The translations under genes were made by a program, and so were the position numbers. From Ruania alba (GTDB lineage Bacteria; Actinomycetota; Actinomycetes; Actinomycetales; Beutenbergiaceae), in the NCBI RefSeq assembly GCF_900105765.1, contig NZ_FNTX01000001.1:930001-994000 (forward strand): a stretch of 64,000 nucleotides of DNA. Direction: 5' to 3'. The notes below the pieces were generated by a model. The model was given only the letters and a program-made list of their open reading frames with translations, was not told the DNA's origin and ran no database searches. The stretch's first letter is position 1. Each line of letters begins with the position of its first letter. Below, one piece after another: positions 1 through 64,000 of the stretch.

Positions 1-47
1 GTTCTGGTGCTTGATCCCGCCTGACGAGGAGTACCCGCAGGCGAGAC

Positions 48-53
48 TAGGCT
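48..53 (+). promoter_or_regulatory. leaderless -10 element of the aldo/keto reductase gene
   Basis: TAGGCT ends 7 bp before the ATG at 61 and no Shine-Dalgarno sequence is present. This is the TANNNT-N6-8-start arrangement typical of actinobacterial leaderless genes. Confidence 0.5.
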
Positions 54-60
54 GGTTCGC

Positions 61-1011
61 ATGTCTACTCCTGCCGCTCCCGTCGACCTTCGAGACCTGG
101 GCCGTAGTGGCCTCTCGGTCAGCCCGATCACTCTCGGCACCTCGAGCCTGGGCCGGGACGTCTCCCCGGGCGCGGCGGCCGAGCCGGAGGCGGTGAGCCT
201 GGCCGCCGCGATGCTGCACGGCCCGTACGCCGTGGTGGACACCTCGAACGTCTACGCGGGCGGGCACAGCGAACGGGTGCTGGGGCTGGCACTGGCCGAC
301 ACCGGCATCGCTCCGGGACGCCAGATCGTCACCAAGGTGGACGCCGATCCCGAGACTGGCGTGTTCGACCGGGACCGGGTGCTGCGTTCCTTCGAGGAGA
401 GCCTGACCCGGCTCGGGATCGACCGGGTGGGCCTGCTGCACCTGCACGACCCCTACGGCGTGCCCTTCGAGGACGCCATGGGCCCCGGGGGTGCCGTCGA
501 GGGTCTGCTGGAGCTGCGCGAGAGCGGGGCGGTGGACGCGATCGGGATCGCCGCCGGCAAGGTATCGGTGGTGAGCCGGTACGTGGCCAGCGACTGCTTC
601 GACGTGCTGCTCACGCACAACCGCTACACCTTGCTGGAACGACGGGCGACCGTGCTCCTCGAGGCCGCCAAGGAACGAGGGATGGGCGTGTTCAACGCCG
701 CGCCATTCGGCGGTGCACTGCTCGCGCGTGGTTCCGCAAGCGGTGCGACCTACGCCTACCGGGAGACGCCCGCCGAGGTCCTCGAGCGGGTGCGTCTGCT
801 CGAGGAGATCTGTGCACGCCACGGCGTCGAGCTCGCGACGGCGGCCCTGCACTTCTCGTTGCGTTCCCCGCTGGTCGACTCCACCGTGGTGGGCATCTCC
901 CGGCCAGAGCGCATCGCAGACCTGGAGGCGCGCCGTCAGCACGCCGTCCCCGACGAACTGTGGGCGGACATCGACGCTCTGGGTCCGCCACCGGCGGCTG
1001 TCGCCGACTGA
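61..1011 (+). CDS. aldo/keto reductase
   Basis: A 316-residue NADPH-dependent aldo/keto reductase (AKR) of the TIM-barrel family, closest in layout to the D-threo-aldose (fucose) dehydrogenase-like group; the substrate cannot be told. Visible signatures are LGRSGLSVSPITLGTS at the N-terminus, the Asp/Tyr pair in VVDTSNVYAGG, the catalytic-type Lys in IVTKVD and the His in LLHLHD, and the C-terminal cofactor segment STVVGISRPERI. The ATG is preceded at 7 bp by TAGGCT and by no ribosome-binding site, so a leaderless transcript is likely. It sits directly upstream of ribF, where many actinobacteria have truB, so it is probably a local insertion. Cytoplasmic. Confidence 0.9.
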   Translation: MSTPAAPVDLRDLGRSGLSVSPITLGTSSLGRDVSPGAAAEPEAVSLAAAMLHGPYAVVDTSNVYAGGHSERVLGLALADTGIAPGRQIVTKVDADPETGVFDRDRVLRSFEESLTRLGIDRVGLLHLHDPYGVPFEDAMGPGGAVEGLLELRESGAVDAIGIAAGKVSVVSRYVASDCFDVLLTHNRYTLLERRATVLLEAAKERGMGVFNAAPFGGALLARGSASGATYAYRETPAEVLERVRLLEEICARHGVELATAALHFSLRSPLVDSTVVGISRPERIADLEARRQHAVPDELWADIDALGPPPAAVAD

Positions 1012-1098
1012 GCGACGGGTTTCACCGATCGTCGTGCTCAGTGGCACCCTGGGACGGCACAGTTCCCCAGTCGGGGCGGGCAGAAGGGGAGGACACGA

Positions 1099-2085
1099 GT
1101 GGAGCGGTGGTACGGGATCGACACGGTCCCCGCCGACCTGACCGGCAGCGTGGTCACGATCGGGAACTTCGACGGCGTCCATCTCGGACACCGGGCGGTG
1201 CTCGCTGATGTGGTCGACACGGCTCACACGTACGGGGCGCGATCGGTCGCCGTCACCTTCGACCCGCACCCGGCGGCTGTGCACCGGCCGGACTCGGCTC
1301 CCGAACTGCTCACCGGCCTCACCGACCGGCTCGACCTGATCGCCGAGACCGGTATCGATGCGTGCCTGGTGATCTCCTACTCGGAGTCGTTCGCTGCGCA
1401 GTCGCCGAAGGAGTTCGTGCGGCACTGCCTGGTGGACGTGCTCCGGGTGCGATGCGTCGTGGTCGGTGAGGACGTCCGGTTCGGGCAGGGCAACAGCGGG
1501 GACCGGAGCACGATGGCTGAGCTGGGGGAGCGGCTGGGCTTCGATGTGCGCCTGGTGCGGGACGTCACTGCCGCCGACGAGCGCCGCTGGTCCTCGACCT
1601 GGGTGCGTGAACTGCTCGCCGCCGGTGACTGTGCCGGCGCCGCTGCTGTGCTGGGCCGCCCGCACCGGATGCGTGGACTGGTGGTGCACGGGCAGGCCCG
1701 CGGCCGTGAACTGGGATTTCCGACGGCGAACCTCGCCACCGATGCCAGCGGAACCGTTCCGGCCGACGGCGTGTATGCCGGCTGGCTGCTGCGCGATCCC
1801 GCCCGGGTAGGGCCGGGGGAGGCGGTGCGCCGGCCGGCAGCGATCTCGATCGGGACCAACCCGACCTTCGACGGCACCGTGCGTCAGGTCGAGGCGCATG
1901 TGCTGGGGCGGCGTGATCTGGATCTCTACGACGAGCAGGTCGTCGTGGAGTTCGTTCGCCGGCTGCGCCCCACCGTGCGCTTCGACGGGATCGAGGCGCT
2001 GGTGGAGCAGATGCGTGCCGATGTGCTCGAGGCTGCTGACGTGCTGGAGGTACCGCGACCGGAGCAGCTCCCCGCCGTGCAGTGA
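1099..2085 (+). CDS. ribF: bifunctional riboflavin kinase / FAD synthetase
   Basis: Makes FMN from riboflavin and ATP, then FAD from FMN and ATP. The 328-residue protein has the nucleotidyl-transferase domain first ([14 protein letters not shown], residues about 15-28, with the HxGH-type motif) and the riboflavin-kinase barrel second ([11 protein letters not shown] around residue 203, then DGVYAGWL). Length is normal for the family. The GTG start at 1099 is chosen because a purine-rich GGGGAGGA stretch lies just upstream and the next in-frame start would cut the first strand. ribF-rpsO-pnp is a conserved actinobacterial order. Confidence 0.97.
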
Positions 2086-2201
2086 CCGCGGGAGCGTGCG
2101 GCGGTGATATCCTGCTTAAGCCGTCAGATCGGCCGCGGATGCGTCATGCCCGGGTGGACATGCCCCGGTGCTCCGCGCAACGAACACACGAAGGAGAACC
2201 G

Positions 2202-2471
2202 TTGGCCCTGGAGCCGGAAGTCAAGAAGCAGATCATTGCCGAGTACGCCACGCACGAGGGCGACACCGGCTCCCCTGAGGTCCAGATTGCGCTGCTCTCG
2301 CGGCGGATCCGGGACCTGACCGAGCACTTCAAGGAGCACAAGCACGACCACCACTCGCGTCGTGGCCTGCTCCTGCTGGTCGGCCAGCGTCGTCGACTGC
2401 TGGGCTACCTGCGCAGCGTCGACATCGCGCGCTACCGTGCGCTGATCGAGCGCCTCGGCATTCGCCGCTGA
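2202..2471 (+). CDS. rpsO: 30S ribosomal protein S15
   Basis: Binds 16S rRNA helices in the central domain of the small subunit. With the TTG start at 2202 the product is 89 residues, the standard S15 length, beginning [18 protein letters not shown] lies 5 bp upstream, which decides this unusual start over the longer open frame that begins at 2082. The core [13 protein letters not shown], the DHHSRRGLL segment and the C-terminal [15 protein letters not shown] are all present. In other bacteria S15 represses its own mRNA; the 116-bp leader could hold such a site but I cannot identify it. Followed by a strong hairpin before pnp. Confidence 0.97.
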
Positions 2472-2473
2472 AC

Positions 2474-2511
2474 AACGACCGGCTCGGGCCTCTCGGCCCG
2501 GGCCGGTCGTT
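2474..2511 (+). terminator. rpsO-pnp intergenic hairpin
   Basis: A 17-bp stem (2474-2490 with 2495-2511, one G-U pair) closed by a TCTC loop starts 3 bp after the rpsO stop. There is no T-tract, so it may act as a GC-rich actinobacterial terminator, an attenuator, or an RNA-stability/processing element between rpsO and pnp. Confidence 0.75.
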
Positions 2512-2562
2512 CGTCCAGGGGACATGCCACAACTGCATATCGAACAACCATTTCCGGGTTCG

Positions 2563-2591
2563 TTGGTCCTCGGTAGTGGCTTCCGGACAAT
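2563..2591 (+). promoter_or_regulatory. candidate pnp promoter
   Basis: TTGGTC (2563-2568), a 17-bp spacer and GACAAT (2586-2591) lie between the rpsO hairpin and pnp. The match to a housekeeping promoter is partial, but it is the best in the interval and gives a leader of about 60 nt. Confidence 0.35.
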
Positions 2592-2654
2592 GGGTCCGTG
2601 GGCCTCGATCGATGACCGCCGGGCCTTCACGAACGCACATGAAGGAGGGCACCC

Positions 2655-4904
2655 ATGGAGGGTCCCGAGATCCAGTTCGCCGAAGCCGTCATCGACAATG
2701 GCTCCTTCGGCACCCGCACGGTCCGGTTCGAGACCGGACGCATCGCCAAGCAGGCGTCCGGCTCCGCCGTCGCCTACCTCGACGAGGACACGATGCTGCT
2801 GTCGACCACCACGGCCGGCAAGCACCCCAAGGACCACTTCGACTTCTTCCCGCTCACGGTGGACGTCGAAGAACGTCAGTACGCCGCTGGGAAGATCCCC
2901 GGCTCGTTCTTCCGCCGCGAGGGTCGCCCGTCCACCGAGGCGATCCTGGCCTGCCGCCTGATCGACCGTCCGCTGCGTCCGCTCTTCGTCAAGGGCCTGC
3001 GCAACGAGGTCCAGGTCGTCGAGACCGTCCTGGCGATCCACCCGGACGAGGCCTACGACGTGCTGGCCATCAACGCGGCCTCGATGTCCACCCAGCTCTC
3101 CGGCCTGCCGTTCTCCGGTCCGGTCGGCGCCACCCGGATCGCCCTCGTGGACGGTCAGTGGGTCGCCTTCCCGCGCTACAGCGAGCTGGAGCGCGCCGTG
3201 TTCTCCATGGTCGTCGCCGGTCGCATCGTGACCGCTGACGACGGCTCCGAGGACGTCGCCATCGCGATGATCGAGGCCGAGGCCACCGACAACGCCTGGA
3301 CGCTCATCACCGAGCAGGGCGTGGGCGCCCCCACCGAGGACGTCGTGGCCGAGGGCCTCGAGGCCTCCAAGGCCTCCATCCGCGCGCTCGCGAAGGCGCA
3401 GATCGCCCTCGCCGGCCAGGCGGCCAAGGAGGTCCAGGAGTTCCCACTGTTCCCGGACTACGCGGCCGACGCCTTCGACGCCGTCGAGGCCGAGACGGCC
3501 ACCAAGCTCGCCGACGCGCTCGCGATCGCGGGCAAGGCCGAGCGCGAGGCGCGCATCGACGAGATCAAGGACGCCATGCTCGGCGCCCTGCAGGACGGTT
3601 TCGACGGTCGCGAGAAGGAGCTGTCCGCAGCCTTCCGCCAGGTCACCAAGACCCTCATCCGCAAGCGCATCATCACCGACGGCTTCCGTATCGACGGCCG
3701 TGGTCTGCGCGACATCCGGCCCCTGTCGGCCGAGGTGGAGGTGCTGCCCCGGGTGCATGGCTCGGCCATCTTCGAGCGTGGTGAGACGCAGATCATGGGC
3801 GTCACCACGCTGAACATGCTGAAGATGGAGCAGCAGCTGGACACGCTGTCGCCGCAGACGCGCAAGCGGTACATGCACAACTACAACTTCCCGCCCTACT
3901 CCACCGGTGAGACCGGCCGGGTGGGCAGCCCCAAGCGTCGCGAGATCGGCCACGGTGCGCTCGCCGAGCGGGCCATCATGCCCGTGCTGCCCTCGCGTGA
4001 GGAGTTCCCGTACGCGATCCGTCAGGTCTCCGAGGCTCTCGGCTCGAACGGTTCCACCTCGATGGGCTCGGTCTGCGCCTCCACGCTGGCACTCCTGAAC
4101 GCCGGTGTGCCGCTGCGCGCTCCGGTCGCCGGAATCGCCATGGGACTCGTCTCGGACACCATCGACGGTGAGACCCGCTATGCGGCGCTCACCGACATCC
4201 TCGGTGCTGAGGACGCCTTCGGAGACATGGACTTCAAGGTGGCCGGCACCCGGGAGTTCATCACCGCGATCCAGCTCGACACCAAGCTCGACGGGATCCC
4301 GGCGCACGTGCTGACCAGTGCGCTCACGCAGGCCCGCGAAGCCCGCCTCCACATCCTGGATGTGATGGCCGAGGCCATCGACACCCCGGACGAGATGGCG
4401 GTCACGGCTCCTCGGGTGATCACCGTCCAGGTCCCGGTGGCAAAGATCGGTGAGGTCATCGGCCCGAAGGGCAAGATGATCAACCAGATCCAGGAGGACA
4501 CCGGCGCCGACATCTCCATCGAGGACGACGGCACCGTGTTCATCGGAGCCACCGACGGCCCGTCGGCCGAGGCGGCGCGGCAGGCGATCAACGCGATCGC
4601 GAACCCGCAGATGCCCGAGGTCGGGGAGCACTTCATCGGCACGGTCGTCAAGATCATGTCCTTCGGCGCATTCGTCTCGCTCTCCCCGGGCAAGGACGGT
4701 CTGCTGCACATCACCCAGGTGCGTCGCCTCGTCGGCGGCAAGCGTGTGGAGAGCGTGGAGGACGTGCTCTCGGTCGGCCAGAAGATCGAGGTGGAGCTCG
4801 CCGAGATCGATGATCGCGGGAAGCTCTCCCTGCACGCGGTGATCGAGGAGGACCAGCAGGACTCCGCCGACGCCGAGGGTCAGCCTGCCGACGCAGCGAA
4901 CTGA
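2655..4904 (+). CDS. pnp: polyribonucleotide nucleotidyltransferase (PNPase)
   Basis: Phosphate-dependent 3'-5' exoribonuclease, in actinobacteria also the main RNA 3'-tailing enzyme. At 749 residues it has the usual order: first RNase PH domain (from [15 protein letters not shown]), all-helical linker, second catalytic RNase PH domain ([23 protein letters not shown], then [11 protein letters not shown]), KH domain with the GPKG loop near residue 608, and an S1 domain ([13 protein letters not shown]). ATG at 2655 follows GAAGGAGGG. It probably has its own promoter in the leader as well as reading through from rpsO. The downstream M16 peptidase gene starts 31 bp later, a conserved pairing. Confidence 0.98.
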
Positions 4905-4935
4905 GCTGAGGTACTCCAGACGGGACGGTGCACGG

Positions 4936-6318
4936 ATGCCTGAGTTGATCCTGGGCCCGGCGGGAACGCCGGGCACGGAGCTCACCGTGGAGACCGATGC
5001 GGGCGCCCTGGTGCGCCGGTCGGTGCTCCCCGGTGGTATCCGGGTGCTGACCGAGGCGATGCCCGGTCAGCGCTCCGTCGCCATCGGAGCCTGGGTGGCC
5101 GTCGGTTCTCGTGACGAGACCGACGGCCACCACGGCTCGACGCACTTCCTTGAGCATCTGCTGTTCAAGGGAACCCCCAGCCGGGACGCGATGGCGATCG
5201 CGTCAGCCTTCGACGGCGTCGGCGGGGAAGCGAACGCTGCCACGGGCAAGGAACACACCTGCTACTTCGCCCGGGTGCTGGATGTTGACCTGCCGATGGC
5301 AGGAGAGGTGATCCTCGACATGGTCACCTCGGCCACTCTGGATGTCGAGGAGTTCGCTGCCGAGCGCGAGGTCATCCTCGAAGAGCTCGCGATGAACGAG
5401 GACGACCCGGGCGATGTCGCCCAGGAGCGGTTCGCCACGCAGGTGTTCGGCGCCCATGCGCTGGGCCGTCCGATCGGCGGTACACCGGAGACGATCCGGG
5501 CCGTTCCGCGCGACGCCGTCAACGAGCACTACCAGCGCACGTACGTTCCCGGTGAGCTGGTGGTGACGGCCGCCGGAAGCGTCGATCACGACGCACTCTG
5601 CGCCCAGGTTCTCGAGGCAGTCCGGGCAGGCGGGTGGGAGCTCGATGCGGACGCCAGCCCGGCGCCGCGCCGCGAAGCCAGCGCGCTTGCCGCGCTGGAG
5701 GGATTCCCGACCGAAGGGTCGACGCAGATCGTGCATCGGGTCACCGAGCAGGCGAACGTGCTTCTCGGTGGTCTCGGGCTGCCGGCCGGCGACGATCGCC
5801 GGTTCGTGCTGGCCGTGCTGAACGCCGTGCTCGGGGGGTCGATGAGCTCCCGGCTCTTCCAGGAGATCCGAGAGAAGCGGGGGCTCGCCTACGCCGTCTT
5901 CTCCTTCTCGGGCGGCTTCGCCGATGCGGGGATGTTCGGCTTGTATGCCGGCTGCGCCCCGGGGAAGGTCGAACAGGTCGTGGACCTCCTCGAGGACCAG
6001 TGGCGAGTGCTCGCCGCCGAGCCGATCGAACCTGACGAACTGGAGCGAGGCATCGGGCAGGTGTGCGGGCAGCTGGTGCTCGGGCTGGAGGACACCGGGT
6101 CCCGGATGTCGCGGCTCGGCCGGATCGAGATCAGTACCGGTGAGCTGCTTACCGTCACCGAGACGCTGGACCGGGTCCGCGCTGTCACCGCCGGACAGGT
6201 CCGGGACCTCGCCGCCGAGTTGCGTGCCCAGCCGCGCCACCTCACGGTGGTGGGACCGTTCGCCGACCACGAGGTACACGGCGCCGCCCAGTTCGAGAAA
6301 GGAATCGTCCATGTCTGA
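4936..6318 (+). CDS. M16-family zinc metallopeptidase
   Basis: A 460-residue pitrilysin/insulinase-type peptidase, related to mitochondrial processing peptidase beta. The inverted zinc motif HFLEH is at residues 70-74 and the downstream Glu ligand region (ATLDVEEFAAEREVILEELAMNEDD) follows. The second, non-catalytic M16 half begins around residue 245 (GLGLPAGDDRRFVLAVLNAVLGGSMSSRLFQEIREKRGLAY). No signal peptide is evident, so it is cytoplasmic. It overlaps dapB by 8 bp, indicating translational coupling; pnp-M16-dapB is a standard actinobacterial set, but the physiological substrate is unknown. Confidence 0.93.
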   Translation: MPELILGPAGTPGTELTVETDAGALVRRSVLPGGIRVLTEAMPGQRSVAIGAWVAVGSRDETDGHHGSTHFLEHLLFKGTPSRDAMAIASAFDGVGGEANAATGKEHTCYFARVLDVDLPMAGEVILDMVTSATLDVEEFAAEREVILEELAMNEDDPGDVAQERFATQVFGAHALGRPIGGTPETIRAVPRDAVNEHYQRTYVPGELVVTAAGSVDHDALCAQVLEAVRAGGWELDADASPAPRREASALAALEGFPTEGSTQIVHRVTEQANVLLGGLGLPAGDDRRFVLAVLNAVLGGSMSSRLFQEIREKRGLAYAVFSFSGGFADAGMFGLYAGCAPGKVEQVVDLLEDQWRVLAAEPIEPDELERGIGQVCGQLVLGLEDTGSRMSRLGRIEISTGELLTVTETLDRVRAVTAGQVRDLAAELRAQPRHLTVVGPFADHEVHGAAQFEKGIVHV

Positions 6319-7066
6319 GAGCCCACGGACTCGTGTGGCCGTGCTCGGCGCTGCCGGCCGGATGGGCTCGTGCGTGTGTGACGCCGTCACCGGTGCCGAT
6401 GATCTGGACCTGGTCGCACGGCTCGACGTCGGGGACGATGTCGCCGCCTTGGCAGGACGTGCCGACGTCGCGGTGGACTTCACGGTTCCGTCGGCCACTG
6501 AGGCCAACGTGCATGCGCTCATCGATGCCGGCGTGCACCCCGTGGTCGGCACCACCGGGTGGGACGAGTCCGCACGGCAACGGGTTCGGGACCATCTCGG
6601 TGAGGTGGACGGTCTGGGCGGGTTGATCGCGCCGAACTTCGCCCTCTCGGCCGTGCTGGCGATGCGTTTCGCTGCTCAGGCCGCTGCCTACTTCGAGTCG
6701 GTGGAGATCATCGAGCTGCACCATCCGGCGAAGGTGGATGCGCCGTCGGGCACTGCCGTGCACACCGCTCAGGCCGTCGCCCGGGCCAGGCAGGGCATGC
6801 CGGCCGCTCCCGATGCGACCGAGACGAGCCTGGAGGGCGCTCGTGGCGCCCTGGTGGACGGCGTCCCGGTGCATGCAGTGCGCCTTCGAGGGCTGGTGGC
6901 GCACGAGGAGATCCTGCTCGGCAATCCCGGAGAGCAGCTCACGATCCGCACCGACAGCTTCGACCGGTCCTCCTTCATGCCCGGCGTGCTGCTCGCCGTC
7001 AGGACGGTGCGCTCCCGACCTGGACTGACCGTGGGCCTGGACGGCTACCTCGACCTCAGCGTCTGA
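6311..7066 (+). CDS. dapB: 4-hydroxy-tetrahydrodipicolinate reductase
   Basis: Second dedicated step of the diaminopimelate/lysine pathway: NAD(P)H reduction of the DapA product to tetrahydrodipicolinate. The 251-residue protein has the dinucleotide fold start VAVLGAAGRMG, the VVGTTGW segment, the substrate-binding HHPAKVDAPSGTA loop and the C-terminal DSFDRSSFMPGVLLA signature. The ATG at 6311 lies inside the end of the peptidase gene. dapA follows about 1.6 kb downstream after a sigma-factor and an acetyltransferase gene, so the dap genes here are split by two insertions. Confidence 0.96.
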   Translation: MSESPRTRVAVLGAAGRMGSCVCDAVTGADDLDLVARLDVGDDVAALAGRADVAVDFTVPSATEANVHALIDAGVHPVVGTTGWDESARQRVRDHLGEVDGLGGLIAPNFALSAVLAMRFAAQAAAYFESVEIIELHHPAKVDAPSGTAVHTAQAVARARQGMPAAPDATETSLEGARGALVDGVPVHAVRLRGLVAHEEILLGNPGEQLTIRTDSFDRSSFMPGVLLAVRTVRSRPGLTVGLDGYLDLSV

Positions 7067-7068
7067 AC

Positions 7069-7074
7069 TACCAT
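7069..7074 (+). promoter_or_regulatory. leaderless -10 element of the sigma-factor gene
   Basis: TACCAT lies 6 bp before the ATG at 7081, with no Shine-Dalgarno sequence, inside the 14-bp gap after dapB. The sigma gene therefore probably has its own promoter embedded in the end of dapB. Confidence 0.45.
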
Positions 7075-7080
7075 CACGCC

Positions 7081-8058
7081 ATGACCATCGAGTCCGCGGT
7101 GGAGCAGGACTTCGCCGCGATCATCGCTCCCTACCGTCGGGAGATCTTCTCGCACTGCTACCGCATGATGGGGTCCGTGCACGAGGCGGAGGACCTGGTT
7201 CAGGAGACCCTCCTGCGTGCCTGGAAGGGGTACGCCGGATTCACTGGTGCTTCCTCGGTGCGCACCTGGATCCACCGGATCGCCACGAACACCTGTCTGA
7301 CGGCGTTGGAGTCCCGGCAGAAGCGCCCGTTGCCGACCGGGCTGGGCGCACCGGCCTCGGGACCTGACGACCTGGTCGAGGCCGACATGATGTGGCTGGA
7401 ACCTGCGCCTGACGCCGTGTTGGACAGCCGCAGCGATCCCGGCACGCTGGCGGAGTGGCGCGAGTCCGTCCGCCTCGCGTTCATCGCGGCCCTGCAGCAC
7501 CTCCCGCCCAGGCAGCGGGCTGTCCTCGTGCTACGGGACGTGCTCTCCTGGCGCGCGGCGGAGGTTGCCGAGGCCACCGGCGTCACCGTGGCGACCGTGA
7601 ACAGTCTGCTGCAGCGCGCCCGTCGGACGATCGCCGACCTCGCACCCACCCGTGAGGCGCTCGTGGAACCGGCTTCCCCGGACGAGCGGGCGGTGCTCGA
7701 CCGGTTCGTGGCCGGCTTCGAGAACTATGACGTGGATGGTCTCGTCGAGCTCTTCACCGACAGCACCGTCTGGGAGATGCCACCGTTCCAGGGCTGGTAC
7801 CAGGGCGCTCAGACCATCGGCGCTCTGATCGCCAGGAACTGCCCGGCCACCGGACCGGGGGAGATGGTGCTCGTGCCCACCCGCGCCAACGGACAACCAG
7901 CGTTCGGCGTCTACATGCGTGGTGAGGACGGTGTGCACCGCCGGTTCCACCTGCAGGTGGTCGACGTCGACGGTGATCGGATCGCGCACGTGGTGGCGTT
8001 CTTCGACACCACCTTGTTCGACACCTTCGGGCTGCCCGCTGAGCTGGACCGGCGCTGA
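7081..8058 (+). CDS. ECF sigma factor with C-terminal SnoaL-like domain (SigG / SigX5 type)
   Basis: A 325-residue RNA polymerase sigma factor. Region 2 is HCYRMMGSVHEAEDLVQETLLRAWKG (about residues 23-48) with the following SSVRTWIHRIATNTCL; region 4 is LPPRQRAVLVLRDVLSWRAAEVAEATGVTVATVNSLLQRAR (about 141-182). From about residue 200 it carries an NTF2/SnoaL-like domain (VLDRFVAGFENYDVDGLVELFTDSTVWEMPPF), the architecture of Mycobacterium SigG and the SigX5 family, in which the extra domain is thought to replace an anti-sigma factor. Consistently, no anti-sigma gene is adjacent. Target genes are unknown. Confidence 0.9.
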   Translation: MTIESAVEQDFAAIIAPYRREIFSHCYRMMGSVHEAEDLVQETLLRAWKGYAGFTGASSVRTWIHRIATNTCLTALESRQKRPLPTGLGAPASGPDDLVEADMMWLEPAPDAVLDSRSDPGTLAEWRESVRLAFIAALQHLPPRQRAVLVLRDVLSWRAAEVAEATGVTVATVNSLLQRARRTIADLAPTREALVEPASPDERAVLDRFVAGFENYDVDGLVELFTDSTVWEMPPFQGWYQGAQTIGALIARNCPATGPGEMVLVPTRANGQPAFGVYMRGEDGVHRRFHLQVVDVDGDRIAHVVAFFDTTLFDTFGLPAELDRR

Positions 8059-8075
8059 CGGCCGGTCCGAGCCGA

Positions 8076-8609
8076 TCAGAGCAGGGCCGACCACGCCGCT
8101 TCGTGCACGCGGGACTCGGCCACCTCGAGCACACGCCGCACCCCGATCGGTTCGAGGCCGGCAGAGGAGAGGAAGTCCTCCCGTGCGCTGTCTCCCTCGA
8201 TCGCCCAGGCGCGTAGGTGCGTGGCACCGGTCACACGCAGGATGTCGGTACAGGCGGCGAGCAATCTCGAGCCGTGCCCGGCGCGCGCATGCTCCGGGTC
8301 CACCTCGAGGGCGACGATCTCGCCGGTCTCTCGGGTCTGTGGGGCCGGCGCGAGCGCGGCGAATCCGACGACCTTCGGTCCGTCGCAGGCGGTGAGCATC
8401 CGGTGCTTGGCCGACGGTGGCTCGTTGATGGCGCTGCGCCACGCGGCGGCGAACTGCTCCGGATCGAGCGCGTCGAGTGCTGACGGCGGAACGAGCCCGC
8501 CCAGTGCCGCTCGCCACGCCTGCACGTGCACCACCCCGAGCGTGGGTGCGTCTCCCGTGACGGAGGGCCGGACAGAGACGTCGGCCTGCAGGCCGTGCTG
8601 GTGTGCCAT
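8076..8609 (-). CDS. GNAT-family N-acetyltransferase
   Basis: A 177-residue acetyl-CoA-dependent acetyltransferase with the GNAT core: VVGFAALAP (beta 4), EIVALEVDPEHARAGHGSRLLAACTDILR (motif A, acetyl-CoA pyrophosphate loop as R-A-G-H-G-S) and the C-terminal LRAWAIEGDSAREDFLSSAGLEPIG. The acceptor substrate cannot be inferred. It converges on the sigma-factor gene and is divergent from dapA; the TACCCT element 6 bp before its ATG suggests a leaderless transcript. Confidence 0.88.
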   Translation of the reverse strand: MAHQHGLQADVSVRPSVTGDAPTLGVVHVQAWRAALGGLVPPSALDALDPEQFAAAWRSAINEPPSAKHRMLTACDGPKVVGFAALAPAPQTRETGEIVALEVDPEHARAGHGSRLLAACTDILRVTGATHLRAWAIEGDSAREDFLSSAGLEPIGVRRVLEVAESRVHEAAWSALL

Positions 8610-8615
8610 GCCTCC

Positions 8616-8621
8616 AGGGTA
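8616..8621 (-). promoter_or_regulatory. leaderless -10 element of the acetyltransferase gene
   Basis: Read on the minus strand, TACCCT ends 6 bp before the ATG at 8609. Confidence 0.45.
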
Positions 8622-8634
8622 GGCACTGAGGCGG

Positions 8635-8640
8635 TAACGT
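8635..8640 (+). promoter_or_regulatory. leaderless -10 element of dapA
   Basis: TAACGT ends 7 bp before the ATG at 8648; the 38-bp divergent interval has no ribosome-binding site for dapA. Confidence 0.5.
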
Positions 8641-8647
8641 CATCCCC

Positions 8648-9565
8648 ATGTCCAGCACGTCGCGTCCCCCGCGTACCTTCGGTTCCGTCAGCGTCGCCAT
8701 GGTGACGCCGATGAAGCCAGACGGCACGATCGATATTCCCGCCGCGCGCCGACTCGCCCGACACCTGGTGAACTCGGGCGCGGACGGCCTGGTGCTCAAC
8801 GGCACCACTGGTGAGTCGCCGACGACCCACCAGCCGGAGAAGGACGAGTTCGTCGCCGCCGTGGTGGACGAGGTCGGTGCGGAGGCGATGATCATCGGCG
8901 GCGCCGGTTCGAACGACACCGCGCACGCTGTCCGGATCGCTGAGGCCGCCGAGCGCACCGGTGTGCACGGCATCCTCGTGGTGTCTCCGTACTACAACCG
9001 CCCCTCCCAGGAGGGGGTGTACCGGCACCTGCGTACGATCGTGGAGTCCACCAGCCTGCCCGCGATGCTCTACGACATCCCTGGCCGCACCGGAGTGGCG
9101 ATCGGTGACGAGATCCTCGACCGGCTGGCCGAGCACCCACAGATCTATGCCGTCAAGGACGCCACCGGCAACGTCGCCCAGGGCTTCGACCGGATGCGCC
9201 GCACCGGGTTGGAGTACTACTCCGGGGACGACAACCTGAACCTCGCCTGGCTGGTGCACGGCGCCTCTGGCCTCGTCTCGGTGGTCGGCCACCTGGAAGC
9301 GGGGCGCTACGCCGAGATGGTGCGCGCTGTCGACAGCGGTGACCTGTACACCGCCCGGGACTTGTCCGCCTACCTTGCCCCCGTCGTCGAGTCCCTCATG
9401 GGCGGCGGCCAGGGTGCGGTGATGGCCAAGGCCGCCCTGCAGTTGCAGGGCCACCTCACGCACCGCTCGGTGCGCTCCCCGCTGGTGGAGGCCAATGCGG
9501 CCGAGATGGCCGACCTGCGCACCGCCCTGATCCTGCACGACCTACTTGAGGATGCCGATCGATGA
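8648..9565 (+). CDS. dapA: 4-hydroxy-tetrahydrodipicolinate synthase
   Basis: Condenses pyruvate with aspartate semialdehyde, the entry step to lysine and the diaminopimelate of peptidoglycan. A 305-residue TIM barrel of the DHDPS/NAL family: NGTTGES at 51-57 binds pyruvate, SPYYNRP at 113-119, the DIPGRTG loop follows Tyr142, and the Schiff-base lysine is Lys170 in YAVKDATGN. Its stop overlaps the RNase J start (ATGA), so the two are co-translated; dapA-rnj is a widely conserved actinobacterial pair. Confidence 0.96.
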   Translation: MSSTSRPPRTFGSVSVAMVTPMKPDGTIDIPAARRLARHLVNSGADGLVLNGTTGESPTTHQPEKDEFVAAVVDEVGAEAMIIGGAGSNDTAHAVRIAEAAERTGVHGILVVSPYYNRPSQEGVYRHLRTIVESTSLPAMLYDIPGRTGVAIGDEILDRLAEHPQIYAVKDATGNVAQGFDRMRRTGLEYYSGDDNLNLAWLVHGASGLVSVVGHLEAGRYAEMVRAVDSGDLYTARDLSAYLAPVVESLMGGGQGAVMAKAALQLQGHLTHRSVRSPLVEANAAEMADLRTALILHDLLEDADR

Positions 9566-11247
9566 GCCACCCCCACCCCGACCTCAAGCCTCCCGGGCCC
9601 CTGGCGCAGGGAGCGCTGCGCATCGTTCCCCTCGGAGGGCTCGGTGAGGTCGGGCGGAACATGGCGGTGCTGGAGTTCGCCGGCCGTCTGCTGGTGATCG
9701 ACTGCGGCGTGCTCTTCCCCGAGGACCACCAGCCCGGGGTCGACCTGATCCTGCCGGACTTCAGCTACATCGAGGACCGGATGGACCAGGTCGAGGCCAT
9801 CGTGCTCACGCACGGTCACGAGGATCACATCGGTGCTGTCCCGTACCTCCTGCGATTGCGCAAGGACATCCCGATCGTGGGCTCCAAGCTGTCGCTCGCC
9901 TTCATCGCCGCCAAGCTCAAGGAGCACCGGATCAAGCCGGTGCTGCGTGAGGTGGCCGAGGGGCAGAGGCAGAAGGTCGGGCCGTTCGACCTGGAGTTCG
10001 TGGCGGTGAACCACTCGATCCCGGACGCTCTGGCCGTCGCGGTACGTACGCCGGCAGGGATGGTGCTGCACACCGGCGACTTCAAGATGGATCAGCTTCC
10101 GCTGGACTCGCGCATCACCGATCTCCGCGCTTTTGCCCGCCTCGGCGAAGAGGGCGTGGACCTGTTCATGACCGACTCCACGAACGCCGAGGTGCCGGGG
10201 TTCACCACCTCCGAGCGGGACATCGGTCCGGTGCTGGACGGCGTCTTCGCCCAGGCCGAGGGCCGGATCGTGGTGGCCTCGTTCTCCTCGCACGTGCACC
10301 GCGTGCAGCAGGTGCTCGATGCCGCCCATGCCCACGGTCGCCGAGTGGCGCTGGTGGGCCGGTCCATGGTGCGGAACATGACGATCGCCTCCGAACTGGG
10401 CTACCTCAAGGTGCCGGACGGGGTGCTGATCGACGTCAAGAAGATCGACGACCTGCCCGAGGACCGGATGGTCCTGATGTGCACGGGCTCCCAGGGGGAG
10501 CCGATGGCGGCGCTCTCCCGGATCGCGAACCGCGACCATCGGGTCTCGGTGGGTCCGGGCGACACGGTGATCCTCGCGTCCTCCCTGATCCCCGGCAACG
10601 AGAACGCGGTGTTCCGGATCATCAACGGGCTGATCCGCCTCGGGGCCAAGGTGGTGCACCAGGCCAATGCGCGCGTGCACGTCTCTGGGCATGCGTCGGC
10701 CGGTGAGCTGCTCTACTGCTACAACATCGTGCGTCCGAAGAACGTGATGCCGGTGCACGGTGAGGTCCGGCACTTGGTAGCGAACGGGGCGCTCGCGGTG
10801 AAGACGGGCGTCCCGCCGGAGCGGGTGGTGCTTGCCGAGGACGGCGTGGTGGTCGATCTCGTGGACGGGAAGGCCAGGATCGCCGGCGCGGTCCCGTGCG
10901 GGTACGTCTATGTGGATGGATCCTCCGTCGGCGGGGTGACCGAGGCCGAGCTCAAGGACCGTCGCATCCTCGGTGAAGAAGGGTTCATCTCGATCTTCGC
11001 CGTGGTCGACTCCTCCACCGGCGCCGTGGTGGCCGGACCCGAGCTGCATGTGCGTGGCGTGGCCGAGGGGGAGGACAAGCTGGCCGAGATCGTGCCGGAG
11101 ATCACCAAGGCGTTGAAGGAAGCCGCCGAGGGTGGCAACGCCGATACGCATCAGATGCAGCAGGTGGTGCGCCGGGTGGTCGGTCGCTATGCCTCGAGCC
11201 GGCTGCGGCGGCGGCCGATGATCATCCCGGTGGTCGTGGAGTCCTGA
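9562..11247 (+). CDS. rnj: ribonuclease J
   Basis: Bifunctional 5'-3' exo- and endoribonuclease of the metallo-beta-lactamase/beta-CASP group, working in mRNA decay and rRNA maturation. The 561-residue protein has the zinc motif HGHEDH at residues 84-89, the downstream ligand HTGDFK, the beta-CASP domain (FSSHVHRVQQVLDAAHAHGRRVALVGRSM), GSQGEPMAAL, and the C-terminal HVSGHAS and MPVHGE motifs. Full length for RNase J. Together with pnp it places two RNA-decay enzymes about 5 kb apart. Confidence 0.96.
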   Translation: MSHPHPDLKPPGPLAQGALRIVPLGGLGEVGRNMAVLEFAGRLLVIDCGVLFPEDHQPGVDLILPDFSYIEDRMDQVEAIVLTHGHEDHIGAVPYLLRLRKDIPIVGSKLSLAFIAAKLKEHRIKPVLREVAEGQRQKVGPFDLEFVAVNHSIPDALAVAVRTPAGMVLHTGDFKMDQLPLDSRITDLRAFARLGEEGVDLFMTDSTNAEVPGFTTSERDIGPVLDGVFAQAEGRIVVASFSSHVHRVQQVLDAAHAHGRRVALVGRSMVRNMTIASELGYLKVPDGVLIDVKKIDDLPEDRMVLMCTGSQGEPMAALSRIANRDHRVSVGPGDTVILASSLIPGNENAVFRIINGLIRLGAKVVHQANARVHVSGHASAGELLYCYNIVRPKNVMPVHGEVRHLVANGALAVKTGVPPERVVLAEDGVVVDLVDGKARIAGAVPCGYVYVDGSSVGGVTEAELKDRRILGEEGFISIFAVVDSSTGAVVAGPELHVRGVAEGEDKLAEIVPEITKALKEAAEGGNADTHQMQQVVRRVVGRYASSRLRRRPMIIPVVVES

Positions 11248-11255
11248 TCTGTTGA

Positions 11256-11843
11256 TCAGCTGGTGCCCGTCCTGAGGTCGTGCGCGGCGGTGCCGAGCAG
11301 CGCGGCCCGGTAGCGCTGGTCCTGCTCGTCGGCGTCGCCCGGCAGCAGGCCGGCCAGCTCGAGCCCGACCAGGCCGTGCACGAGCGCCCAGAGCCGCAGC
11401 GCTTCGGTCTCGACGTGCGCGTCGTCGGTGTCCGGGTGCACCCGGGCGACCGCGGTCACGAGCACCCTGAACGTGGGGTGCGCGGTGCTATCGGTCCCGG
11501 AGCGTAGGGTGCCGGGACCGAACAGCACCCGGTAGAAGTGCGGGTCGGCGAGGGCACTGCGCCGATATGCCAGCCCCAACTCGAAGAGGTCGGCCGACGG
11601 ATCGTCGCTCGGTGCCACGGACTGCAGGTGTTCCGCGAACCGCGTGAAGCCCTCGTCCACCACAGCGTGCACGAGCTCGTCCCGCCCGCCGAAGAGCGTG
11701 TACACGGCGGCTGTGGTGGTCTCCGCGGCGCCGGCGAGCTGCCGCAGCGAGAACCTGTCGGCGCCATGGGTGGAGATCAGCCGCGAGGCATGGTCGAGCA
11801 GGCGTCGTCGAACGGCGTCGTCGTACTGGCGAGGTCTGGCCAC
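11256..11843 (-). CDS. TetR-family transcriptional regulator
   Basis: A 195-residue regulator with a standard TetR helix-turn-helix: DHASRLISTHGADRFSLRQLAGAAETTTAAVYTLFGGRDELVHAVVDEGF near the N-terminus, then an all-helical ligand domain of the WHG type (LWALVHGLVGLELAGLLP). The GTG at 11843 (product starting MARPRQYDD) is preferred; an upstream TTG at 11867 would add eight residues that do not resemble the family start and would overlap the promoter. It is divergent from a small membrane protein across a 31-bp palindrome, so it most likely represses that gene and perhaps itself. The ligand is unknown. Confidence 0.9.
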   Translation of the reverse strand: MARPRQYDDAVRRRLLDHASRLISTHGADRFSLRQLAGAAETTTAAVYTLFGGRDELVHAVVDEGFTRFAEHLQSVAPSDDPSADLFELGLAYRRSALADPHFYRVLFGPGTLRSGTDSTAHPTFRVLVTAVARVHPDTDDAHVETEALRLWALVHGLVGLELAGLLPGDADEQDQRYRAALLGTAAHDLRTGTS

Positions 11844-11878
11844 ACCGACGAGGGTACCCCTTGACAAGGGTTCTCACA

Positions 11879-11909
11879 CGCTGTTTGCTAACAGTGTTAG
11901 GAAACAGCG
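11879..11909. promoter_or_regulatory. 31-bp near-perfect palindrome, probable TetR operator
   Basis: Arms 11879-11893 and 11895-11909 are inverted copies with 14 of 15 positions matching around a single central G; the core is CTAACAGTGTTAG. It sits between the divergent TetR gene and the membrane-protein gene. TTGACA at 11861-11866 is a good -35 for the membrane-protein gene, which would put its -10 inside the palindrome. Confidence 0.75.
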
Positions 11910-11931
11910 GACCGCGAACGAAGGATGTGCC

Positions 11932-12339
11932 GTGCTGACCCTTTCCACCGATGCCCAGACCACCGCGGGAATCGTGCTGCTCGCCGCGGTGACGGTGACC
12001 TCCGGCGGCGCCTTCCTCGCCCGCGTCGCTAGCGGCGGGGTCCCGGCGACGGAGTTCCAACGGTCCTTCTACCGCGCCGGGCATGGCCACGCGGGCATCC
12101 TGATCGTCTTCGGTCTGGTGTGCCTGCTGCTGGCCGAGTCGACGGCGCTCACCGGGTTCTGGCTCTGGCTCGCCCGGTCCGGGGTGCTGGTCGCCGCGAT
12201 CGTGATGCCGGCCGGCTTCTTCTTCTCTGCGATGGGATCAGGGCGAACCTCGCCGAACCGCTGGGTGTTCCTGATCGTGGCCGGCGGCGCTGTGCTGGTC
12301 GCCGGACTGGTCACGCTCGCAATCGGCCTGCTCGCCTGA
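11932..12339 (+). CDS. small four-helix membrane protein, putative TetR target
   Basis: A 135-residue protein with four predicted membrane helices (about residues 11-30, 54-71, 77-97 and 110-133) and a conserved-looking FYRAGHGHAGIL segment between helices 1 and 2 that brings two histidines to the membrane edge. I do not recognise a named family; similar uncharacterised actinobacterial membrane proteins exist. The GTG at 11932 follows a GAACGAAGGA stretch. The open frame continues upstream to 11644, but that part is antisense to the TetR gene and is not expected to be translated. Placement next to a palindrome and TetR suggests ligand-induced expression. Confidence 0.75.
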   Translation: MLTLSTDAQTTAGIVLLAAVTVTSGGAFLARVASGGVPATEFQRSFYRAGHGHAGILIVFGLVCLLLAESTALTGFWLWLARSGVLVAAIVMPAGFFFSAMGSGRTSPNRWVFLIVAGGAVLVAGLVTLAIGLLA

Positions 12340-12446
12340 GTCACGATCGGTGAGCAGGCTCGCCTTCGCCCACCCGCGGCACCTTTCACCGGTTGTGCGC
12401 GTGTCAGTCCCGCAGGTTCCGCCGTCGACCTGGTTGAGTGGCTTGC

Positions 12447-12458
12447 GACAGGCCTGTC
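12447..12458. promoter_or_regulatory. 12-bp perfect palindrome upstream of ftsK
   Basis: GACAGGCCTGTC reads the same on both strands and lies 36 bp before the ftsK ATG in an otherwise featureless 154-bp gap. It could be an operator; no known factor is assigned. Confidence 0.3.
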
Positions 12459-12493
12459 TCGGCATGCCTGATTGAGGAGGGACGACTCACATC

Positions 12494-15226
12494 ATGGCGA
12501 CCCGTACGACTTCCCCCGCACGGTCCGCCGCACCAGGACGCAAGAAGAGCGCGAGCGCCACCAAGGCGAACGCGTCGCGTTCTCGCGGAAAGAGCACGGC
12601 ACCACCCAAGCCACCGCTGCCGATCCGGATCGTGCGGGGCCTGTGGATGGGCACGGCGCATGTGGTCGGCGGGACCGCCCGCTCGATCGGATCCGGTGCC
12701 AAGGGACTCGACCCTGCCCACCGGCGGGACGGGCTCGCCTTCCTGCTCCTCGCGCTTGCCGTGATCGTCGCCGTCCGGGAGTGGTTCGGTCTCTCCGGGG
12801 ACGCCGGTGACTGGGTGCACGCCGCTGCTGCCGGCGGGGTGGGCCTGCTGTCCGTGGTGATCCCACTGATCCTGGTCTTCCTCGCCATCCGGCTGATGCG
12901 GCATCCGGACCGCGGAGAGGTGAACGGCCGCATCACCATCGGGTTGAGCGCGATCGTGGTCTCGGTGTGTGGCCTGGTGCACGTGGCGTCGGGACTGCCC
13001 GCGCCACCGGACTGGTTCGACGTGTTCGCCGCCGGTGGCCTCATCGGGTGGGTCGCGGCCAATCCGATCTCGGCAGCCCTGACGATCTGGGTCACGATCC
13101 CGCTGCTGGTGCTGCTCGGGTTCTTCGGACTGCTGGTGGTCACGGCCACTCCGGTGGCAGCGATCCCGCGACGCTTCCGGCAAGGTCTGGACTGGATCAC
13201 CGGGCAGGACGTCGATGCCGAGGTGAACGATGATGCGAGCCACGACAGTGAGGTCGCGCCCGCTGACGGTGATGATCTGGCCGCCACGGCGGTGAGCAAG
13301 CGCCGCAAACGAGCCCGCAAGGCTGGCGCCGAACCTGCCGTGGAGCCGGGTGCGTTCCACGGCGACGAGGCGTTCGAGCAGGCTGCTGAGCTTGCCCCTG
13401 ACGACGCAGCACCGGCCCCGAGGCCTGGTCGCGGTGCGGCACCAGCGGCACCGCCGGAGGCTTCGGCGGAGCCGGCACCCGAGGAACTGGCTGCCCCGCC
13501 GACGGAGGCACTGCCGGCCCGGGCGGAACAGCTCGTGCTCGACCCTGGCATGACCTATACGCTTCCGGGCGACGAGACGCTGCTCCAGGGACCACCGCAC
13601 AAGACCCGGTCCGCAGCGAACGACCGCGTGGTCGAGGCACTCACCGCGGTGCTCACCGACTTCGGCGTGAACGCCGAAGTGACCGGGTTCACCCGCGGTC
13701 CCACGGTCACGCGCTACGAGGTGGAGCTCGGCGCCGGCGTGAAGGTGGAACGGGTCACCGCGCTGAGCAAGAACATCGCCTATGCGGTGGCGTCGGCGGA
13801 CGTGCGGATCCTCTCTCCGATCCCGGGCAAGAAGGCCATCGGTATCGAGATCCCGAACGCGGACCGCGAGACGGTGGCCCTGGGCGATGTGCTGCGTTCC
13901 GGACCGGCGCGGCGCACCGAGCACCCGATGGTGATGGGTGTGGGTAAGGATGTCGAGGGCGGCTACGTGGTGGCGAACTTGGCGAAGATGCCGCACATGC
14001 TCGTGGCTGGTGCCACTGGTGCCGGTAAGTCCTCGTTCGTGAACTCGATGATCACCTCGATCATGATGCGTGCCACTCCGGAGGAGGTCCGGATGGTGCT
14101 GGTGGACCCGAAGCGGGTCGAACTCACGATCTACGAGGGCATTCCGCACCTGATCACACCAATCATCACCAACCCGAAGAAGGCAGCCGAGGCCCTCGAA
14201 TGGGTCGTTCGGGAGATGGACACCCGGTACGACGATCTGGCGACCTACGGGTACAAGCACATCGATGACTTCAACCAGGGGGTGCGTAGCGGCAAGGTGA
14301 AGCCGCTGCCGGGTAGCGAACGCACGATCACCCCCTACCCGTACCTGCTGGTGATCGTGGACGAGCTCGCCGACCTGATGATGGTGGCACCGCGTGACGT
14401 GGAGGCCTCCATCCAGCGGATCACTCAGCTCGCGCGCGCTGCGGGGATCCACCTGGTGCTCGCCACCCAGCGCCCCAGCGTCGATGTGGTGACCGGTCTG
14501 ATCAAGGCGAACGTTCCCTCACGGCTGGCGTTCGCGACCTCCTCGCTTGCGGACTCGCGCGTGGTGCTCGATCAGCCCGGCGCCGAGAAGCTCATCGGAC
14601 AGGGTGACGCGCTGTTCCTCCCGATGGGTGCGGCCAAGCCCATGCGTGTGCAGGGTGCCTGGGTCACCGAGTCCGAGGTGCACGCCGTGGTCGACCACGT
14701 CAAGGCTCAGCTCAAGCCGAACTATCGCGAGGACGTGGTGGTTCCGCAGGTGAAGAAGCAGGTGGACGAGGACATCGGCGACGACCTCGACCTGCTCCTG
14801 CAGGCGGCCGAGCTCGTGGTGACCACACAGTTCGGATCCACCTCGATGCTGCAGCGCAAGCTGCGTGTCGGGTTCGCCAAGGCGGGTCGCCTGATGGACC
14901 TGCTGGAGTCGCGGGAGATCGTCGGCCCCTCGGAGGGATCCAAGGCGCGCGACGTGATGGTGCAACCGGACGATCTGCCCGCGACATTGGCCACCTTGCG
15001 AGGCGAGACTCCGCCGGCCGACGCCGCCGGGTCCGCCGACGCCGCCGGGTCCGCCGAGAGTGAGCCTGCCGCTGCCGCGGGCGGTGGTGTCGTCTACGAC
15101 GACGCCCACTACAGCGGGTCCCGTGGTGCGTTCGGCGACAGTGACGACTACGGCAGCGCCTATGCCGACGATGACGCCGAGGAGTCCGAGTCCGAGGACG
15201 CCTGGGCGCTCACCGACCGCCGGTGA
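12494..15226 (+). CDS. ftsK: DNA translocase FtsK
   Basis: Hexameric septal ATPase that pumps chromosome ends across the closing septum. The 910-residue protein has four membrane helices in the first about 220 residues, a Pro/Ala/Glu-rich linker (about 240-350), the RecA-like motor with Walker A GATGAGKSS (Lys512) and Walker B-type LLVIVDELADLMM, and a C-terminal gamma winged helix (AAELVVTTQFGSTSMLQRKLRVGFAKAGRLMDLLE) that reads polarity sequences. After the gamma domain there is an extra low-complexity tail with repeated ADAAGSA and an Asp/Glu/Tyr-rich end. The tail overlaps the convergent monooxygenase gene by 17 bp. Confidence 0.96.
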   Translation: MATRTTSPARSAAPGRKKSASATKANASRSRGKSTAPPKPPLPIRIVRGLWMGTAHVVGGTARSIGSGAKGLDPAHRRDGLAFLLLALAVIVAVREWFGLSGDAGDWVHAAAAGGVGLLSVVIPLILVFLAIRLMRHPDRGEVNGRITIGLSAIVVSVCGLVHVASGLPAPPDWFDVFAAGGLIGWVAANPISAALTIWVTIPLLVLLGFFGLLVVTATPVAAIPRRFRQGLDWITGQDVDAEVNDDASHDSEVAPADGDDLAATAVSKRRKRARKAGAEPAVEPGAFHGDEAFEQAAELAPDDAAPAPRPGRGAAPAAPPEASAEPAPEELAAPPTEALPARAEQLVLDPGMTYTLPGDETLLQGPPHKTRSAANDRVVEALTAVLTDFGVNAEVTGFTRGPTVTRYEVELGAGVKVERVTALSKNIAYAVASADVRILSPIPGKKAIGIEIPNADRETVALGDVLRSGPARRTEHPMVMGVGKDVEGGYVVANLAKMPHMLVAGATGAGKSSFVNSMITSIMMRATPEEVRMVLVDPKRVELTIYEGIPHLITPIITNPKKAAEALEWVVREMDTRYDDLATYGYKHIDDFNQGVRSGKVKPLPGSERTITPYPYLLVIVDELADLMMVAPRDVEASIQRITQLARAAGIHLVLATQRPSVDVVTGLIKANVPSRLAFATSSLADSRVVLDQPGAEKLIGQGDALFLPMGAAKPMRVQGAWVTESEVHAVVDHVKAQLKPNYREDVVVPQVKKQVDEDIGDDLDLLLQAAELVVTTQFGSTSMLQRKLRVGFAKAGRLMDLLESREIVGPSEGSKARDVMVQPDDLPATLATLRGETPPADAAGSADAAGSAESEPAAAAGGGVVYDDAHYSGSRGAFGDSDDYGSAYADDDAEESESEDAWALTDRR

Positions 15227-16550
15227 GACGGGCCGGCTCGGGGAGCCCGAGCCGGCCGCGCAACGTGTCCGGACCATCGCCGGTGTCTAGCGCGCCCCGC
15301 CGTTGCAGCTCCGGCACGACGCCTGAGACGAACTCCTCCAACGAGGTCGGGAACAGCGCCGAGGAGATGACAAACCCGTCTGCCGCCCCGGTCTCGACGA
15401 GCTCGCAGAGATAGTCGGCCACCGTGGCCGGGCTCCCGGTGGGTTGTGGCTTGAGTTGGCTCATCGCTTGCCGAGCGGCGAGTCCGCGCACGGACAGCCC
15501 CTCCGCACGGCACGCCCGGAGCATCATGTCCTCGAAGCCGGTACTGCCGGTCGCGCCGCGGTGGGCGGTGAGGAACTGCGCCGCGTCGGCGTCCGGGTCC
15601 AGTGCGGACGGATCGGCATGCATGAGGCGGGCCAGCATGGTGAGGATCTCGTCGCCGTCGAGCAGCGACTCGAGCTCGACCAGGCGCCCTGCCGCACTCG
15701 CGTCGCTGGCCCCCAGGATCGGCTGCACCGCAGGCAGGATGCGGATCCCGTCCGGGTCGCGGCCCAGGTGCGCGGCTCGTTCACGCAGCTCGAGGCGCGT
15801 CGCGCGCATCGCCTCAGCGGTGTCAGCGACGACGAACACCAGCTCCGCCCAGGTGGCAGCGAACTCACGGCCCCGTGGCGAGGCTCCGGCCTGCATGAGG
15901 ACCGGCCGACCCTGCGGGCTGCGCGGCAGGGTGAGCGGACCTCGACTGGGCAGGTCGTCGGCGATCCGATGGATGCGGGTCGGGTCGGCGAACGTGCGCG
16001 TGCTGGGGTCCAGGACGAGCGCGTCAGCGTCCCAGCCCTCCCAGAGCTGCAGCGCGGTGCGCACGACGAGGTCGGCGTGGTTGTACCTGTCTTCCTTGCC
16101 GGGGATCGACTCCCGACCGAGGTTGCGCGCTTCCGCGTCGGTCGTGGAGGTGACGATGTTCCACGCCATCCGACCGCCGGAGAGGTGGTCCAGGCTGAGC
16201 AGCGTGCGCGCGAGCAGATAGGGCGGAACGAAGGTGGTGGAGATGGTCGCTCCGAGACCGAGCCGGGTGGTCGCTGTGGCTGCGACCGCAGCGATCGTGG
16301 TCGGGTCCAGGGCGATGGTGCCCTTGCCACCGGTGCGCACGGTGGTGTCGTAGGCGCCGTGGTGGTCCTCCGGGATCGCCAGGATGTCCGGCATGAACAT
16401 CATGTCGAAGCACCCTCGTTCCAAGGTGCGGGCGAGATCGGCGTAGAAGCGTGCCTGTAGCCAGTCGGTCCGGCTCAACGGGTGGCGCCAGTTCTCGGCG
16501 TACTGGCTGGTGGGCGGATTCACCATGGCCACCAGGTGCATGGGTCTCAC
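15210..16550 (-). CDS. LLM-class flavin-dependent monooxygenase (NtaA/SnaA/DszA family)
   Basis: A 446-residue FMN-dependent monooxygenase with the bacterial luciferase TIM-barrel fold: DWLQARFYADLARTLERGCFDMMFMPD near the N-terminus, TTRLGLGATISTTFVPPYLLAR, LSGGRMAWNIVTSTTDAEARNLG, PVLMQAGASPRGREFAA. This subfamily oxidises sulfur- or nitrogen-containing organics (nitrilotriacetate, dibenzothiophene sulfone and similar); the actual substrate is not visible. The GTG at 16550 is chosen because it overlaps the stop of the upstream CapA-like gene in a GTGA, the hallmark of coupling. A flavin reductase partner is not encoded nearby. Confidence 0.88.
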   Translation of the reverse strand: MRPMHLVAMVNPPTSQYAENWRHPLSRTDWLQARFYADLARTLERGCFDMMFMPDILAIPEDHHGAYDTTVRTGGKGTIALDPTTIAAVAATATTRLGLGATISTTFVPPYLLARTLLSLDHLSGGRMAWNIVTSTTDAEARNLGRESIPGKEDRYNHADLVVRTALQLWEGWDADALVLDPSTRTFADPTRIHRIADDLPSRGPLTLPRSPQGRPVLMQAGASPRGREFAATWAELVFVVADTAEAMRATRLELRERAAHLGRDPDGIRILPAVQPILGASDASAAGRLVELESLLDGDEILTMLARLMHADPSALDPDADAAQFLTAHRGATGSTGFEDMMLRACRAEGLSVRGLAARQAMSQLKPQPTGSPATVADYLCELVETGAADGFVISSALFPTSLEEFVSGVVPELQRRGALDTGDGPDTLRGRLGLPEPARLTGGR

Positions 16551-17851
16551 GATCGCGGTACCACCTCGGGTTCGGGGCCGGTCGCCGCGGGGGGATCGTG
16601 ACGCTCCGGGAACGTCGCGCCCGTGGACTCGGCCATCACCTCCTGCACCCCGTCGAGCCGGGAGCTGAGCTCGCTGGGGGAGAGAGTGAGCCCGTCCGGC
16701 TCTGCACCGCTGGTGAGGGAGCGCAGTGGGTAGACATGTTGTCCGCCCTCGCGGTCGACGGTCATCGGTGACCACTCCATCCCGGTCACGCGGGCGGGGC
16801 CATCGGCACGCTTGACGACGGTCGCGGTGAGGAACAGGCCGGTGGCCGTCTGCGGGACGCAACAATCGTCGTCCTGGTTGGAGATGAAGTTCCCCAACGA
16901 GTAGGCGACCCACATCCCGGAACCGTCAGGACCGCCGTCGAGTAGGGCGAACGGTTGCGGTACGTGCGGGTGCGTGCCGATCACCAGGTCCACCTGCCCG
17001 GACTCGGCCAGCGCAGCGGCGAGCGAGCGCTGGTCCGCATTGGGGCTGTGCTGGTACTCCTCACCCCAGTGCAGGGTGGCGACCACCAGGTCGGCGCCCG
17101 CCTCGCGTGCGGTCCGAGCCTGGGCGATCAGAGCCTCGGCGTCCAGGAGAGTGACGGCCCATGGCGCGTCGGCCGGGATCGGCAGGCCGTTCGTGCCATA
17201 GGTGCCGCCGACCTGCGCGACGGTGATCTGCTGCCCGGCTCGTTCCAGCCGGTACAGCTGCGGCGTGTCGGCCTCGCCGCGGCTGCGCGCGGTCCCCGCG
17301 TGGCCGAGGCCGGCCTCGTCGAAGACGTCCAGCGTGTGGGTGAGGTTGTCCAGTCCGCGGTCCAGGGAGTGGTTGGTGCCGGTGGAGCAGCCGTCCCAGC
17401 CGAGCTCCGCGAGGGTGCCGGGCAGCTCGCCCGGTGCTCCGAACAGCGGATACCCGCTGGGCTCCTCGCCAGGAAGCGCGAGGGGTACCTCCATGTTGCA
17501 CAGGGCGAGGTCTGCTCCGGAGCTCCAGGCCCGCGTAGCCTCGAGCATCGGGGTGAAGTCATAGCCGTCGTCGGTGCGGGCGGTCTCGATCGGTGCGTCG
17601 TGCGGAAGCACGTCGCCGGCGGCGCCGATGGTGAAGATTGCCTCATCGTCTGCCGGGTCCGACGGATCCGCTTCGGGCGAAGTGGTCGGCGTGGCTGGTG
17701 ATGTGCTGGATACCGTACTGCTCGGCGGTGCGCTCGGCTCGGCACCGGGGCCGGTCCGGTACACGTGCGTCGCCGCGCCGACGTAGGCCAGCAGCACCGT
17801 CGCGGTGAGGACGGCGGGCAGCACCCAGCTGTGCCGGCGGCGTGGTCGCAT
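16547..17851 (-). CDS. CapA-family (poly-gamma-glutamate synthesis-like) phosphoesterase, membrane-anchored
   Basis: A 434-residue protein with one N-terminal membrane anchor (about residues 9-27), a Ser/Thr/Pro linker (about 38-66), and a PGA_cap metallophosphoesterase-like domain: TIGAAGDVLPHD, LALCNMEVPL, GTNHSLDRGLDNLTHTLDVFDEAGL, VVATLHWGEEYQHSP, DLVIGTHPHVPQPF and AYSLGNFISNQ. The domain therefore faces the cell exterior. CapA proteins take part in poly-gamma-glutamate capsule formation, but no capB/capC is in the window, so the role here is open. It is translationally coupled to the monooxygenase. A TACCCT element 6 bp before the ATG suggests a leaderless start. Confidence 0.9.
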   Translation of the reverse strand: MRPRRRHSWVLPAVLTATVLLAYVGAATHVYRTGPGAEPSAPPSSTVSSTSPATPTTSPEADPSDPADDEAIFTIGAAGDVLPHDAPIETARTDDGYDFTPMLEATRAWSSGADLALCNMEVPLALPGEEPSGYPLFGAPGELPGTLAELGWDGCSTGTNHSLDRGLDNLTHTLDVFDEAGLGHAGTARSRGEADTPQLYRLERAGQQITVAQVGGTYGTNGLPIPADAPWAVTLLDAEALIAQARTAREAGADLVVATLHWGEEYQHSPNADQRSLAAALAESGQVDLVIGTHPHVPQPFALLDGGPDGSGMWVAYSLGNFISNQDDDCCVPQTATGLFLTATVVKRADGPARVTGMEWSPMTVDREGGQHVYPLRSLTSGAEPDGLTLSPSELSSRLDGVQEVMAESTGATFPERHDPPAATGPEPEVVPRS

Positions 17852-17857
17852 GGCTGG

Positions 17858-17863
17858 AGGGTA
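17858..17863 (-). promoter_or_regulatory. leaderless -10 element of the CapA-like gene
   Basis: Minus-strand TACCCT ends 6 bp before the ATG at 17851. Confidence 0.45.
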
Positions 17864-17936
17864 GTTGACCCTGCTGGGCAGTCTTCCGGCTGTCCACGGG
17901 TCGAGGGAGTGATGAGCCGATCGCCGCAGGTTCCCC

Positions 17937-17942
17937 TACCCT
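17937..17942 (+). promoter_or_regulatory. leaderless -10 element of pgsA
   Basis: TACCCT ends 6 bp before the GTG at 17949; no ribosome-binding site is present. Confidence 0.45.
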
Positions 17943-17948
17943 GGGTGG

Positions 17949-18554
17949 GTGACGAGCAACGCTGAGACGCCGTCGGCCCAGCCGGCCGCGCAGCTCTGGA
18001 ACCTCCCGAATGTGCTCACGATGCTGCGGGTGGTGCTGGTCCCTGTGTTCGTCGTGCTGCTCTGGCAGGACTCGACCGCGGCCCGGTTGGGCGCCCTCGG
18101 TGTGTTCATCGCCGCGGCGATCACGGACAAGCTGGACGGATCGATCGCACGTAGCCGCGGGATCGTCACCAACTTCGGCAAGATCGCGGATCCGTTCGCA
18201 GACAAGCTGCTCACCGGGTCGGCGTTCGTGATGCTCTCCCTGCTCGGGGTGATTCCGTGGTGGGTGACGATCGTCATCCTGGTGCGGGAGATAGGCATCA
18301 CCATCCTGCGGTTCGTGATGGTGCGACGTTCGGTGATGGCAGCCTCGAACGGTGGCAAGTTGAAGACAGTGCTCCAGGTGGTGGCCATCTGCCTGCTCCT
18401 GCTGTCTGCCACCGAGCTGTTCGGCCCCCCGCTCGGCGATGTCGTCCTGGTGACCGGGCTCGTGGTGGTGTACGCCGCCGCCGCGGTGACCGTGGTGACC
18501 GGCCTGGACTACTGCTGGCGCGCCTGGCGGATCGTGCACGACCACCAGCCATGA
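17949..18554 (+). CDS. pgsA: CDP-diacylglycerol-glycerol-3-phosphate 3-phosphatidyltransferase
   Basis: Makes phosphatidylglycerol phosphate, the precursor of phosphatidylglycerol and cardiolipin. The 201-residue membrane protein has the full CDP-alcohol phosphotransferase signature D-x2-D-G-x2-A-R-x8-G-x3-D-x3-D at residues 60-85, all metal-binding aspartates intact, and about six hydrophobic helices. The GTG at 17949 is supported by the leaderless -10 just upstream. It overlaps cinA in an ATGA, and ftsK-pgsA-cinA-clgR is a conserved actinobacterial cluster. Confidence 0.95.
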   Translation: MTSNAETPSAQPAAQLWNLPNVLTMLRVVLVPVFVVLLWQDSTAARLGALGVFIAAAITDKLDGSIARSRGIVTNFGKIADPFADKLLTGSAFVMLSLLGVIPWWVTIVILVREIGITILRFVMVRRSVMAASNGGKLKTVLQVVAICLLLLSATELFGPPLGDVVLVTGLVVVYAAAAVTVVTGLDYCWRAWRIVHDHQP

Positions 18555-19045
18555 CCGCTGCCCGAGTGATCGCCCGGGCCCGCGCCCTCGGGCGGACGGT
18601 GGCAGTGGCAGAGTCCCTCACGGCCGGCGCCGTCGCGGCACGTCTGGCGGAACCGCCAGGTGCCTCGGATGCGCTCCTCGGGGCAGTCGTGGCGTACGCG
18701 ACGAGGGTGAAGCGTGAGCTTCTCGGGGTGGACGGCGAGCTCCTCGCCACCCACGGCCCGGTGCACCCCGAGGTCGCTTGGCAGATGGCCGACGGCGTCC
18801 GTCGCCTTCTCGGCTCAGACGTCGGGGTGGCCACCACGGGGGTTGCCGGGCCTGGACCGGCCGACGGGCACCCGGCCGGGACGGTGTACGTGGCTGCCGT
18901 GGCCGGCGGTCAGAACGGCGTCCCGGTGCGAGGACAGGTGCGTGGGTACCGACTTGCCGGCACACGCCCGCTGGTGCGCACCGCGACCTGCGGGCTGGCT
19001 CTTGCCGCGCTTGTTGCCGTCTTGGAATCTGATCGTGATGTGTGA
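18551..19045 (+). CDS. cinA: CinA C-terminal domain protein (nicotinamide-nucleotide amidase type)
   Basis: A 164-residue stand-alone CinA_C domain, the PncC-type enzyme that deamidates nicotinamide mononucleotide in pyridine-nucleotide salvage. Motifs: VAVAESLTAGAVAARL near the N-terminus, LLGAVVAYATRVKRELLGV, VATTGVAGPGPADGHPAGTVYVA. The N-terminal molybdopterin-binding half found in long CinA proteins is absent, which is usual in this actinobacterial position. It starts within the pgsA stop (ATGA). The open frame could be extended upstream but only by running antiphase through pgsA. Confidence 0.92.
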   Translation: MTAARVIARARALGRTVAVAESLTAGAVAARLAEPPGASDALLGAVVAYATRVKRELLGVDGELLATHGPVHPEVAWQMADGVRRLLGSDVGVATTGVAGPGPADGHPAGTVYVAAVAGGQNGVPVRGQVRGYRLAGTRPLVRTATCGLALAALVAVLESDRDV

Positions 19046-19209
19046 GGCGTTCCACACGGCGATCCACCCCCTAGGCTGGTGGGGACGGAACAGATCGACC
19101 GGTACGCGCGTTGTACACGGTGATGATGGATATGAAGCACGACGGTGTCAGCACACCGGGGTACGGTAAGACACCAATGATGACGGCAGAGCGAGAGGAG
19201 GGACGCACC

Positions 19210-19518
19210 ATGGTGGTTCTACGACGAGAGATCGGTGATGTCCTTCGTGGCGCTCGCCAGGGGCAGGGACGAACCCTGCGTGAGGTCTCCTCGGCCGCGC
19301 GCGTCTCGCTCGGATACCTCTCCGAGGTGGAACGCGGTCAGAAGGAAGCCTCCTCGGAGTTGCTCTCCTCCATCTGCGAGGCACTGAACATTCCGCTCTC
19401 GGTGGTGTTGCGTGAGGTCTCCGACCGCGTCGCACTCGCTGAAGGCATCGCGATCCCGGACACGATCCCGGCAGACTTCGTCAGCCAGTTCGGCCAGGAG
19501 GATCTGGCGACAGTCTGA
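19210..19518 (+). CDS. clgR: ClgR-type XRE transcriptional regulator
   Basis: A 102-residue regulator whose helix-turn-helix is [43 protein letters not shown], the ClgR signature. In Corynebacterium, Streptomyces and Mycobacterium ClgR activates clp protease and other stress genes and is itself degraded by ClpP. The ATG at 19210 is preferred because GAGGAGGGA precedes it at 6 bp; earlier in-frame starts at 19111 and 19177 have no such site. The C-terminal end ([13 protein letters not shown]) may be the degradation tag region. Followed by a strong hairpin. Confidence 0.93.
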
Positions 19519-19544
19519 CCCGGCATCAGCCGGACAGCAGGCGA

Positions 19545-19576
19545 CGAGAGGCACCGCCCATCGGCGGTGCCTCTCG
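19545..19576 (+). terminator. clgR terminator hairpin
   Basis: A perfect 14-bp stem (19545-19558 with 19563-19576) and a CATC loop, 26 bp after the clgR stop. No T-tract. It lies between convergent genes, so it may serve both strands. Confidence 0.8.
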
Positions 19577-19610
19577 CACGTTCGCCGGCCATTCCGGCTG
19601 CGTTCGCCGA

Positions 19611-20390
19611 TTACTCCGGCTGACAGGCGGGGCAGTGGAAAGCGGGTCGTTCGTAGGGCGCCGCTCCGACCGGTGCGACGGCGATCGTTCCGCCACAGCG
19701 GGGGCACGCCAGGCCGGTGCGTCCGTGCACGTGCGTGGGCTGGTCACGGATCCCGGTCGCGGTGAGCGTGGGTGCGTCCGCGGAGCGGCGCATCAAGGTC
19801 GCAGCGGTGGTGAAGACGGCGTGCACGTCACCCACGTCGCAGGCCGGCCGCCACGGGCTGATCCGGTGCCGCCACAGGGTCTCCGCGAGATAGATCGTGC
19901 CGATCCCGGCGGCCACGCTCTGATCGAGCAGGACTGCGCCGATCGGACGTTCTCCCTGAGTCCGGCAGTTCCGCACTGCTTGGTCGATATCGACCTCATC
20001 TGCCATCAGGTTCGGGCCGAGACGACGTAGCAACGTGGGTTCGTCGCGGGTCGCGATCAGGTCCACCATGCCGAGGTGGTCACCGACGCAGGTCCAGGCG
20101 CGGGTGGCGATGACCGCACGGATCATCGGGCGTCGCAGTGGTTCCGGGGGTGTGAGTGTGCGCCGCACCAGCCATCGTCCGTCCATCCGCAGATGCGTGC
20201 GCAGGGTGCGACCGTCGTCGATTCGGGTGAGCAGATGTTTGCCGTAGCAGATCGTCCCGAGGCTGCGGCGTCCCACCAGGTCGGCGCCGGAGACATCGGG
20301 CCACCGCACGTCTGCACGGATCAACGGGCCGCCTGCCAATGCCGCAGTGAGTCGGCGTGCGACCCGCAGCAGCACATCACCCTCTGGCAT
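19611..20390 (-). CDS. Fpg/Nei-family DNA glycosylase (endonuclease VIII-like)
   Basis: Base-excision repair glycosylase/AP lyase for oxidised bases. The 259-residue protein begins MPEGD, with Pro2 and Glu3 as the expected catalytic residues after methionine removal; a central helix-two-turn-helix (DQSVAAGIGTIYLAETLWRHRISPW) and a C-terminal zinc finger (CPRCGGTI then FHCPACQ) complete the family plan. Mycobacterial Nei2 is the closest named relative. It begins 3 bp after the lhr stop, so the helicase and glycosylase are one operon, an arrangement also known from mycobacteria (lhr next to nei2). Confidence 0.93.
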   Translation of the reverse strand: MPEGDVLLRVARRLTAALAGGPLIRADVRWPDVSGADLVGRRSLGTICYGKHLLTRIDDGRTLRTHLRMDGRWLVRRTLTPPEPLRRPMIRAVIATRAWTCVGDHLGMVDLIATRDEPTLLRRLGPNLMADEVDIDQAVRNCRTQGERPIGAVLLDQSVAAGIGTIYLAETLWRHRISPWRPACDVGDVHAVFTTAATLMRRSADAPTLTATGIRDQPTHVHGRTGLACPRCGGTIAVAPVGAAPYERPAFHCPACQPE

Positions 20391-20393
20391 CGG

Positions 20394-23300
20394 TCAACGC
20401 CGCCGAATCCGCAGGCCGCTCGGGGTGGCCAGGAAGCCCGCGTCCAGCAGAGCCTGCGCTGCCGGTGAGCTCGAACCGAGCGCGGCAGCGCCGTCGACCT
20501 TCGTCACGGTGAACCTGCCGAGCGCGCCCGCGGTGGCCATCCGCACCAGTTCCGCTGCGGCGGCGTCGAGCAGATCGATCTCCTCGGTGAAGCTCAGCAC
20601 CGAACGCGCACCCCGTTCCAGGTACAGCACGGGTGCACCGTTGACGAGGACCACACTCGCCCCGACCTTGCGCCCCGGCCGGTGCGCGGAGGACGCCTCG
20701 GCCAGTCCGACCGGGTCGGGCCAGGACAGTGCAGCACCGTAGGGGTTGGCCGGGTCGGTCGCGGCGAGCAGGAGCGTGGTGCCGGGTGTCGCGGTCCCTG
20801 ATGCCGTGCCGGCTGTGGAACGCAGCCGCTCGACGGCGTCAGGCAGTGCGAACTGGGCGGCTCCGAGGCCCTCCACGAAGTAGCCGCGGCGCACCTGGCC
20901 GCTTTCCTCCAGGGACGCCAGCGCGCGGTAGGCGGTACTGAACCCGCCCGGAACGGCCAGGCTCGCACTCCCTCGGGTGACCAGCCCGTCCCGGTCGAGC
21001 AGTGCCAGGGCGGCGATCGTGGCGCGCCGGGAGGTCTGAGCACGTGCCGGCACGGCGGACCACCGGCCCACCGCCGTGTCGGGTACCGGTGGTGCCGGCC
21101 GGGTGGCGCGCAGTGATCGTCCACGCGGCCGCGCACGTCTGGTGCTGCGCGTCCCAGGCCGTGGCTTGGCGCCCAGCCGAGCACGCAGCGGGGCGAGGCT
21201 GTCGTTCGTCGCGCCGGCGTCCCACACGCAGTCCCACAGGGCCGTCAGGATCTCCTCGGCCGACGGCGGCCCGTCCGGTGCGTGGGCCCCTTCGACGTCC
21301 GGGGTGGCGAGCTCGTGCCAATCGTCGCGCACTGCGGTGACCACGTCACGGAAGAACAGCCCGCCCCCGCGGGAGAGCACCTCCAGCACCCTCCGATGCA
21401 CCGGGGTGGTCACCGGTTCCTTGATCGACGGCGCGAGATCGGCGACCGCGTCCGCAGGTAACAGGGCCACCAGACCGTCGGCACCCGGGCCGGAGCCGGC
21501 ACCCACCCACACCACCTCACCAGAGGTGGTGAGCTCGTCGAGCATCTCCGGGGCGTAGTCGCTCACCCGGGCGGGGAGGACCAGGGACTCCCACGCGGAT
21601 GCGGCGACCGGCGTACCGGCGAGCTGGTCGATCACTGTCAGCACGCCGTCGGCCCCTCGCAGCGAACGCACCTGGTGCCAGCGAGGCAGGGCGACCCCGA
21701 GCCGTTCCGGCGGGACGGCCTCCACCTCGGCACGCAGCGCCGCCAGGGAACGGCGGCGGATCCGGCGCAGCACGTCGGCGTCGCAGTAGTCCGGACCGGC
21801 CATCGCGCGACTGACCGGCGAGTGGGATTCCTGGGGGCGGAGCGTTCCGGCGGTGAGCGCGCCGCGACGGACCAGCTCGGTCAGGACCGGGTGTACCGCA
21901 GCGATGCCGATGCCGTACCACTCCGCCAGTTCTCCGGCACGGAACGGCCCATGCGTGCGGGCGTACCGTCGCACGAGGTCCTCCAACGCCCGGGGTACGG
22001 GGTCGGTGAGCGCCTCCGGCAGCCCGGTCGGGAGGGCGACACCCAGAGCGTCACGGAGACGGCCTGCGTCCTCGAGCACGGCCCAACGTGCCTCGCCGGC
22101 CACCCGCACAGGCAGCACCCGACGGGTCTGGTGCAGCGAGGTCAGCCAATCCGGCACGGCACCGGCGTCGGTGGCACGCAGGGCGAGCGACTCTGCGCCG
22201 ATCGGGCCCAGCCGCCGAATCAGGTCGAGCAGCCCCTCCGGATCGCGGACCCGGGCGGCGTCGGTGCGCCATCCCACCTCGGCCTCGACGGAATCCAGCG
22301 CGTCCGGGTCGAGCAGGTCGGCGATCTCGGCGCCGTCGCCGAGCAGGTCGGCGAGCAGATCGGCGTCCAGGGTCAGGGCAGCAGCCCGGCGCTCCGCCAA
22401 CGGGGTGTCTTCTCCGTAGAGGAACTGCGCCACGTAACCGAACAGCAACGACTGGGCGAACGGCGAGGGAGTTGGCGTGCTCACCTCCACCACGTGCACC
22501 TCACGACCGCGCACAGCGCGCATCAGTTCCACCAGCGCGGCTACGTCATAGTCGTCCTGCAGGCACTCGCGCACGGCTTCGAGCACCACGGGGAAGTCAC
22601 CGTAGTCAGCAGCCACCGCCAGCAGCTGCGCGCTGCGCTGGCGCTGCTGCCACAACGGCTGCCGGCGGTCCGGGCGGCGCGGCGGCAGCAGCAAGGAGCG
22701 GGCAGCAGCCTCCCGGAACCGAGCGGCGAAGTGTGCTGAACCTGACAAGGCAGCGAGGGCGTCGGACTCGAGACGGTCAGGGTCGAGGAGTAGGTCGTCG
22801 AGAGTGAGGTCGCCGCTACCGCCTTCGTCCCGGGCGCGCGTGAGGAGGTCCTCGGCGCCGGCGCCACCGACCGGACCGTAGGTATCCGCCTCCAACGCCC
22901 ATCCCGCATCGGTGTCCGGCAGGCGCAGCACGATGCCGTCGTCGGCGTGCATGGCAGCGACGTCCATCCCGAACCGCTCCCGCAGCCGTGCGGTGAGGAT
23001 CAGCGCCCACGGGGCGTGCACCTCGGCACCGTAGGGGGAGTGGATGACCACCCGCCAGTCGCCGAGCTCGTCCCGGAAGCGTTCCACCACGAGGGTGCGA
23101 TCGGTGCTGAGGCGCCCGGTGGCTTCCTCCTGGTCGCGCAGGTAGGCGAGCAGGTTCTCGGCGGCCCAGTCGTCCAGGCCCCATTCGGCCACCGACGAGG
23201 TGCTCATCCCGCTCTCGGACACCTCGCGCATCATGGCGCCGATCGCTCGGCCGAGCTCGGCTGGGCGGCCGGGGCGGTCTCCCTTCCAGAACGGCAGGCG

Positions 23301-25220
23301 CCCGGGTAGCCCAGGGGCGGGGGAGACGAGCACCCGGTCCGGGGTGATGTCCTCGATCCGCCACGTGCTCGAGCCCAGCGTGAAGGTGTCGCCGACCCGC
23401 GACTCGTACACCATCTCCTCATCGAGTTCCCCGACGCGTTTCCCGCCACGTGCCGACGTCTGCTCGCCGACCACGTACACCCCGTAGAGGCCCCGATCAG
23501 GGATGGTGCCCCCGCTGGTGGCGGCGAGGCGGAGCGCACCGGGGCGCCCGGTCACTGTGCCGGCGACCCGGTCCCAGGTCAGCCGAGGGCGCAGCTCGGC
23601 GAACTCCTCGCTGGGGTACCGTCCGGAGAGCATGTCGAGCACCGCCGTCAGGACTCGATCGGAGAGACCCTCGAACGGGGCAGCGCGGCGCACGACGGTG
23701 GCCAGCGCATCAACCTCCCACGTCTGCTGCGCACACATGGCGACGATCTGCTGGGCGAGCACGTCCAGCGGGTTGGCCGGCAGCTGCACCTCTTCGATCG
23801 CTCCGTCGCGCGCCCGGACGGCGGTGGTTGCCGCGGCGAGGAGATCACCGCGATGGGTGGGGAGCACCACCCCATGGGAGAGCGCACCGACCTGATGCCC
23901 GGCGCGACCGATCCGTTGCAACGCGCTGGCGACCGACGGCGGGGCGCCGACCTGAACCACCAGGTCCACTGCGCCCATGTCGATCCCGAGCTCCAGCGAG
24001 CTGGTGGCGACGACCGCGGGCAGCGTCCCGTTCTTCAGGGCCGTCTCGGTCGCGGTGCGTTCGTCCCGGCTCATCGACCCGTGGTGCGGGCGGGCGATGA
24101 TGGCCTCGGGGGGCAGGTCGGGCGGCTCAGGGAGGGACGTGCCCGACTGGGCGGGAACTTCTGCGGCCCAGGCCGACCCAGGATCAAGATCACCGCCGAG
24201 GCCGAGCCGTTCGGCATGGCACTCGTTGATGCGTGCCGCGAGTCGTTCGGCGCCGCGCCGTGAGTTCGTGAACACGATGGTGGAGGTGTGGCTCGTGATC
24301 AGGTCGACCACGCGTTCGGTCACGTGCGGCCAGATCGACCCGCCGTTGCCCGTACCCGTGCGGGGGCGCCCCTCGGGAACCATCCCGGCGGCATCACCGC
24401 TGAGGTTGGGTCCGGTGGTGGATGCCGCCCCGGCGGACCCGGGCAGGTCGGCGAGGTCCGGGACCGGGACCACCACGTCGATCCGCAGCTCCTTGGACAC
24501 GTGCGGCTGGACCACCCGCACCTGCCGGCCGCCGTCCTCGAGCGCGCGGGTACCGCACAGGTAGGCGGCGACGGTCTGGGCGGGCCGGACCGTCGCCGAG
24601 AGTCCGATCCGCTGTGCCGGGCGGTCCAGGAGTGCATCGAGGCGTTCCAACGAGAGCGCCAGGTGCGCTCCACGCTTGTTCCCCGCGAGGGCGTGCACCT
24701 CGTCGATGATCACTGCTTCCACGCCGCGCAGCCCCTCCCGTGCGGAGGAGGTGAGTATGAGGAAGAGCGACTCGGGTGTGGTGATCAGGATGTCCGGCGG
24801 CCTGGTCGCGAAGGAGCGGCGCTCGGCAGCGGGGGTGTCGCCGGTGCGCACACCGACCTGGACATCGTTGACCGGGGTGCCGGTGGCCGTCGCGGCCTGG
24901 GTGACGCCGACCAGCGGGGAGCGCAGGTTGCGTTCGACATCCGCCGCCAGTGCTTTCAACGGAGAGACATACAGCACCCGGCACCGGCGCGCCCGCTCAC
25001 TCGGCTGTTCGGCGGTGAGCAGCCGGTCCAGGGCGGAGAGGAACGCGGCGAGCGTCTTCCCCGACCCGGTCGGCGCCACGACGAGGGCGTGTTCTCCGGA
25101 GGAGATCGCCTCCCACGCGCCCACCTGGGCGTCGGTGGGGGCGGCGAAGGCACTGGCGAACCAGGCACGGGTCGGTTCGCTGAACCTGGTGAGTACCGCC
25201 GGTGTGGTCACGTTCCTCAT
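20394..25220 (-). CDS. lhr: ATP-dependent DNA helicase Lhr
   Basis: Large superfamily-2 3'-5' helicase of about 1608 residues; the mycobacterial homologue is DNA-damage inducible. Walker A APTGSGKT at residues 49-56, DEVH at 173-176, the VTSSLELGIDMGAVDLVVQVG and RIGRAGH motifs, then the long Lhr-specific C-terminal region. ATG at 25220 gives MRNVTTPAVLTRFSEPTRAWF; GTG at 25211 is an alternative. No Shine-Dalgarno precedes the ATG. The frame stays open another kilobase upstream, but that part is antisense to the K+ channel gene. Operon partner: the Nei-type glycosylase immediately downstream. Confidence 0.95.
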   Translation of the reverse strand: MRNVTTPAVLTRFSEPTRAWFASAFAAPTDAQVGAWEAISSGEHALVVAPTGSGKTLAAFLSALDRLLTAEQPSERARRCRVLYVSPLKALAADVERNLRSPLVGVTQAATATGTPVNDVQVGVRTGDTPAAERRSFATRPPDILITTPESLFLILTSSAREGLRGVEAVIIDEVHALAGNKRGAHLALSLERLDALLDRPAQRIGLSATVRPAQTVAAYLCGTRALEDGGRQVRVVQPHVSKELRIDVVVPVPDLADLPGSAGAASTTGPNLSGDAAGMVPEGRPRTGTGNGGSIWPHVTERVVDLITSHTSTIVFTNSRRGAERLAARINECHAERLGLGGDLDPGSAWAAEVPAQSGTSLPEPPDLPPEAIIARPHHGSMSRDERTATETALKNGTLPAVVATSSLELGIDMGAVDLVVQVGAPPSVASALQRIGRAGHQVGALSHGVVLPTHRGDLLAAATTAVRARDGAIEEVQLPANPLDVLAQQIVAMCAQQTWEVDALATVVRRAAPFEGLSDRVLTAVLDMLSGRYPSEEFAELRPRLTWDRVAGTVTGRPGALRLAATSGGTIPDRGLYGVYVVGEQTSARGGKRVGELDEEMVYESRVGDTFTLGSSTWRIEDITPDRVLVSPAPGLPGRLPFWKGDRPGRPAELGRAIGAMMREVSESGMSTSSVAEWGLDDWAAENLLAYLRDQEEATGRLSTDRTLVVERFRDELGDWRVVIHSPYGAEVHAPWALILTARLRERFGMDVAAMHADDGIVLRLPDTDAGWALEADTYGPVGGAGAEDLLTRARDEGGSGDLTLDDLLLDPDRLESDALAALSGSAHFAARFREAAARSLLLPPRRPDRRQPLWQQRQRSAQLLAVAADYGDFPVVLEAVRECLQDDYDVAALVELMRAVRGREVHVVEVSTPTPSPFAQSLLFGYVAQFLYGEDTPLAERRAAALTLDADLLADLLGDGAEIADLLDPDALDSVEAEVGWRTDAARVRDPEGLLDLIRRLGPIGAESLALRATDAGAVPDWLTSLHQTRRVLPVRVAGEARWAVLEDAGRLRDALGVALPTGLPEALTDPVPRALEDLVRRYARTHGPFRAGELAEWYGIGIAAVHPVLTELVRRGALTAGTLRPQESHSPVSRAMAGPDYCDADVLRRIRRRSLAALRAEVEAVPPERLGVALPRWHQVRSLRGADGVLTVIDQLAGTPVAASAWESLVLPARVSDYAPEMLDELTTSGEVVWVGAGSGPGADGLVALLPADAVADLAPSIKEPVTTPVHRRVLEVLSRGGGLFFRDVVTAVRDDWHELATPDVEGAHAPDGPPSAEEILTALWDCVWDAGATNDSLAPLRARLGAKPRPGTRSTRRARPRGRSLRATRPAPPVPDTAVGRWSAVPARAQTSRRATIAALALLDRDGLVTRGSASLAVPGGFSTAYRALASLEESGQVRRGYFVEGLGAAQFALPDAVERLRSTAGTASGTATPGTTLLLAATDPANPYGAALSWPDPVGLAEASSAHRPGRKVGASVVLVNGAPVLYLERGARSVLSFTEEIDLLDAAAAELVRMATAGALGRFTVTKVDGAAALGSSSPAAQALLDAGFLATPSGLRIRRR

Positions 25221-25301
25221 TGTGCCGCGTGGTACTGACATCGTCGGCCGGGAGATACCTCGGATCGGAACGGCCACGCGCCGTCGAGGGCCTCTGCGAT
25301 C

Positions 25302-26039
25302 ATGTGGGTCATGTCGCGGCTGGAGGTGTGGGAGGAACGGACCGAATGGTGGCTGGTCGCGGCAGCACTGGTGTTTCTGGGTGCCTATGCGACCCCGATC
25401 ATCTGGCCCCAGATCCCCGCGGACGTGACCCGCACGTGCCACGTGGTCGTGCTGATCACCTGGGTGATCTTCTGGATCGACTATGCCGTGCGTCTGGGCC
25501 TGGCGGAGGACCGCTCCCGGTTCGTGCGCCGCAACGTCATCGATCTCGTGGCACTCGCCGTCCCGATGTTCCGGCCCTTGAGGCTGCTCGTCCTGCTCAA
25601 CCTCATCACGGTGCTCAACCGAGTCGGTCTGCACACCATGCGTGGGCGAGTGGCGACGTACACGGGGTTCGGTTCGCTCGTGATGATCCTCGTTGCCGGG
25701 CTGGCGATTACCGATGCGGAGCGGGGTGCGCCAGGGTCCATGATCGGCAGCTTCGGGGACGGTCTGTGGTGGGCGGCTGTCACGGTCACCACGGTGGGCT
25801 ACGGCGACATCTTTCCGGTGACGGCGGCCGGCCGGGTGATCGCTGCTGTGCTGATGGTCGGGGGGATCGCGCTGCTCGGTGTGGTGACGGCGACGCTGGC
25901 GTCCTGGCTGGTGGAGCGGGTGAGTACCGAGAACGAGCGGGTCGAGACGGCGACCCGTGCCCAGGTGGAGGCGCTCGCCGACGAGGTGCGTGCGCTGCGA
26001 GCCGAGCTGGCAACACGGTCCGAACCGCCGCCGGGGTGA
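25302..26039 (+). CDS. voltage-gated-type potassium channel protein
   Basis: A 245-residue ion channel with helices S1-S4 (about 18-36, 45-66, 78-90 and a basic S4-like stretch RPLRLLVLLNLITVLNR), pore helices S5/S6 and the potassium selectivity filter TTVGYGD at residues 163-169. The C-terminal about 30 residues (205-238, rich in Glu/Arg/Ala) look like a coiled coil, which would help tetramer assembly. No RCK/NAD-binding domain follows, so gating by nucleotide is unlikely. ATG at 25302 has a GAGGG at 11 bp; ATG at 25311 is the alternative. Confidence 0.92.
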   Translation: MWVMSRLEVWEERTEWWLVAAALVFLGAYATPIIWPQIPADVTRTCHVVVLITWVIFWIDYAVRLGLAEDRSRFVRRNVIDLVALAVPMFRPLRLLVLLNLITVLNRVGLHTMRGRVATYTGFGSLVMILVAGLAITDAERGAPGSMIGSFGDGLWWAAVTVTTVGYGDIFPVTAAGRVIAAVLMVGGIALLGVVTATLASWLVERVSTENERVETATRAQVEALADEVRALRAELATRSEPPPG

Positions 26040-26042
26040 CCG

Positions 26043-26048
26043 TAGGCT
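26043..26048 (+). promoter_or_regulatory. leaderless -10 element of the DUF3046 gene
   Basis: TAGGCT ends 7 bp before the GTG at 26056, identical to the element before the first aldo/keto reductase gene. Confidence 0.5.
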
Positions 26049-26055
26049 GGTGGGC

Positions 26056-26277
26056 GTGAAGCACTCCGAGTTCCGCGCCGCGATGCAGGACATCTTTGGC
26101 GCGTATGCCGCATCGCTTGCCGAGGATCTGGTGCTGGCTCCGCTGGGGAGCCGGACTGCGAACCAGGCGCTCGCGGACGGCGAGTCCCCCGGGCGGGTGT
26201 GGGCCGCGATCTGTGAGGTCAACGAGCTGCCCGAGTCGGTGCGCTGGCATCACCGGCAGGCCCAGCACAAGCGCTGA
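26056..26277 (+). CDS. DUF3046 protein
   Basis: A 73-residue conserved actinobacterial protein of unknown function, almost always near recA (Rv2738c in M. tuberculosis). The start KHSEFRAAMQDIFGAYAASLAEDLVL and the ending WAAICEVNELPESVRWHH match the family pattern. The GTG at 26056 gives the usual family length and sits 7 bp after a TAGGCT promoter element. Here it is separated from recA by about 4.4 kb holding the HNH gene, an acetyltransferase and the PadR/HAAS pair, which look like later insertions. Confidence 0.9.
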   Translation: MKHSEFRAAMQDIFGAYAASLAEDLVLAPLGSRTANQALADGESPGRVWAAICEVNELPESVRWHHRQAQHKR

Positions 26278-26301
26278 GCGACGAGCGTTCAGCGCTGGCG
26301 C

Positions 26302-26382
26302 CGAGTTGCTGGTCCCACTGACGAGTTGCCGGTCAACACCCCCGGGTTGCGGGTCCGTGCCCCGGGTTGTGGGCCCTCGACG
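26302..26382. repeat. four degenerate 20-21-bp tandem repeats at the 3' side of the HNH gene
   Basis: The 13-bp core CGRGTTGYNGGYC starts at 26302, 26322, 26343 and 26363, i.e. with periods 20, 21 and 20, separated by C-rich spacers. The array begins 25 bp after the DUF3046 stop and ends 26 bp before the HNH stop. Period of two helical turns would put all cores on one DNA face. Confidence 0.65.
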
Positions 26383-26408
26383 GACCGGAGCATCTCAGGA
26401 ACTGGCCC

Positions 26409-28021
26409 TCAGAAGGGTGGCTCGAGTTCCTGATCGCCGCTGGCCGAGGACCATCCCTCGTGCATCACGATCGCGTCGCCACGACCACCTCCCGCATCCT
26501 CATATCGGCCACGGTCAGCCGGACCGACCATCACGATCGGTCGCATGGGAGTGCAGTGACTGAGCAGTCGGGTCGATCCGTCGCGCTCGCGCCGATAGCG
26601 ATGGCCGCTCGGGGTGCGCCACTCGAACACACCAGGCTCCACCTGGGTCACGCCGAAGTCACCGTGGGTCTTGATCAGATGGTCGCGGGTGCACAACGGC
26701 GCCAGATTGGTGACGCTGGTGGATCCACCCCGGCGATATCGCTCCGGGTCGCGCCACTCGTCGGTGTGATCGAGCTGACAGGAACTTGCTCGATGCTCGC
26801 ACCCCGGCCGGACGCAGGTTCGGTCGCGGGTGCGCACATGCTCGGCGATCGCTGTGGTGGGTCGGTACCGGGTACGGCCCACGTTCAGCACGGTCCCGGT
26901 CACAGGATCGGTGACCACGCGCCGCCAGGTACCACCGGCGGCCAACGCACGGGCCGCCGTCGGGGTGATCGGGCCGTATCCGGCGAGGATCGGTGCGGAC
27001 GCGGCAGACCGGGCGGGACCATCGGAGGCCTCGGTGTCGCCCCCAGGATCCGGTGGGATCAGGTCGGCCAGGCTCACCTGCACCTGGATCTCCGGCCGCC
27101 GACCATTCTCTGTCGCGAGGGGCAGCCCGACCTCGGCCGGACCGAGGCGTCCCGTCGCCAAAGCGTGCCCACCCACGGTGGCCAGGCAGTCGAAGCGGAG
27201 CTGGTCCAGAGTTCGGTTGTCACCACGTGCTTTCGCGCCGCGCGCCGCGGCATCCAGCGCCAGGTCAAGCGTGAGCACATCGGCGGCCGGACCCTCGATC
27301 CGGAGCGAGGCGACGCCGTCGGAATGCGCGCGGGGCCGTGAGACGTGACGGTCCTGCCTTCTACGGCTCGCACGCCTCTCCGCCTCGGCTGGATCGACAT
27401 CCACCAGTGCGGCGGCGACATCGTCGCGCACCTGGCGCGCCGTGCGCTCCGGCGCGCGGGGAGCACCTGCTCCTCCACCAGTTCGGCCACCTGCCACGCC
27501 ACGCCGTCCAGCCCGTCGACGATCGCTGCGGCGCGCGGTAGGTCGATGAGACCAGCGGTGAGGGCATCACCGGTGCCGGTCAGCACAGTGGTCAGGGCAC
27601 GAGAACGGCGCACCATGGTCTGTGCCTGGCCGCGGGGACGTCGCAGACGCAGGGACAACTCGTCGCCGGCCACATCGGCGGGTCCGCGGGTGTGATCGGC
27701 GAGATCGGGCGGCGTCATCTCCAGCTGCTCGGCGAGTGCCGCCGTCGCCTGCAGCTGGAGACCTTGCACGTGAGAGATCACTCGTTCGGCCGCGGCGACC
27801 ACTTCCACGAGGGTCGTGGGGTCCAGCTCGAACAACGGGAGGCGCTGCAGCTGCGTCAGCAGGTGGGTGTCGACCACCGAGCCGGCGAGGCGTGCGTCGA
27901 GCGGGAGCCGAGCGAACTCGTCCAGCACGTCGTTGAACCGGACCTCCACCTGAGAGTGGCGCGCGCGAAGGGCCGACCGGTCACCCCCTGCCGGCTCGAA
28001 CTCCTCGCGCTCCTCGTTCAT
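26409..28021 (-). pseudogene. DUF222/HNH endonuclease (13E12-type), frameshifted
   Basis: Two adjoining frames together encode one DUF222-HNH protein of about 537 residues. The N-terminal part runs from ATG 28021 (MNEEREEFEPAGG) to about 27461; the C-terminal part continues in another frame from about 27458 (APERTARQVRDDVAAAL) to 26409. Family members read ...LPRAPERT... across the joint, which would be restored by one extra C in the CCCC run of the minus strand at 27458-27461. The HNH nuclease motif (CVRPGC, then QLDHTDEW, then NLAPLCTRDHLIKTHG) is intact. Such genes are repeated, mobile-like elements in mycobacteria and relatives. Real frameshift or sequencing error cannot be separated here. 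Confidence 0.85.
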
Positions 28022-28120
28022 GTCCAACACACTATGGGCGACCACCGACATTGCCGCAGAACGTTGCAATCCCGGGAAATCATTGGTCCGACCCGGTGCG
28101 GGCATGGCATCGTCTCGCAG

Positions 28121-28708
28121 GTGACTCCTGTCGACGATCGCCGCACCGCCGTCGCCGTCCGCCCCGAGCGGGCCGATGAGCGTGCCGCCGTCCTCGACGT
28201 CGTCCGGCAGGCGTTCGAGCATGCGCAAGCGGGGGAGGGAGATCGAGTCGCCGAGCTGGATCGTGCGCTCGCGATGGCCTGCACGGGAGCCGGCAGCCTC
28301 GACGCGATCAGCCTCGTAGCTGAGACCGGCGGGGCCGTGGTCGGCCAGGTCCGGCTCACTGGTGCGTGGGTGGACGCCCCGAGCCGGCTCGTCGAGGTGT
28401 GGGTGCTCAGCCCGCTCGCTGTACTCCCGACGGCGCAGGGGCGTGGGATCGGTTCGGAACTGGTGCGCGCCGCGCTCGCCGCTGGGGCGGAGGCGGGGCG
28501 TGGGCTGGTGTTCCTCGAGGGGCATCCCGGGTTCTACCCACGCCTCGGGTTCGAGCGCGCCAGCGCACTCGGATTCACAGCGCCGTCGGTGCGAATCCCG
28601 GACGTGGCATTCCAGGTGGCGCGCCTGCCCGGATATGAGGGCTGGATGAGCGGCGCCCTGGTATACCCGGACGTGTTCTGGCGCCACGACGCTGTCGGGT
28701 TGCGCTGA
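28121..28708 (+). CDS. GNAT-family N-acetyltransferase
   Basis: A 195-residue acetyltransferase of the YhbS-like group: AVRPERADERAAVLDVVRQAFEH, GAVVGQVRLT, WVLSPLAVLPTAQGRGIGSELVRAALAAGAEAG (motif A, acetyl-CoA loop Q-G-R-G-I-G) and LEGHPGFYPRLGFERAS. The GTG at 28121 gives the normal N-terminus; the frame is open far upstream only because it is antisense to the HNH gene. No Shine-Dalgarno is present; CATCGT 7 bp before the start may be a leaderless -10. Followed by a textbook terminator. Confidence 0.88.
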   Translation: MTPVDDRRTAVAVRPERADERAAVLDVVRQAFEHAQAGEGDRVAELDRALAMACTGAGSLDAISLVAETGGAVVGQVRLTGAWVDAPSRLVEVWVLSPLAVLPTAQGRGIGSELVRAALAAGAEAGRGLVFLEGHPGFYPRLGFERASALGFTAPSVRIPDVAFQVARLPGYEGWMSGALVYPDVFWRHDAVGLR

Positions 28709-28734
28709 GTTGCGGCGGTAGTGGTGTGCACAGA

Positions 28735-28769
28735 CCGGCGGCGGTGACCCCTCCCGTCACCGCCGCCGG
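28735..28769 (+). terminator. rho-independent terminator after the acetyltransferase gene
   Basis: A perfect 14-bp stem (28735-28748 with 28756-28769), 7-nt loop, followed by GGTTTTG. It also lies at the end of the convergent HAAS gene. Confidence 0.88.
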
Positions 28770-28786
28770 GGTTTTGTGGACCGGAC

Positions 28787-29992
28787 TCAGCCGGTGCCTG
28801 TCTCCTCCGGTGCGGACTGGTCGTCGGTGGCCTCGGATCGCTCCGGTTCGCCCGTGGAATCCTCGGTGGTCTCCGGCGCCGCGTCGGAGCCGGCGGAGGG
28901 TGCGTCACCATCCGGCAGGGGAGTGAGCGATGGCAACGGCCACTGGGGTTGCCGTACGTCAGTCTCGTCCCAGCTCCACGAGCCATCCGGTTCCGGGATC
29001 AGCCGGGCGGGTGCGATCGTTCGGTACGGAAACACGTTCAGCGCAGAACCGTCGTCCAGCGCCGCGAGCGGCACCCCCGAGATCGGAGTGCCGGCCCCGT
29101 CTTCCGCCCAGCTCTCCCAGTCGCCACCTTCGGGCTGGAGAATGATCGGATTCCCATCCTGGTCGACGATCTGAGCTGCTTCGATGGGCTGGCCGTCCGT
29201 GCCGTACACGAACAGGTTGTCGACACGCTCGCCGTCGACGACCACGCCTGATGAGGCCAGCTGCTCGGCCGCAGCGGTCCCGTCGTCATAGCCCATCTCG
29301 TAGGTGGCAGACCGTAGTGCGGAGTCGTGGATGCTGGCGGCTCGCTGGATCCCGGTCAGTACCGGCAACGCGACCAGGAGCGCGAAGACGCTCGCCGCGT
29401 ACCCTGTCCAGCGCAGGCCGGGTCCACGCCCGATCGCGCCGCGTCCCCACTGCACGCTCAGCACCACGAAGCCGATGAGCAGCAGCCAGAACAGGTTGCC
29501 GTCAGGAAAGACCTCCCATGCCTGGCCGAGCAGCAGGCTTGCTACCTGGAAGAGCAGCCACCCCCGCAGAACCCACCACACAGGCCGCAGATCACGGACC
29601 ATGGGTCCGATCGCCGTCAGGATCTTGTGACGTGCGACGAAGGCGGACCACCTCCCCTGCAGCGAGCGGCCGCCGTCGGCGATCGCCTGGGCGAGCGTGC
29701 GACGCCCTGAGCGGCCTGGTTCCGGTGGCGCGATGCCGGCCGCGTCGCGCATCTCGGCGGCGTACGCACCCGGGTCGCCGAACCGTCGTGCCATGTCGGC
29801 CGGACTCATCCGCGCCAGCTCCTCCGGCGACAACCGGTCGGCGAGGGAGTCGGTCAGGTCGGCCTCCAGGCCGCCGGTGAGCTCGTCGAGGGTCTCGGGC
29901 TGCAGATCGTTCAGGTGCTCGCGCACCGCACGGGCGTAGGCCCCGACGGCGTTCGTCGCCCCGGTCTCGGTGGTGTCGGTGGTCGTGGACAT
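28787..29992 (-). CDS. HAAS-domain membrane protein, PadR partner
   Basis: A 401-residue protein. The first about 85 residues are a helical HAAS-type domain (YARAVREHLNDLQPETLDELTGGLEADLTDSLADRLSPEELARMSPADMARRFGDPGAYA), followed by three or four membrane helices (about 145-240) and a C-terminal extracytoplasmic domain ending in an acidic Ser/Thr/Glu tail. HAAS proteins are usually encoded next to PadR regulators; here the ATG shares one base with the padR-like stop (TGATG), so they are one operon. The function of the exported part is unknown. Confidence 0.85.
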   Translation of the reverse strand: MSTTTDTTETGATNAVGAYARAVREHLNDLQPETLDELTGGLEADLTDSLADRLSPEELARMSPADMARRFGDPGAYAAEMRDAAGIAPPEPGRSGRRTLAQAIADGGRSLQGRWSAFVARHKILTAIGPMVRDLRPVWWVLRGWLLFQVASLLLGQAWEVFPDGNLFWLLLIGFVVLSVQWGRGAIGRGPGLRWTGYAASVFALLVALPVLTGIQRAASIHDSALRSATYEMGYDDGTAAAEQLASSGVVVDGERVDNLFVYGTDGQPIEAAQIVDQDGNPIILQPEGGDWESWAEDGAGTPISGVPLAALDDGSALNVFPYRTIAPARLIPEPDGSWSWDETDVRQPQWPLPSLTPLPDGDAPSAGSDAAPETTEDSTGEPERSEATDDQSAPEETGTG

Positions 29993-30321
29993 CAGGATGC
30001 CTCCGCCAGGTCGAGAAGATCGGTCATCGTGCGTTCGAACTCGCGCCACTGCTTGGACTGGAGCTCCAACGACGCTCGTCCTTGAGCCGTGATTCCGTAG
30101 TACTTGCGGTGCGGCCCCTCCTCAGAGGGGACGACGTAGCTGGTGAGCGCTCCAGAGGCGTACAGCCGGCGCAGCGTCCCGTAGACGGAGGCGTCTCCGA
30201 CGTCGGTGAGGCCGCTGGCGCGCAGGCGGCGCAGCACGTCGTAGCCGTACCCGTCCTCGCGGGAGACGACGGCGAGCACCGCGACGTCGAGCACTCCTCT
30301 CAACAGTTGTGTGGTGTCCAT
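29992..30321 (-). CDS. PadR-family transcriptional regulator
   Basis: A 109-residue winged-helix regulator of the small PadR class: MDTTQLLRGVLDVAVLAVVSREDGYGYDVLRRLRASG, then SVYGTLRRLYASGALTSY (recognition helix) and GPHRKYYGITAQGRASL (wing), with a C-terminal dimerisation helix. It heads the two-gene operon with the HAAS membrane protein and probably represses it. Candidate operator repeats lie about 60 bp upstream. Confidence 0.92.
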   Translation of the reverse strand: MDTTQLLRGVLDVAVLAVVSREDGYGYDVLRRLRASGLTDVGDASVYGTLRRLYASGALTSYVVPSEEGPHRKYYGITAQGRASLELQSKQWREFERTMTDLLDLAEAS

Positions 30322-30379
30322 CCGAGCCCCTTCGTTCGTGGGGAGCGGTCCCGCGCCGATTCCCCTTCTGTCCTCCGCA

Positions 30380-30404
30380 CACTACAACGCGTAGCGCAGT
30401 AGTG
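30380..30404. promoter_or_regulatory. candidate PadR operator
   Basis: CACTAC (30380-30385) and GTAGTG (30399-30404) form an inverted repeat with 13 bp between, and a further GTAG at 30391 pairs with the left arm's CTAC. It lies in the padR-like gene's upstream region; PadR proteins bind spaced inverted repeats of this kind. Confidence 0.45.
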
Positions 30405-30455
30405 CGCAGAGAACAGGGATAGATGTTCCGGCGTGTCGGGCGTGCCGTGCACGAA

Positions 30456-30471
30456 TCGAACAACCGTTCGT
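30456..30471. promoter_or_regulatory. LexA (SOS) box of recA
   Basis: TCGAACAACCGTTCGT has the actinobacterial LexA core CGAAC-N4-GTTCG without mismatch. TAGTCT at 30473-30478 immediately downstream is a plausible recA -10. Confidence 0.9.
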
Positions 30472-30474
30472 TTA

Positions 30475-30488
30475 GTCTGTGCACAGAC
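30475..30488. promoter_or_regulatory. 14-bp perfect palindrome in the recA promoter/leader
   Basis: GTCTGTGCACAGAC is fully self-complementary and begins 4 bp after the SOS box. Having no loop it is more likely a protein-binding site than an RNA hairpin. The rest of the 337-bp padR-recA interval holds only the PadR operator candidate and the recA ribosome-binding site. Confidence 0.45.
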
Positions 30489-30658
30489 GCAAGGACGGTG
30501 CCGCGTCGTCCACAGCCAGTGGGCGAGGCGAACCGGATGTCGGTGGTCGGACATAGCCTGCGTTCGAGGTTGCCGCCCGGAGAGGGCGGGTCCCTGAAAA
30601 GACCAGTCCCATCCGAGAACGAGGCGGATCGCCGCCCATCAGACGAAGAAGGTGAACC

Positions 30659-31711
30659 ATGGCTGCTCCAGCAGCAGATCGCAGCAAGGCTCTCGACGCC
30701 GCGCTCGCGCAGATCGATCGGAACTTCGGCAAGGGCTCGGTGATGCGCCTCGGGGACGACACCCGCCCCCCGGTCGCGGTGATTCCCACCGGATCCATCG
30801 CACTGGATGTCGCACTCGGCGTCGGTGGCCTGCCCCGCGGACGAGTCATCGAGGTCTATGGTCCGGAGTCCTCCGGTAAGACCACGGTTGCCCTGCACGC
30901 GGTGGCGAACGCCCAGAAGAACGGCGGGATCGCCGCCTTCATCGATGCCGAGCACGCGCTCGACCCCGAGTACGCGAAGAAGCTCGGCGTGGACACCGAC
31001 GCGCTCCTGGTCTCCCAGCCGGACACCGGTGAGCAGGCGCTCGAGATCATGGACATGCTGATCCGCTCCGGCGCGCTGGACATCATCGTGATCGACTCCG
31101 TGGCGGCGCTCGTGCCGAAGGCGGAGATCGAGGGTGAGATGGGCGACAGCCACGTCGGCCTGCAGGCACGGCTGATGTCGCAGGCGCTGCGCAAGATCAG
31201 CGGTGCACTGAGTTCCTCGGGCACGACGGCGATCTTCATCAACCAGCTTCGCGAGAAGATCGGGGTGTTCTTCGGTTCGCCGGAGACCACCACCGGCGGT
31301 AAGGCGCTGAAGTTCTATGCCTCGGTTCGTATGGACATCCGCCGTATCGAGACGCTCAAGGAGGGGACCGACTCGGTCGGTAACCGAACCCGGGTGAAGG
31401 TGGTCAAGAACAAGATGGCCCCGCCGTTCAAGCAGGCCGAGTTCGACATCATCTACGGCGTGGGAATCTCCCGCGAGGGCAGCCTCATCGATCTCGGCGT
31501 CGAGCACGGCATCGTCCGTAAGTCCGGCGCCTGGTACACCTACGAGGGCGATCAGCTCGGGCAGGGCAAGGAGAACTCGCGCCGCTTCCTTAAGGACAAT
31601 CCTGAGCTGGCCGTGGAGATCGAAGAGAAGATCAAGACCAAGCTCGGCATCGGTGTGAAGTTGGAGGCCGTTCCGGAGGTCGGAGAGGCCGCGGAAGCGA
31701 TCGACTTCTAG
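30659..31711 (+). CDS. recA: recombinase RecA
   Basis: ATP-dependent strand-exchange protein and LexA co-protease, 350 residues, the usual length with no intein. Walker [10 protein letters not shown] at residues 68-76, [26 protein letters not shown] with L1, [32 protein letters not shown] with L2. ATG at 30659 follows GAAGGTGAA. Controlled by the SOS box at 30456-30471; recX follows after a hairpin. Confidence 0.98.
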
Positions 31712-31751
31712 GACTCTGGTCGAGCCGCTCTGGCGGCAGGTCGCGACTTGT

Positions 31752-31784
31752 CCGCACCGCCGTCGATTCCTGACGGCGGTGCGG
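31752..31784 (+). terminator. hairpin between recA and recX
   Basis: A perfect 13-bp stem (31752-31764 with 31772-31784), 7-nt loop, followed by GTGTTCTC. It probably lowers transcription into recX relative to recA. Confidence 0.8.
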
Positions 31785-31845
31785 GTGTTCTCGAAGGCCG
31801 TGCCGACCGCTCGAGAGTGGTCGAGGTGAGTGAGGTGGATCAGTG

Positions 31846-32442
31846 ATGAACAACGCCCGACGGCGGTCCTCCCGGGTGCAGGAGCCGCCCGAGACGGGTG
31901 CGGCTGCTGTGGATGCCGAGCCTGCCCCGGAGGAGGTAGCGCGCACGATCGCACTGCGCAAGCTGAACGCAGCGCCACAGTCGCGTGCGCAGCTCGCCGA
32001 GGCCATGGCGAAGCGAGACGTCCCTGGCCCGATCATCGAGAAGGTGCTCGACCGGTTCTCCGAGGTCGGGCTCGTCGACGATGCTGCCTACGCAGAGATG
32101 CTGGTGCGGAGCAAGCACAACGAACGGGGCCTGGCGCGCCGAGCGCTCGCCCAGGAACTGCGCCGCAAGGGGATCGAGGGCGATGTTGCCGACGCGGCCC
32201 TGGAGACGGTGCAGCCCGAGGACGAGCACGAGCGGGCGCGTGAGCTGGTCCGGCGCAAGGCACGTAGCACTACCGGCCTGGACCATCAGAAGCGACGGCG
32301 ACGGTTGGTGAGCATGCTTGCCCGGAAGGGGTACGGGCCGTCGGTGGCGCTCGGAGCGGTCGATGACGTACTGGCGAGCGGAGGCACGGGCGCCGACGAT
32401 CCCGATCTCTTCGGGCCTGAGGACTTCTTGGATGCGCCCTGA
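31846..32442 (+). CDS. recX: regulatory protein RecX
   Basis: Modulates RecA filaments, normally as an inhibitor. The 198-residue protein is built of helical RecX repeats: ALRKLNAAPQSRAQLAEAMAKRDVPGPIIEKVLDRFSEVGLVDDAAYAEMLVRSK, then RRALAQELRRKGIEGDVADAAL and RRRLVSMLARKGYGPSVALGAV. ATG at 31846 is placed 8 bp after GAGGTG; the GTG three bases earlier is possible. It lies 135 bp after recA, behind a hairpin, the standard arrangement. Confidence 0.95.
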   Translation: MNNARRRSSRVQEPPETGAAAVDAEPAPEEVARTIALRKLNAAPQSRAQLAEAMAKRDVPGPIIEKVLDRFSEVGLVDDAAYAEMLVRSKHNERGLARRALAQELRRKGIEGDVADAALETVQPEDEHERARELVRRKARSTTGLDHQKRRRRLVSMLARKGYGPSVALGAVDDVLASGGTGADDPDLFGPEDFLDAP

Positions 32443-32477
32443 CAGCCGCCGAGACCCGGACGCGTGCGGGCTTAGCC

Positions 32478-33383
32478 CTAACCGCCTGTGGCCTCCCCGC
32501 GAGTGTCCGCCGTACCGGCCAGGCCGGTGGTGATGCCGACCCCGGGGGCCTGCTTGCCGGCGGTGCCCGTTCGCCCACCGATCCGGCGGGCCAATCGCCC
32601 AGCGAGCCATGACAACACGATGTTGATCACGATGAACATCACGGCCGCGACGGCAAAGGCCTGCAGGATGGGGAATGGAGCGTCGGACCCGATGAGTCGA
32701 GCCGAGCGGAGCAGTTCGGGATAGGTGATGATGTAGCCCAGTGCCGTGTCCTTGAGGATCACCACGAACTGGCTGATCAGGGACGGCAGCATCGCGATCA
32801 GCGCCTGGGGCAGCTCGACGGAGCGCAGTGACTGACCGCGTGTCATGCCGATCGCCAGGGCTGCCTCACCCTGGCCCTTGGCCAGTCCGTGCACACCGGA
32901 ACGCACCAGCTCGGCGATGATCGAGCCGTTGTAGAGAGTCAGCCCGATCACCACGCCGAAGAGCGGCGCATCCTCGGGCGTGATGTTCAGCACGAGCGCC
33001 GCGGTGAACCAGCCGGCGATCATCATGATGAGCACGGGAACGGCCCGGAAGAACTCCACGATGAGGCTGCAGAAGCCGCGGATCAGTGGGTTCGAGGCCA
33101 GCCGTCCGACACCGAACAGCAGGCCGAAGACCATGGCGAGTACGATCGAATACGCCGCCGCGGTCAACGTGTTCTGCAGTCCGGGCAGGAAGTAGAACTG
33201 CCACGTGTCGGGCTCGATCATCACGGCCCATTTGGCTGCGTCGAACTGGCCCTTCTCCGCCATCTGGACGATTGCCCAGGCCAGGATTCCGAGGACAAGG
33301 ATCGTCCCTGCGATGTTGCCGTAGACGATATTGCGCCGCGCCTTGGGACCGGGGGCGTCGAACAGGACTGATTGCGCGCTCAT
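32478..33383 (-). CDS. gluD: glutamate-type amino-acid ABC transporter permease
   Basis: Inner-membrane permease of a polar amino-acid importer, 301 residues, with an N-terminal helix (about 24-42) and a five-helix core containing the EAA loop as GQGEAALAIGMTRGQSLRSVELPQAL. Fourth gene of the gluABCD-like operon; starts in an ATGA overlap with gluC. The C-terminal about 30 residues are a Gly/Thr-rich tail beyond the last helix. Name follows Corynebacterium glutamicum GluD. Confidence 0.9.
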   Translation of the reverse strand: MSAQSVLFDAPGPKARRNIVYGNIAGTILVLGILAWAIVQMAEKGQFDAAKWAVMIEPDTWQFYFLPGLQNTLTAAAYSIVLAMVFGLLFGVGRLASNPLIRGFCSLIVEFFRAVPVLIMMIAGWFTAALVLNITPEDAPLFGVVIGLTLYNGSIIAELVRSGVHGLAKGQGEAALAIGMTRGQSLRSVELPQALIAMLPSLISQFVVILKDTALGYIITYPELLRSARLIGSDAPFPILQAFAVAAVMFIVINIVLSWLAGRLARRIGGRTGTAGKQAPGVGITTGLAGTADTRGEATGG

Positions 33384-34054
33384 CGTGACACCGCCAGACG
33401 CCGGGAGAGGTAGGTGGTCAGGAGGCCGACGGGGACCACGATGATCACGAACCCGGCCGCGATCGTGAGGAAGATGGGGACGACGTAGTTCGCGTCGTTC
33501 TCGATCATCTCGGCCATCAGCACTGCGACTTCATTGTTGGAGGCTGCTGCGGCGACGGTGCTGTTCTTGATCAGTGCGATGAGGGTGTTGCCGAGCGGTG
33601 CGATGGCCCCACGGAATGCCTGCGGCAGGATCACCAGGCGCGCTGCAGGCAGGAACGATAGACCGATCGCGCGAGCAGCCTCGGCCTGCCCGACTGGCAC
33701 CGTGTTCACGCCGGATCGGATCGACTCGGTCACGAACGAGGCGTGGTAAATCGTCAGCGCGAGCACGGCGAGCCAGAAGAAGTTCGTGGTGAAGTCGTCC
33801 GCGAACTGGACCCCCAGCTGCGGCCACAGCACCAGGATCCCGGATGCCATCACGATGGTCAGCGGGGTGTTCCGCACGAGGTTGACGTATCCCGCACCCG
33901 CCAGCTGCAACGACGGAACCGGAGAGATACGCATCATCGCCAGGACGGTGCCGAGCACGAACGCGAAGATGGCCGCGAAGAACGTCAGCTTGAGATTGAC
34001 CCAGTAGGCGCCCGCGATGTCGTAGTTGGAGAGCACCTCGAGGAAGTCGCTCAC
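33380..34054 (-). CDS. gluC: glutamate-type amino-acid ABC transporter permease
   Basis: The partner permease, 224 residues, HisM/GluC-like, with the EAA loop as VPVGQAEAARAIGLSFLPAARLVILPQAFRGAIAPLGNT. The GTG at 34054 (MSDFLEVLSNYDIAGAYWVNLKLT) is chosen because GAAGGTGG lies 7-8 bp upstream; a GTG at 34060 would be too close to that site. It overlaps gluD by 4 bp. It is separated from gluB by two strong hairpins. Confidence 0.92.
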   Translation of the reverse strand: MSDFLEVLSNYDIAGAYWVNLKLTFFAAIFAFVLGTVLAMMRISPVPSLQLAGAGYVNLVRNTPLTIVMASGILVLWPQLGVQFADDFTTNFFWLAVLALTIYHASFVTESIRSGVNTVPVGQAEAARAIGLSFLPAARLVILPQAFRGAIAPLGNTLIALIKNSTVAAAASNNEVAVLMAEMIENDANYVVPIFLTIAAGFVIIVVPVGLLTTYLSRRLAVSR

Positions 34055-34078
34055 CGGCACACCACCTTCACCTCTCTT

Positions 34079-34100
34079 GCGCCCCGCGTGCACGGGGCGC
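34079..34100 (-). other. hairpin in the gluC leader
   Basis: An 8-bp perfect GC stem (34079-34086 with 34093-34100) and 6-nt loop, about 10 bp upstream of the gluC ribosome-binding site. Could slow translation or protect the downstream mRNA fragment. Confidence 0.5.
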
Positions 34101-34118
34101 TTTGGCAGATCGGATGCC

Positions 34119-34147
34119 CGGGGGCGGGCCGGCAAGGCCCGCCCCCG
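34119..34147 (-). terminator. attenuator-type hairpin after gluB
   Basis: A perfect 12-bp GC stem (34119-34130 with 34136-34147) and 5-nt loop, 12 bp after the gluB stop. In transporter operons such a hairpin usually keeps the binding protein more abundant than the permeases. Confidence 0.75.
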
Positions 34148-34159
34148 AGCATCATCGGG

Positions 34160-35062
34160 TCAGGACGCGCAGCCGCGCATCTCCGGCGGGTTCAGATCAG
34201 CATTCGGGGTGTACCCGGTGCCTTCGGTGTTCGCGGTTACCGCTGCCTCCCAGGAGCCGTCGTCGATCATCGCCTGGATAGCGGCGTTGATGTCCTCACA
34301 CAGGTCTGAGCCGTTGGGAAGGCCGACGCCGTAGTTCTCCTCGGAGAAGGGGCTGCCTGCGACCTGGAGGCTGCCGCTGCCCTCGGCCGCGGCGAGACCG
34401 GCCAGGATGATGTCATCGGTGGTGACGGCGTCCACCTGGCCGCCGGTGAGGAACTGGATGCACTCCGAGTACCCGGGCTGCTCGATGAGGTTTGCGCCCG
34501 CCGCGTACTCGTCCACCACGCGCTGGGCGGACGTGGACCCCGAGACCGAGCACAGGTTGAGGTCATCGAGTGACTCCGGACCGGTGATGGCGCCCTCGTC
34601 CTCGGACCGGATGAGCAGGTCCTGACCGGCCACGAAGTACGGGCCGGCGAAGTCCACGGCCTCGTCGCGCTCGTCGGTGATCGAGTAGGTGGCGAAGATC
34701 ATGTCCACCTGGCCGTTCTGCAGCATGGTCTCGCGCTGGGCGGACGGCGCCTCGACGAACTCGATCTGGTCGGCGGAGTACCCGAGCTGCTCGGTCACGT
34801 AGTGCGCGACGTCGACGTCGAATCCGGTGTACTCGCCACCGTCCTGGTAGCCGAGCCCTGGCTGGTCGAACTTGATGCCGATGCGAAGGGTCTCGCCGTC
34901 GCCGCCGTCCTCTCCGCCGTCTTCTCCACCGTCGTCGGTCATCTCCTCGCCGCCGGTGTCTCCGGTGTCCTCCGGTGCGCCGGGTTCAGACGTTCCGCAG
35001 GCAGCAAGAGTAAGCGCCCCCACAGCGGCGAACGCCGCCAGCGCTACGCGTGTGCTCTTCAT
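34160..35062 (-). CDS. gluB: glutamate-type substrate-binding lipoprotein
   Basis: Extracellular binding protein of the importer, 300 residues. Signal peptide with lipobox LAAC (lipid-anchored Cys22), then an acidic Gly/Asp/Glu-rich linker (about 24-58), then a type-3 solute-binding domain: LRIGIKFDQPGLGYQDGGEYTGFDVDVAHYVTEQLG, VDMIFATYSITDERDEAVDFAGPYF, SGSTSAQRVVDEYA. ATG at 35062 follows AAGGAG at 6 bp. Preference for glutamate is inferred from the gluABCD operon order and its site next to recX/miaB, as in corynebacteria; related amino acids are possible. Confidence 0.92.
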   Translation of the reverse strand: MKSTRVALAAFAAVGALTLAACGTSEPGAPEDTGDTGGEEMTDDGGEDGGEDGGDGETLRIGIKFDQPGLGYQDGGEYTGFDVDVAHYVTEQLGYSADQIEFVEAPSAQRETMLQNGQVDMIFATYSITDERDEAVDFAGPYFVAGQDLLIRSEDEGAITGPESLDDLNLCSVSGSTSAQRVVDEYAAGANLIEQPGYSECIQFLTGGQVDAVTTDDIILAGLAAAEGSGSLQVAGSPFSEENYGVGLPNGSDLCEDINAAIQAMIDDGSWEAAVTANTEGTGYTPNADLNPPEMRGCAS

Positions 35063-35126
35063 GATTCTCCTTAGGGTTGTGCGGGAGTGGTCGGCGAACC
35101 TGAGGGTTTCTCGAGGTCCGGCGTGG

Positions 35127-35921
35127 TCAGTGCGCCAGGATCTTGCCGAGGAAGTCCTGAGCGCGATGGCTCTGCGGGTTGGTGAAGAACGTCTCCGGAT
35201 CGGCCTCTTCGACGATCTGTCCGTCCGCCATGAAGATCACCCGATCGGCGGCCTTGCGGGCGAAGCCCATCTCGTGGGTGACCACCACCATGGTCATCCC
35301 CTCCTTCGCGAGCCCCACCATCGTGTCCAGCACCTCGTTCACCATCTCGGGGTCCAGGGCGGACGTCGGTTCGTCGAACAAGAGCACCTTCGGCTCCATC
35401 GCCAGCGCACGTGCGATCGCGACACGCTGCTGCTGGCCACCGGAGAGCTGTGCGGGAAGCTTCTCGGCCTGGTTGGCCACCCCGACCCGGTCCAGCAACT
35501 CCATGGCGCGCTTCTTCGCTGTCGCCGGCTTCATCCGTTTGACCTTGATCGGCCCGAGCGTGACGTTCTCGAGGATCGTCTTGTGCGCGAACAGGTTGAA
35601 AGACTGGAACACCATGCCCACGTCGGCTCGCAGCCGTGCCAGGGCCTTGCCCTCATCGGGAAGAGCCACGCCGTCGAGAGTGATCGAGCCGGAGTCAATT
35701 GGTTCGAGGCGGTTGATCGCCCGGCACAGGGTCGACTTGCCGGAGCCTGACGGCCCGATCACGACCATCACCTCGCCCCGGTGCACGGTGACATCGATGT
35801 CCTTCAGGACGTGCAGCGCGCCGAAGTGCTTGTTCACGTTCTCCAGCACCACGAGCGGCTCACCGGAGTGCGCAGGGATCTCGCCGTCGGGTGTGATCGG
35901 GTTCACGGAACTGTCGGTCAT
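35127..35921 (-). CDS. gluA: glutamate-type ABC transporter ATP-binding protein
   Basis: ATPase of the importer, 264 residues. Walker [11 protein letters not shown]-loop [13 protein letters not shown], signature LSGGQQQR, Walker [13 protein letters not shown] and the switch histidine in [10 protein letters not shown]; a polar amino-acid (GlnQ/GluA) type. First gene of the operon gluABCD, divergent from miaB. A CATAAT element lies 17 bp upstream of its start. Confidence 0.94.
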
Positions 35922-35938
35922 AGACGCAACCTAACCTC

Positions 35939-35944
35939 ATTATG
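35939..35944 (-). promoter_or_regulatory. candidate gluA -10 element
   Basis: CATAAT on the minus strand, 17 bp before the gluA ATG; no convincing -35 is visible. An AT-rich island in a GC-rich divergent region. Confidence 0.4.
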
Positions 35945-36055
35945 TGACGCGAGCGAGGCACGCGAGTCACAGAACGGAAACGATCCGTCCACTTGATCCG
36001 CGACCGCGCGGACACCTCCCACTGTGCCCCAAAGATTCGTGGGCCGCGAGATGTC

Positions 36056-36069
36056 ACGGTGAACACCGT
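36056..36069. promoter_or_regulatory. inverted repeat in the miaB promoter
   Basis: ACGGTG (36056-36061) and CACCGT (36064-36069) are perfect inverted copies 2 bp apart, directly abutting the miaB -10 element. A bound protein would block that promoter. Confidence 0.4.
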
Positions 36070-36074
36070 AGAAT
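36069..36074 (+). promoter_or_regulatory. leaderless -10 element of miaB
   Basis: TAGAAT ends 8 bp before the GTG at 36083, a close match to TATAAT, with no Shine-Dalgarno sequence. Confidence 0.55.
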
Positions 36075-36082
36075 CTCCCCGC

Positions 36083-37636
36083 GTGAGTACCGAACTGGAT
36101 GGGCCACGCACCTACATGGTGCGCACGCTCGGCTGCCAGATGAACGTGCACGACTCCGAGCGGATGGCCGGCCTCCTCGAGGACGCTGGTTATGTGGCGG
36201 CTCAGACCCGTGGTGCCGGCTCCCTGATGGCCGAGGCTGCAGGAGCCGACGTCGTCGTGATCAACACCTGCGCCGTCCGGGAGAACGCCTCGGACCGCCT
36301 GTACGGCAACCTCGGCCAGCTCGCCAGCCTGAAGAAGACGAACCCCCACCTGCAGATCGCCGTCGGCGGCTGCCTGGCCCAGCAGGACAAGGGCGGCATC
36401 GTCGACCGTGCCCCCTGGGTGGACGTCGTCTTCGGCACCCACAACATCGACGTGCTGCCCGCGATGCTGGAACGTGCCCGGCACAACGAGACGGCGCAGG
36501 TGGAGCTGGAGGAGTCGCTGAAGACCTTCCCCTCCACGCTGCCCACCCGGCGGGAGAGCGCCTACGCGGCATGGGTGTCCATCTCGGTGGGGTGCAACAA
36601 CACCTGCACGTTCTGCATCGTGCCGCACCTGCGCGGGAAAGAACGCGACCGCCGTCCTGGCGACGTCCTCGCCGAGGTAGAGGCCGTCGTCGCGCAGGGG
36701 GCCATCGAGGTGACCCTGCTCGGCCAGAACGTCAACTCCTACGGCGTGGGCTTCGGCGACCGTGGCGCCTTCGCCAAGCTGCTGCGCGCCACCGGCCGGA
36801 TCGAGGGCCTGGAACGCATCCGGTTCACCTCCCCGCACCCGGCCGCCTTCACCGACGACGTGATCGACGCCATGGCCGACACCCCGAACGTGATGCCGCA
36901 GCTGCACATGCCGCTGCAGTCCGGCTCCGACCGGGTGCTGCGCGCGATGCGCCGCTCCTACCGCAGCGCGAAGTTCCTCGGCATCCTGGACCGGGTCCGC
37001 GAGGCGATTCCGCACGCCGCCATCACCACCGACATCATCGTCGGCTTCCCCGGGGAGACCGAGGAGGACTTCCAGGCCACCCTGGACGTCGTCGAGGCCT
37101 CCCGCTTCTCCAGCGCGTTCACCTTCCAGTACTCCCCGCGCCCGGGCACGCCCGCCGCCGACCTGCCCGATCAGGTGCCTGCCGATGTTGTGGCCGAACG
37201 GTATCGCCGGCTGGACGCCCTGCAGGAACGGATCTGCGAGGAGGAGAACGCCGCGCAGGTGGGCCGCACCGTGGACGTGCTGATCTCCGAGAGTGAAGGG
37301 CGCAAGGACACCGCGACGCAGCGCCTGTCCGGCCGTGCCGAGGACAACCGCCTCGTGCACGTCGGGCTCCCCGAGCACGTGGCCCACCTCCCGGAGGCCG
37401 AGCGCCCCCGCCCCGGTGACATGGTCACCGCCACCGTGACTCGCTCCGCGCCGTACCACCTGATCGCTGATTCCGGTCTGGACGGCGGCACCTTCGCGGT
37501 GCGCCGCACTCGTGCCGGGGACGCGTGGCAGGCGCGGAAGGAGGGCGGCCACAGCCACGCCCCTGCTGGAGGGCCCGACGGCGCAGCTGCTGCAGGTGGA
37601 CCGGTCACCCTCGGTATGCCCTCGCTCCGGCGCTGA
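36083..37636 (+). CDS. miaB: tRNA-2-methylthio-N6-dimethylallyladenosine synthase
   Basis: Radical-SAM methylthiotransferase acting on i6A37 of tRNAs, after MiaA. The 517-residue protein has the N-terminal cluster cysteines Cys18 (LGCQMN), Cys63 (NTCAVRENA) and Cys97 (GGCLAQ), the radical-SAM motif C-x3-C-x2-C at 171-178 (CNNTCTFC), and a C-terminal TRAM domain. The GTG at 36083 is preferred, giving [22 protein letters not shown] at 35993 would run through the promoter. The last about 40 residues are a Gly/Ala-rich tail. miaA follows after 3 bp, so substrate-making and substrate-using steps are one operon. Confidence 0.95.
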
Positions 37637-37639
37637 GCG

Positions 37640-38587
37640 GTGCCAGAGTTCGTGCCGTCCCCTGTCCGCGATGCCGAAGAGCCGCCCGTGGTGGCCGTGG
37701 TCGGCCCCACCGCCACCGGGAAGTCCGACCTCGCGCTCGACCTCGCCGCGGCGCTGGACGCAGAGATCATCAACGCCGACGCCATGCAGCTCTACCGCGG
37801 CATGGACATCGGCACCGCGAAACTGTCTGTGCACCAGCGCCGCGGGATCGCGCACCACCAGCTCGACGTGCTGGAGGTGACCGAGGAGGCCAGCGTCGCC
37901 ACCTATCAATCCCACGCCCGCGCGGACCTGCGGGCGTGCCGGGAGCGAGGCTGCGCCGTCGTGGTGGTCGGCGGTTCCGGCCTGTACGTGCGAGCCCTGC
38001 TGGACCGAATCGATTTCCCCGGTACCGACCCCGACGTGCGCGCCGCCTGGGAGGAACGCGCCGCCGCAGAGGGCCCTGGCCTGCTGCACGAGGAGCTCGC
38101 CCGGCGCGACCCGGAGGCCGCGGCGCGGATCGACCGGGCCAACACTCGCCGGATCGTGCGCGCCCTGGAGGTCATCGAGATCACCGGACGTCCGTTCTCG
38201 GCCAACCTGCCCGACCACACCTACGAGATTCCCGCCACCCAGATCGGCCTCGACCTGCCCGCCGATGAGCTCGATGCCCGGATCGAGTGGCGGGCGCAGC
38301 AGATGTTCGCTGACGGCCTGGCCGCCGAGACCGAGCTTCTCCTCGACGAGGGCCTGGAGGAGGGGCGTACCGCCTCCCGCGCCGTCGGCTATGCCCAGGC
38401 CATCGCCTGGCTCCGCGGTGAGATCACCGAGGCCGACGCGATCGAGAGTACGGCGCTGGCCACCCGGCAGCTTGCCAGGCGGCAGCGCAAGTGGTTCCGT
38501 CGCGACCCGCGCCTCACCTGGCTCGACCCCTCCCACACCCGGGACCGGCAGGAGCTGCTCGCGCGGGCACGTACGCTCGTGGGGTGA
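37640..38587 (+). CDS. miaA: tRNA dimethylallyltransferase
   Basis: Adds the dimethylallyl group to A37 of UNN-decoding tRNAs, the step before MiaB. The 315-residue protein has the P-loop [43 protein letters not shown] and the zinc-free C-terminal R/K-rich [21 protein letters not shown] region. GTG start 3 bp after miaB; stop overlaps dapF (GTGA). Normal length. Confidence 0.95.
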
Positions 38588-39564
38588 GTGAGACGACGAC
38601 CGCAACTGAGCCCGCCATGGCGGCCGACCCACCCGCCCTGCCGCGCACCCTGATCAAGGGTCACGGCACCGGGAACGACTTCCTGCTCTGGGCGGACCCG
38701 GACAGTGCGCACGACCTGACCGACGCCCAGGTCGCCTCCCTCACCGACCGGCACACCGGGCTCGGCGCCGACGGCGTGATCCGGGCCGTTCCCATCGCCC
38801 AGGCACCCGAGCAGCACATGGCCGCCGGGTCGGCGGCCGGGGCCCAGTGGTTCATGGACTACCGCAACGCGGACGGCTCGCTCGCCGAGATGTGCGGCAA
38901 CGGCATCCGCGTCTTCACCGCCTTCCTGCGCCGTGAAGAACTGATCGACCTGCCCGACGGTGGCACCATCCCGGTCGCGACCCGCGCCGGGGTCCTGCAG
39001 GTGCGCCGCGAGGGTGAGGACTACGCCGTCGACATGGGGGTCTGGTCCGCACCCGGTGGGCCGGAGGCACTCAGCGAGGGATTCGACGTCTCCGTGGTGG
39101 TGCACGGGCTGTCCGAGCAGCGCCCGGGCCTGCGCCTGGAACTGCCGAACCCGCACACGGTGGTGGCGGTGGAAGCACCCGAGGAGCTCGACGAGCTGGA
39201 CCTGACCCACGCCCCCGGGGTGGACCCGGCGCCGGAGCACGGCACCAACGTGGAGTTCGTGATGCCGCTCGGCGAGCGGGAGATCGAGGAGTATCACGCC
39301 GCTGCTCCGGACGGGCCGCCCACCACGCGACGCATCGGTGTGGTCCGGATGCGGGTGCACGAACGTGGCGTGGGGGAGACGCTCTCCTGCGGCACCGGCG
39401 CCTGCGCGGCTGCGCTCGCGGTACGCACCTGGTTCGGCGCCGGCGCGCCCGACGAGTGGCAGGTGCTGGTGCCCGGCGGGGCGCTCCGGGTGCGGATGCT
39501 GGCGGAGCAGCACGTGGAGCTCGCCGGACCGGCCGAGCTGGTTGGTCAGATCTCGCTGCTCTGA
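38584..39564 (+). CDS. dapF: diaminopimelate epimerase
   Basis: Converts LL- to meso-diaminopimelate for peptidoglycan and lysine without a cofactor, using two cysteines. These are Cys104 (EMCGNGIRV) and Cys269 ([14 protein letters not shown]); the [10 protein letters not shown] start motif is at about residues 25-34. At 326 residues it is slightly long because of an N-terminal extension and a 15-residue insert before MDYRNADGS. The GTG at 38584 overlaps the miaA stop. Third gene of the miaB-miaA-dapF operon, an order shared with mycobacteria. Its end overlaps the convergent methyltransferase gene by 19 bp. Confidence 0.95.
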
Positions 39565-40163
39565 TGGGCGCCGGTGACCACAAGCACCCGATAGCCCTTC
39601 ACGCTCGTCAGCCGGACCACGTCCATCTCGAGCGTCTCTGCAATCCACCGCTGCAGCGAGTCCGAGCCCAGGTTCTTCTGCACCACCAGGTGAGCCTGCG
39701 CGCCGGGACGCAGCCGCGGTAGCCATGTGCGCAGGATCTCGTGCAGCGCCGCCTTCCCGATCCGGATCGGCGGGTTCGACCAGAGCGCATCCAGCCGCAG
39801 CTGAGATTCCGTTTCCAGCAGCGCAGCCGGCTCCCACGCCTCCAGGGCAAGACCGGCCGCAGCGGCGTTCTCCCGGGTGAGTTCCAGGGCACGCTCGTTC
39901 ACGTCCACAGCCAGCACCCGAGCGGCCGGGCTGGCCTGCGCCAGCGCCAGGGAGATCGGGCCCCAGCCGCATCCCAGGTCGAGCAGATTTCCCGACGGCG
40001 GAGGCTCGCCCACGGTATCCAGCAGCACCCTGGTGCCAGGGTCCAGCCGGTCCCCGGAGAAGACGCCCCGGTCCACCTGGACGTCCACCCGGGTGCCACG
40101 CAGGGTCACGGTGAGCGTCCGCCGTCGGGCAGGACCCTCCGGGGAGGTGAAGTAGTGACTCAC
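39546..40163 (-). CDS. class I SAM-dependent methyltransferase (RsmC/RlmG-like)
   Basis: A 205-residue methyltransferase of the MTS family. SAM-binding LLDLGCGWGPISLALAQ, acidic strand LAVDVNERALELTRENA, and the catalytic N-P-P-I motif in ALWSNPPIRIGKAAL, which is typical for guanine-N2 methylation of 16S rRNA or similar amino-group targets; the last segment GYRVLVV is also family-like. The exact RNA target cannot be assigned. GTG at 40163 is favoured: TAGGGT lies 8 bp upstream, so the transcript is probably leaderless. Confidence 0.9.
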   Translation of the reverse strand: MSHYFTSPEGPARRRTLTVTLRGTRVDVQVDRGVFSGDRLDPGTRVLLDTVGEPPPSGNLLDLGCGWGPISLALAQASPAARVLAVDVNERALELTRENAAAAGLALEAWEPAALLETESQLRLDALWSNPPIRIGKAALHEILRTWLPRLRPGAQAHLVVQKNLGSDSLQRWIAETLEMDVVRLTSVKGYRVLVVTGAHQSSEI

Positions 40164-40171
40164 GACCGCCC

Positions 40172-40177
40172 ACCCTA
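40172..40177 (-). promoter_or_regulatory. leaderless -10 element of the methyltransferase gene
   Basis: Minus-strand TAGGGT ends 8 bp before the GTG at 40163. Confidence 0.45.
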
Positions 40178-40243
40178 GCGCCGCCCCCACCTGCGCGAGT
40201 GCGGTGCATCTCGCTCACGTGCTGAGATATGGCCGAGATCGCG

Positions 40244-40267
40244 CGCACTCGACGTGGCACGAGTGCG
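40244..40267. promoter_or_regulatory. inverted repeat upstream of hflX
   Basis: CGCACTCG (40244-40251) and CGAGTGCG (40260-40267) are perfect inverted copies with an 8-bp spacer; a third CGAGTGCG lies at 40196-40203. The 186-bp divergent gap between the methyltransferase and hflX holds nothing else recognisable apart from the hflX ribosome-binding site GAGAGGA. Confidence 0.4.
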
Positions 40268-40349
40268 GCCTGTGCTCTGGGTGAAATCCCTTGGAACCGA
40301 TGTGCGGTGCGTGGGATCGTGGATCATCATTCCCGCTCGAGAGGACACC

Positions 40350-41864
40350 ATGACCGCACCTTCCGCCCGTACGACGCCCGAAGAGCCCGAAGCCTCCACC
40401 GAGGACCGAGCCCAGGACGTCGTCGCCCGAATCCTGGCGAGGGCGGGAACGGCCATCCAGACCGGCGAGGACGAGCACACTTCCCACGACGGCGACCAGC
40501 TCGACCTGGACGAACGTGCCGCGCTGCGCAGGGTCGCCGGACTGTCCACCGAGCTCGAAGACGTCACCGAGGTCGAATACCGCCAGCTGCGGCTGGAGCG
40601 TGTGGTGCTGGTCGGCCTGTGGACCCGAGGGACCGCCGAGAACGCGGAGGTCTCGCTCCGGGAGCTCGCCGCTCTGGCCGAGACGGCCGGCTCGGAGGTG
40701 CTCGATGGCATGCTGCAGCGCCGCTCCGCACCCGACCCCGGCACCTACATCGGCTCGGGCAAGGCGGAAGAGCTCGCAGCGGTCGTGAAGAGCACCGGCG
40801 CTGACACTGTGATCGTCGACTCCGAACTCGCCCCGTCGCAGCGGCGCGCGTTGGAGGATGTCATCAAGGTCAAGGTCATCGACCGGACCGCGCTGATCCT
40901 CGACATCTTCGCTCAGCACGCCAAGTCCCGGGAGGGCAAGGCTCAGGTGGAGCTTGCCCAGCTTGAGTACCTGCTCCCGCGTCTGCGTGGGTGGGGTGAG
41001 TCGATGTCCCGGCAGGCTGGTGGTCGTGCCGCCGGCGGTGAGGGAATCGGCTCCCGTGGTCCTGGTGAGACGAAGATCGAGCTGGACCGGCGCCGGATTC
41101 GTACCCGGATGGCGAAGTTGCGCCGTCAGATCACCCAAATGGCACCCGGCCGCGCTGCCCGGCGCAGCTCGCGCAGGACCGGGGCCGTCCCGTCGGTGGC
41201 GATCGCCGGGTACACCAACGCGGGGAAGTCCTCGCTGCTGAACCGCCTCACCGGTGCCGGCGTGCTTGTGCAGAACGCGCTCTTCGCCACCCTGGACCCC
41301 ACGGTCCGGCGGGCGGAGACGCAGGACGGCCGGCTCTACACGTTGGCCGACACCGTGGGATTTGTCCGCAACCTGCCCACCCAGCTCGTCGAGGCGTTCC
41401 GCTCCACGCTCGAGGAGGTGGGCGAGTCCGATGTGATCCTGCACGTGGTCGACGCCTCCCACCCGGACCCCGAGGGGCAGCTCACCGCCGTGCGGGACGT
41501 GCTGCGCGACATCGACGGTGTCAAGGACATCCCGGAGATCATCGCCCTGAACAAGGCCGACCTCGCCGAGCCCGAGACGATCGCACGGCTGCGCACCCGT
41601 GAACCAGGCGCGATCGCCGTCTCCGCGCGTACCGGCGCGGGTCTGGCCGAGCTGCAGGAGCGCATCGCCGAACTGCTGCCCCGGCCCGCCGTGGATGTGG
41701 ACCTCGTGGTGCCCTACTCCCGCGGTGACCTGCTGCACCGGGCGCACACCTCCGGCGAGGTGATCAGCATCGACCACCTCGCCGAGGGCACGCGCCTGGT
41801 GGCCCGGGTGGACGAGGCACTCGCCAACGATCTCGGTTCCGCCGAGCACCGCAGGTCCGGCTAA
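40350..41864 (+). CDS. hflX: GTPase HflX
   Basis: Ribosome-splitting translational GTPase. The 504-residue protein has the N-terminal HflX domain (DTVIVDSELAPSQRRALEDVIKVKVIDRT, then the helical SREGKAQVELAQLEYLLPRLRGWGESMSRQAGG segment with GSRGPGETKIELDRRRIR) and a TRAFAC G domain: G1 GYTNAGKSS (Lys293), G3 DTVGFVRNLP, G4 NKADL. ATG at 40350 follows GAGAGGA at 5 bp; the longer open frame upstream lacks such a site. dapF-hflX-dinG-lexA order is conserved in the phylum. Confidence 0.95.
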   Translation: MTAPSARTTPEEPEASTEDRAQDVVARILARAGTAIQTGEDEHTSHDGDQLDLDERAALRRVAGLSTELEDVTEVEYRQLRLERVVLVGLWTRGTAENAEVSLRELAALAETAGSEVLDGMLQRRSAPDPGTYIGSGKAEELAAVVKSTGADTVIVDSELAPSQRRALEDVIKVKVIDRTALILDIFAQHAKSREGKAQVELAQLEYLLPRLRGWGESMSRQAGGRAAGGEGIGSRGPGETKIELDRRRIRTRMAKLRRQITQMAPGRAARRSSRRTGAVPSVAIAGYTNAGKSSLLNRLTGAGVLVQNALFATLDPTVRRAETQDGRLYTLADTVGFVRNLPTQLVEAFRSTLEEVGESDVILHVVDASHPDPEGQLTAVRDVLRDIDGVKDIPEIIALNKADLAEPETIARLRTREPGAIAVSARTGAGLAELQERIAELLPRPAVDVDLVVPYSRGDLLHRAHTSGEVISIDHLAEGTRLVARVDEALANDLGSAEHRRSG

Positions 41865-41931
41865 CAGAGCTCCTCGCGCACGGGCGTCCACATCCCGGGG
41901 CGCGTTGCCCGCACCAGGGGTGCGGACGCGC

Positions 41932-41937
41932 TAACGT
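41932..41937 (+). promoter_or_regulatory. leaderless -10 element of dinG
   Basis: TAACGT ends 6 bp before the GTG at 41944, the same hexamer as before dapA. Confidence 0.45.
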
Positions 41938-41943
41938 CGTCGG

Positions 41944-43952
41944 GTGCCTGCCGACGCTCCCACCGCCGCCGAGGCGGACGACCATCCGATCGACGACGTC
42001 CTTGACGCGGTCGTGGCCTCGATGGGTGGGTCGCGGCGTGAGGGGCAGCACCAGATGGCCAGGACCGTGGCCGACACGCTCGACGACGGTGCGCACCTGC
42101 TGGTGCAGGCCGGGACCGGTACCGGAAAGTCGCTCGCGTACCTGGTACCCACCCTCATGCACGCCGTCAACCGGGGGCAACGAGCGATCGTCTCCACCGC
42201 CACGCTGGCGCTGCAGCGTCAGGTGATCGGGCATGACCTCCCACTGGTGGCCGACATCCTCGCCGAGCGCCTGCCCCGACCACCGGAAGTAGCCCTCCTC
42301 AAGGGATGGCACAACTACGTGTGCAAGCACAAGCTCGCCGGTGGGTACCCGCCCGACGACGAAGGTGCGCTGTTCTCGGCGAGCGAGGCTGCGCCGTCGG
42401 CGGCTGAGGAGCACCCGGGCGAGCAGGCCGAGGACGCCTCCCTCGGCGCCCAGGTGGTGCGGCTGCGGGAATGGGCCGAAGAGACCGACACCGGGGACAG
42501 GGACGACCTCGTGCCCGGCGTGAGCGACCGCGCGTGGCGGCAGGTCTCGATCACCTCGATGGAATGCCTCGGCCAGAAGTGCCCGCTGCTCGCCGAGTGC
42601 TTCCCCGAGCACGCACGTGCCACCGCCCGCGAGGCGGACCTCGTGGTGACCAATCACGCCATGCTCGGTATCGCCGCCTCCGGCTCGCCGAAGGTGCTGC
42701 CCGAGCACGAGATCCTCCTGGTGGACGAGGCGCACGAGCTCTCCGACCGAGTCACGGCGCAGGCCACGGTGGAGCTGTCCGCGGCCGTGGTGGAACGCAC
42801 CGCCCGGATCGCGCGACGCCACGGTGGCGTGCAGCTCGCGCCCTTGGACGACGCGGCTGCCGAGCTGCGCACGTTGCTCATGCAGGTCCCCGAGGGACGG
42901 CTGCGGATGGGACTGCCCGAGGAGCTGACTGCCGCCGTGCGCACCATCGCCGATGCCACGCGCGAGGGGATGAGCGCGATGAAGGGCGAGACCAAGCCCG
43001 GGGGAGACGCCGGCGGGGTCAACATGGCCAAGAGCGCGCTCCTGGTGCTCTTCGAAGTGGCCGACCGGCTGCTCTCGGACCGGGTGCGGGAGAACGTCGA
43101 CGTGCTCTGGTGCGAACGCGGCCGGCGACCGGGTGAGGGATCTCGGTTGATGGTGGCGCCCCTGAACGTGGCCGGGCCCATCACCGGCGAACTGCTCGCC
43201 GGACGGTCGGCCGTGCTCACTTCGGCCACCCTGGCGCTCGGCGGGACGTTCGATGCCACGGCGGGCGCACTGGGCCTGGCTGCAGGCACCTACCGCTCGG
43301 AGATCGTCTCCTCCCCGTTCGACTACGGACGGCAGGGGATCCTCTACGTGGCCAAGCACCTCCCGCCCCCGGGCGGGACGGGACCGACGAGCGCGTGCTG
43401 GACGAGATCGCCGAACTGGTCACCGCCTCCGGCGGCGGCGCGCTGGGGCTGTTCTCCTCACGCCGCGGTGCGCAGGCGGCAGCGGAAGCCATGCGGGAGC
43501 GGCTGGACACCCCGATCCTGCTGCAGGGGGAGGACGTGCTGCCGACGCTGGTGCGTGAGTTCGCGGCCGACCCGGCAGCGTCCCTGTTCGGCACCCTCTC
43601 CCTGTGGCAGGGCGTGGATGTACCGGGTCAGTCGTGCCGGCTGGTGCTGATCGACCGGATCCCGTTCCCGCGCCCCGACGACCCGATCAAGGCGGCCCGC
43701 ACCGAGGTGGTCGGCAAGTCGGGCGGGAACGGCTTCATGGCGATCTCGGCCACCCACGCCGCCCTGCTCCTCGCCCAGGGCGCCGGACGCCTCATCCGGT
43801 CCACCACCGACCGAGGGGTGGTGGCCGTGCTGGACCCACGGCTGCGCACGGCCCGCTACGGAACCTTCCTGGCCGCGAGCCTGCCGCCCCTGTGGCCGAC
43901 CACCGACACACACGTGGTGCGCGCCGCCCTCACCCGTCTCGCCGAAAGCTGA
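41944..43952 (+). pseudogene. dinG: ATP-dependent helicase DinG-like, frameshifted
   Basis: XPD-like superfamily-2 5'-3' helicase. From 41944 the frame encodes Walker A AGTGTGKSLAYL, the FeS-cluster cysteines (YVC, then MECLGQKC and AEC), DEAHEL and most of helicase domain 2, ending meaningfully at ILYVAKHLPPPG near 43373. The rest (LDEIAELVTASGGGALGLFSSRRGA through GQGVDV-type WQGVDVPGQSCRLVLIDRIPFPRPDDP and GRLIRST) is in another frame up to 43952. One extra G or C in the CCCCCGGG run at 43366-43373 would restore a 669-residue protein. All catalytic motifs survive, so a sequencing error is likely. Confidence 0.88.
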
Positions 43953-43977
43953 ATCGGGCCGGGAGTGGACCGAAGAC

Positions 43978-44676
43978 TCAGAGCGAGCGAAGCACGCTCA
44001 CGACCCGGCCGAGAATCTCCGCGTCGGTCCCGTCGATCGGTGAGTAGGCGTCATTGGCGGGGAGCAACCAGAGGGCGTCGGTCGTGCGCTTGAAGGTCTT
44101 CACCGTGGCCTCACCGTCGATCATCGCCGCCACGATCTCGCCGTTCTCGGCCACCGCCTGCTGCCGGACCACCACCCAGTCGCCGTCACAGATTGCCGCA
44201 TCGATCATCGAGTCACCGACGACCTTGAGCAGGAAGAGCTCACCCTCGCCGACGAGCTGCCGGGGGAGCGGGAAGACATCCTCGACCGCCTGCTCGGCCA
44301 GGATCGGTCCACCGGCGGCAATGCGGCCCACCACCGGCACGTAGGTGGCTGAGACGTCGCTCTGCTCACCGTCGTGCATGGTGAAGGTCCCAGGTTTGGC
44401 GGTCGCCTCCTGAGAGTCGTCCGGGTTGATGATCTCGATCGCTCGGGTCGAGACCGGGTCGCGGCGCAGGTACCCCTTCTGCTCGAGGATGTTCAGCTGG
44501 TACTTCACCGAGGACGGGCTCGCGAGACCCACGGCGGCCCCGATCTCGCGCATCGTCGGTGGGTACCCCTTCTTGTCGAGGCTCTGCTTGATCGACTTCA
44601 TGATCAGGCGCTGGCGCGGGCTGAGCCCGTCCGGGCCGGGACGGTCCTTCGGATCGGTCGACTTCGCGCGGCTCAC
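43978..44676 (-). CDS. lexA: LexA repressor
   Basis: SOS repressor, 232 residues. N-terminal winged helix ([54 protein letters not shown]), self-cleavage site Ala121-Gly122 (RIAAGGP), catalytic Ser156 (GDSMID) and Lys193 (TVKTF). The GTG at 44676 is chosen because GGAGGA precedes it at 4-5 bp; a TTG at 44688 would start inside that site. SOS-box-like sequences in the 222-bp region shared with the divergent LysM gene point to autoregulation. Confidence 0.97.
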
Positions 44677-44783
44677 GGTGTCCTCCAAGGGGCCTCGGGC
44701 GTTGATATGACGCCAATGTCAGTGGTCGGTGATGTGCTCTGGCGTAGTGGTTCTCCCAGCCTAGAGGGGAGGGCCGCCACGTC

Positions 44784-44797
44784 AAAACATCTGTTCG
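44784..44797. promoter_or_regulatory. LexA-box-like site 1 (lexA side)
   Basis: AAAACATCTGTTCG matches 12 of 14 positions of CGAAC-N4-GTTCG (only counted over the defined bases: two mismatches at the left end). It lies about 108 bp upstream of the lexA start. Confidence 0.5.
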
Positions 44798-44836
44798 ACC
44801 AGCGTGTCGACATTGTCGCACATGCGTGCTACCTTC

Positions 44837-44850
44837 GAAACAGGTGTTCG
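44837..44850. promoter_or_regulatory. LexA-box-like site 2
   Basis: GAAACAGGTGTTCG keeps the AAC-N4-GTTCG part with two left-end mismatches, and it adjoins site 3. Confidence 0.5.
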
Positions 44851-44851
44851 A

Positions 44852-44865
44852 CGAACGAGTGTTCT
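44852..44865. promoter_or_regulatory. LexA box 3 (LysM gene side)
   Basis: CGAACGAGTGTTCT has one mismatch to CGAAC-N4-GTTCG and lies 34 bp before the LysM-protein ATG, well placed to block its promoter. Confidence 0.75.
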
Positions 44866-44898
44866 AGACCCGCATGACCGACCGAGAGGAGAGCTCAG

Positions 44899-45354
44899 AT
44901 GAGCGCCTTGGCCCTTCCTGTTCCAGAGTTCCGTCCGAGCCCGGTGCGTCGCCGCCACCTCGTGGCGGTCCCGGACGTCACTCCTCAGCCGCTGTCCGTC
45001 CCCCGTGCGCCGGAGGCTCCTCTCGCTCCTGTCCGTCCCACCAGTGACCTGTCCGAGGCGGCCCCGTTGCGCCTCACGATGCGTGGCCGGGCCGTCCTCT
45101 CGGTGCTGGCACTCCTGGGTGCGGTGCTGGTGGGCTCGTTGGTCGGCCTCGCCTTCCCTGCGAACGAGGCGCCGCCGGCGGAGGTCGGGGTTGTCACCGT
45201 GGGGGCCGGGGAGAGTCTGTGGGTGATTGCCAGCGAGGTCGCGGAGCCCGGGCAGGACGTGCGCGTGGTCGTCGATCAGATCATGACGCTGAACGGACTT
45301 TCGGGCGCGACCGTGCACACCGGGCAGCAGCTCACCGTGCCGGCTGAAGGGTGA
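44899..45354 (+). CDS. LysM membrane protein, probable SOS division inhibitor (ChiZ/Rv2719c position)
   Basis: A 151-residue protein: Pro/Arg-rich cytoplasmic part (1-62), one membrane helix (65-86), then a LysM peptidoglycan-binding domain outside (98-148; VTVGAGESLWVIASEV, ending HTGQQLTVPAEG). In M. tuberculosis the gene divergent from lexA, Rv2719c/chiZ, has the same plan and delays division after damage; DivS plays that role in corynebacteria. Position plus the LexA boxes make the same job likely here. Sequence identity was not measured. ATG follows GAGAGGAGA. Confidence 0.85.
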   Translation: MSALALPVPEFRPSPVRRRHLVAVPDVTPQPLSVPRAPEAPLAPVRPTSDLSEAAPLRLTMRGRAVLSVLALLGAVLVGSLVGLAFPANEAPPAEVGVVTVGAGESLWVIASEVAEPGQDVRVVVDQIMTLNGLSGATVHTGQQLTVPAEG

Positions 45355-45463
45355 TCGGCCCCGCGCCTCTGGTGACTGACCATCGGACGAGCGGCGTTCG
45401 GCGGCCCCGTCAGTAGCCGTCGTCGGACATACTTGCGCTGAAGGCGGCTCAGTGTCTACGGTT

Positions 45464-45479
45464 TTGCTACATCTAGTAG
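45464..45479. promoter_or_regulatory. candidate NrdR box
   Basis: The 16-bp stretch centred on CTACATCTAG matches the NrdR-box core CwAtATaTwG at 8 of 10 positions and lies about 60 bp upstream of nrdR. A second box at the usual spacing is not clear. The rest of the 186-bp gap shows nothing else. Confidence 0.35.
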
Positions 45480-45540
45480 TTACACTGATGTGATTGCCGC
45501 AGATGTGGTGGCATCACGCGAGGAAAGGATCGGCGCCGAC

Positions 45541-46017
45541 GTGCATTGTCCGTTCTGCCGTCACGGTGACTCGCGCGTGGTGGACTCACGGACCGCGGAG
45601 GACGGTGCCTCGATTCGCCGCCGCCGCCAGTGTCCCGAGTGCTCGCGGCGATTCACCACGGTGGAGACGACGAGCCTGAGCGTGATGAAGCGTTCGGGTG
45701 CGGTCGAGCCGTTCAGCAGGGACAAGATCATCTCGGGTGTGCGCAAGGCGTGCCAGGGGCGCCCTGTCTCCGAGGATGATCTCGCGTTGCTCGCACAGCA
45801 GGTCGAGGAAGCCGTCCGTGCCACCGGTGTGGCCGAGGTGGACGCGCACGAGATCGGGTTGACGATACTCGGCCCATTACGTGCCCTCGACGAGGTCGCC
45901 TACCTGCGGTTCGCGAGCGTGTACCAGGGCTTCTGCTCTCTGGAGGACTTCGAGGCCGCCATCACGGCGTTGCGCGAGGATCGCGCCGAACGGGACGAAG
46001 CCGAGTCCCTCACCTAG
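45541..46017 (+). CDS. nrdR: transcriptional repressor NrdR
   Basis: ATP/dATP-sensing repressor of ribonucleotide reductase genes, 158 residues. N-terminal zinc ribbon with Cys3, Cys6, Cys31 and Cys34 (HCPFC and CPEC), then the ATP-cone ([34 protein letters not shown]). The GTG at 45541 gives [13 protein letters not shown], the standard start. The lexA-LysM-nrdR order is conserved; nrd genes themselves are not in the window. Confidence 0.96.
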
Positions 46018-46020
46018 ACG

Positions 46021-46062
46021 GCCGTCGGTGGTCCGGGAGGGGAAGCCCGGACCACCGACGGC
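46021..46062 (+). terminator. nrdR terminator hairpin
   Basis: A perfect 16-bp stem (46021-46036 with 46047-46062) and 10-nt loop directly after the nrdR stop, between convergent genes. No T-tract. Confidence 0.85.
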
Positions 46063-46106
46063 GATCGCCGCACGGCGCTCCCGTGGACGGCAGCGGCCCG
46101 GTCGCC

Positions 46107-47159
46107 TTACAGGTCGCTGGAGCGATCCGCCCAGATGTTCACACCGCCCTCCTGGGCGTGCCGGTCGATCGCAGCGAGCTCGTCCGCGCCGAACTCGAGG
46201 TGTGCCAGTGCACCGAGTGTGTCGTCGAGTTGGGCCACGCTCGAGGCTCCGACCAGGGCCGTGGTGATGCGTGGGTCCCGCAGCACCCACGCGACTGCCA
46301 TCTGGGCCAAGGTCTGGCCCCGGTCATCAGCCAGGTCCGTCAAGGCGCGGATGCGCCGCAGGTTCTCCTCGGTGAGGAACGAGGTGCGCAACGGTCCGTC
46401 CTTGGCCGCCCGGGACTCCTCGGGGACACCGGAGAGGTAGCGATCGGTGAGCATGCCCTGGGCGAGCGGCGAGAAGACCACCGCTCCCATCCCGACCTCG
46501 CCGAGCACGTCGAGCAGGGATTCGCCGGAGTCATCCGGGTCCTCGATCCACCGGTTGATCAGCGAGTACGAGGGCTGGTGCACCACAAGGTCGAGGCCGA
46601 CCTCGGCGGCCGCGGCGACCGCCTCCCGGGTGCGCGTGGCGGAGTAGGAGGAGATCCCCGCGTAGTGCGCGCGTCCGGAGTCCACGGCCGTCTTCAGTGC
46701 GCCCATGGTCTCGTGCAACGGTGTGGTGGGGTCGAACCGGTGGGAGTAGAAGATGTCCACGGCGTCCACCCCCATCCGTCGTAGGGACGCGTCCAGGGAG
46801 CTGAGCAGGTACTTGCGGGATCCGCCCTCGCCGTAAGGGCCCGGCCACATCCGGTAGCCGGCCTTCGTGGTGACCACCAGCTCGTCCCGGTAGGGCGCCA
46901 GGTCGGTAGCGAGCAGGCGGCCGAACACCTCTTCGGCCCTGCCGCGAGGTGGCCCGTAATTATTGGCGAGGTCGAACTGGGTGATCCCTCGGTCGAAGGC
47001 TCCCAGCACGATCTCGCGCTGGGTCTGCGCGGGTGTGGAATCTCCGAAGTTCTGCCACAGGCCGAGCGAGATGAGCGGGAGATCCAGACCGGAACGTCCC
47101 GAGCGGCGCATCGGCATCGTGTCGTAGCGAGAGTCGGCTGCCTGGTAGAGCGAGGTCAT
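46107..47159 (-). CDS. aldo/keto reductase, L-glyceraldehyde 3-phosphate reductase (YghZ) type
   Basis: A 350-residue NADPH-dependent AKR14-like reductase, which in E. coli detoxifies L-glyceraldehyde 3-phosphate and methylglyoxal. Motifs: MRRSGRSGLDLPLISLGLWQNFG, the Asp/Tyr pair FDLANNYGPPRGRAEE, KAGYRMWPGPYGEGGSRKYLL (diagnostic of YghZ), DIFYSHRFDP, and VGASSVAQLDD for the cofactor. ATG at 47159 sits 7 bp after TAGCAT, a leaderless arrangement. Confidence 0.92.
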   Translation of the reverse strand: MTSLYQAADSRYDTMPMRRSGRSGLDLPLISLGLWQNFGDSTPAQTQREIVLGAFDRGITQFDLANNYGPPRGRAEEVFGRLLATDLAPYRDELVVTTKAGYRMWPGPYGEGGSRKYLLSSLDASLRRMGVDAVDIFYSHRFDPTTPLHETMGALKTAVDSGRAHYAGISSYSATRTREAVAAAAEVGLDLVVHQPSYSLINRWIEDPDDSGESLLDVLGEVGMGAVVFSPLAQGMLTDRYLSGVPEESRAAKDGPLRTSFLTEENLRRIRALTDLADDRGQTLAQMAVAWVLRDPRITTALVGASSVAQLDDTLGALAHLEFGADELAAIDRHAQEGGVNIWADRSSDL

Positions 47160-47166
47160 ACCTGCG

Positions 47167-47172
47167 ATGCTA
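47167..47172 (-). promoter_or_regulatory. leaderless -10 element of the YghZ-type reductase gene
   Basis: Minus-strand TAGCAT ends 7 bp before the ATG at 47159. Confidence 0.5.
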
Positions 47173-47184
47173 AATGCCTGGCGC

Positions 47185-47205
47185 GTGCCCGGAGCATCCG
47201 GGCAC
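47185..47205. other. hairpin in the divergent reductase-DUF5302 interval
   Basis: A perfect 9-bp stem (47185-47193 with 47197-47205) with a 3-nt loop; a second weaker hairpin (CCTCACG with CGTGAGG) spans 47251-47271. Confidence 0.4.
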
Positions 47206-47308
47206 AGTGGTCTCACGTCCGGCAGGCGCACCTGTCCGGGCAGGACCCATCCTCACGGCAGCCTCGTGAGGGCCATGACGTCACCGAGAGTGGCGAGGTG
47301 AGGAGTCG

Positions 47309-47515
47309 ATGATGACGCAGCAATCAGGCGCAGACCGTACGTCGGAGCAGGACGAGCAGATCTCCGACGCCAAGGCGAAGATGCGGGAGGCCCTCGAACG
47401 CAAGGCCGAGCGTGAGCACCCCACCGCCCAGGGCCACCGCAACACCGGGGCAGTGCACGGGTCCGAGGTGGACGGCCCCGGCGGGCGCCGGGTGTTCCGG
47501 CGCAAGTCCGTCTAG
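47309..47515 (+). CDS. DUF5302 small protein
   Basis: A 68-residue charged protein of unknown function, recognisable as the DUF5302 family by the helix DEQISDAKAKMREALERKAEREH and the ending GPGGRRVFRRKSV. Start is ATG 47309 or the next codon's ATG at 47312, the latter spaced better from AGGAG. Its stop and that of the convergent serA share CTAG. Likely cytoplasmic, partly helical, nucleic-acid or protein binding possible but not shown. Confidence 0.8.
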   Translation: MMTQQSGADRTSEQDEQISDAKAKMREALERKAEREHPTAQGHRNTGAVHGSEVDGPGGRRVFRRKSV

Positions 47516-48729
47516 TCGTCCGCGTGCGGGCTCAGCGCACGCACCCGGATCGTGGCGTCCATCTGCTCGATCTCCCGCAGCGTGCCGATCGGGAGGTCAC
47601 CTCCGATGTCGGTGACCACGTACCCGACGGACCCGGACGTGCTCAGGACCTGACTCTCAATGTTCACACCCTCGTCTGAGAGGGCGTTGTTCACGTGGGC
47701 GAGCACCCCGGGCACGTTGTGGTGCAGGTGCGCGATCCGATGCGCTCCGTCGCTGGGGCGGTCCAGGATCAGTGACGGAAGATTCACGCTCAGCGCGGTC
47801 GCCCCGTTGTCCAGGTAGTCGCGCAGCTTCGAGGCCACGAACACGCCGATGTCCTGCTGGGCTTCCTCGGTGGATCCCCCGACGTGTGGGGTGAGGATCA
47901 CGTTGGGCAGGTCACGTAGCTCGGAGTCGAACGGGTCGCCCTGGCTTTTCGGCTCCTGGGGGAACACGTCCACGGCGGCTCCGGCCACCCGGCCGTCCAG
48001 GATCTGCTGGCGTAGAGCCGCGTAGTCCACCAGGAAGCCACGGGAGAGGTTGAGGAAGATCGCTCCCGGCTTCATCCGGGCGAACTTTGCGGCCCCGAAC
48101 ATCCCGGCGTTCCCGCCGCGACCGTCCACGTGCAGAGTGACCACGTCGGCCTCTTCGAGCAGTGTGTCCAGGCTCGGCATCCGCTTGGCGTTGCCGAGAG
48201 CCAGCTTCTCGGCGCTGTCGAAGAAGATCACGCGCATCCCGAGTGCCTCGGCCACCACGGAGAGCTGGGTCCCGATGTTGCCGTAACCGACGATGCCGAG
48301 GGTGCGGCCGCGTACCTCGTGCGCACCGCTCGCGGACTTGTCCCAGACGCCCCCGTGCAGGGACTTGTCCTTCTCGGTGAGACGACGGGTGAGGGCGATG
48401 ATCTCGGCGAGTGCGAGCTCCACCACGGATCGAGTGTTCGAGAACGGGGCGTTGAAGGCAGCCACACCGGCGTTCGCGGCAGCGGTGAGGTCGATCTGGT
48501 TGGTGCCGATGCAGAAGGCGCCCACGGCCAGAAGATCCGGCGCGTTCTCGATCACCCGAGAGGTCAGTTGCGTCTTCGAGCGCAGGCCGAGCACCTGGAC
48601 GCCATCGAGGGCTTCGATCAGCTCGTCCTCGTCGAGGGCGCCAGGGCGAGTGGCGACCTCGAATCCGGAGTTGCGAAGCAGATCGCTGCCGAGCGAGTGG
48701 ATGTTTTCCAGGAGGAGTGCCTTGACCAC
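47512..48729 (-). CDS. serA: D-3-phosphoglycerate dehydrogenase
   Basis: First step of serine synthesis from 3-phosphoglycerate. The 405-residue protein has the substrate domain (LLLENIHSLGSDLLR), the NAD-binding fold (TLGIVGYGNIGTQLSVVAEALGMRVIFFD), the catalytic Arg/Glu/His set with the His in ILTPHVGGSTEEAQ, and a C-terminal ACT domain (HHNVPGVLAHVNNALSDEGVNIESQ) for serine feedback. It is the short E. coli-like SerA (about 410 residues) rather than the long actinobacterial form (about 530). Confidence 0.95.
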   Translation of the reverse strand: MVKALLLENIHSLGSDLLRNSGFEVATRPGALDEDELIEALDGVQVLGLRSKTQLTSRVIENAPDLLAVGAFCIGTNQIDLTAAANAGVAAFNAPFSNTRSVVELALAEIIALTRRLTEKDKSLHGGVWDKSASGAHEVRGRTLGIVGYGNIGTQLSVVAEALGMRVIFFDSAEKLALGNAKRMPSLDTLLEEADVVTLHVDGRGGNAGMFGAAKFARMKPGAIFLNLSRGFLVDYAALRQQILDGRVAGAAVDVFPQEPKSQGDPFDSELRDLPNVILTPHVGGSTEEAQQDIGVFVASKLRDYLDNGATALSVNLPSLILDRPSDGAHRIAHLHHNVPGVLAHVNNALSDEGVNIESQVLSTSGSVGYVVTDIGGDLPIGTLREIEQMDATIRVRALSPHADD

Positions 48730-48771
48730 GGCCCTATCGTGCTCCCGACAGCGCGAGATTCACAATCGCTC

Positions 48772-51012
48772 TCAGGTGCTGGACGCTTCGATGCCCGGCG
48801 GCAGCGGTTCGGCATGCACGACGTGCAGGCGCTGGGTGGGGCGGGTCATGGCCACGTACAGGTCGCCCGGGCGTCCGGCATCGGCGAGGATCTGGCTTGG
48901 CTCGGCCAGGACCACCACGTCGAACTCGAGCCCCTTGCTCGCGCCCGGGTCGAGCACGACGACCTGATCGGTGAGGTTCACTGCACCGCCGACACCCACG
49001 GCCTGGGCGACCTCCTCGCGGAGCCCCGTCGGCACGATCACGGCGAGCCGGCCGCCGTCGGCTCTCTCCCGCTCCTGGCGTACCACGGCCACCAGGCCCT
49101 CCACCAGGGAGTCGGTCGATGTCACCACGACGGCGTCCGGCACCTCACGTGCCGACGTCACCGGGGTCGGGGGATGGGCGGGATCCACGGCCTGCATCAT
49201 CCGGCGGGCAGTGCTCATCACGTCCGCCGGCGTCCGATAGTTCACCGTCAGGGTCGCTGTCCGGTGCCGTCCGCGCAACGGCCGGTCCAGCATGGCCTCC
49301 CAGCTGCTCGCACCCGCGAGGCTGGACGTCTGGGAGACGTCGCCGACGACGGTCATCGAGCGGGTGGGGTTGCGTCGCAGCAGGGCACGCCACGCCATCG
49401 CGGAGAGTTCCTGGGCTTCGTCCACCACGATGTGCCCGTACGTCCACGCCCGGTCGGCCATGGCGCGTTCGGCCGTGGAGAGCCGTGGTCCGGAACCGGC
49501 GAACCGGTCCGCCACCATCTCCGCGTCCACCATCCCGTCGCCGTGCCCCGACTGAGCGAGCATCTCGCGGGCGTAGGCCACCTCGGACTCGCGGTGCGAG
49601 GCCTCGGTGCGCGCGCGGGCGCGCTCGGCCTCGTCGTCCTCGCCGATCCGGTCCGCCAGCTCGTCCAACAGGGGGACGTCGGACGGCGTCCACGGCGTGC
49701 CACGGTCGCGGCGGAGGGCGGAACGCTCGGCGGCGGTGAGGCGTCCGGCCACCTCGGCCAGACGATGCGGCTTGGCGTAGAGGTCCTCGAGCAGGCCGGT
49801 CGCGGTCAGCGGCATCCAGCACAAGTTCAGCGCCACGCGGACGTCCCGTGAGCTGCGCAGGTCCTCGATGATGTCGGCCCGGTCATCGTCGCCGACCCCC
49901 GGGACCTTCTCGGCGTACTGGCGCACCAGCGCACTGAGCATGTGGCGCACGAACGTCACGCGGGCCACGTTGTGCGGTGCGCGGCTGCGGCGCGCACGCT
50001 CCTGCGCCTCCCGGATGTCGTCGGGCAGCAAGCGCAACCGCACGGAGCCCACCATCAGGTCCTGCTCCGGCAGCACGCGTTGGCGCGCCTTGATCGCGCT
50101 GGTGAGGATCCGGCTCCACACGGCGCGCCCCTTGAGCTCGGCGATGTGCGGTTCCTCCGTGCCGGTCGCCTCGATACCGGGAATGAGATCGGCGATCGTG
50201 GTCGCGACCACGCCGGTCTCACCGAGTGAGGGCAGCACCTTCTCGATGTACCGCAGGAACACCCGGCTCGGACCCACCAGGAGCACACCGGAACGTTCGA
50301 TCCGTTCCCGGTGGGCGTACAGCAGGAAGGCAGCGCGGTGCAGCGCTACCGCCGTCTTTCCGGTGCCCGGCCCGCCTTCAACGATGAGCACACCGTCCAG
50401 GCCAGACCGGATGACGGCGTCCTGCTCCGCCTGGATGGTCGCCACGATGTCGCCCATCCGCCCGGTGCGCTGGGCGTTCAGCGCGGCGAGCAGCGCACCC
50501 TCGCCGGAGAGCACCACGTCGGTGTCGCCCACCGCGTCCAGGTCGAGCACGTCGTCCTCGATCCCGACGACGGTCCTGTCCTTGGTCTGCAGGTGTCGCC
50601 GGAGGACGACGTCACCTGGGGTGGCCGCCGTGGCTTGGTAGAACGCCCGGGCCGCCGGTGCTCGCCAGTCCGTGAGCATCGGGACGTGCTCGGGGTCGGA
50701 CAGGCCGAGGCGCCCCACATACCGCCGCTCGCCGCTGTTCAGGTCGAGCCGTCCGAACACGAGCCGTTCCTCGACGGCGTTCAGCTGAGCCAGGCGGTCC
50801 TCGTACAGGGTGGCGAAGGCGTCCCGTTCAGAACGGTTCTGATGACTGCCCGTGGCGCCGGCGCGGCGGATGGCCGCCAGCCGGTCGCGGGTATGGTCAC
50901 GCAACTCATCCAGGCGACCGTAGACCCCGTCCAGATATGCTTGTTCGAATTCGTGGGTCGCCGCCGAATCAGGTATCGCTCGGGAGTCGGGCACCCCATC
51001 GCTCGAGGCCAC
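48772..51012 (-). CDS. HelD/HelR-type RNA-polymerase-recycling ATPase
   Basis: A 746-residue UvrD-like superfamily-1 ATPase with an N-terminal coiled coil (about 20-80). Walker A EGGPGTGKTAVALHR, DEAQELSAMAWRALLRR, GDVSQTSSLAG, and C-terminal KGLEFDVVVLAEP and YVAMTRPTQRLHVVH; the QRTGRMGDIVATIQAEQDAVIR segment before Walker A is typical of HelD. HelD pulls stalled RNA polymerase off nucleic acids; the actinobacterial HelR form also protects against rifamycins. The GTG at 51012 follows GGGAGAG; a GATAAT lies about 45 bp upstream. I see no rifamycin-associated element upstream. Confidence 0.88.
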   Translation of the reverse strand: MASSDGVPDSRAIPDSAATHEFEQAYLDGVYGRLDELRDHTRDRLAAIRRAGATGSHQNRSERDAFATLYEDRLAQLNAVEERLVFGRLDLNSGERRYVGRLGLSDPEHVPMLTDWRAPAARAFYQATAATPGDVVLRRHLQTKDRTVVGIEDDVLDLDAVGDTDVVLSGEGALLAALNAQRTGRMGDIVATIQAEQDAVIRSGLDGVLIVEGGPGTGKTAVALHRAAFLLYAHRERIERSGVLLVGPSRVFLRYIEKVLPSLGETGVVATTIADLIPGIEATGTEEPHIAELKGRAVWSRILTSAIKARQRVLPEQDLMVGSVRLRLLPDDIREAQERARRSRAPHNVARVTFVRHMLSALVRQYAEKVPGVGDDDRADIIEDLRSSRDVRVALNLCWMPLTATGLLEDLYAKPHRLAEVAGRLTAAERSALRRDRGTPWTPSDVPLLDELADRIGEDDEAERARARTEASHRESEVAYAREMLAQSGHGDGMVDAEMVADRFAGSGPRLSTAERAMADRAWTYGHIVVDEAQELSAMAWRALLRRNPTRSMTVVGDVSQTSSLAGASSWEAMLDRPLRGRHRTATLTVNYRTPADVMSTARRMMQAVDPAHPPTPVTSAREVPDAVVVTSTDSLVEGLVAVVRQERERADGGRLAVIVPTGLREEVAQAVGVGGAVNLTDQVVVLDPGASKGLEFDVVVLAEPSQILADAGRPGDLYVAMTRPTQRLHVVHAEPLPPGIEASST

Positions 51013-51055
51013 GGATTGGCTCTCCCTACCTGTTCGGCGTCAGAAGCGAAGATCT

Positions 51056-51061
51056 ATTATC
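51056..51061 (-). promoter_or_regulatory. candidate -10 element of the HelD-like gene
   Basis: Minus-strand GATAAT, about 43 bp before the GTG at 51012; no clear -35. The rest of the 181-bp divergent gap has only the ribosome-binding sites. Confidence 0.4.
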
Positions 51062-51193
51062 CACGCCGGACATGGACGGTGCGTCGCTCGCGGGCGTGGT
51101 TTCGCTCCCGGGAGAAGTGGGAATCTGTGCGGTGGCGGCGAGTGTTGTCCACTGGTGAGCCCTGAGACGATGTCTGGCGAGATGAGGAAGAGA

Positions 51194-52132
51194 ATGAACG
51201 ACCCGCGGGATCTGTACCGCATCGCCGACGAGGCGCCCGAGCTGCGCGACGGCGAGGCGCCCGTGCTCGTGCACGCTCTGAGCGGTTCGATCGACGCCGG
51301 GCACGCCGGCAGTCTGCTCGCTCGCCACCTGAGCGAGAAGTTGCCGACGCGCCGATTGCTCGAGTTCGATATCGACCTGCTCCTGGACTACCGCTCCCGC
51401 CGCCCGGTGATGACCTTCGCGGAAGGTACCTGGGTCGAGTATGAGCAGCCTGAGCTCGTCATCGACCTGGTGCGTGACGATGACGGCGTCGCGATGCTGC
51501 TGATGCACGGGCTCGAGCCGGACCTGCAGTGGGAACGCTTCGTGAGCGCGGTCCGGTCCGTGATCGAGGAGTACGGTGTCGAGCTGACGATCGGCGTGCA
51601 CGGGATTCCGATGGGGGTGCCGCACACCCGCCCCCTCACGGTGACCGCCCACGCCACCCGGGACGAGCTCATCGAGGCCTATCCGAACTACTTCTCCCGG
51701 GTGCAGGTCCCTGGCAGTGCCGCGGCGCTGCTGGAGCTGCGGCTGGGGCAGGAGGGGCGCGACGCCCTGGGGTTCGCCGTCAATGTTCCGCACTATCTAG
51801 CCCAGACCGAGTACCCGCAGGCCGCCGCCGAGCTGGTCCGGCAGATCACCAATGTCTCCGGGATGAGCCTCCCGATCGGAGATCTGGAGGCCTCCGGCAC
51901 GCAGGTGCGGGCCGAGGTGGATCGACAGGTGGCCGAGTCCGAGGAAGTCTCCGCCGTGGTGCAGGCACTCGAGCGGCAGTACGACTCATTCGTCGAGGCG
52001 AACGGTGCTGCAGGGGCGGGAGCGATCGAGCAGGTGCAGTCGGGCCTGGACGAGCTCCCGAGCGCGGACGAATTGGCCGCGCAGTTCGAAGCGTTCCTGG
52101 CTGGTCGAGAGGATGAACCACCGGCACCGTGA
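51194..52132 (+). CDS. PAC2-family protein
   Basis: A 312-residue PAC2 (proteasome-assembly-chaperone 2-like) protein: [27 protein letters not shown], the [35 protein letters not shown] segment, and [25 protein letters not shown]. The C-terminal third is helical and acidic. Actinobacterial PAC2 proteins are widespread but their role is not settled. ATG at 51194 is chosen because GAGGAAGAG precedes it; the ATGs at 51170 and 51182 upstream in frame lack such a site. Confidence 0.88.
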
Positions 52133-52410
52133 GCGTCGGCGCCTGCCCTGCGGCGCGTACGAGGTATCCGGTGAGCGAGACGCATCAGCGTTGGTGGTGG
52201 CGTCCAGGCGAGGTGCCGTGCCAGACTTATCTGCGTTGCAGGCGTTTCACTTACGTACGACCCGGGGCACGCACAAACCGGTGCAGGTCTCACGGACGGC
52301 TGACGGAGACCTCCGCCGGTCGGACGCATTGGCGTGGGGCGAAGCATTGCGGCACCACCCGAGCGGGCACAGGGTCCGCTCATCCAAGTCCCCGGAAGGA
52401 CATGCACGAC
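52133..52410 (+). other. long leader upstream of the cold-shock gene
   Basis: 278 bp without a recognisable gene. Cold-shock genes usually carry long structured 5' leaders, and a GGAAGGA ribosome-binding site lies 10 bp before the ATG at 52411. I could not place a promoter or identify a conserved cold-box by eye; a short open frame through it is continuous with the csp gene but lacks protein-like content. Confidence 0.4.
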
Positions 52411-52614
52411 ATGGCACAAGGAACCGTCAAGTGGTTCAACGCGGAGAAGGGCTACGGCTTCATCGCCCAGGACGGTGGCGGCGACGACGTCTTCGTTCAC
52501 TACTCCGCCATTCAGTCCGACGGCTACCGCACCCTCGACGAGGCGCAGCGGGTCGAGTTCGAGATCACGCAGGGCCCGAAGGGTCCGCAGGCGGAGAGCG
52601 TTCGCGCTGTCTGA
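52411..52614 (+). CDS. cold-shock protein (CspA family)
   Basis: A 67-residue OB-fold single-strand RNA/DNA chaperone: [23 protein letters not shown] with RNP1 (KGYGFI) and RNP2 (VFVHYSAI). ATG at 52411 is 10 bp from GGAAGGA; an in-frame ATG at 52402 abuts that site and is unlikely. Followed by a terminator hairpin. Confidence 0.97.
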
Positions 52615-52627
52615 ACCCTCACTGACA

Positions 52628-52666
52628 TCACGGCCCGTGTCCCGCTCGTCGGGGTGCGGGCCGTGA
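52628..52666 (+). terminator. cold-shock gene terminator
   Basis: Outer 10-bp stem (52628-52637 with 52657-52666) enclosing a smaller CCCG/CGGG stem, followed by CGTTTCTC. Confidence 0.8.
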
Positions 52667-52683
52667 CGTTTCTCGGGCACCGC

Positions 52684-53559
52684 CTATGACGGATCGGAAG
52701 GCTCGGGTGGCGCCGGCGGGTCCTCGAAGGGGGCGAAGGTTCCGACGAACTCCTCCACCTGGCGCCCGGAGAGGAACGAGGTCGGCATTGGCAGCGTGCG
52801 CATGCGCCGGTCCAGCGCTCGCCCCGGAAGCGGTACCTGAGCACCGAGCACGACGACATTGCCGTAGCGGCGCCCTTTCAGTACCCCGGGTTCGGCGATC
52901 ACGGCCACGTGGGTGAACACCTCCGCCACGGTGGCAACCTCGCGGCGGGCGTCCTCCAGCGGCGGGCGATCTGCGGTGTTGAGGAGGTAGAGGCCCTCGG
53001 GGGCCAGCGTGGTGGCCACCGCTCTGGTGAACTCCACCGTACGCACGTGGGGCGGTGGGACTCGGCCGGAGAACACGTCCCGGACGACCACGTCCTTGCT
53101 GGCCGGGTGGATGCTCTCGATCGCCGCACGTGCGTCGGCCACTCGGATCCGGAGAGAGGGCGAGCGCGGAAGATCGAACCATGCGCGCACGTACTCGGCG
53201 AGCCGCGCGTCGATCTCGACGGCGATCTGCCGTGCTCCGGGCCACGTCGCGTGGACAGCGCGGGGGAGTGCGCACCCGGCCGCACCCAGGTGCACGGCAC
53301 GTGGCGCCGCGTCATCGGAGAAGACCTCCTCCAGGACCGCGAGCATCTGTTGCATGTACTCGAACAACAATCGCCGTGGATCGGCCAGGTCCAGATGGGA
53401 GCTCTCGGCCCCGTCCAGCAGGAGCATCACGCCGTCCGGGTCGGCAGTGTCGGTGGTCAGCTCTACGGTGGCGAATGAGGTCGGGAGCGGACCGATCGGC
53501 AGCGATCGTCCCTCGCGAGGTCGGCGGCCGGCGCGGCGAGATGACGAGCGGCGGGGCAT
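52684..53559 (-). CDS. spermidine-synthase-like SAM-fold protein
   Basis: A 291-residue protein of the spermidine/spermine synthase superfamily: GVMLLLDGAESSHLDLADPRRLLFEYMQQMLAVLE, VHLGAAGCALPRAV, IAVEIDARLAEYVRAWFDLP, RIRVADARAAI and DVVVRDVFSGRVPP. The usual G-G-G-D glycine motif reads LGAAGC and the catalytic Asp-x-x-Asp is replaced by VVRDVFSG, so true polyamine synthesis is doubtful; many actinobacterial members are uncharacterised. ATG at 53559 is 7 bp after TACCGT (leaderless). Divergent from the SOS-controlled HEPN-dinB operon. Confidence 0.8.
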   Translation of the reverse strand: MPRRSSSRRAGRRPREGRSLPIGPLPTSFATVELTTDTADPDGVMLLLDGAESSHLDLADPRRLLFEYMQQMLAVLEEVFSDDAAPRAVHLGAAGCALPRAVHATWPGARQIAVEIDARLAEYVRAWFDLPRSPSLRIRVADARAAIESIHPASKDVVVRDVFSGRVPPPHVRTVEFTRAVATTLAPEGLYLLNTADRPPLEDARREVATVAEVFTHVAVIAEPGVLKGRRYGNVVVLGAQVPLPGRALDRRMRTLPMPTSFLSGRQVEEFVGTFAPFEDPPAPPEPSDPS

Positions 53560-53566
53560 AGCCGAG

Positions 53567-53572
53567 ACGGTA
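53567..53572 (-). promoter_or_regulatory. leaderless -10 element of the spermidine-synthase-like gene
   Basis: Minus-strand TACCGT ends 7 bp before the ATG at 53559. Confidence 0.45.
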
Positions 53573-53592
53573 TCGCGACCCGACGGTCGCCC

Positions 53593-53621
53593 TTGACAAG
53601 GTCGAACGCACGTTCGATAAT
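53593..53621 (+). promoter_or_regulatory. SOS-controlled promoter of the HEPN-dinB operon
   Basis: Perfect TTGACA (53593-53598), a 17-bp spacer, and GATAAT (53616-53621). The spacer is filled by TCGAACGCACGTTCGA (53602-53617), a mismatch-free LexA box, so LexA would directly cover both promoter elements. Confidence 0.92.
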
Positions 53622-53659
53622 GAGGAACCGGTTCGACCGGGAACGGACAGGAGGTCGCC

Positions 53660-54064
53660 ATGATGAGGACGACAGCACAGCAACAGTTGCGTCGCGCCGA
53701 GATCGAGCTCGGGCAGGTCGAGACTCATGGCGATCCGCGCACCGCGTTCCTGCATGCGCACATGGCTGCGCTACGCGCGGGGGCCGCTGTGCTCGCGCTG
53801 CACCCGGCACCGCTCCCGCACCGCCGGCGGCGGTCCGTGCGCAGCGTCTGGGAGCAGCTCGCTGAGTGCGGGGCGCAGTGGGAACCGTGGGCGGCGTACT
53901 TCGCCCAGGGTGCGGCGATTCGTGCGGCGATCGAGACAGATCGTGACGTCGATCTCACCCCGGACCGAGTGACCGAGACGGTCGCAGCTGCCACGGACTT
54001 CGTCGAGTCCGTCACGCGAGCCGTGCGGGACTCCTCGCCCATGGCAGGGGCGCTCGCGTCATGA
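53660..54064 (+). CDS. SAV_6107-family HEPN-like protein
   Basis: A 134-residue helical protein matching the SAV_6107 HEPN-domain family that is commonly encoded before dinB in actinobacteria (TAFLHAHMAALRAGAAVLA, SVWEQLAECGAQWEPWAAYFAQGAAIRAAIE). Residues 27-32 read R-T-A-F-L-H, formally an R-x4-H pattern like that of HEPN RNases, but whether it is catalytic is unknown. AGGAGG precedes the ATG at 5 bp. It shares an ATGA with dinB and an SOS promoter, so it is made together with polymerase IV after DNA damage. Confidence 0.85.
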   Translation: MMRTTAQQQLRRAEIELGQVETHGDPRTAFLHAHMAALRAGAAVLALHPAPLPHRRRRSVRSVWEQLAECGAQWEPWAAYFAQGAAIRAAIETDRDVDLTPDRVTETVAAATDFVESVTRAVRDSSPMAGALAS

Positions 54065-55307
54065 GTCGAGCCCCACGCAGCGCGTCGGCGCGGCGCGACT
54101 GGGGTGCGGACGACTCCGAGTCGCCGATCCTGCACGTGGACATGGATGCCTTCTTCGCCTCCGTAGAACTGATCGATCGGCCGGAGCTGCGAGGCAAGCC
54201 GGTGATCGTGGGGGGCCGACAACGTGGGGTGGTCTTGGCGGCCACCTACGAGGCGCGCGCCAGTGGAGTGCACTCGGCGATGCCGATGACCCGTGCGCGC
54301 GTGCTGTGTCCTCAGGCCATCGTGATACCCCCGGATCACACCCGGTACCGGGAGGTGTCCCGGGCCGTGATGAGGATCCTTGGTGACATCACGCCGGTGA
54401 TCGAGCCGCTGGGCATCGACGAGGCGTTCCTGGACGTCTCCGGTGCTCGTCGGCGTCTCGGGCCACCCAGCATGATCGGGCAACGGCTGCGAGAACGGAT
54501 CGCCGCTGAGCTACGCGTTCCGGCCTCCGTGGGGATCGCCTCGACCAAGTTTGTCGCGAAGCTCGCCTCGAGCCATGCCAAACCTGACGGGCTCTTGCTC
54601 ATCCCGTCCGGGGCGACCCTGGCGTTCCTGCACTCCCTCCCCGTCGGCGCGCTCTGGGGGTGGGCGAACGCACGGCCGAACAGCTGGGGCGCCTCGCCAT
54701 CCGGACGGTCGAGGAACTCGCGAATACGCCGCCGGACACGTTGCAGGCGGCGATCGGGCGGTCGGCCGGTCGCCGCCTGATGGATCTGGCGTGGGGGCGA
54801 GATCCGCGTGCGGTCGAGCCGGTACGGCGGGAGAAGTCCATCGGCCACGAGCAGACGTTCGCCGAGAACCTGACTGATCCCGCTGACCTGGCGGCAGTGC
54901 TGTTGGATCAGGCGCACCGGTGTGCCGCACGACTGCGTGCCGGGGAGGTCTTCGCCGCCGGAGTGGCGATCAAGGTGCGGTACGCGGACTTCACCACGTT
55001 GACCCGATCTCACGTGCTGGACACCCCGACCGACGTCGCGCACGAGATCTATCTGGCCGCCCGTGATCTGCTGGCCGGGGTGAAGGTCCCGTCCGGGGGC
55101 GTCCGCTTGCTCGGCGTGCGGTGCGAGTCACTCAGCGACGCCGCCAGCACTGCTGTTCAGGTTCGTCTCGATGATTCCGGTCCAGAACGACGTGACGCCG
55201 AGGTCGCGATGGACCGGATTCGACAGCGATATGGATCGAGTTCGCTCACGGCTGGGTCTTTGGTGTCGGTCCCAACTACCGCGATCGCCCGCGGCGACTT
55301 ATCCTGA
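54061..55307 (+). pseudogene. dinB: DNA polymerase IV, frameshifted
   Basis: Y-family translesion polymerase. The frame from 54061 encodes the palm and fingers: HVDMDAFFASVE (Asp27, Asp29), YEARASGVHSAMPMTRA, GIDEAFLDVSG (Asp120, Glu121), ASVGIASTKFVAKLAS, up to LPVGALWG near 54660. The thumb and little-finger domain (GERTAEQLGRLAIRTVEELANTPP and onward) continues in another frame to 55307. One extra G in the GGGGG run at 54656-54660 restores LWGVGERTAEQ, the family sequence, and a protein of about 415 residues. Co-transcribed with the HEPN gene under LexA. Confidence 0.9.
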
Positions 55308-55357
55308 GAGGGACACACCCTGCAGGTGGGGTGACCTGGAACCGATCGGGAGGTGAC

Positions 55358-55729
55358 ATGCCTCTCTCCGAGTACGAGCAGCGCGTGCTGGAGCAGATGG
55401 AGCAGCAACTGCGCTCCGACGACCCCAAACTGGCCAACGCGATCTCTGGCGCGGCGGTGCGGCGGCCCCGGAATGTTGTGCTCGGCACGCTCCTCGGCCT
55501 TGCCGGCGTCGGCATGCTGGTGGGCGGCGTGGCCGCGAACATCCTAGTGCTGAGCATCGTCGGCTTTCTTGCGATGTTCGGTGGTGTGATGCTCGCCATC
55601 TCACGCCCGCGCACGCAACCCAGCGACGAGGCGACGCCAGACAATGTACGGCCGATGCGACGCAAGTCGGACGGCTCGTTCATGACGAGGCTCGAGGAGC
55701 GCTGGGACAAGCGCCGGGACGAGAGCTAG
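55358..55729 (+). CDS. DUF3040 membrane protein
   Basis: A 123-residue actinobacterial protein: conserved start MPLSEYEQRVLEQMEQQLRSDDPKLA, two adjacent membrane helices (about 43-60 and 63-82) and a basic tail (RRKSDGSFMTRLEERWDKRR). Members are nearly always encoded near mraZ and the dcw cluster, suggesting an envelope or division role, but none is established. GGGAGGTG precedes the ATG. Confidence 0.9.
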   Translation: MPLSEYEQRVLEQMEQQLRSDDPKLANAISGAAVRRPRNVVLGTLLGLAGVGMLVGGVAANILVLSIVGFLAMFGGVMLAISRPRTQPSDEATPDNVRPMRRKSDGSFMTRLEERWDKRRDES

Positions 55730-55732
55730 GTG

Positions 55733-57904
55733 CTAGTCCTCTCCATCCGGTCCACGGCGTAGGCCCCGTTCGATCTCGCGTACCCACGTCGTCACCTGCG
55801 ACCGGGTCGGCTCCGTGGGGGCGGCCCGGTACCTGCGTGCCTCGACGGCGCGTGCCAACGCGTGCAGCGCTGCGCTGCCCGAGGTGCTCATGAGATCGGT
55901 GCCTGCCCGCGCGTAGGACCGTGGGGTGCCGTCGGGTCGGGTCGGGACGCCGGCTCGGCTCAGACGATGCAGCACGTGCGTCCACGCAATCTCCACACCG
56001 CGGGCACCCATGCGTTCACGGCGCCGGAGGATGAGCGTGAGAGCGGTGGCGAGCCCGATCAGCAGCACCAGACCAGCCGCTGCCAGCTCGCGCCGGTCGT
56101 TCGCTGTGCTGTCGGCCGAGGCGGTGCCTTCGTCGTCCGTGGGCTCGTCCGTCTCCTCCGGTGCGTCGGTCGTCGACGGGGACTCGCTCGGGTCTTCCGA
56201 CGCGGTTTCGGAGTCGGTGGGCTCGGTTGTGGGGGGAGTCTCGGGCGCCCAGTCCGGGCTCGTGCCGGTCTGTTGCTGCGGCGTCGGTTCGAACCGGACC
56301 CAACCCACCTCAGGAAAGAGGATCTGCGGCCACGCGTGTGCCGAGTGACTGCCGATCTCCCCACCGCCGTCGACGCTCTCGCCGGGGAGGTAGCCGATCG
56401 CGAGACGGGCGGGAAGGTCCAGGCTGCGCGCCAGCATCACCATGGTGGTCGCGAACTGGACGCAGTACCCGCGCCGGTCGTCGAGAAAGTCCCACACCGC
56501 GTCGGTGGTCCGGACGGCGGTGACTGACTCGGTGTAGGTGAACTCGTCCGGGTCTCGCAAGTAGTTCTGCAGGGCCAACGCCTCGTCATAGCCCGTCTCG
56601 GCGTCGGCGTCCGCCACGATGTCTCGTGCGAGGGCGGCGATCTCGTCGGCATAGCCGGTGTCCGGGACGGCGAGCCAAGAGGGATCACTGTCTTGCTCGC
56701 GTGGGTCGAGGTCGCGCAACCGGTTCGGGTCGAGATTGCGTGGATGGATCGTCACCTCGTAGCGGAGCGGTTCCCCGGGGCGGGTGCGGTCAACGACGAG
56801 CTCGTCCGTGTCCGGGTAGTAGGTGAGGTTCTCCGTGTCGTCGGCGGTCTGGACCGATCGCGGTTCGTCAGGAAGGAGGAGTCGATCCTGACGGAGGTCG
56901 AGCACCGTGATCTCGACCGTCCGGCTCAGGGCGCTCGAGGTGGGGGTCGGCCAGAGGATCTCATCGTCGGCGTCCACAGGGCTCGTCGTGCGCTCCGCGG
57001 TGCGATCCCAGGTGGAGCCGTCGAAGTCGGACAGCGTGTAGGCATGCAGGGGCCCGAGGTCTGCCGGTGCGGCTCCCGTATAGGTGATGACCGTCTCCTC
57101 CTGGGATCGCACCAGGTCATCGCGCAGGTCGAGCCCGAGCTCCAGTCGGGTCGCGCTGGCTGCTCCGAGCTCGGCCGGGCTGTGGATCCGGACGGGGTTG
57201 GGGATCCGCAGCAGAGCCGGTGCCGCCACCAGCGCCAGCACCAGGCACGCCACAGTGGTGACGACGACGCCTGGCCACCATGCGGGCGATCGGCGACGGT
57301 TCGTACCGGCCGGGCCGCGGTTCCCTCGGCCGGCGGTCCGCACGCGTTCCGGAGCGGCCGCGGTGGCGAGCACGGCGAGGAACGTCGCGCCGGTGACGAC
57401 CAGCACACCCGTACTGACGCGGGCGTCGAGCAGCACGGGTATCGACCACAGGGGCAGAACCGGCACCATCGACCAGGCGGGTGCACGAGAGCCGACACCG
57501 ACGAGCTCGGTCAGCAGGAACGCGAGGGTCGCCCCCGCGCTGACCAGCAGGCCGACGCCGGGATGATCAGCGATGGGTGGCAGGACCACCTGGGTGTGGG
57601 CGATCGCCGACTCGATGACCATGCGGAGATAGGCGATCGTGGTGCCGTCCGGGACCCCTGGGACCGCGGCGACGTCGAGTGTGTACCACCCGTGCAGGAA
57701 CAGTGCCGCGACCACCGTGGCCACCAGGGTGGGGCCGAGGACCGAGCGCACCACTCGGCGCAGCGCCACCAGCACCGCGCTCGTCACCAGCAGCGTGCAC
57801 GCCGTGGGAAGGATCCAGAGATCGGGCAGGACGAGCGTAGCGAGAGACCAGGTGCTCGCGATCACCAGTCCGGCCACAGCGAGGGTGCGCGCCGCCCCGA
57901 TCAT
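55733..57904 (-). CDS. TgpA-like transglutaminase membrane protein (DUF3488/DUF4129 type)
   Basis: A 723-residue protein with five to six N-terminal membrane helices, an extracellular transglutaminase-like domain (Cys in DDRRGYCVQFATTMVMLARSLDLPARLAIGYLPG; His in SHSAHAWPQILFPEVGWVRFEPTP), an acidic Ser/Thr/Glu linker (about 555-620), one further helix (about 630-650) and a cytoplasmic C-terminal domain. Third gene of the MoxR-DUF58-TgpA operon; overlaps DUF58 in an ATGA. Proposed roles of such operons are in protein or envelope modification; not demonstrated here. Confidence 0.9.
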   Translation of the reverse strand: MIGAARTLAVAGLVIASTWSLATLVLPDLWILPTACTLLVTSAVLVALRRVVRSVLGPTLVATVVAALFLHGWYTLDVAAVPGVPDGTTIAYLRMVIESAIAHTQVVLPPIADHPGVGLLVSAGATLAFLLTELVGVGSRAPAWSMVPVLPLWSIPVLLDARVSTGVLVVTGATFLAVLATAAAPERVRTAGRGNRGPAGTNRRRSPAWWPGVVVTTVACLVLALVAAPALLRIPNPVRIHSPAELGAASATRLELGLDLRDDLVRSQEETVITYTGAAPADLGPLHAYTLSDFDGSTWDRTAERTTSPVDADDEILWPTPTSSALSRTVEITVLDLRQDRLLLPDEPRSVQTADDTENLTYYPDTDELVVDRTRPGEPLRYEVTIHPRNLDPNRLRDLDPREQDSDPSWLAVPDTGYADEIAALARDIVADADAETGYDEALALQNYLRDPDEFTYTESVTAVRTTDAVWDFLDDRRGYCVQFATTMVMLARSLDLPARLAIGYLPGESVDGGGEIGSHSAHAWPQILFPEVGWVRFEPTPQQQTGTSPDWAPETPPTTEPTDSETASEDPSESPSTTDAPEETDEPTDDEGTASADSTANDRRELAAAGLVLLIGLATALTLILRRRERMGARGVEIAWTHVLHRLSRAGVPTRPDGTPRSYARAGTDLMSTSGSAALHALARAVEARRYRAAPTEPTRSQVTTWVREIERGLRRGPDGED

Positions 57905-59052
57905 GGCATTGCCCCGAGCAATGTGGACCAGGTCTCGTCGGCGGGAGTCCCGGCCTCGACCGTATGCACCACCCATCCCGCGTCGGCGAGGCGTTCGACC
58001 ACCTCGGGCGATCCGTCGACGACCAGTGCGAGGCGGTTCCCCGTCCAGGTCGTGAGGGTGCGGACGGTTTCTTGCGTCGGGGAGCGCAGGGCTGCGATCG
58101 CGAGTCCTCGATGCATGGGCTCCGGGTGAGGCGCGCCGAACCGTGCTCGGGCGAACAGGTCGAGCAGCTCGCCGGTGTCCCCGAGGCTCACCGTGCCGGA
58201 GCGCTCCGGGTCGCCTGGGTTGGCTCCATCGGTGTGCGTGCCGGGCACTGTCCAGGCCAACGTGAGGTGCAGTCGGTACCCCGCCTCGATCAGAGCCACG
58301 GAGAGCGAGGCGGTGGTGCTGACGAGCCACTCCGTGGGTGAGTCCGAGCGGGGGTCCTCCGCCGGTCCGAGATCGAGCACGATCGAGGCGGTGCGGTCCT
58401 GAGCGGGTTCGTCCTGGCGGGTGAGCAGCTCGCCGTGTCGTGCTGACGCGCGCCAGTGCACCCGGTGCATGTCGTCCCCCGGCTGGTACTCGCGCAGGGT
58501 GAGGTCATCCGGGGCGCGCTCCGGGCGGCCGTTCTCGGTGTGCACGGACTGATGGTCGGCCCACAGGCGGACCAGGGCGGAGACGTCGGCCACGACCGGC
58601 CAGACCAGCAGTTCGTCGGTGCCTCGTGCGGTGCTGCGACCGCGTGCCAGGATCAGCGGATCGGTGTGCACCAACGTGGCGGGCCCGAGCTCATAGGTGC
58701 CACGCATCGGCGGTCGGAGCGTATAACCGGACGCGTCGGTGCTGCCGCGGTGCAGGGCGCCCGGGATCCGTTCGCGCAGACTCGTCCACGCGTCCAGGGT
58801 CCCCGAGGTGATCTGCGGTGCTACCCGCACGGTGTCCCCAGCGGTGGGGCGCACAGGTGTGACCTGGCGCCGCAGGGATACCTGCTGGCCGTGTGCGCGT
58901 CGAACGATGAGCCAGGAAACGCTCACCAACGGTGTCATCAGCGCGAGGGCAGCCAGGGTGGCGATCACCGGCGATCGCATCGCCGTCGCCAGGAAGGCCA
59001 GCGCCAGGCCACTGAGCAGCAGGCCGGCACCGCGGGCAGTGGGGCGCATCAC
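57901..59052 (-). CDS. DUF58 protein
   Basis: A 383-residue protein with two N-terminal membrane helices (about 9-27, 30-50), and the DUF58 domain centred on LTLREYQPGDDMHRVHWRASARHGELLTRQDEPAQDRTASIVLDLG, which resembles a von Willebrand A-type fold. Partner of the MoxR ATPase encoded just upstream; the pair is thought to work as a chaperone for membrane or secreted complexes. Start GTG 59052 or ATG 59049, neither with a ribosome-binding site, consistent with coupling to the MoxR gene 3-6 bp away. Confidence 0.9.
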   Translation of the reverse strand: MMRPTARGAGLLLSGLALAFLATAMRSPVIATLAALALMTPLVSVSWLIVRRAHGQQVSLRRQVTPVRPTAGDTVRVAPQITSGTLDAWTSLRERIPGALHRGSTDASGYTLRPPMRGTYELGPATLVHTDPLILARGRSTARGTDELLVWPVVADVSALVRLWADHQSVHTENGRPERAPDDLTLREYQPGDDMHRVHWRASARHGELLTRQDEPAQDRTASIVLDLGPAEDPRSDSPTEWLVSTTASLSVALIEAGYRLHLTLAWTVPGTHTDGANPGDPERSGTVSLGDTGELLDLFARARFGAPHPEPMHRGLAIAALRSPTQETVRTLTTWTGNRLALVVDGSPEVVERLADAGWVVHTVEAGTPADETWSTLLGAMP

Positions 59053-59055
59053 CGG

Positions 59056-60009
59056 TCAGCGGTGGGTCGGGATCGTGCGCGCGATCTCGGTGAGGACGTC
59101 CGCGGCCGAGGTATGGGCCAGCTTGGCCGCGCGGGTGAGTGCGATCCGATGACCCAGCACCGGGTGGATGAGTGACTGGACGTCGTCGGGCAGGGCATGA
59201 TCGCGACCTGCCATCAGGGCGACCGCGCGGGCCAGGGCGACCAGGTGCAGCCCGGCGCGCGGGGAGGCGCCGAGTGCCAGTGCCGGGTGCGCTCGGGTGG
59301 CACGCACCAGATCGAGCACGTAGCCGAGCACAGGTTCGGCGACGTGTACCTGCTGGACCGCGGCCATCACCTCGTGCACGTCCGCCACGGCGAGTACGGG
59401 GCGAATCTGCTCGAGCGGGTTGTGGCTGCCGCCCGTGGCGAGCAGCTCGAGCTCGTGCTGCTGCGGCGGATAACCCACGGTGATCTGAGCCATGAACCGG
59501 TCCCGCTGGGCCTCGGGCAGGTGGTAGGTCCCCTCCATCTCCACCGGGTTCTGCGTGGCGATCACCATGAACGGACGGGGCAGTGCGTGCGTGGTGCCGT
59601 CCACGGTGACCTGGCGCTCAGCCATGCACTCCAGCAGTGCGGACTGAGTCTTCGGAGAGGCTCGGTTGATCTCGTCGCCGATCACCACGGTCGCGAAGAC
59701 CGGACCGGGGTGGAAGTCGAAAGCTCCCGTCTCCTGGCGGTAGACGGTCACGCCCGTCAGGTCACCGGGCAGTAGGTCCGGGGTGAACTGGACGCGACCG
59801 ACCGATCCCTCCACCGATGCTGCGAGTGCCTTGGCGAGCGTGGTCTTGCCGACGCCGGGCACATCCTCCAGGAGGAGGTGCCCCTCGGCGAGAAAGGTGG
59901 CGATCGTCGTCCGGACCGCATCGGGGCGGCCACGAACCACCTGCTGGAGGTTCTCCTCGAGACGCGCGATCGAGCGGGCGGCCCCGGTGATGTATCCCTG
60001 CTCGGTCAT
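59056..60009 (-). CDS. MoxR-family AAA+ ATPase
   Basis: A 317-residue AAA+ chaperone ATPase: Walker A DVPGVGKTT at about 49-57, TPDLLPGDLTGVTVY, Walker B VVIGDEINRASPKTQSALLECMAERQVTVDG, sensor MVIATQNPVEMEGTYHLPEAQRDRF and the C-terminal lid. Head of the MoxR-DUF58-TgpA operon. TAGGCT 7 bp before the ATG suggests a leaderless transcript. Confidence 0.94.
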   Translation of the reverse strand: MTEQGYITGAARSIARLEENLQQVVRGRPDAVRTTIATFLAEGHLLLEDVPGVGKTTLAKALAASVEGSVGRVQFTPDLLPGDLTGVTVYRQETGAFDFHPGPVFATVVIGDEINRASPKTQSALLECMAERQVTVDGTTHALPRPFMVIATQNPVEMEGTYHLPEAQRDRFMAQITVGYPPQQHELELLATGGSHNPLEQIRPVLAVADVHEVMAAVQQVHVAEPVLGYVLDLVRATRAHPALALGASPRAGLHLVALARAVALMAGRDHALPDDVQSLIHPVLGHRIALTRAAKLAHTSAADVLTEIARTIPTHR

Positions 60010-60016
60010 GGAGGCG

Positions 60017-60022
60017 AGCCTA
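60017..60022 (-). promoter_or_regulatory. leaderless -10 element of the MoxR gene
   Basis: Minus-strand TAGGCT ends 7 bp before the ATG at 60009. Confidence 0.5.
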
Positions 60023-60093
60023 CGTGCCTCACCGGTCTCGTCCTGCCTGGTTCACCGAGCCGAGCCACGGTTCCGGTCTGATGCCGCACGCTT

Positions 60094-60111
60094 CCTCCAC
60101 TTCGCTCCACC
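60094..60111 (-). repeat. reverse-oriented MraZ-box-like repeat, copy 1
   Basis: CCTCCACTTCGCTCCACC, on the minus strand two GTGGAG units with 10-bp period. It recurs exactly at 60813-60830 and differs by one base over 16 from the forward array in the mraZ promoter. Confidence 0.6.
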
Positions 60112-60165
60112 TGCTCTGACCTGCACTTCTACGGCTGGACAACGGATACACGCCGGTGTTGGCCA

Positions 60166-60197
60166 TTGAAAGTGGAGTGAAGTGGAGTAATGTGGGG
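60166..60197 (+). promoter_or_regulatory. mraZ promoter with MraZ-box array
   Basis: TTGAAA (60166-60171), a 16-bp spacer and TAATGT (60188-60193). GTGGAG at 60172, GTGGAG at 60182 and GTGGGG at 60192 have an exact 10-bp period and occupy the spacer and -10, the classic MraZ autoregulatory arrangement. Confidence 0.85.
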
Positions 60198-60228
60198 GCA
60201 TCCGGAGGGTGTGGGAAGGAGGTGGACC

Positions 60229-60657
60229 GTGTTTCTCGGTACGTACGAGCCGCGACTGGACGACAAGGGCCGCCTGATCCTGCCCGCCAAGTTCCGAGAG
60301 CCGATGGCTGGGGGGATCGTGATCACCCGTGGCCAGGACCGGTGCCTGTACGCCTACCCCCGGGTCGAGTTCGAGCGAATCCTGGCGCGCATGCAGGACG
60401 CGTCGACGACCTCGAAGCGCAACCGGGACTACATGCGGGTCTTCCTCTCCGGCGCCTCCGACGAGATCCCGGACAAGCAGGGCCGGGTCACGATCACCTC
60501 AAACCTGCGCAACTACGCCGGTCTGAGCCGTGAACTCGCCGTGATCGGCGCCGGCACGAAGGTCGAGATCTGGGACCTGGCGTCCTGGAACGCCTACTTG
60601 GACGAGAACGAACAGGCCTTTGCCGACATCAGCGAGGAGGTGCTTCCCGGCCTCTAG
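60229..60657 (+). CDS. mraZ: transcriptional regulator MraZ
   Basis: DNA-binding regulator of the dcw (division and cell wall) cluster, 142 residues, with two SpoVT-AbrB-like halves: [19 protein letters not shown] and [22 protein letters not shown]. The GTG at 60229 is 6 bp after AAGGAGGTGG; an earlier ATG at 60190 overlaps the operator. It binds repeated GTGG-type boxes, present in its own promoter and in reverse around it. Confidence 0.97.
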
Positions 60658-60691
60658 CTCCCACCCACCACTGACAGCTCCCACCCACCAC
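60656..60691. repeat. 20-bp-period direct repeat after mraZ
   Basis: AGCTCCCACCCACCAC occurs at 60656-60671 and 60676-60691, beginning at the mraZ stop. On the minus strand each copy contains TGGGT and TGGGA, the core of MraZ boxes in other bacteria. Confidence 0.6.
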
Positions 60692-60756
60692 CCTGCTTGG
60701 TCTCTCACCGCAACTCTGACGCACTTCCCCGGCGCCAGAGCAGGCGGGGGGAGTCC

Positions 60757-60785
60757 TGGTCGGGTGGTGGAGGGCCACCCGACCA
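60757..60785 (+). other. hairpin between mraZ and rsmH
   Basis: A perfect 11-bp stem (60757-60767 with 60775-60785) and a 7-nt loop, no T-tract. It may be an attenuator or mRNA-processing element inside the dcw leader. Confidence 0.6.
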
Positions 60786-60812
60786 TCTGCTTCACACCGG
60801 GCGAAGACCGCC

Positions 60813-60830
60813 CCTCCACTTCGCTCCACC
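60813..60830 (-). repeat. reverse-oriented MraZ-box-like repeat, copy 2
   Basis: Exact 18-bp copy of 60094-60111, 59 bp before the rsmH start. Confidence 0.6.
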
Positions 60831-60888
60831 ACAGCACCGACGTCCCACTCACCAGAACCACCCGAGAACCAGGAAGGCCACGAGCGTG

Positions 60889-61866
60889 ATGACATCGCAG
60901 GACCGGCACATCCCCGTGCTGGCCGAGCGGTGCCTTGACCTGCTCGAGCCAGCGTTGACCGGCGACGGCGCCGTCCTCATCGACGCGACACTCGGCCTCG
61001 GCGGACACGCCGAGGCCGCATTGCGTCGGTTCGAACGACTGCGCGTAATCGGGATCGACCGTGACCCCGCGGCCATCGCCGCGGCCACTGCTCGCCTCGC
61101 AGACTTCGGCGACCGGTTCCAGGCCGTGCACGCCGTCTACGACGAGATCGGCGAGGTGGCGGCCGCGCACAGCTCCGGGCACGGCACGCCTGGCACTGTT
61201 GACGGCATCCTGTTCGACCTCGGTGTCTCCTCCATGCAGCTCGACGAGACTGAACGGGGCTTCTCCTACGCACGCGACGCACCGCTCGACATGCGGATGG
61301 ACCAGAGCAGCGGCCGGAGCGCTGCCGAGCTGATCGCGTCCGCGTCCGAGTCCGAACTGCGTCGTATCCTGCGCCACTACGGCGAGGAGAAGTTCGCCCC
61401 CCGGATCGCGGGCGCGATCGTTCGCACCCGTACCGAGCGACCGATCACGCGTACCGGCGAACTGGTGGAACTGGTGCGGGAGAACATCCCGCACGCCGCC
61501 CGGCGTACCGGCGGCAACCCGGCCAAGCGCACCTTCCAGGCCCTGCGGATCGCGGTGAACGCAGAGTTGGAGGTGCTCCAGCGCGCGCTCCCGGCCGCTC
61601 TCGGCGCGCTCGCCGTCGGGGGGCGCATCGTCGTCGAGTCCTACCAGTCGCTCGAGGACCGTCTGGTCAAACAAGCGTTGGCGGCCGAGGCACGCTCGAG
61701 CGCGCCGGTCGGTCTGCCGGTCACGCTGCCGCAGCACGAACCGTCCTTCCGCCTCCTCACCCGAGGAGCCGAGCTCGCCGACGACGCCGAACTCGCCCGC
61801 AACCCCCGATCCGCCTCGGTGCGCGTGCGCGCCGCCGAACGACTTCGTGAAGGGAGCCCCTCATGA
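60889..61866 (+). CDS. rsmH: 16S rRNA (cytosine-1402-N4)-methyltransferase
   Basis: Methylates the N4 of C1402 in the decoding centre. The 325-residue protein has [14 protein letters not shown], the SAM motif DATLGLGGH (about 32-40), [20 protein letters not shown], the DAPLDMRMD motif and [15 protein letters not shown]. Start ATG 60889 or GTG 60886; AGGAAGG lies 8 bp before the latter. Second gene of the dcw cluster; the 231-bp gap after mraZ is long and carries repeats and a hairpin. It overlaps the ftsL-like gene by 4 bp. Confidence 0.96.
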
Positions 61867-62270
61867 GCGCTCTGCCGTTACGAGCCTTCCAGGCGCCTCC
61901 TGGTCGGGGAAGTGCCGCCGGATGGCGTCCGCGGTTGCGGCTGGTCCGGGCTCCTGAACCGGGCCGCAGCCGTGCACCGTTCATCGTCATGTGCCTGGGC
62001 ATCCTCGGTGCCGCGTTGCTCGGGGTGCTCTTGCTGAACACCGCGATGGCCGCCACGTCCTACCAGATCCACGAGCAACGGATCGAACTGGCCCAGCTCA
62101 CCGAGACGCAGCAGGGGCTGGCTCACGAGGCAGACCGGCGGGCGTCGCCCACCCAGCTGGAGCAGGCGGCCCGGAGAATTGGGATGGAACCGGCCGAGGA
62201 CATGCGTTACCTGGTGCTCGAGGATCAGTCGATCCTGGGCGAGGGTGACGGACTGGTGAGCGAGGACTGA
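61863..62270 (+). CDS. FtsL-like cell-division protein
   Basis: A 135-residue bitopic membrane protein: basic N-terminal region (1-38), one helix (about 40-62, [25 protein letters not shown]), then a coiled-coil stretch ([30 protein letters not shown]) ending in [17 protein letters not shown]. That layout and its place between rsmH and ftsI identify it as the FtsL equivalent, although primary-sequence conservation of FtsL is low. Starts in an ATGA with rsmH. Confidence 0.85.
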
Positions 62271-62281
62271 GGGGACAGGCG

Positions 62282-64000
62282 ATGGCGACGAAGAACCAAC
62301 GAGCCAATCCGTTCACCGCCGTCGGCACGCCAGAACGCCGCCAGGCAGTGCTGCTGGTGATGCTGCTGGTGGTGGTGCTGGCCTTCACTGCCCGGCTCGT
62401 CTACGTCCAGGTGTTCGCCGGGCCCGGCCTGGCCGCAGCGGCGGTGCGGGACCGTAGTTTCACCTATACCGAGCCTGCACTGCGCGGATCGATCGTGGAC
62501 TCCGCCGGCACCGTGATGGCCGCCTCGGCTCAGACCTACCGGGTCGTGGTCAACCGGGACGCGATCCCTGCCTACCGCACCTGGGACGCCGACGGGGAGG
62601 TCACCGGGTACGGGGCGGCCGCTGCTGCGCGCGACCTCGCGCCGATCCTGGACAGGGACGTGAACACCCTCGGTGCCGAACTCGTCGGCGACGACAAGTA
62701 CTCCATCCTGGCCCGCGATGTGGCCCCCGAGGTCTGGCGCGAGATCGCGGCCCTGGGGATCCCCGGTGTCTCCGCCGAGGAGACCTTCGAGCGGGTGTAC
62801 CCCAACGGCAACACGGCCGGGCAGATTCTCGGCTGGGTGAACGCTGAAGGAGAAGGAGCTGCTGGCCTGGAGTCCACCCTGAACGACCGACTGCTCGGAA
62901 CCGACGGCGAGTTCACCGTGGAGATCGGTGCCACCGGCCAGGTGATCCCGACGGGGCAGAACGCCTCCACCCCACCGGTACCCGGGTGCGATGTGCGGCT
63001 CACCGTCAATGCCGACCTGAACTGGCAGGCACAAACGGTTGTTGACGACGCCGTCGATCGATACGGCGCCGAGTGGGGCGCCGCCGTCGTGATCGATGTG
63101 GACACCGGCAGGATCCTCGCCCTCGCCGACTCCGACGTGGTGGACCCGAACGACCCCGGTGCCTCGCGCTACACCGGTTCGCACGCCGTCCAGGACGTCT
63201 ACGATCCCGGCTCCACCGGCAAGGTGCTCACCGTGCTCTCGGCCCTGGAGGAGGGTGTGGTGACCCCGACCACGTCGGTCGAGGATCCCTACCGCCTCAC
63301 CACGGAGAACGGGCAGACGTTCCGCGACCACACCGAGCACCCGGACCAGATGCTGACCACCACCGGGGTGCTTGCCGAGTCGGCGAACACCGGCACGGTG
63401 AACATTGGCTCCCGGATGAGCGATGAGACCCGGTACGAGTACATGCAGCGCCTCGGCTGGGGCGAGCGCACCGGGATGGGCATGCCGGGTGAGACTGCCG
63501 GCATCTTGCACCACTACGAGGACTGGGACGGCGCGATGCGCTACACCACGATGTTCGGCCAGGGAGTCTCGGTGAACTTGCTGCAGAACACCGCGGTGTT
63601 CTCCACCATCGCCAACGGCGGGGTCCGGATGCCGATGAGCATCGTGGACGGGTACGACTGCGCGGACGGGTACGACCAGGTCGACCCCGGTGACCCGGTG
63701 CAGGTGGTCTCCGAGGAGTCCTCGGACCAGATGATCCGCATGCTGGAGAGCGTCGTCACCGACGCCGGGACTGGCGAGAACGCAGCCATCGAGGGTTACC
63801 GCATCGCCGGCAAGACCGGCACCGCGCAGATGCCGGACGCGAACGGTGAGCTCACCCAGGTCGCTGCCTCTTTCGTGGGGATCGCTCCTGCCGACGACCC
63901 GCAGATCGCGGTCGGTGTGGTGATGTACAACCCGGACACCGGCATCTACGGCGGGACGATCGCCGCACCCGTCTTCCAAGAGATCACGGCCTTCACCCTG
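62282..64000 (+). CDS. ftsI: peptidoglycan transpeptidase FtsI (PBP3), 5' part
   Basis: Septal class B penicillin-binding protein, open to the window edge (573 codons present, no stop). A single N-terminal helix (about 22-45), then a pedestal domain (LRGSIVDSAGTVMAAS, YRVVVNRDAIP) and the transpeptidase domain with all active-site motifs: Ser311-T-G-Lys314 in DPGSTGKVL, S367-A-N369, and K511-T-G in AGKTGTAQM. The frame is intact over the whole visible length. ATG at 62282 follows a GGGGACAGG stretch 11 bp after the ftsL-like stop. Confidence 0.95.
   Translation, partial: MATKNQRANPFTAVGTPERRQAVLLVMLLVVVLAFTARLVYVQVFAGPGLAAAAVRDRSFTYTEPALRGSIVDSAGTVMAASAQTYRVVVNRDAIPAYRTWDADGEVTGYGAAAAARDLAPILDRDVNTLGAELVGDDKYSILARDVAPEVWREIAALGIPGVSAEETFERVYPNGNTAGQILGWVNAEGEGAAGLESTLNDRLLGTDGEFTVEIGATGQVIPTGQNASTPPVPGCDVRLTVNADLNWQAQTVVDDAVDRYGAEWGAAVVIDVDTGRILALADSDVVDPNDPGASRYTGSHAVQDVYDPGSTGKVLTVLSALEEGVVTPTTSVEDPYRLTTENGQTFRDHTEHPDQMLTTTGVLAESANTGTVNIGSRMSDETRYEYMQRLGWGERTGMGMPGETAGILHHYEDWDGAMRYTTMFGQGVSVNLLQNTAVFSTIANGGVRMPMSIVDGYDCADGYDQVDPGDPVQVVSEESSDQMIRMLESVVTDAGTGENAAIEGYRIAGKTGTAQMPDANGELTQVAASFVGIAPADDPQIAVGVVMYNPDTGIYGGTIAAPVFQEITAFTL

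Follow-up and report, generated by a model that had tools for sequence, protein, structure and literature searches.

The short region between a TetR-type regulator gene and the divergent gene of a small membrane protein in Ruania alba contains a long palindrome, and this raises the question of whether the palindrome is itself the regulator's operator or part of an operator of different extent. In the 64,000-nt stretch of DNA that we analysed (hereafter the window) positions 11879-11909 read CGCTGTTTGCTAACAGTGTTAGGAAACAGCG, and 14 of the 15 arm positions pair around base 11894, just as a sequence-only reading of the region had described. Based on 200 first-order Markov simulations, odd-centred palindromes of at least 14/15 are expected 0.05 times per window and even-centred ones 0.025 times, making the palindrome rarer than chance. 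When its core, CTAACANTGTTAG, was sought elsewhere in the genome, as that reading had advised, it proved to occur at a single place in the 4.83 Mb. The two flanking genes, which are 88 bp apart, likewise turned out as claimed:

11256 to 11843, minus strand: gene of a TetR-family repressor (GTG start at 11843, 195 aa, TetR_N and TetR_C_33 domains), its alignment with the 27 divergent relatives beginning at residue 1
11932 to 12339, plus strand: gene, with a GTG start, of a 135-aa four-helix membrane protein, in which R48, H51 and H53 are invariant across 23 members

The regulator scores above the curated cut-offs for both of its domains (PF00440, 36.2 bits against 24; PF13305, 56.5 bits against 26.8), and the membrane protein matched no family in Pfam and NCBIfam scans, its four helices being those of an AlphaFold2 model with a mean pLDDT of 96.

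We then compared this region across relatives, seeking the membrane protein in 59 related genomes (19 matches, including the own genome) and in further genome contigs (16 loci). After removal of three duplicates (L021, L022 and L033, on the same contigs as L005, L008 and L015) 32 loci were left, and in 27 of them, counting the window, a TetR homologue with 43% identity or more is encoded divergently; the five without a close divergent TetR (L018, L019, L020, L035 and L036) were left out of the operator count. In 26 of the 27 loci we observed two abutting 13-bp sites with centres 13 bp apart, together with short flanks:

11870 to 11874, no strand: left flank, GTTCT in the window, GTTTC being the commonest base per position in the 27 loci
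11875 to 11887, no strand: operator site A, CACACGCTGTTTG, conserved across loci
11888 to 11900, no strand: operator site B, CTAACAGTGTTAG, core of the 31-bp palindrome
11901 to 11905, no strand: right flank GAAAC, the commonest flank bases in the 27 loci, mirroring the left-flank consensus about the A/B junction
11906 to 11909, no strand: AGCG, outermost right arm of the 31-bp palindrome, whose pairs were counted across relatives

Over the 27 rows A3, C4, G8, T9 and T10 of site A and T14, A16, C17, G21 and T22 of site B are invariant, the odd locus (L016) being kept in a forced 13-bp register for these counts. In L016 itself the two sites lie 22 bp, about two helix turns, apart, some 64 to 30 bases upstream of the membrane gene, and the 13-bp spacing is therefore not obligatory; this locus was left out of the outer-pair, promoter-geometry and residue-base tests, for which 26 loci remain. 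The conserved element is thus a pair of abutting 13-bp TetR-type repressor sites between the promoters of the regulator and the membrane-protein gene, and we regard it as very probably the operator of the divergent TetR regulator.

The overall dyad of the double site falls at the A/B junction, 6.5 bp to the left of the centre of the 31-bp palindrome, and a single dimer might conceivably read a composite dyad of about 34-36 bp there, in which case A and B would not be separate dimer sites. In its favour, symmetry about the junction exceeds that of shuffled sequences in the 26 loci, both for flank pairs (3.38/5 versus 2.69) and for site pairs (9.46/13 versus 8.82), with shuffles that ignore the kinship of the loci, and it reaches up to 15/17 in L007 and L008. 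However, each 13-bp site is palindromic by itself, both persist at the wider spacing of L016, and the extent usual for one TetR dimer is described as approximately 15 bp, with a 13-bp palindrome for BioQ (PMC9210681); we accordingly consider a composite dyad unlikely. Less likely still is the proposal that the 31-bp palindrome itself, as a single long dyad at 11894, is the operator, to which one dimer, or else dimers stacked around site B, would bind, the right side supplying a third half-site. Such an operator would be in keeping with the arms of the window and of a same-genus locus (L004, 12/15), and with a left half resembling a further site at 13-bp spacing in L004 (9/13), weakly in L005 (7/13) and in the window (6/13). 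Against it, B-centred arms reach at least 12/15 in just these two of the 27 loci and at most 10/15 in the other 25. The nine outer pairs, 8/9 of which match in the window, average 3.36/9 in 25 relatives, no better than the 3.77 obtained with right flanks shuffled among loci, and the last four fall from 4/4 to a mean of 0.8/4; relatives lack the right arm. The palindrome is made up of the right half of site A, all of site B, the GAAAC flank and, at its right end, four bases that are not conserved. Hence, because the outer arms are not conserved, we rejected the 31-bp dyad as the operator unit: the long half-sites envisaged by the sequence-only reading give way to two abutting 13-bp sites, and its expectation of conservation beside the gene pair holds for the double site but not for the outer arms.

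A hairpin in RNA or DNA as the main role of the palindrome, or its origin by chance, is very improbable, for although a second palindrome of 14/15 with a central loop starts at 19546, the promoter position, the cross-genus conservation and the recognition-helix association all speak against it, as does the lack of a terminator-like site within 11000-13000. This second palindrome (19546-19575, GAGAGGCACCGCC...GGCGGTGCCTCTC), the one further place in the window where 14/15 is reached, follows an ORF at 19111-19518 and precedes the end of a minus-strand ORF at 19611-20390, and is perhaps a shared transcription terminator. A 13/15 palindrome at 63579-63608 (GAACACCGCGGTGTTC) lies within a long plus-strand ORF (62282-64000) whose translation resembles a penicillin-binding protein, and is probably due to chance.

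Returning to the double site as the operator, we examined its position relative to the promoters of both genes, which it overlaps within the short intergenic region:

11861 to 11866, plus strand: TTGACA, -35 of the membrane-protein gene, with a conserved distance from its start to site A
11884 to 11889, plus strand: TTTGCT, probable -10 of the membrane-protein gene, across the A/B junction at 17-bp spacing from TTGACA
11851 to 11856, minus strand: TACCCT, probable -10 of tetR, 7 nt before the start codon
11874 to 11879, minus strand: GTGTGA, possible weak -35 of tetR as counted from the -10, overlapping site A

The perfect TTGACA and the overlap of the palindrome with the probable -10 had both been recognized in the sequence-only reading and are confirmed here. 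The geometry is nearly fixed across loci: TTGAC[A/C/G] begins 14 bp (15 in three loci) before site A in 25 of the 26 loci, so that in those 25 a hexamer resembling a -10 spans the A/B junction after a spacer of 17 or 18 bp; in L017 no such -35 was found. On the other strand TANNNT, searched for within 25 bases of the tetR start, is kept in 26/26 loci at 6-8 nt upstream of that start, and the position of this -10 suggests that the tetR transcript is probably leaderless. A simple promoter scan of 11000-13000 called no promoter, as TTTGCT fails the scan's second-hexamer rule. With the double site overlapping both promoters, one bound element would block both.

To gauge specificity, the pattern ACRSYGTTNNNTAACRSYGTT was searched in 394 genomes of the class; it matched in 23 of them, and a reversed control pattern matched in none. 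In 13 of the 23 it lies between this tetR and the membrane gene, and in the other ten, all of one genus (L082-L091, position about 1501), it lies beside other genes. None of these ten loci gave a membrane-protein match, and a weak TetR match (E 7e-4) was found in L090 alone. In the two that were scanned with Pfam (L082 and L083) a different TetR_C_33 protein adjoins the site; the divergent neighbor in L083, the one locus of the ten with its ORFs listed, reads like an MMPL transporter, a name taken from its sequence rather than from a database match. The occurrence of the pattern beside other TetR_C_33 genes suggests that this operator type may be common to more than one TetR_C_33 regulator, and its occurrence beside unrelated genes in ten genomes means that this regulator cannot be recognised from the pattern alone. 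In the own genome it is found at a single place with no mismatch; with two mismatches allowed there are four matches, comprising three overlapping readings here and one unrelated place on contig 2. Among the 29 loci of the class scan (L041-L069, a set that includes the window and overlaps the first 27 loci) a TetR match was found in 19, in 18 of which the element occurs with no more than two mismatches; in the ten without a TetR match it is absent (at least five mismatches). In L052 no operator was found, the best match in the 200 bases upstream showing five mismatches. At about position 1501 of that locus the matched tetR and membrane-gene stretches abut, leaving no intergenic region, perhaps through a natural deletion.

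The bases of the operator also vary with the regulator. Across the 26 loci we compared the first 62 regulator residues with the operator bases in 6480 association tests, the best of which pairs T at residue 43, in the recognition helix, with G at operator position 12 (15/0/0/11), while S at residue 45 goes with G1 and C24 (5/0/1/20). By alignment to TetR, residues 43 and 45 fall at base-contacting positions. Ranks two to four go to residues that lie outside the recognition helix, namely 20 (with position -3, P 4e-6) and 6 (with position 13, P 1e-5), so that shared ancestry contributes; the loci being related, these P values cannot be read as true probabilities. In L007 the base C24 is present but S45 is not, and L010 has S45 like the Cellulomonadaceae/Promicromonosporaceae group, yet is placed outside that group in a tree that is largely unresolved and in which L010 sits on a long branch. 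In the 27 regulators the commonest residue has a mean frequency of 0.80 in the recognition helix versus 0.65 in the ligand domain. Recognition-helix residues 43 and 45 thus covary with operator bases among related rows.

The closest parallels lie among well-described TetR systems. TetR regulators less than 200 bp from a divergent neighbor are mostly described as its repressors (PMC3511530). The arrangement resembles TetR/tetA, in which a divergent regulator and membrane-protein gene are described as sharing intergenic operators with both promoters repressed (PMC3511530), except that two 15-bp operators there correspond to two abutting 13-bp sites here, and that the target here is no known pump. 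TetR proteins that bind as two dimers are reported to have operators of 22-32 bp, as for QacR, CgmR, CprB and MS6564 (PMC4150764), a range into which the two 13-bp sites (26 bp plus flanks) fall by sequence alone; their abutment at 13-bp centre spacing sets them apart from those systems. At 10.5 bp per turn this spacing would put the dimers approximately 86 degrees apart around the helix, unlike the 130-145 degrees given for QacR, CprB, CgmR and SlmA (PMC4150764), which counts against a two-dimer reading. MAB_4384 of Mycobacterium abscessus, regulator of mmpS5/mmpL5, is also a divergent TetR regulator, and its 27-bp operator is described as two degenerate 13-nt inverted sequences with a 1-nt spacer, shortening of the repeats impairing binding (PMC5895659); we liken the two by this operator description, in which the site forms one 27-bp palindrome and the target is an MmpS/MmpL pump. 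Finally, BioQ of Corynebacterium glutamicum reads a 13-bp palindromic site of AAC/GTT halves, TGAAC-N3-GTTAC (PMC9210681), although a single site is quoted there and its target differs.

What the operator controls is less familiar. The membrane-protein family occurs in 51 of the 394 genomes of the class, two of them as marginal partial matches only, and R48, A49, G50, H51, H53 and A54 are invariant in 23 members, one from Deinococcus. A Foldseek search of the PDB with the model gave no match at E of 0.001 or below; styrene oxide isomerase (8pnu) came first (TM-score 0.73 by query length, E 0.1) and LTC4 synthase next. By VIA-align, styrene oxide isomerase scored Z 10.3 (rmsd 3.0 over 129 residues), LTC4 synthase Z 10.3 (rmsd 3.8 over 124 residues) and parts of respiratory oxidases Z about 9-10, on a scale where helical bundles may reach Z 13 by common arrangement without kinship. 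We tried sequence homology to styrene oxide isomerase (StyC) and found it unsupported (hhalign of the 23 members versus five StyC proteins, E 0.36, probability 0.2), and a profile search of PDB sequences gave no StyC match at E up to 10, its best match being Modulator of smoothened (E 0.022 with profile A1, 0.21 with profile A3). The MAPEG enzymes (LTC4 synthase, mPGES-1 and MGST2) share the four-helix fold at Z about 9-10, but none of the 23 members matches Pfam MAPEG (PF01124) at E up to 1. No MAPEG genes were found in 39 related genomes by a search that, run as a control, was positive in three of 14 known genomes.

The likeness to StyC extends to a conserved His early in helix 2; in StyC haem b is described on an axial His at the trimer interface (PMC11374702, PMC12502698). 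The local hhalign alignment, however, pairs that residue, H58, with R48 and not with H51 or H53. Lys plus Arg average 2.3 in loop 1 and 2.7 in loop 3 of the 23 members versus 0.04-0.13 elsewhere, which suggests that these loops are inside and the termini on the other side, with the His pair of helix 2 in its cytosolic half. As both termini of StyC are described as cytosolic (PMC12502698) and its axial His58 as following a periplasmic loop (PMC11374702), the orientation of the membrane protein, judged by charge, would be opposite, which leaves a role in haem binding or catalysis as no more than a lead. Literature searches on the operator letters (judged by title and start of abstract), on the motif RAGHAHAG and its variants and on TetR_C_33 returned nothing on this system.

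The gene neighborhoods of the family provide further context. In the window the pair is flanked by genes for RNase J and FtsK, and in the 18 loci of the window's own family (L002-L016 and L018-L020) RNase J lies beside the pair in 15, the best piece in L004 and L005 being its last 31 residues only, and FtsK in 13. Over all 32 loci there are 16 RNase J and 18 FtsK matches; with flanks of mostly 1.5 or about 3 kb, missing matches do not amount to absences. Viewing the neighbors of 13 loci, we found co-directional TetR-like genes in L018, L020, L055, L058, L063 and L066, a TetR-like gene (32% identity) in divergent orientation but lacking this operator in L035, and divergent MerR-like genes in L062, L064, L068 and L069, these names being sequence readings except for the TetR matches in L018, L020 and L035. 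The Deinococcus member has a MarR gene nearby with one gene between. Upstream of the membrane gene in L062, L064 and L068, beside the MerR-like gene, ACTATC/GATAGT repeats replace the TetR operator; one half of this repeat occurs beside the MerR-like gene of L069, and L019 has similar repeats. Such varied regulators fit a protein that is required solely in the presence of a chemical signal.

Beside these computed features, namely conservation, spacing, promoter geometry, uniqueness and the residue-base association, we propose a mechanism in which the TetR-family protein encoded at 11256-11843 would bind the two adjoining 13-bp sites (11875-11900), probably with two dimers, a detail of which we are less sure. 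On the membrane-protein promoter the bound protein would mask the -10 with part of the spacer, and on its own promoter the -35 region, and would so repress both genes. A small ligand in the TetR_C_33 domain would release the regulator, in line with the tight ligand switch that the sequence-only reading had anticipated, upon which the four-helix inner-membrane protein would be made, perhaps acting as a membrane-embedded detoxifying or cofactor-binding protein. The likeliest reading, in which we have considerable confidence, is that sites A and B are occupied by the TetR protein, both genes staying repressed as long as no ligand dislodges it. Far more tentatively, and as a possibility we would not rate highly, these proteins may constitute an uncharacterised family of membrane enzymes that are small, have four helices and perhaps form trimers and bind haem or a metal, with invariant R48, H51 and H53 in helix 2 and a fold akin to those of styrene oxide isomerase and MAPEG, the expression of each being turned on by a dedicated small-molecule sensor (of TetR, MerR or MarR type, by lineage) against a lipophilic toxicant.

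The operator is thus real, conserved and ordinary in kind, its extent having been misread as that of the 31-bp palindrome, and the system is most likely a self-regulated switch of familiar type whose target protein is the interesting part and the one worth following. For a TetR_C_33 regulator the double site offers a precise predicted operator, with two 13-bp sites at fixed spacing and bases that vary with recognition-helix residues. At the same time it points to an unannotated membrane-protein family, the members of which often occur beside regulators of different families, and the regulator's ligand could reveal the substrate of that family.
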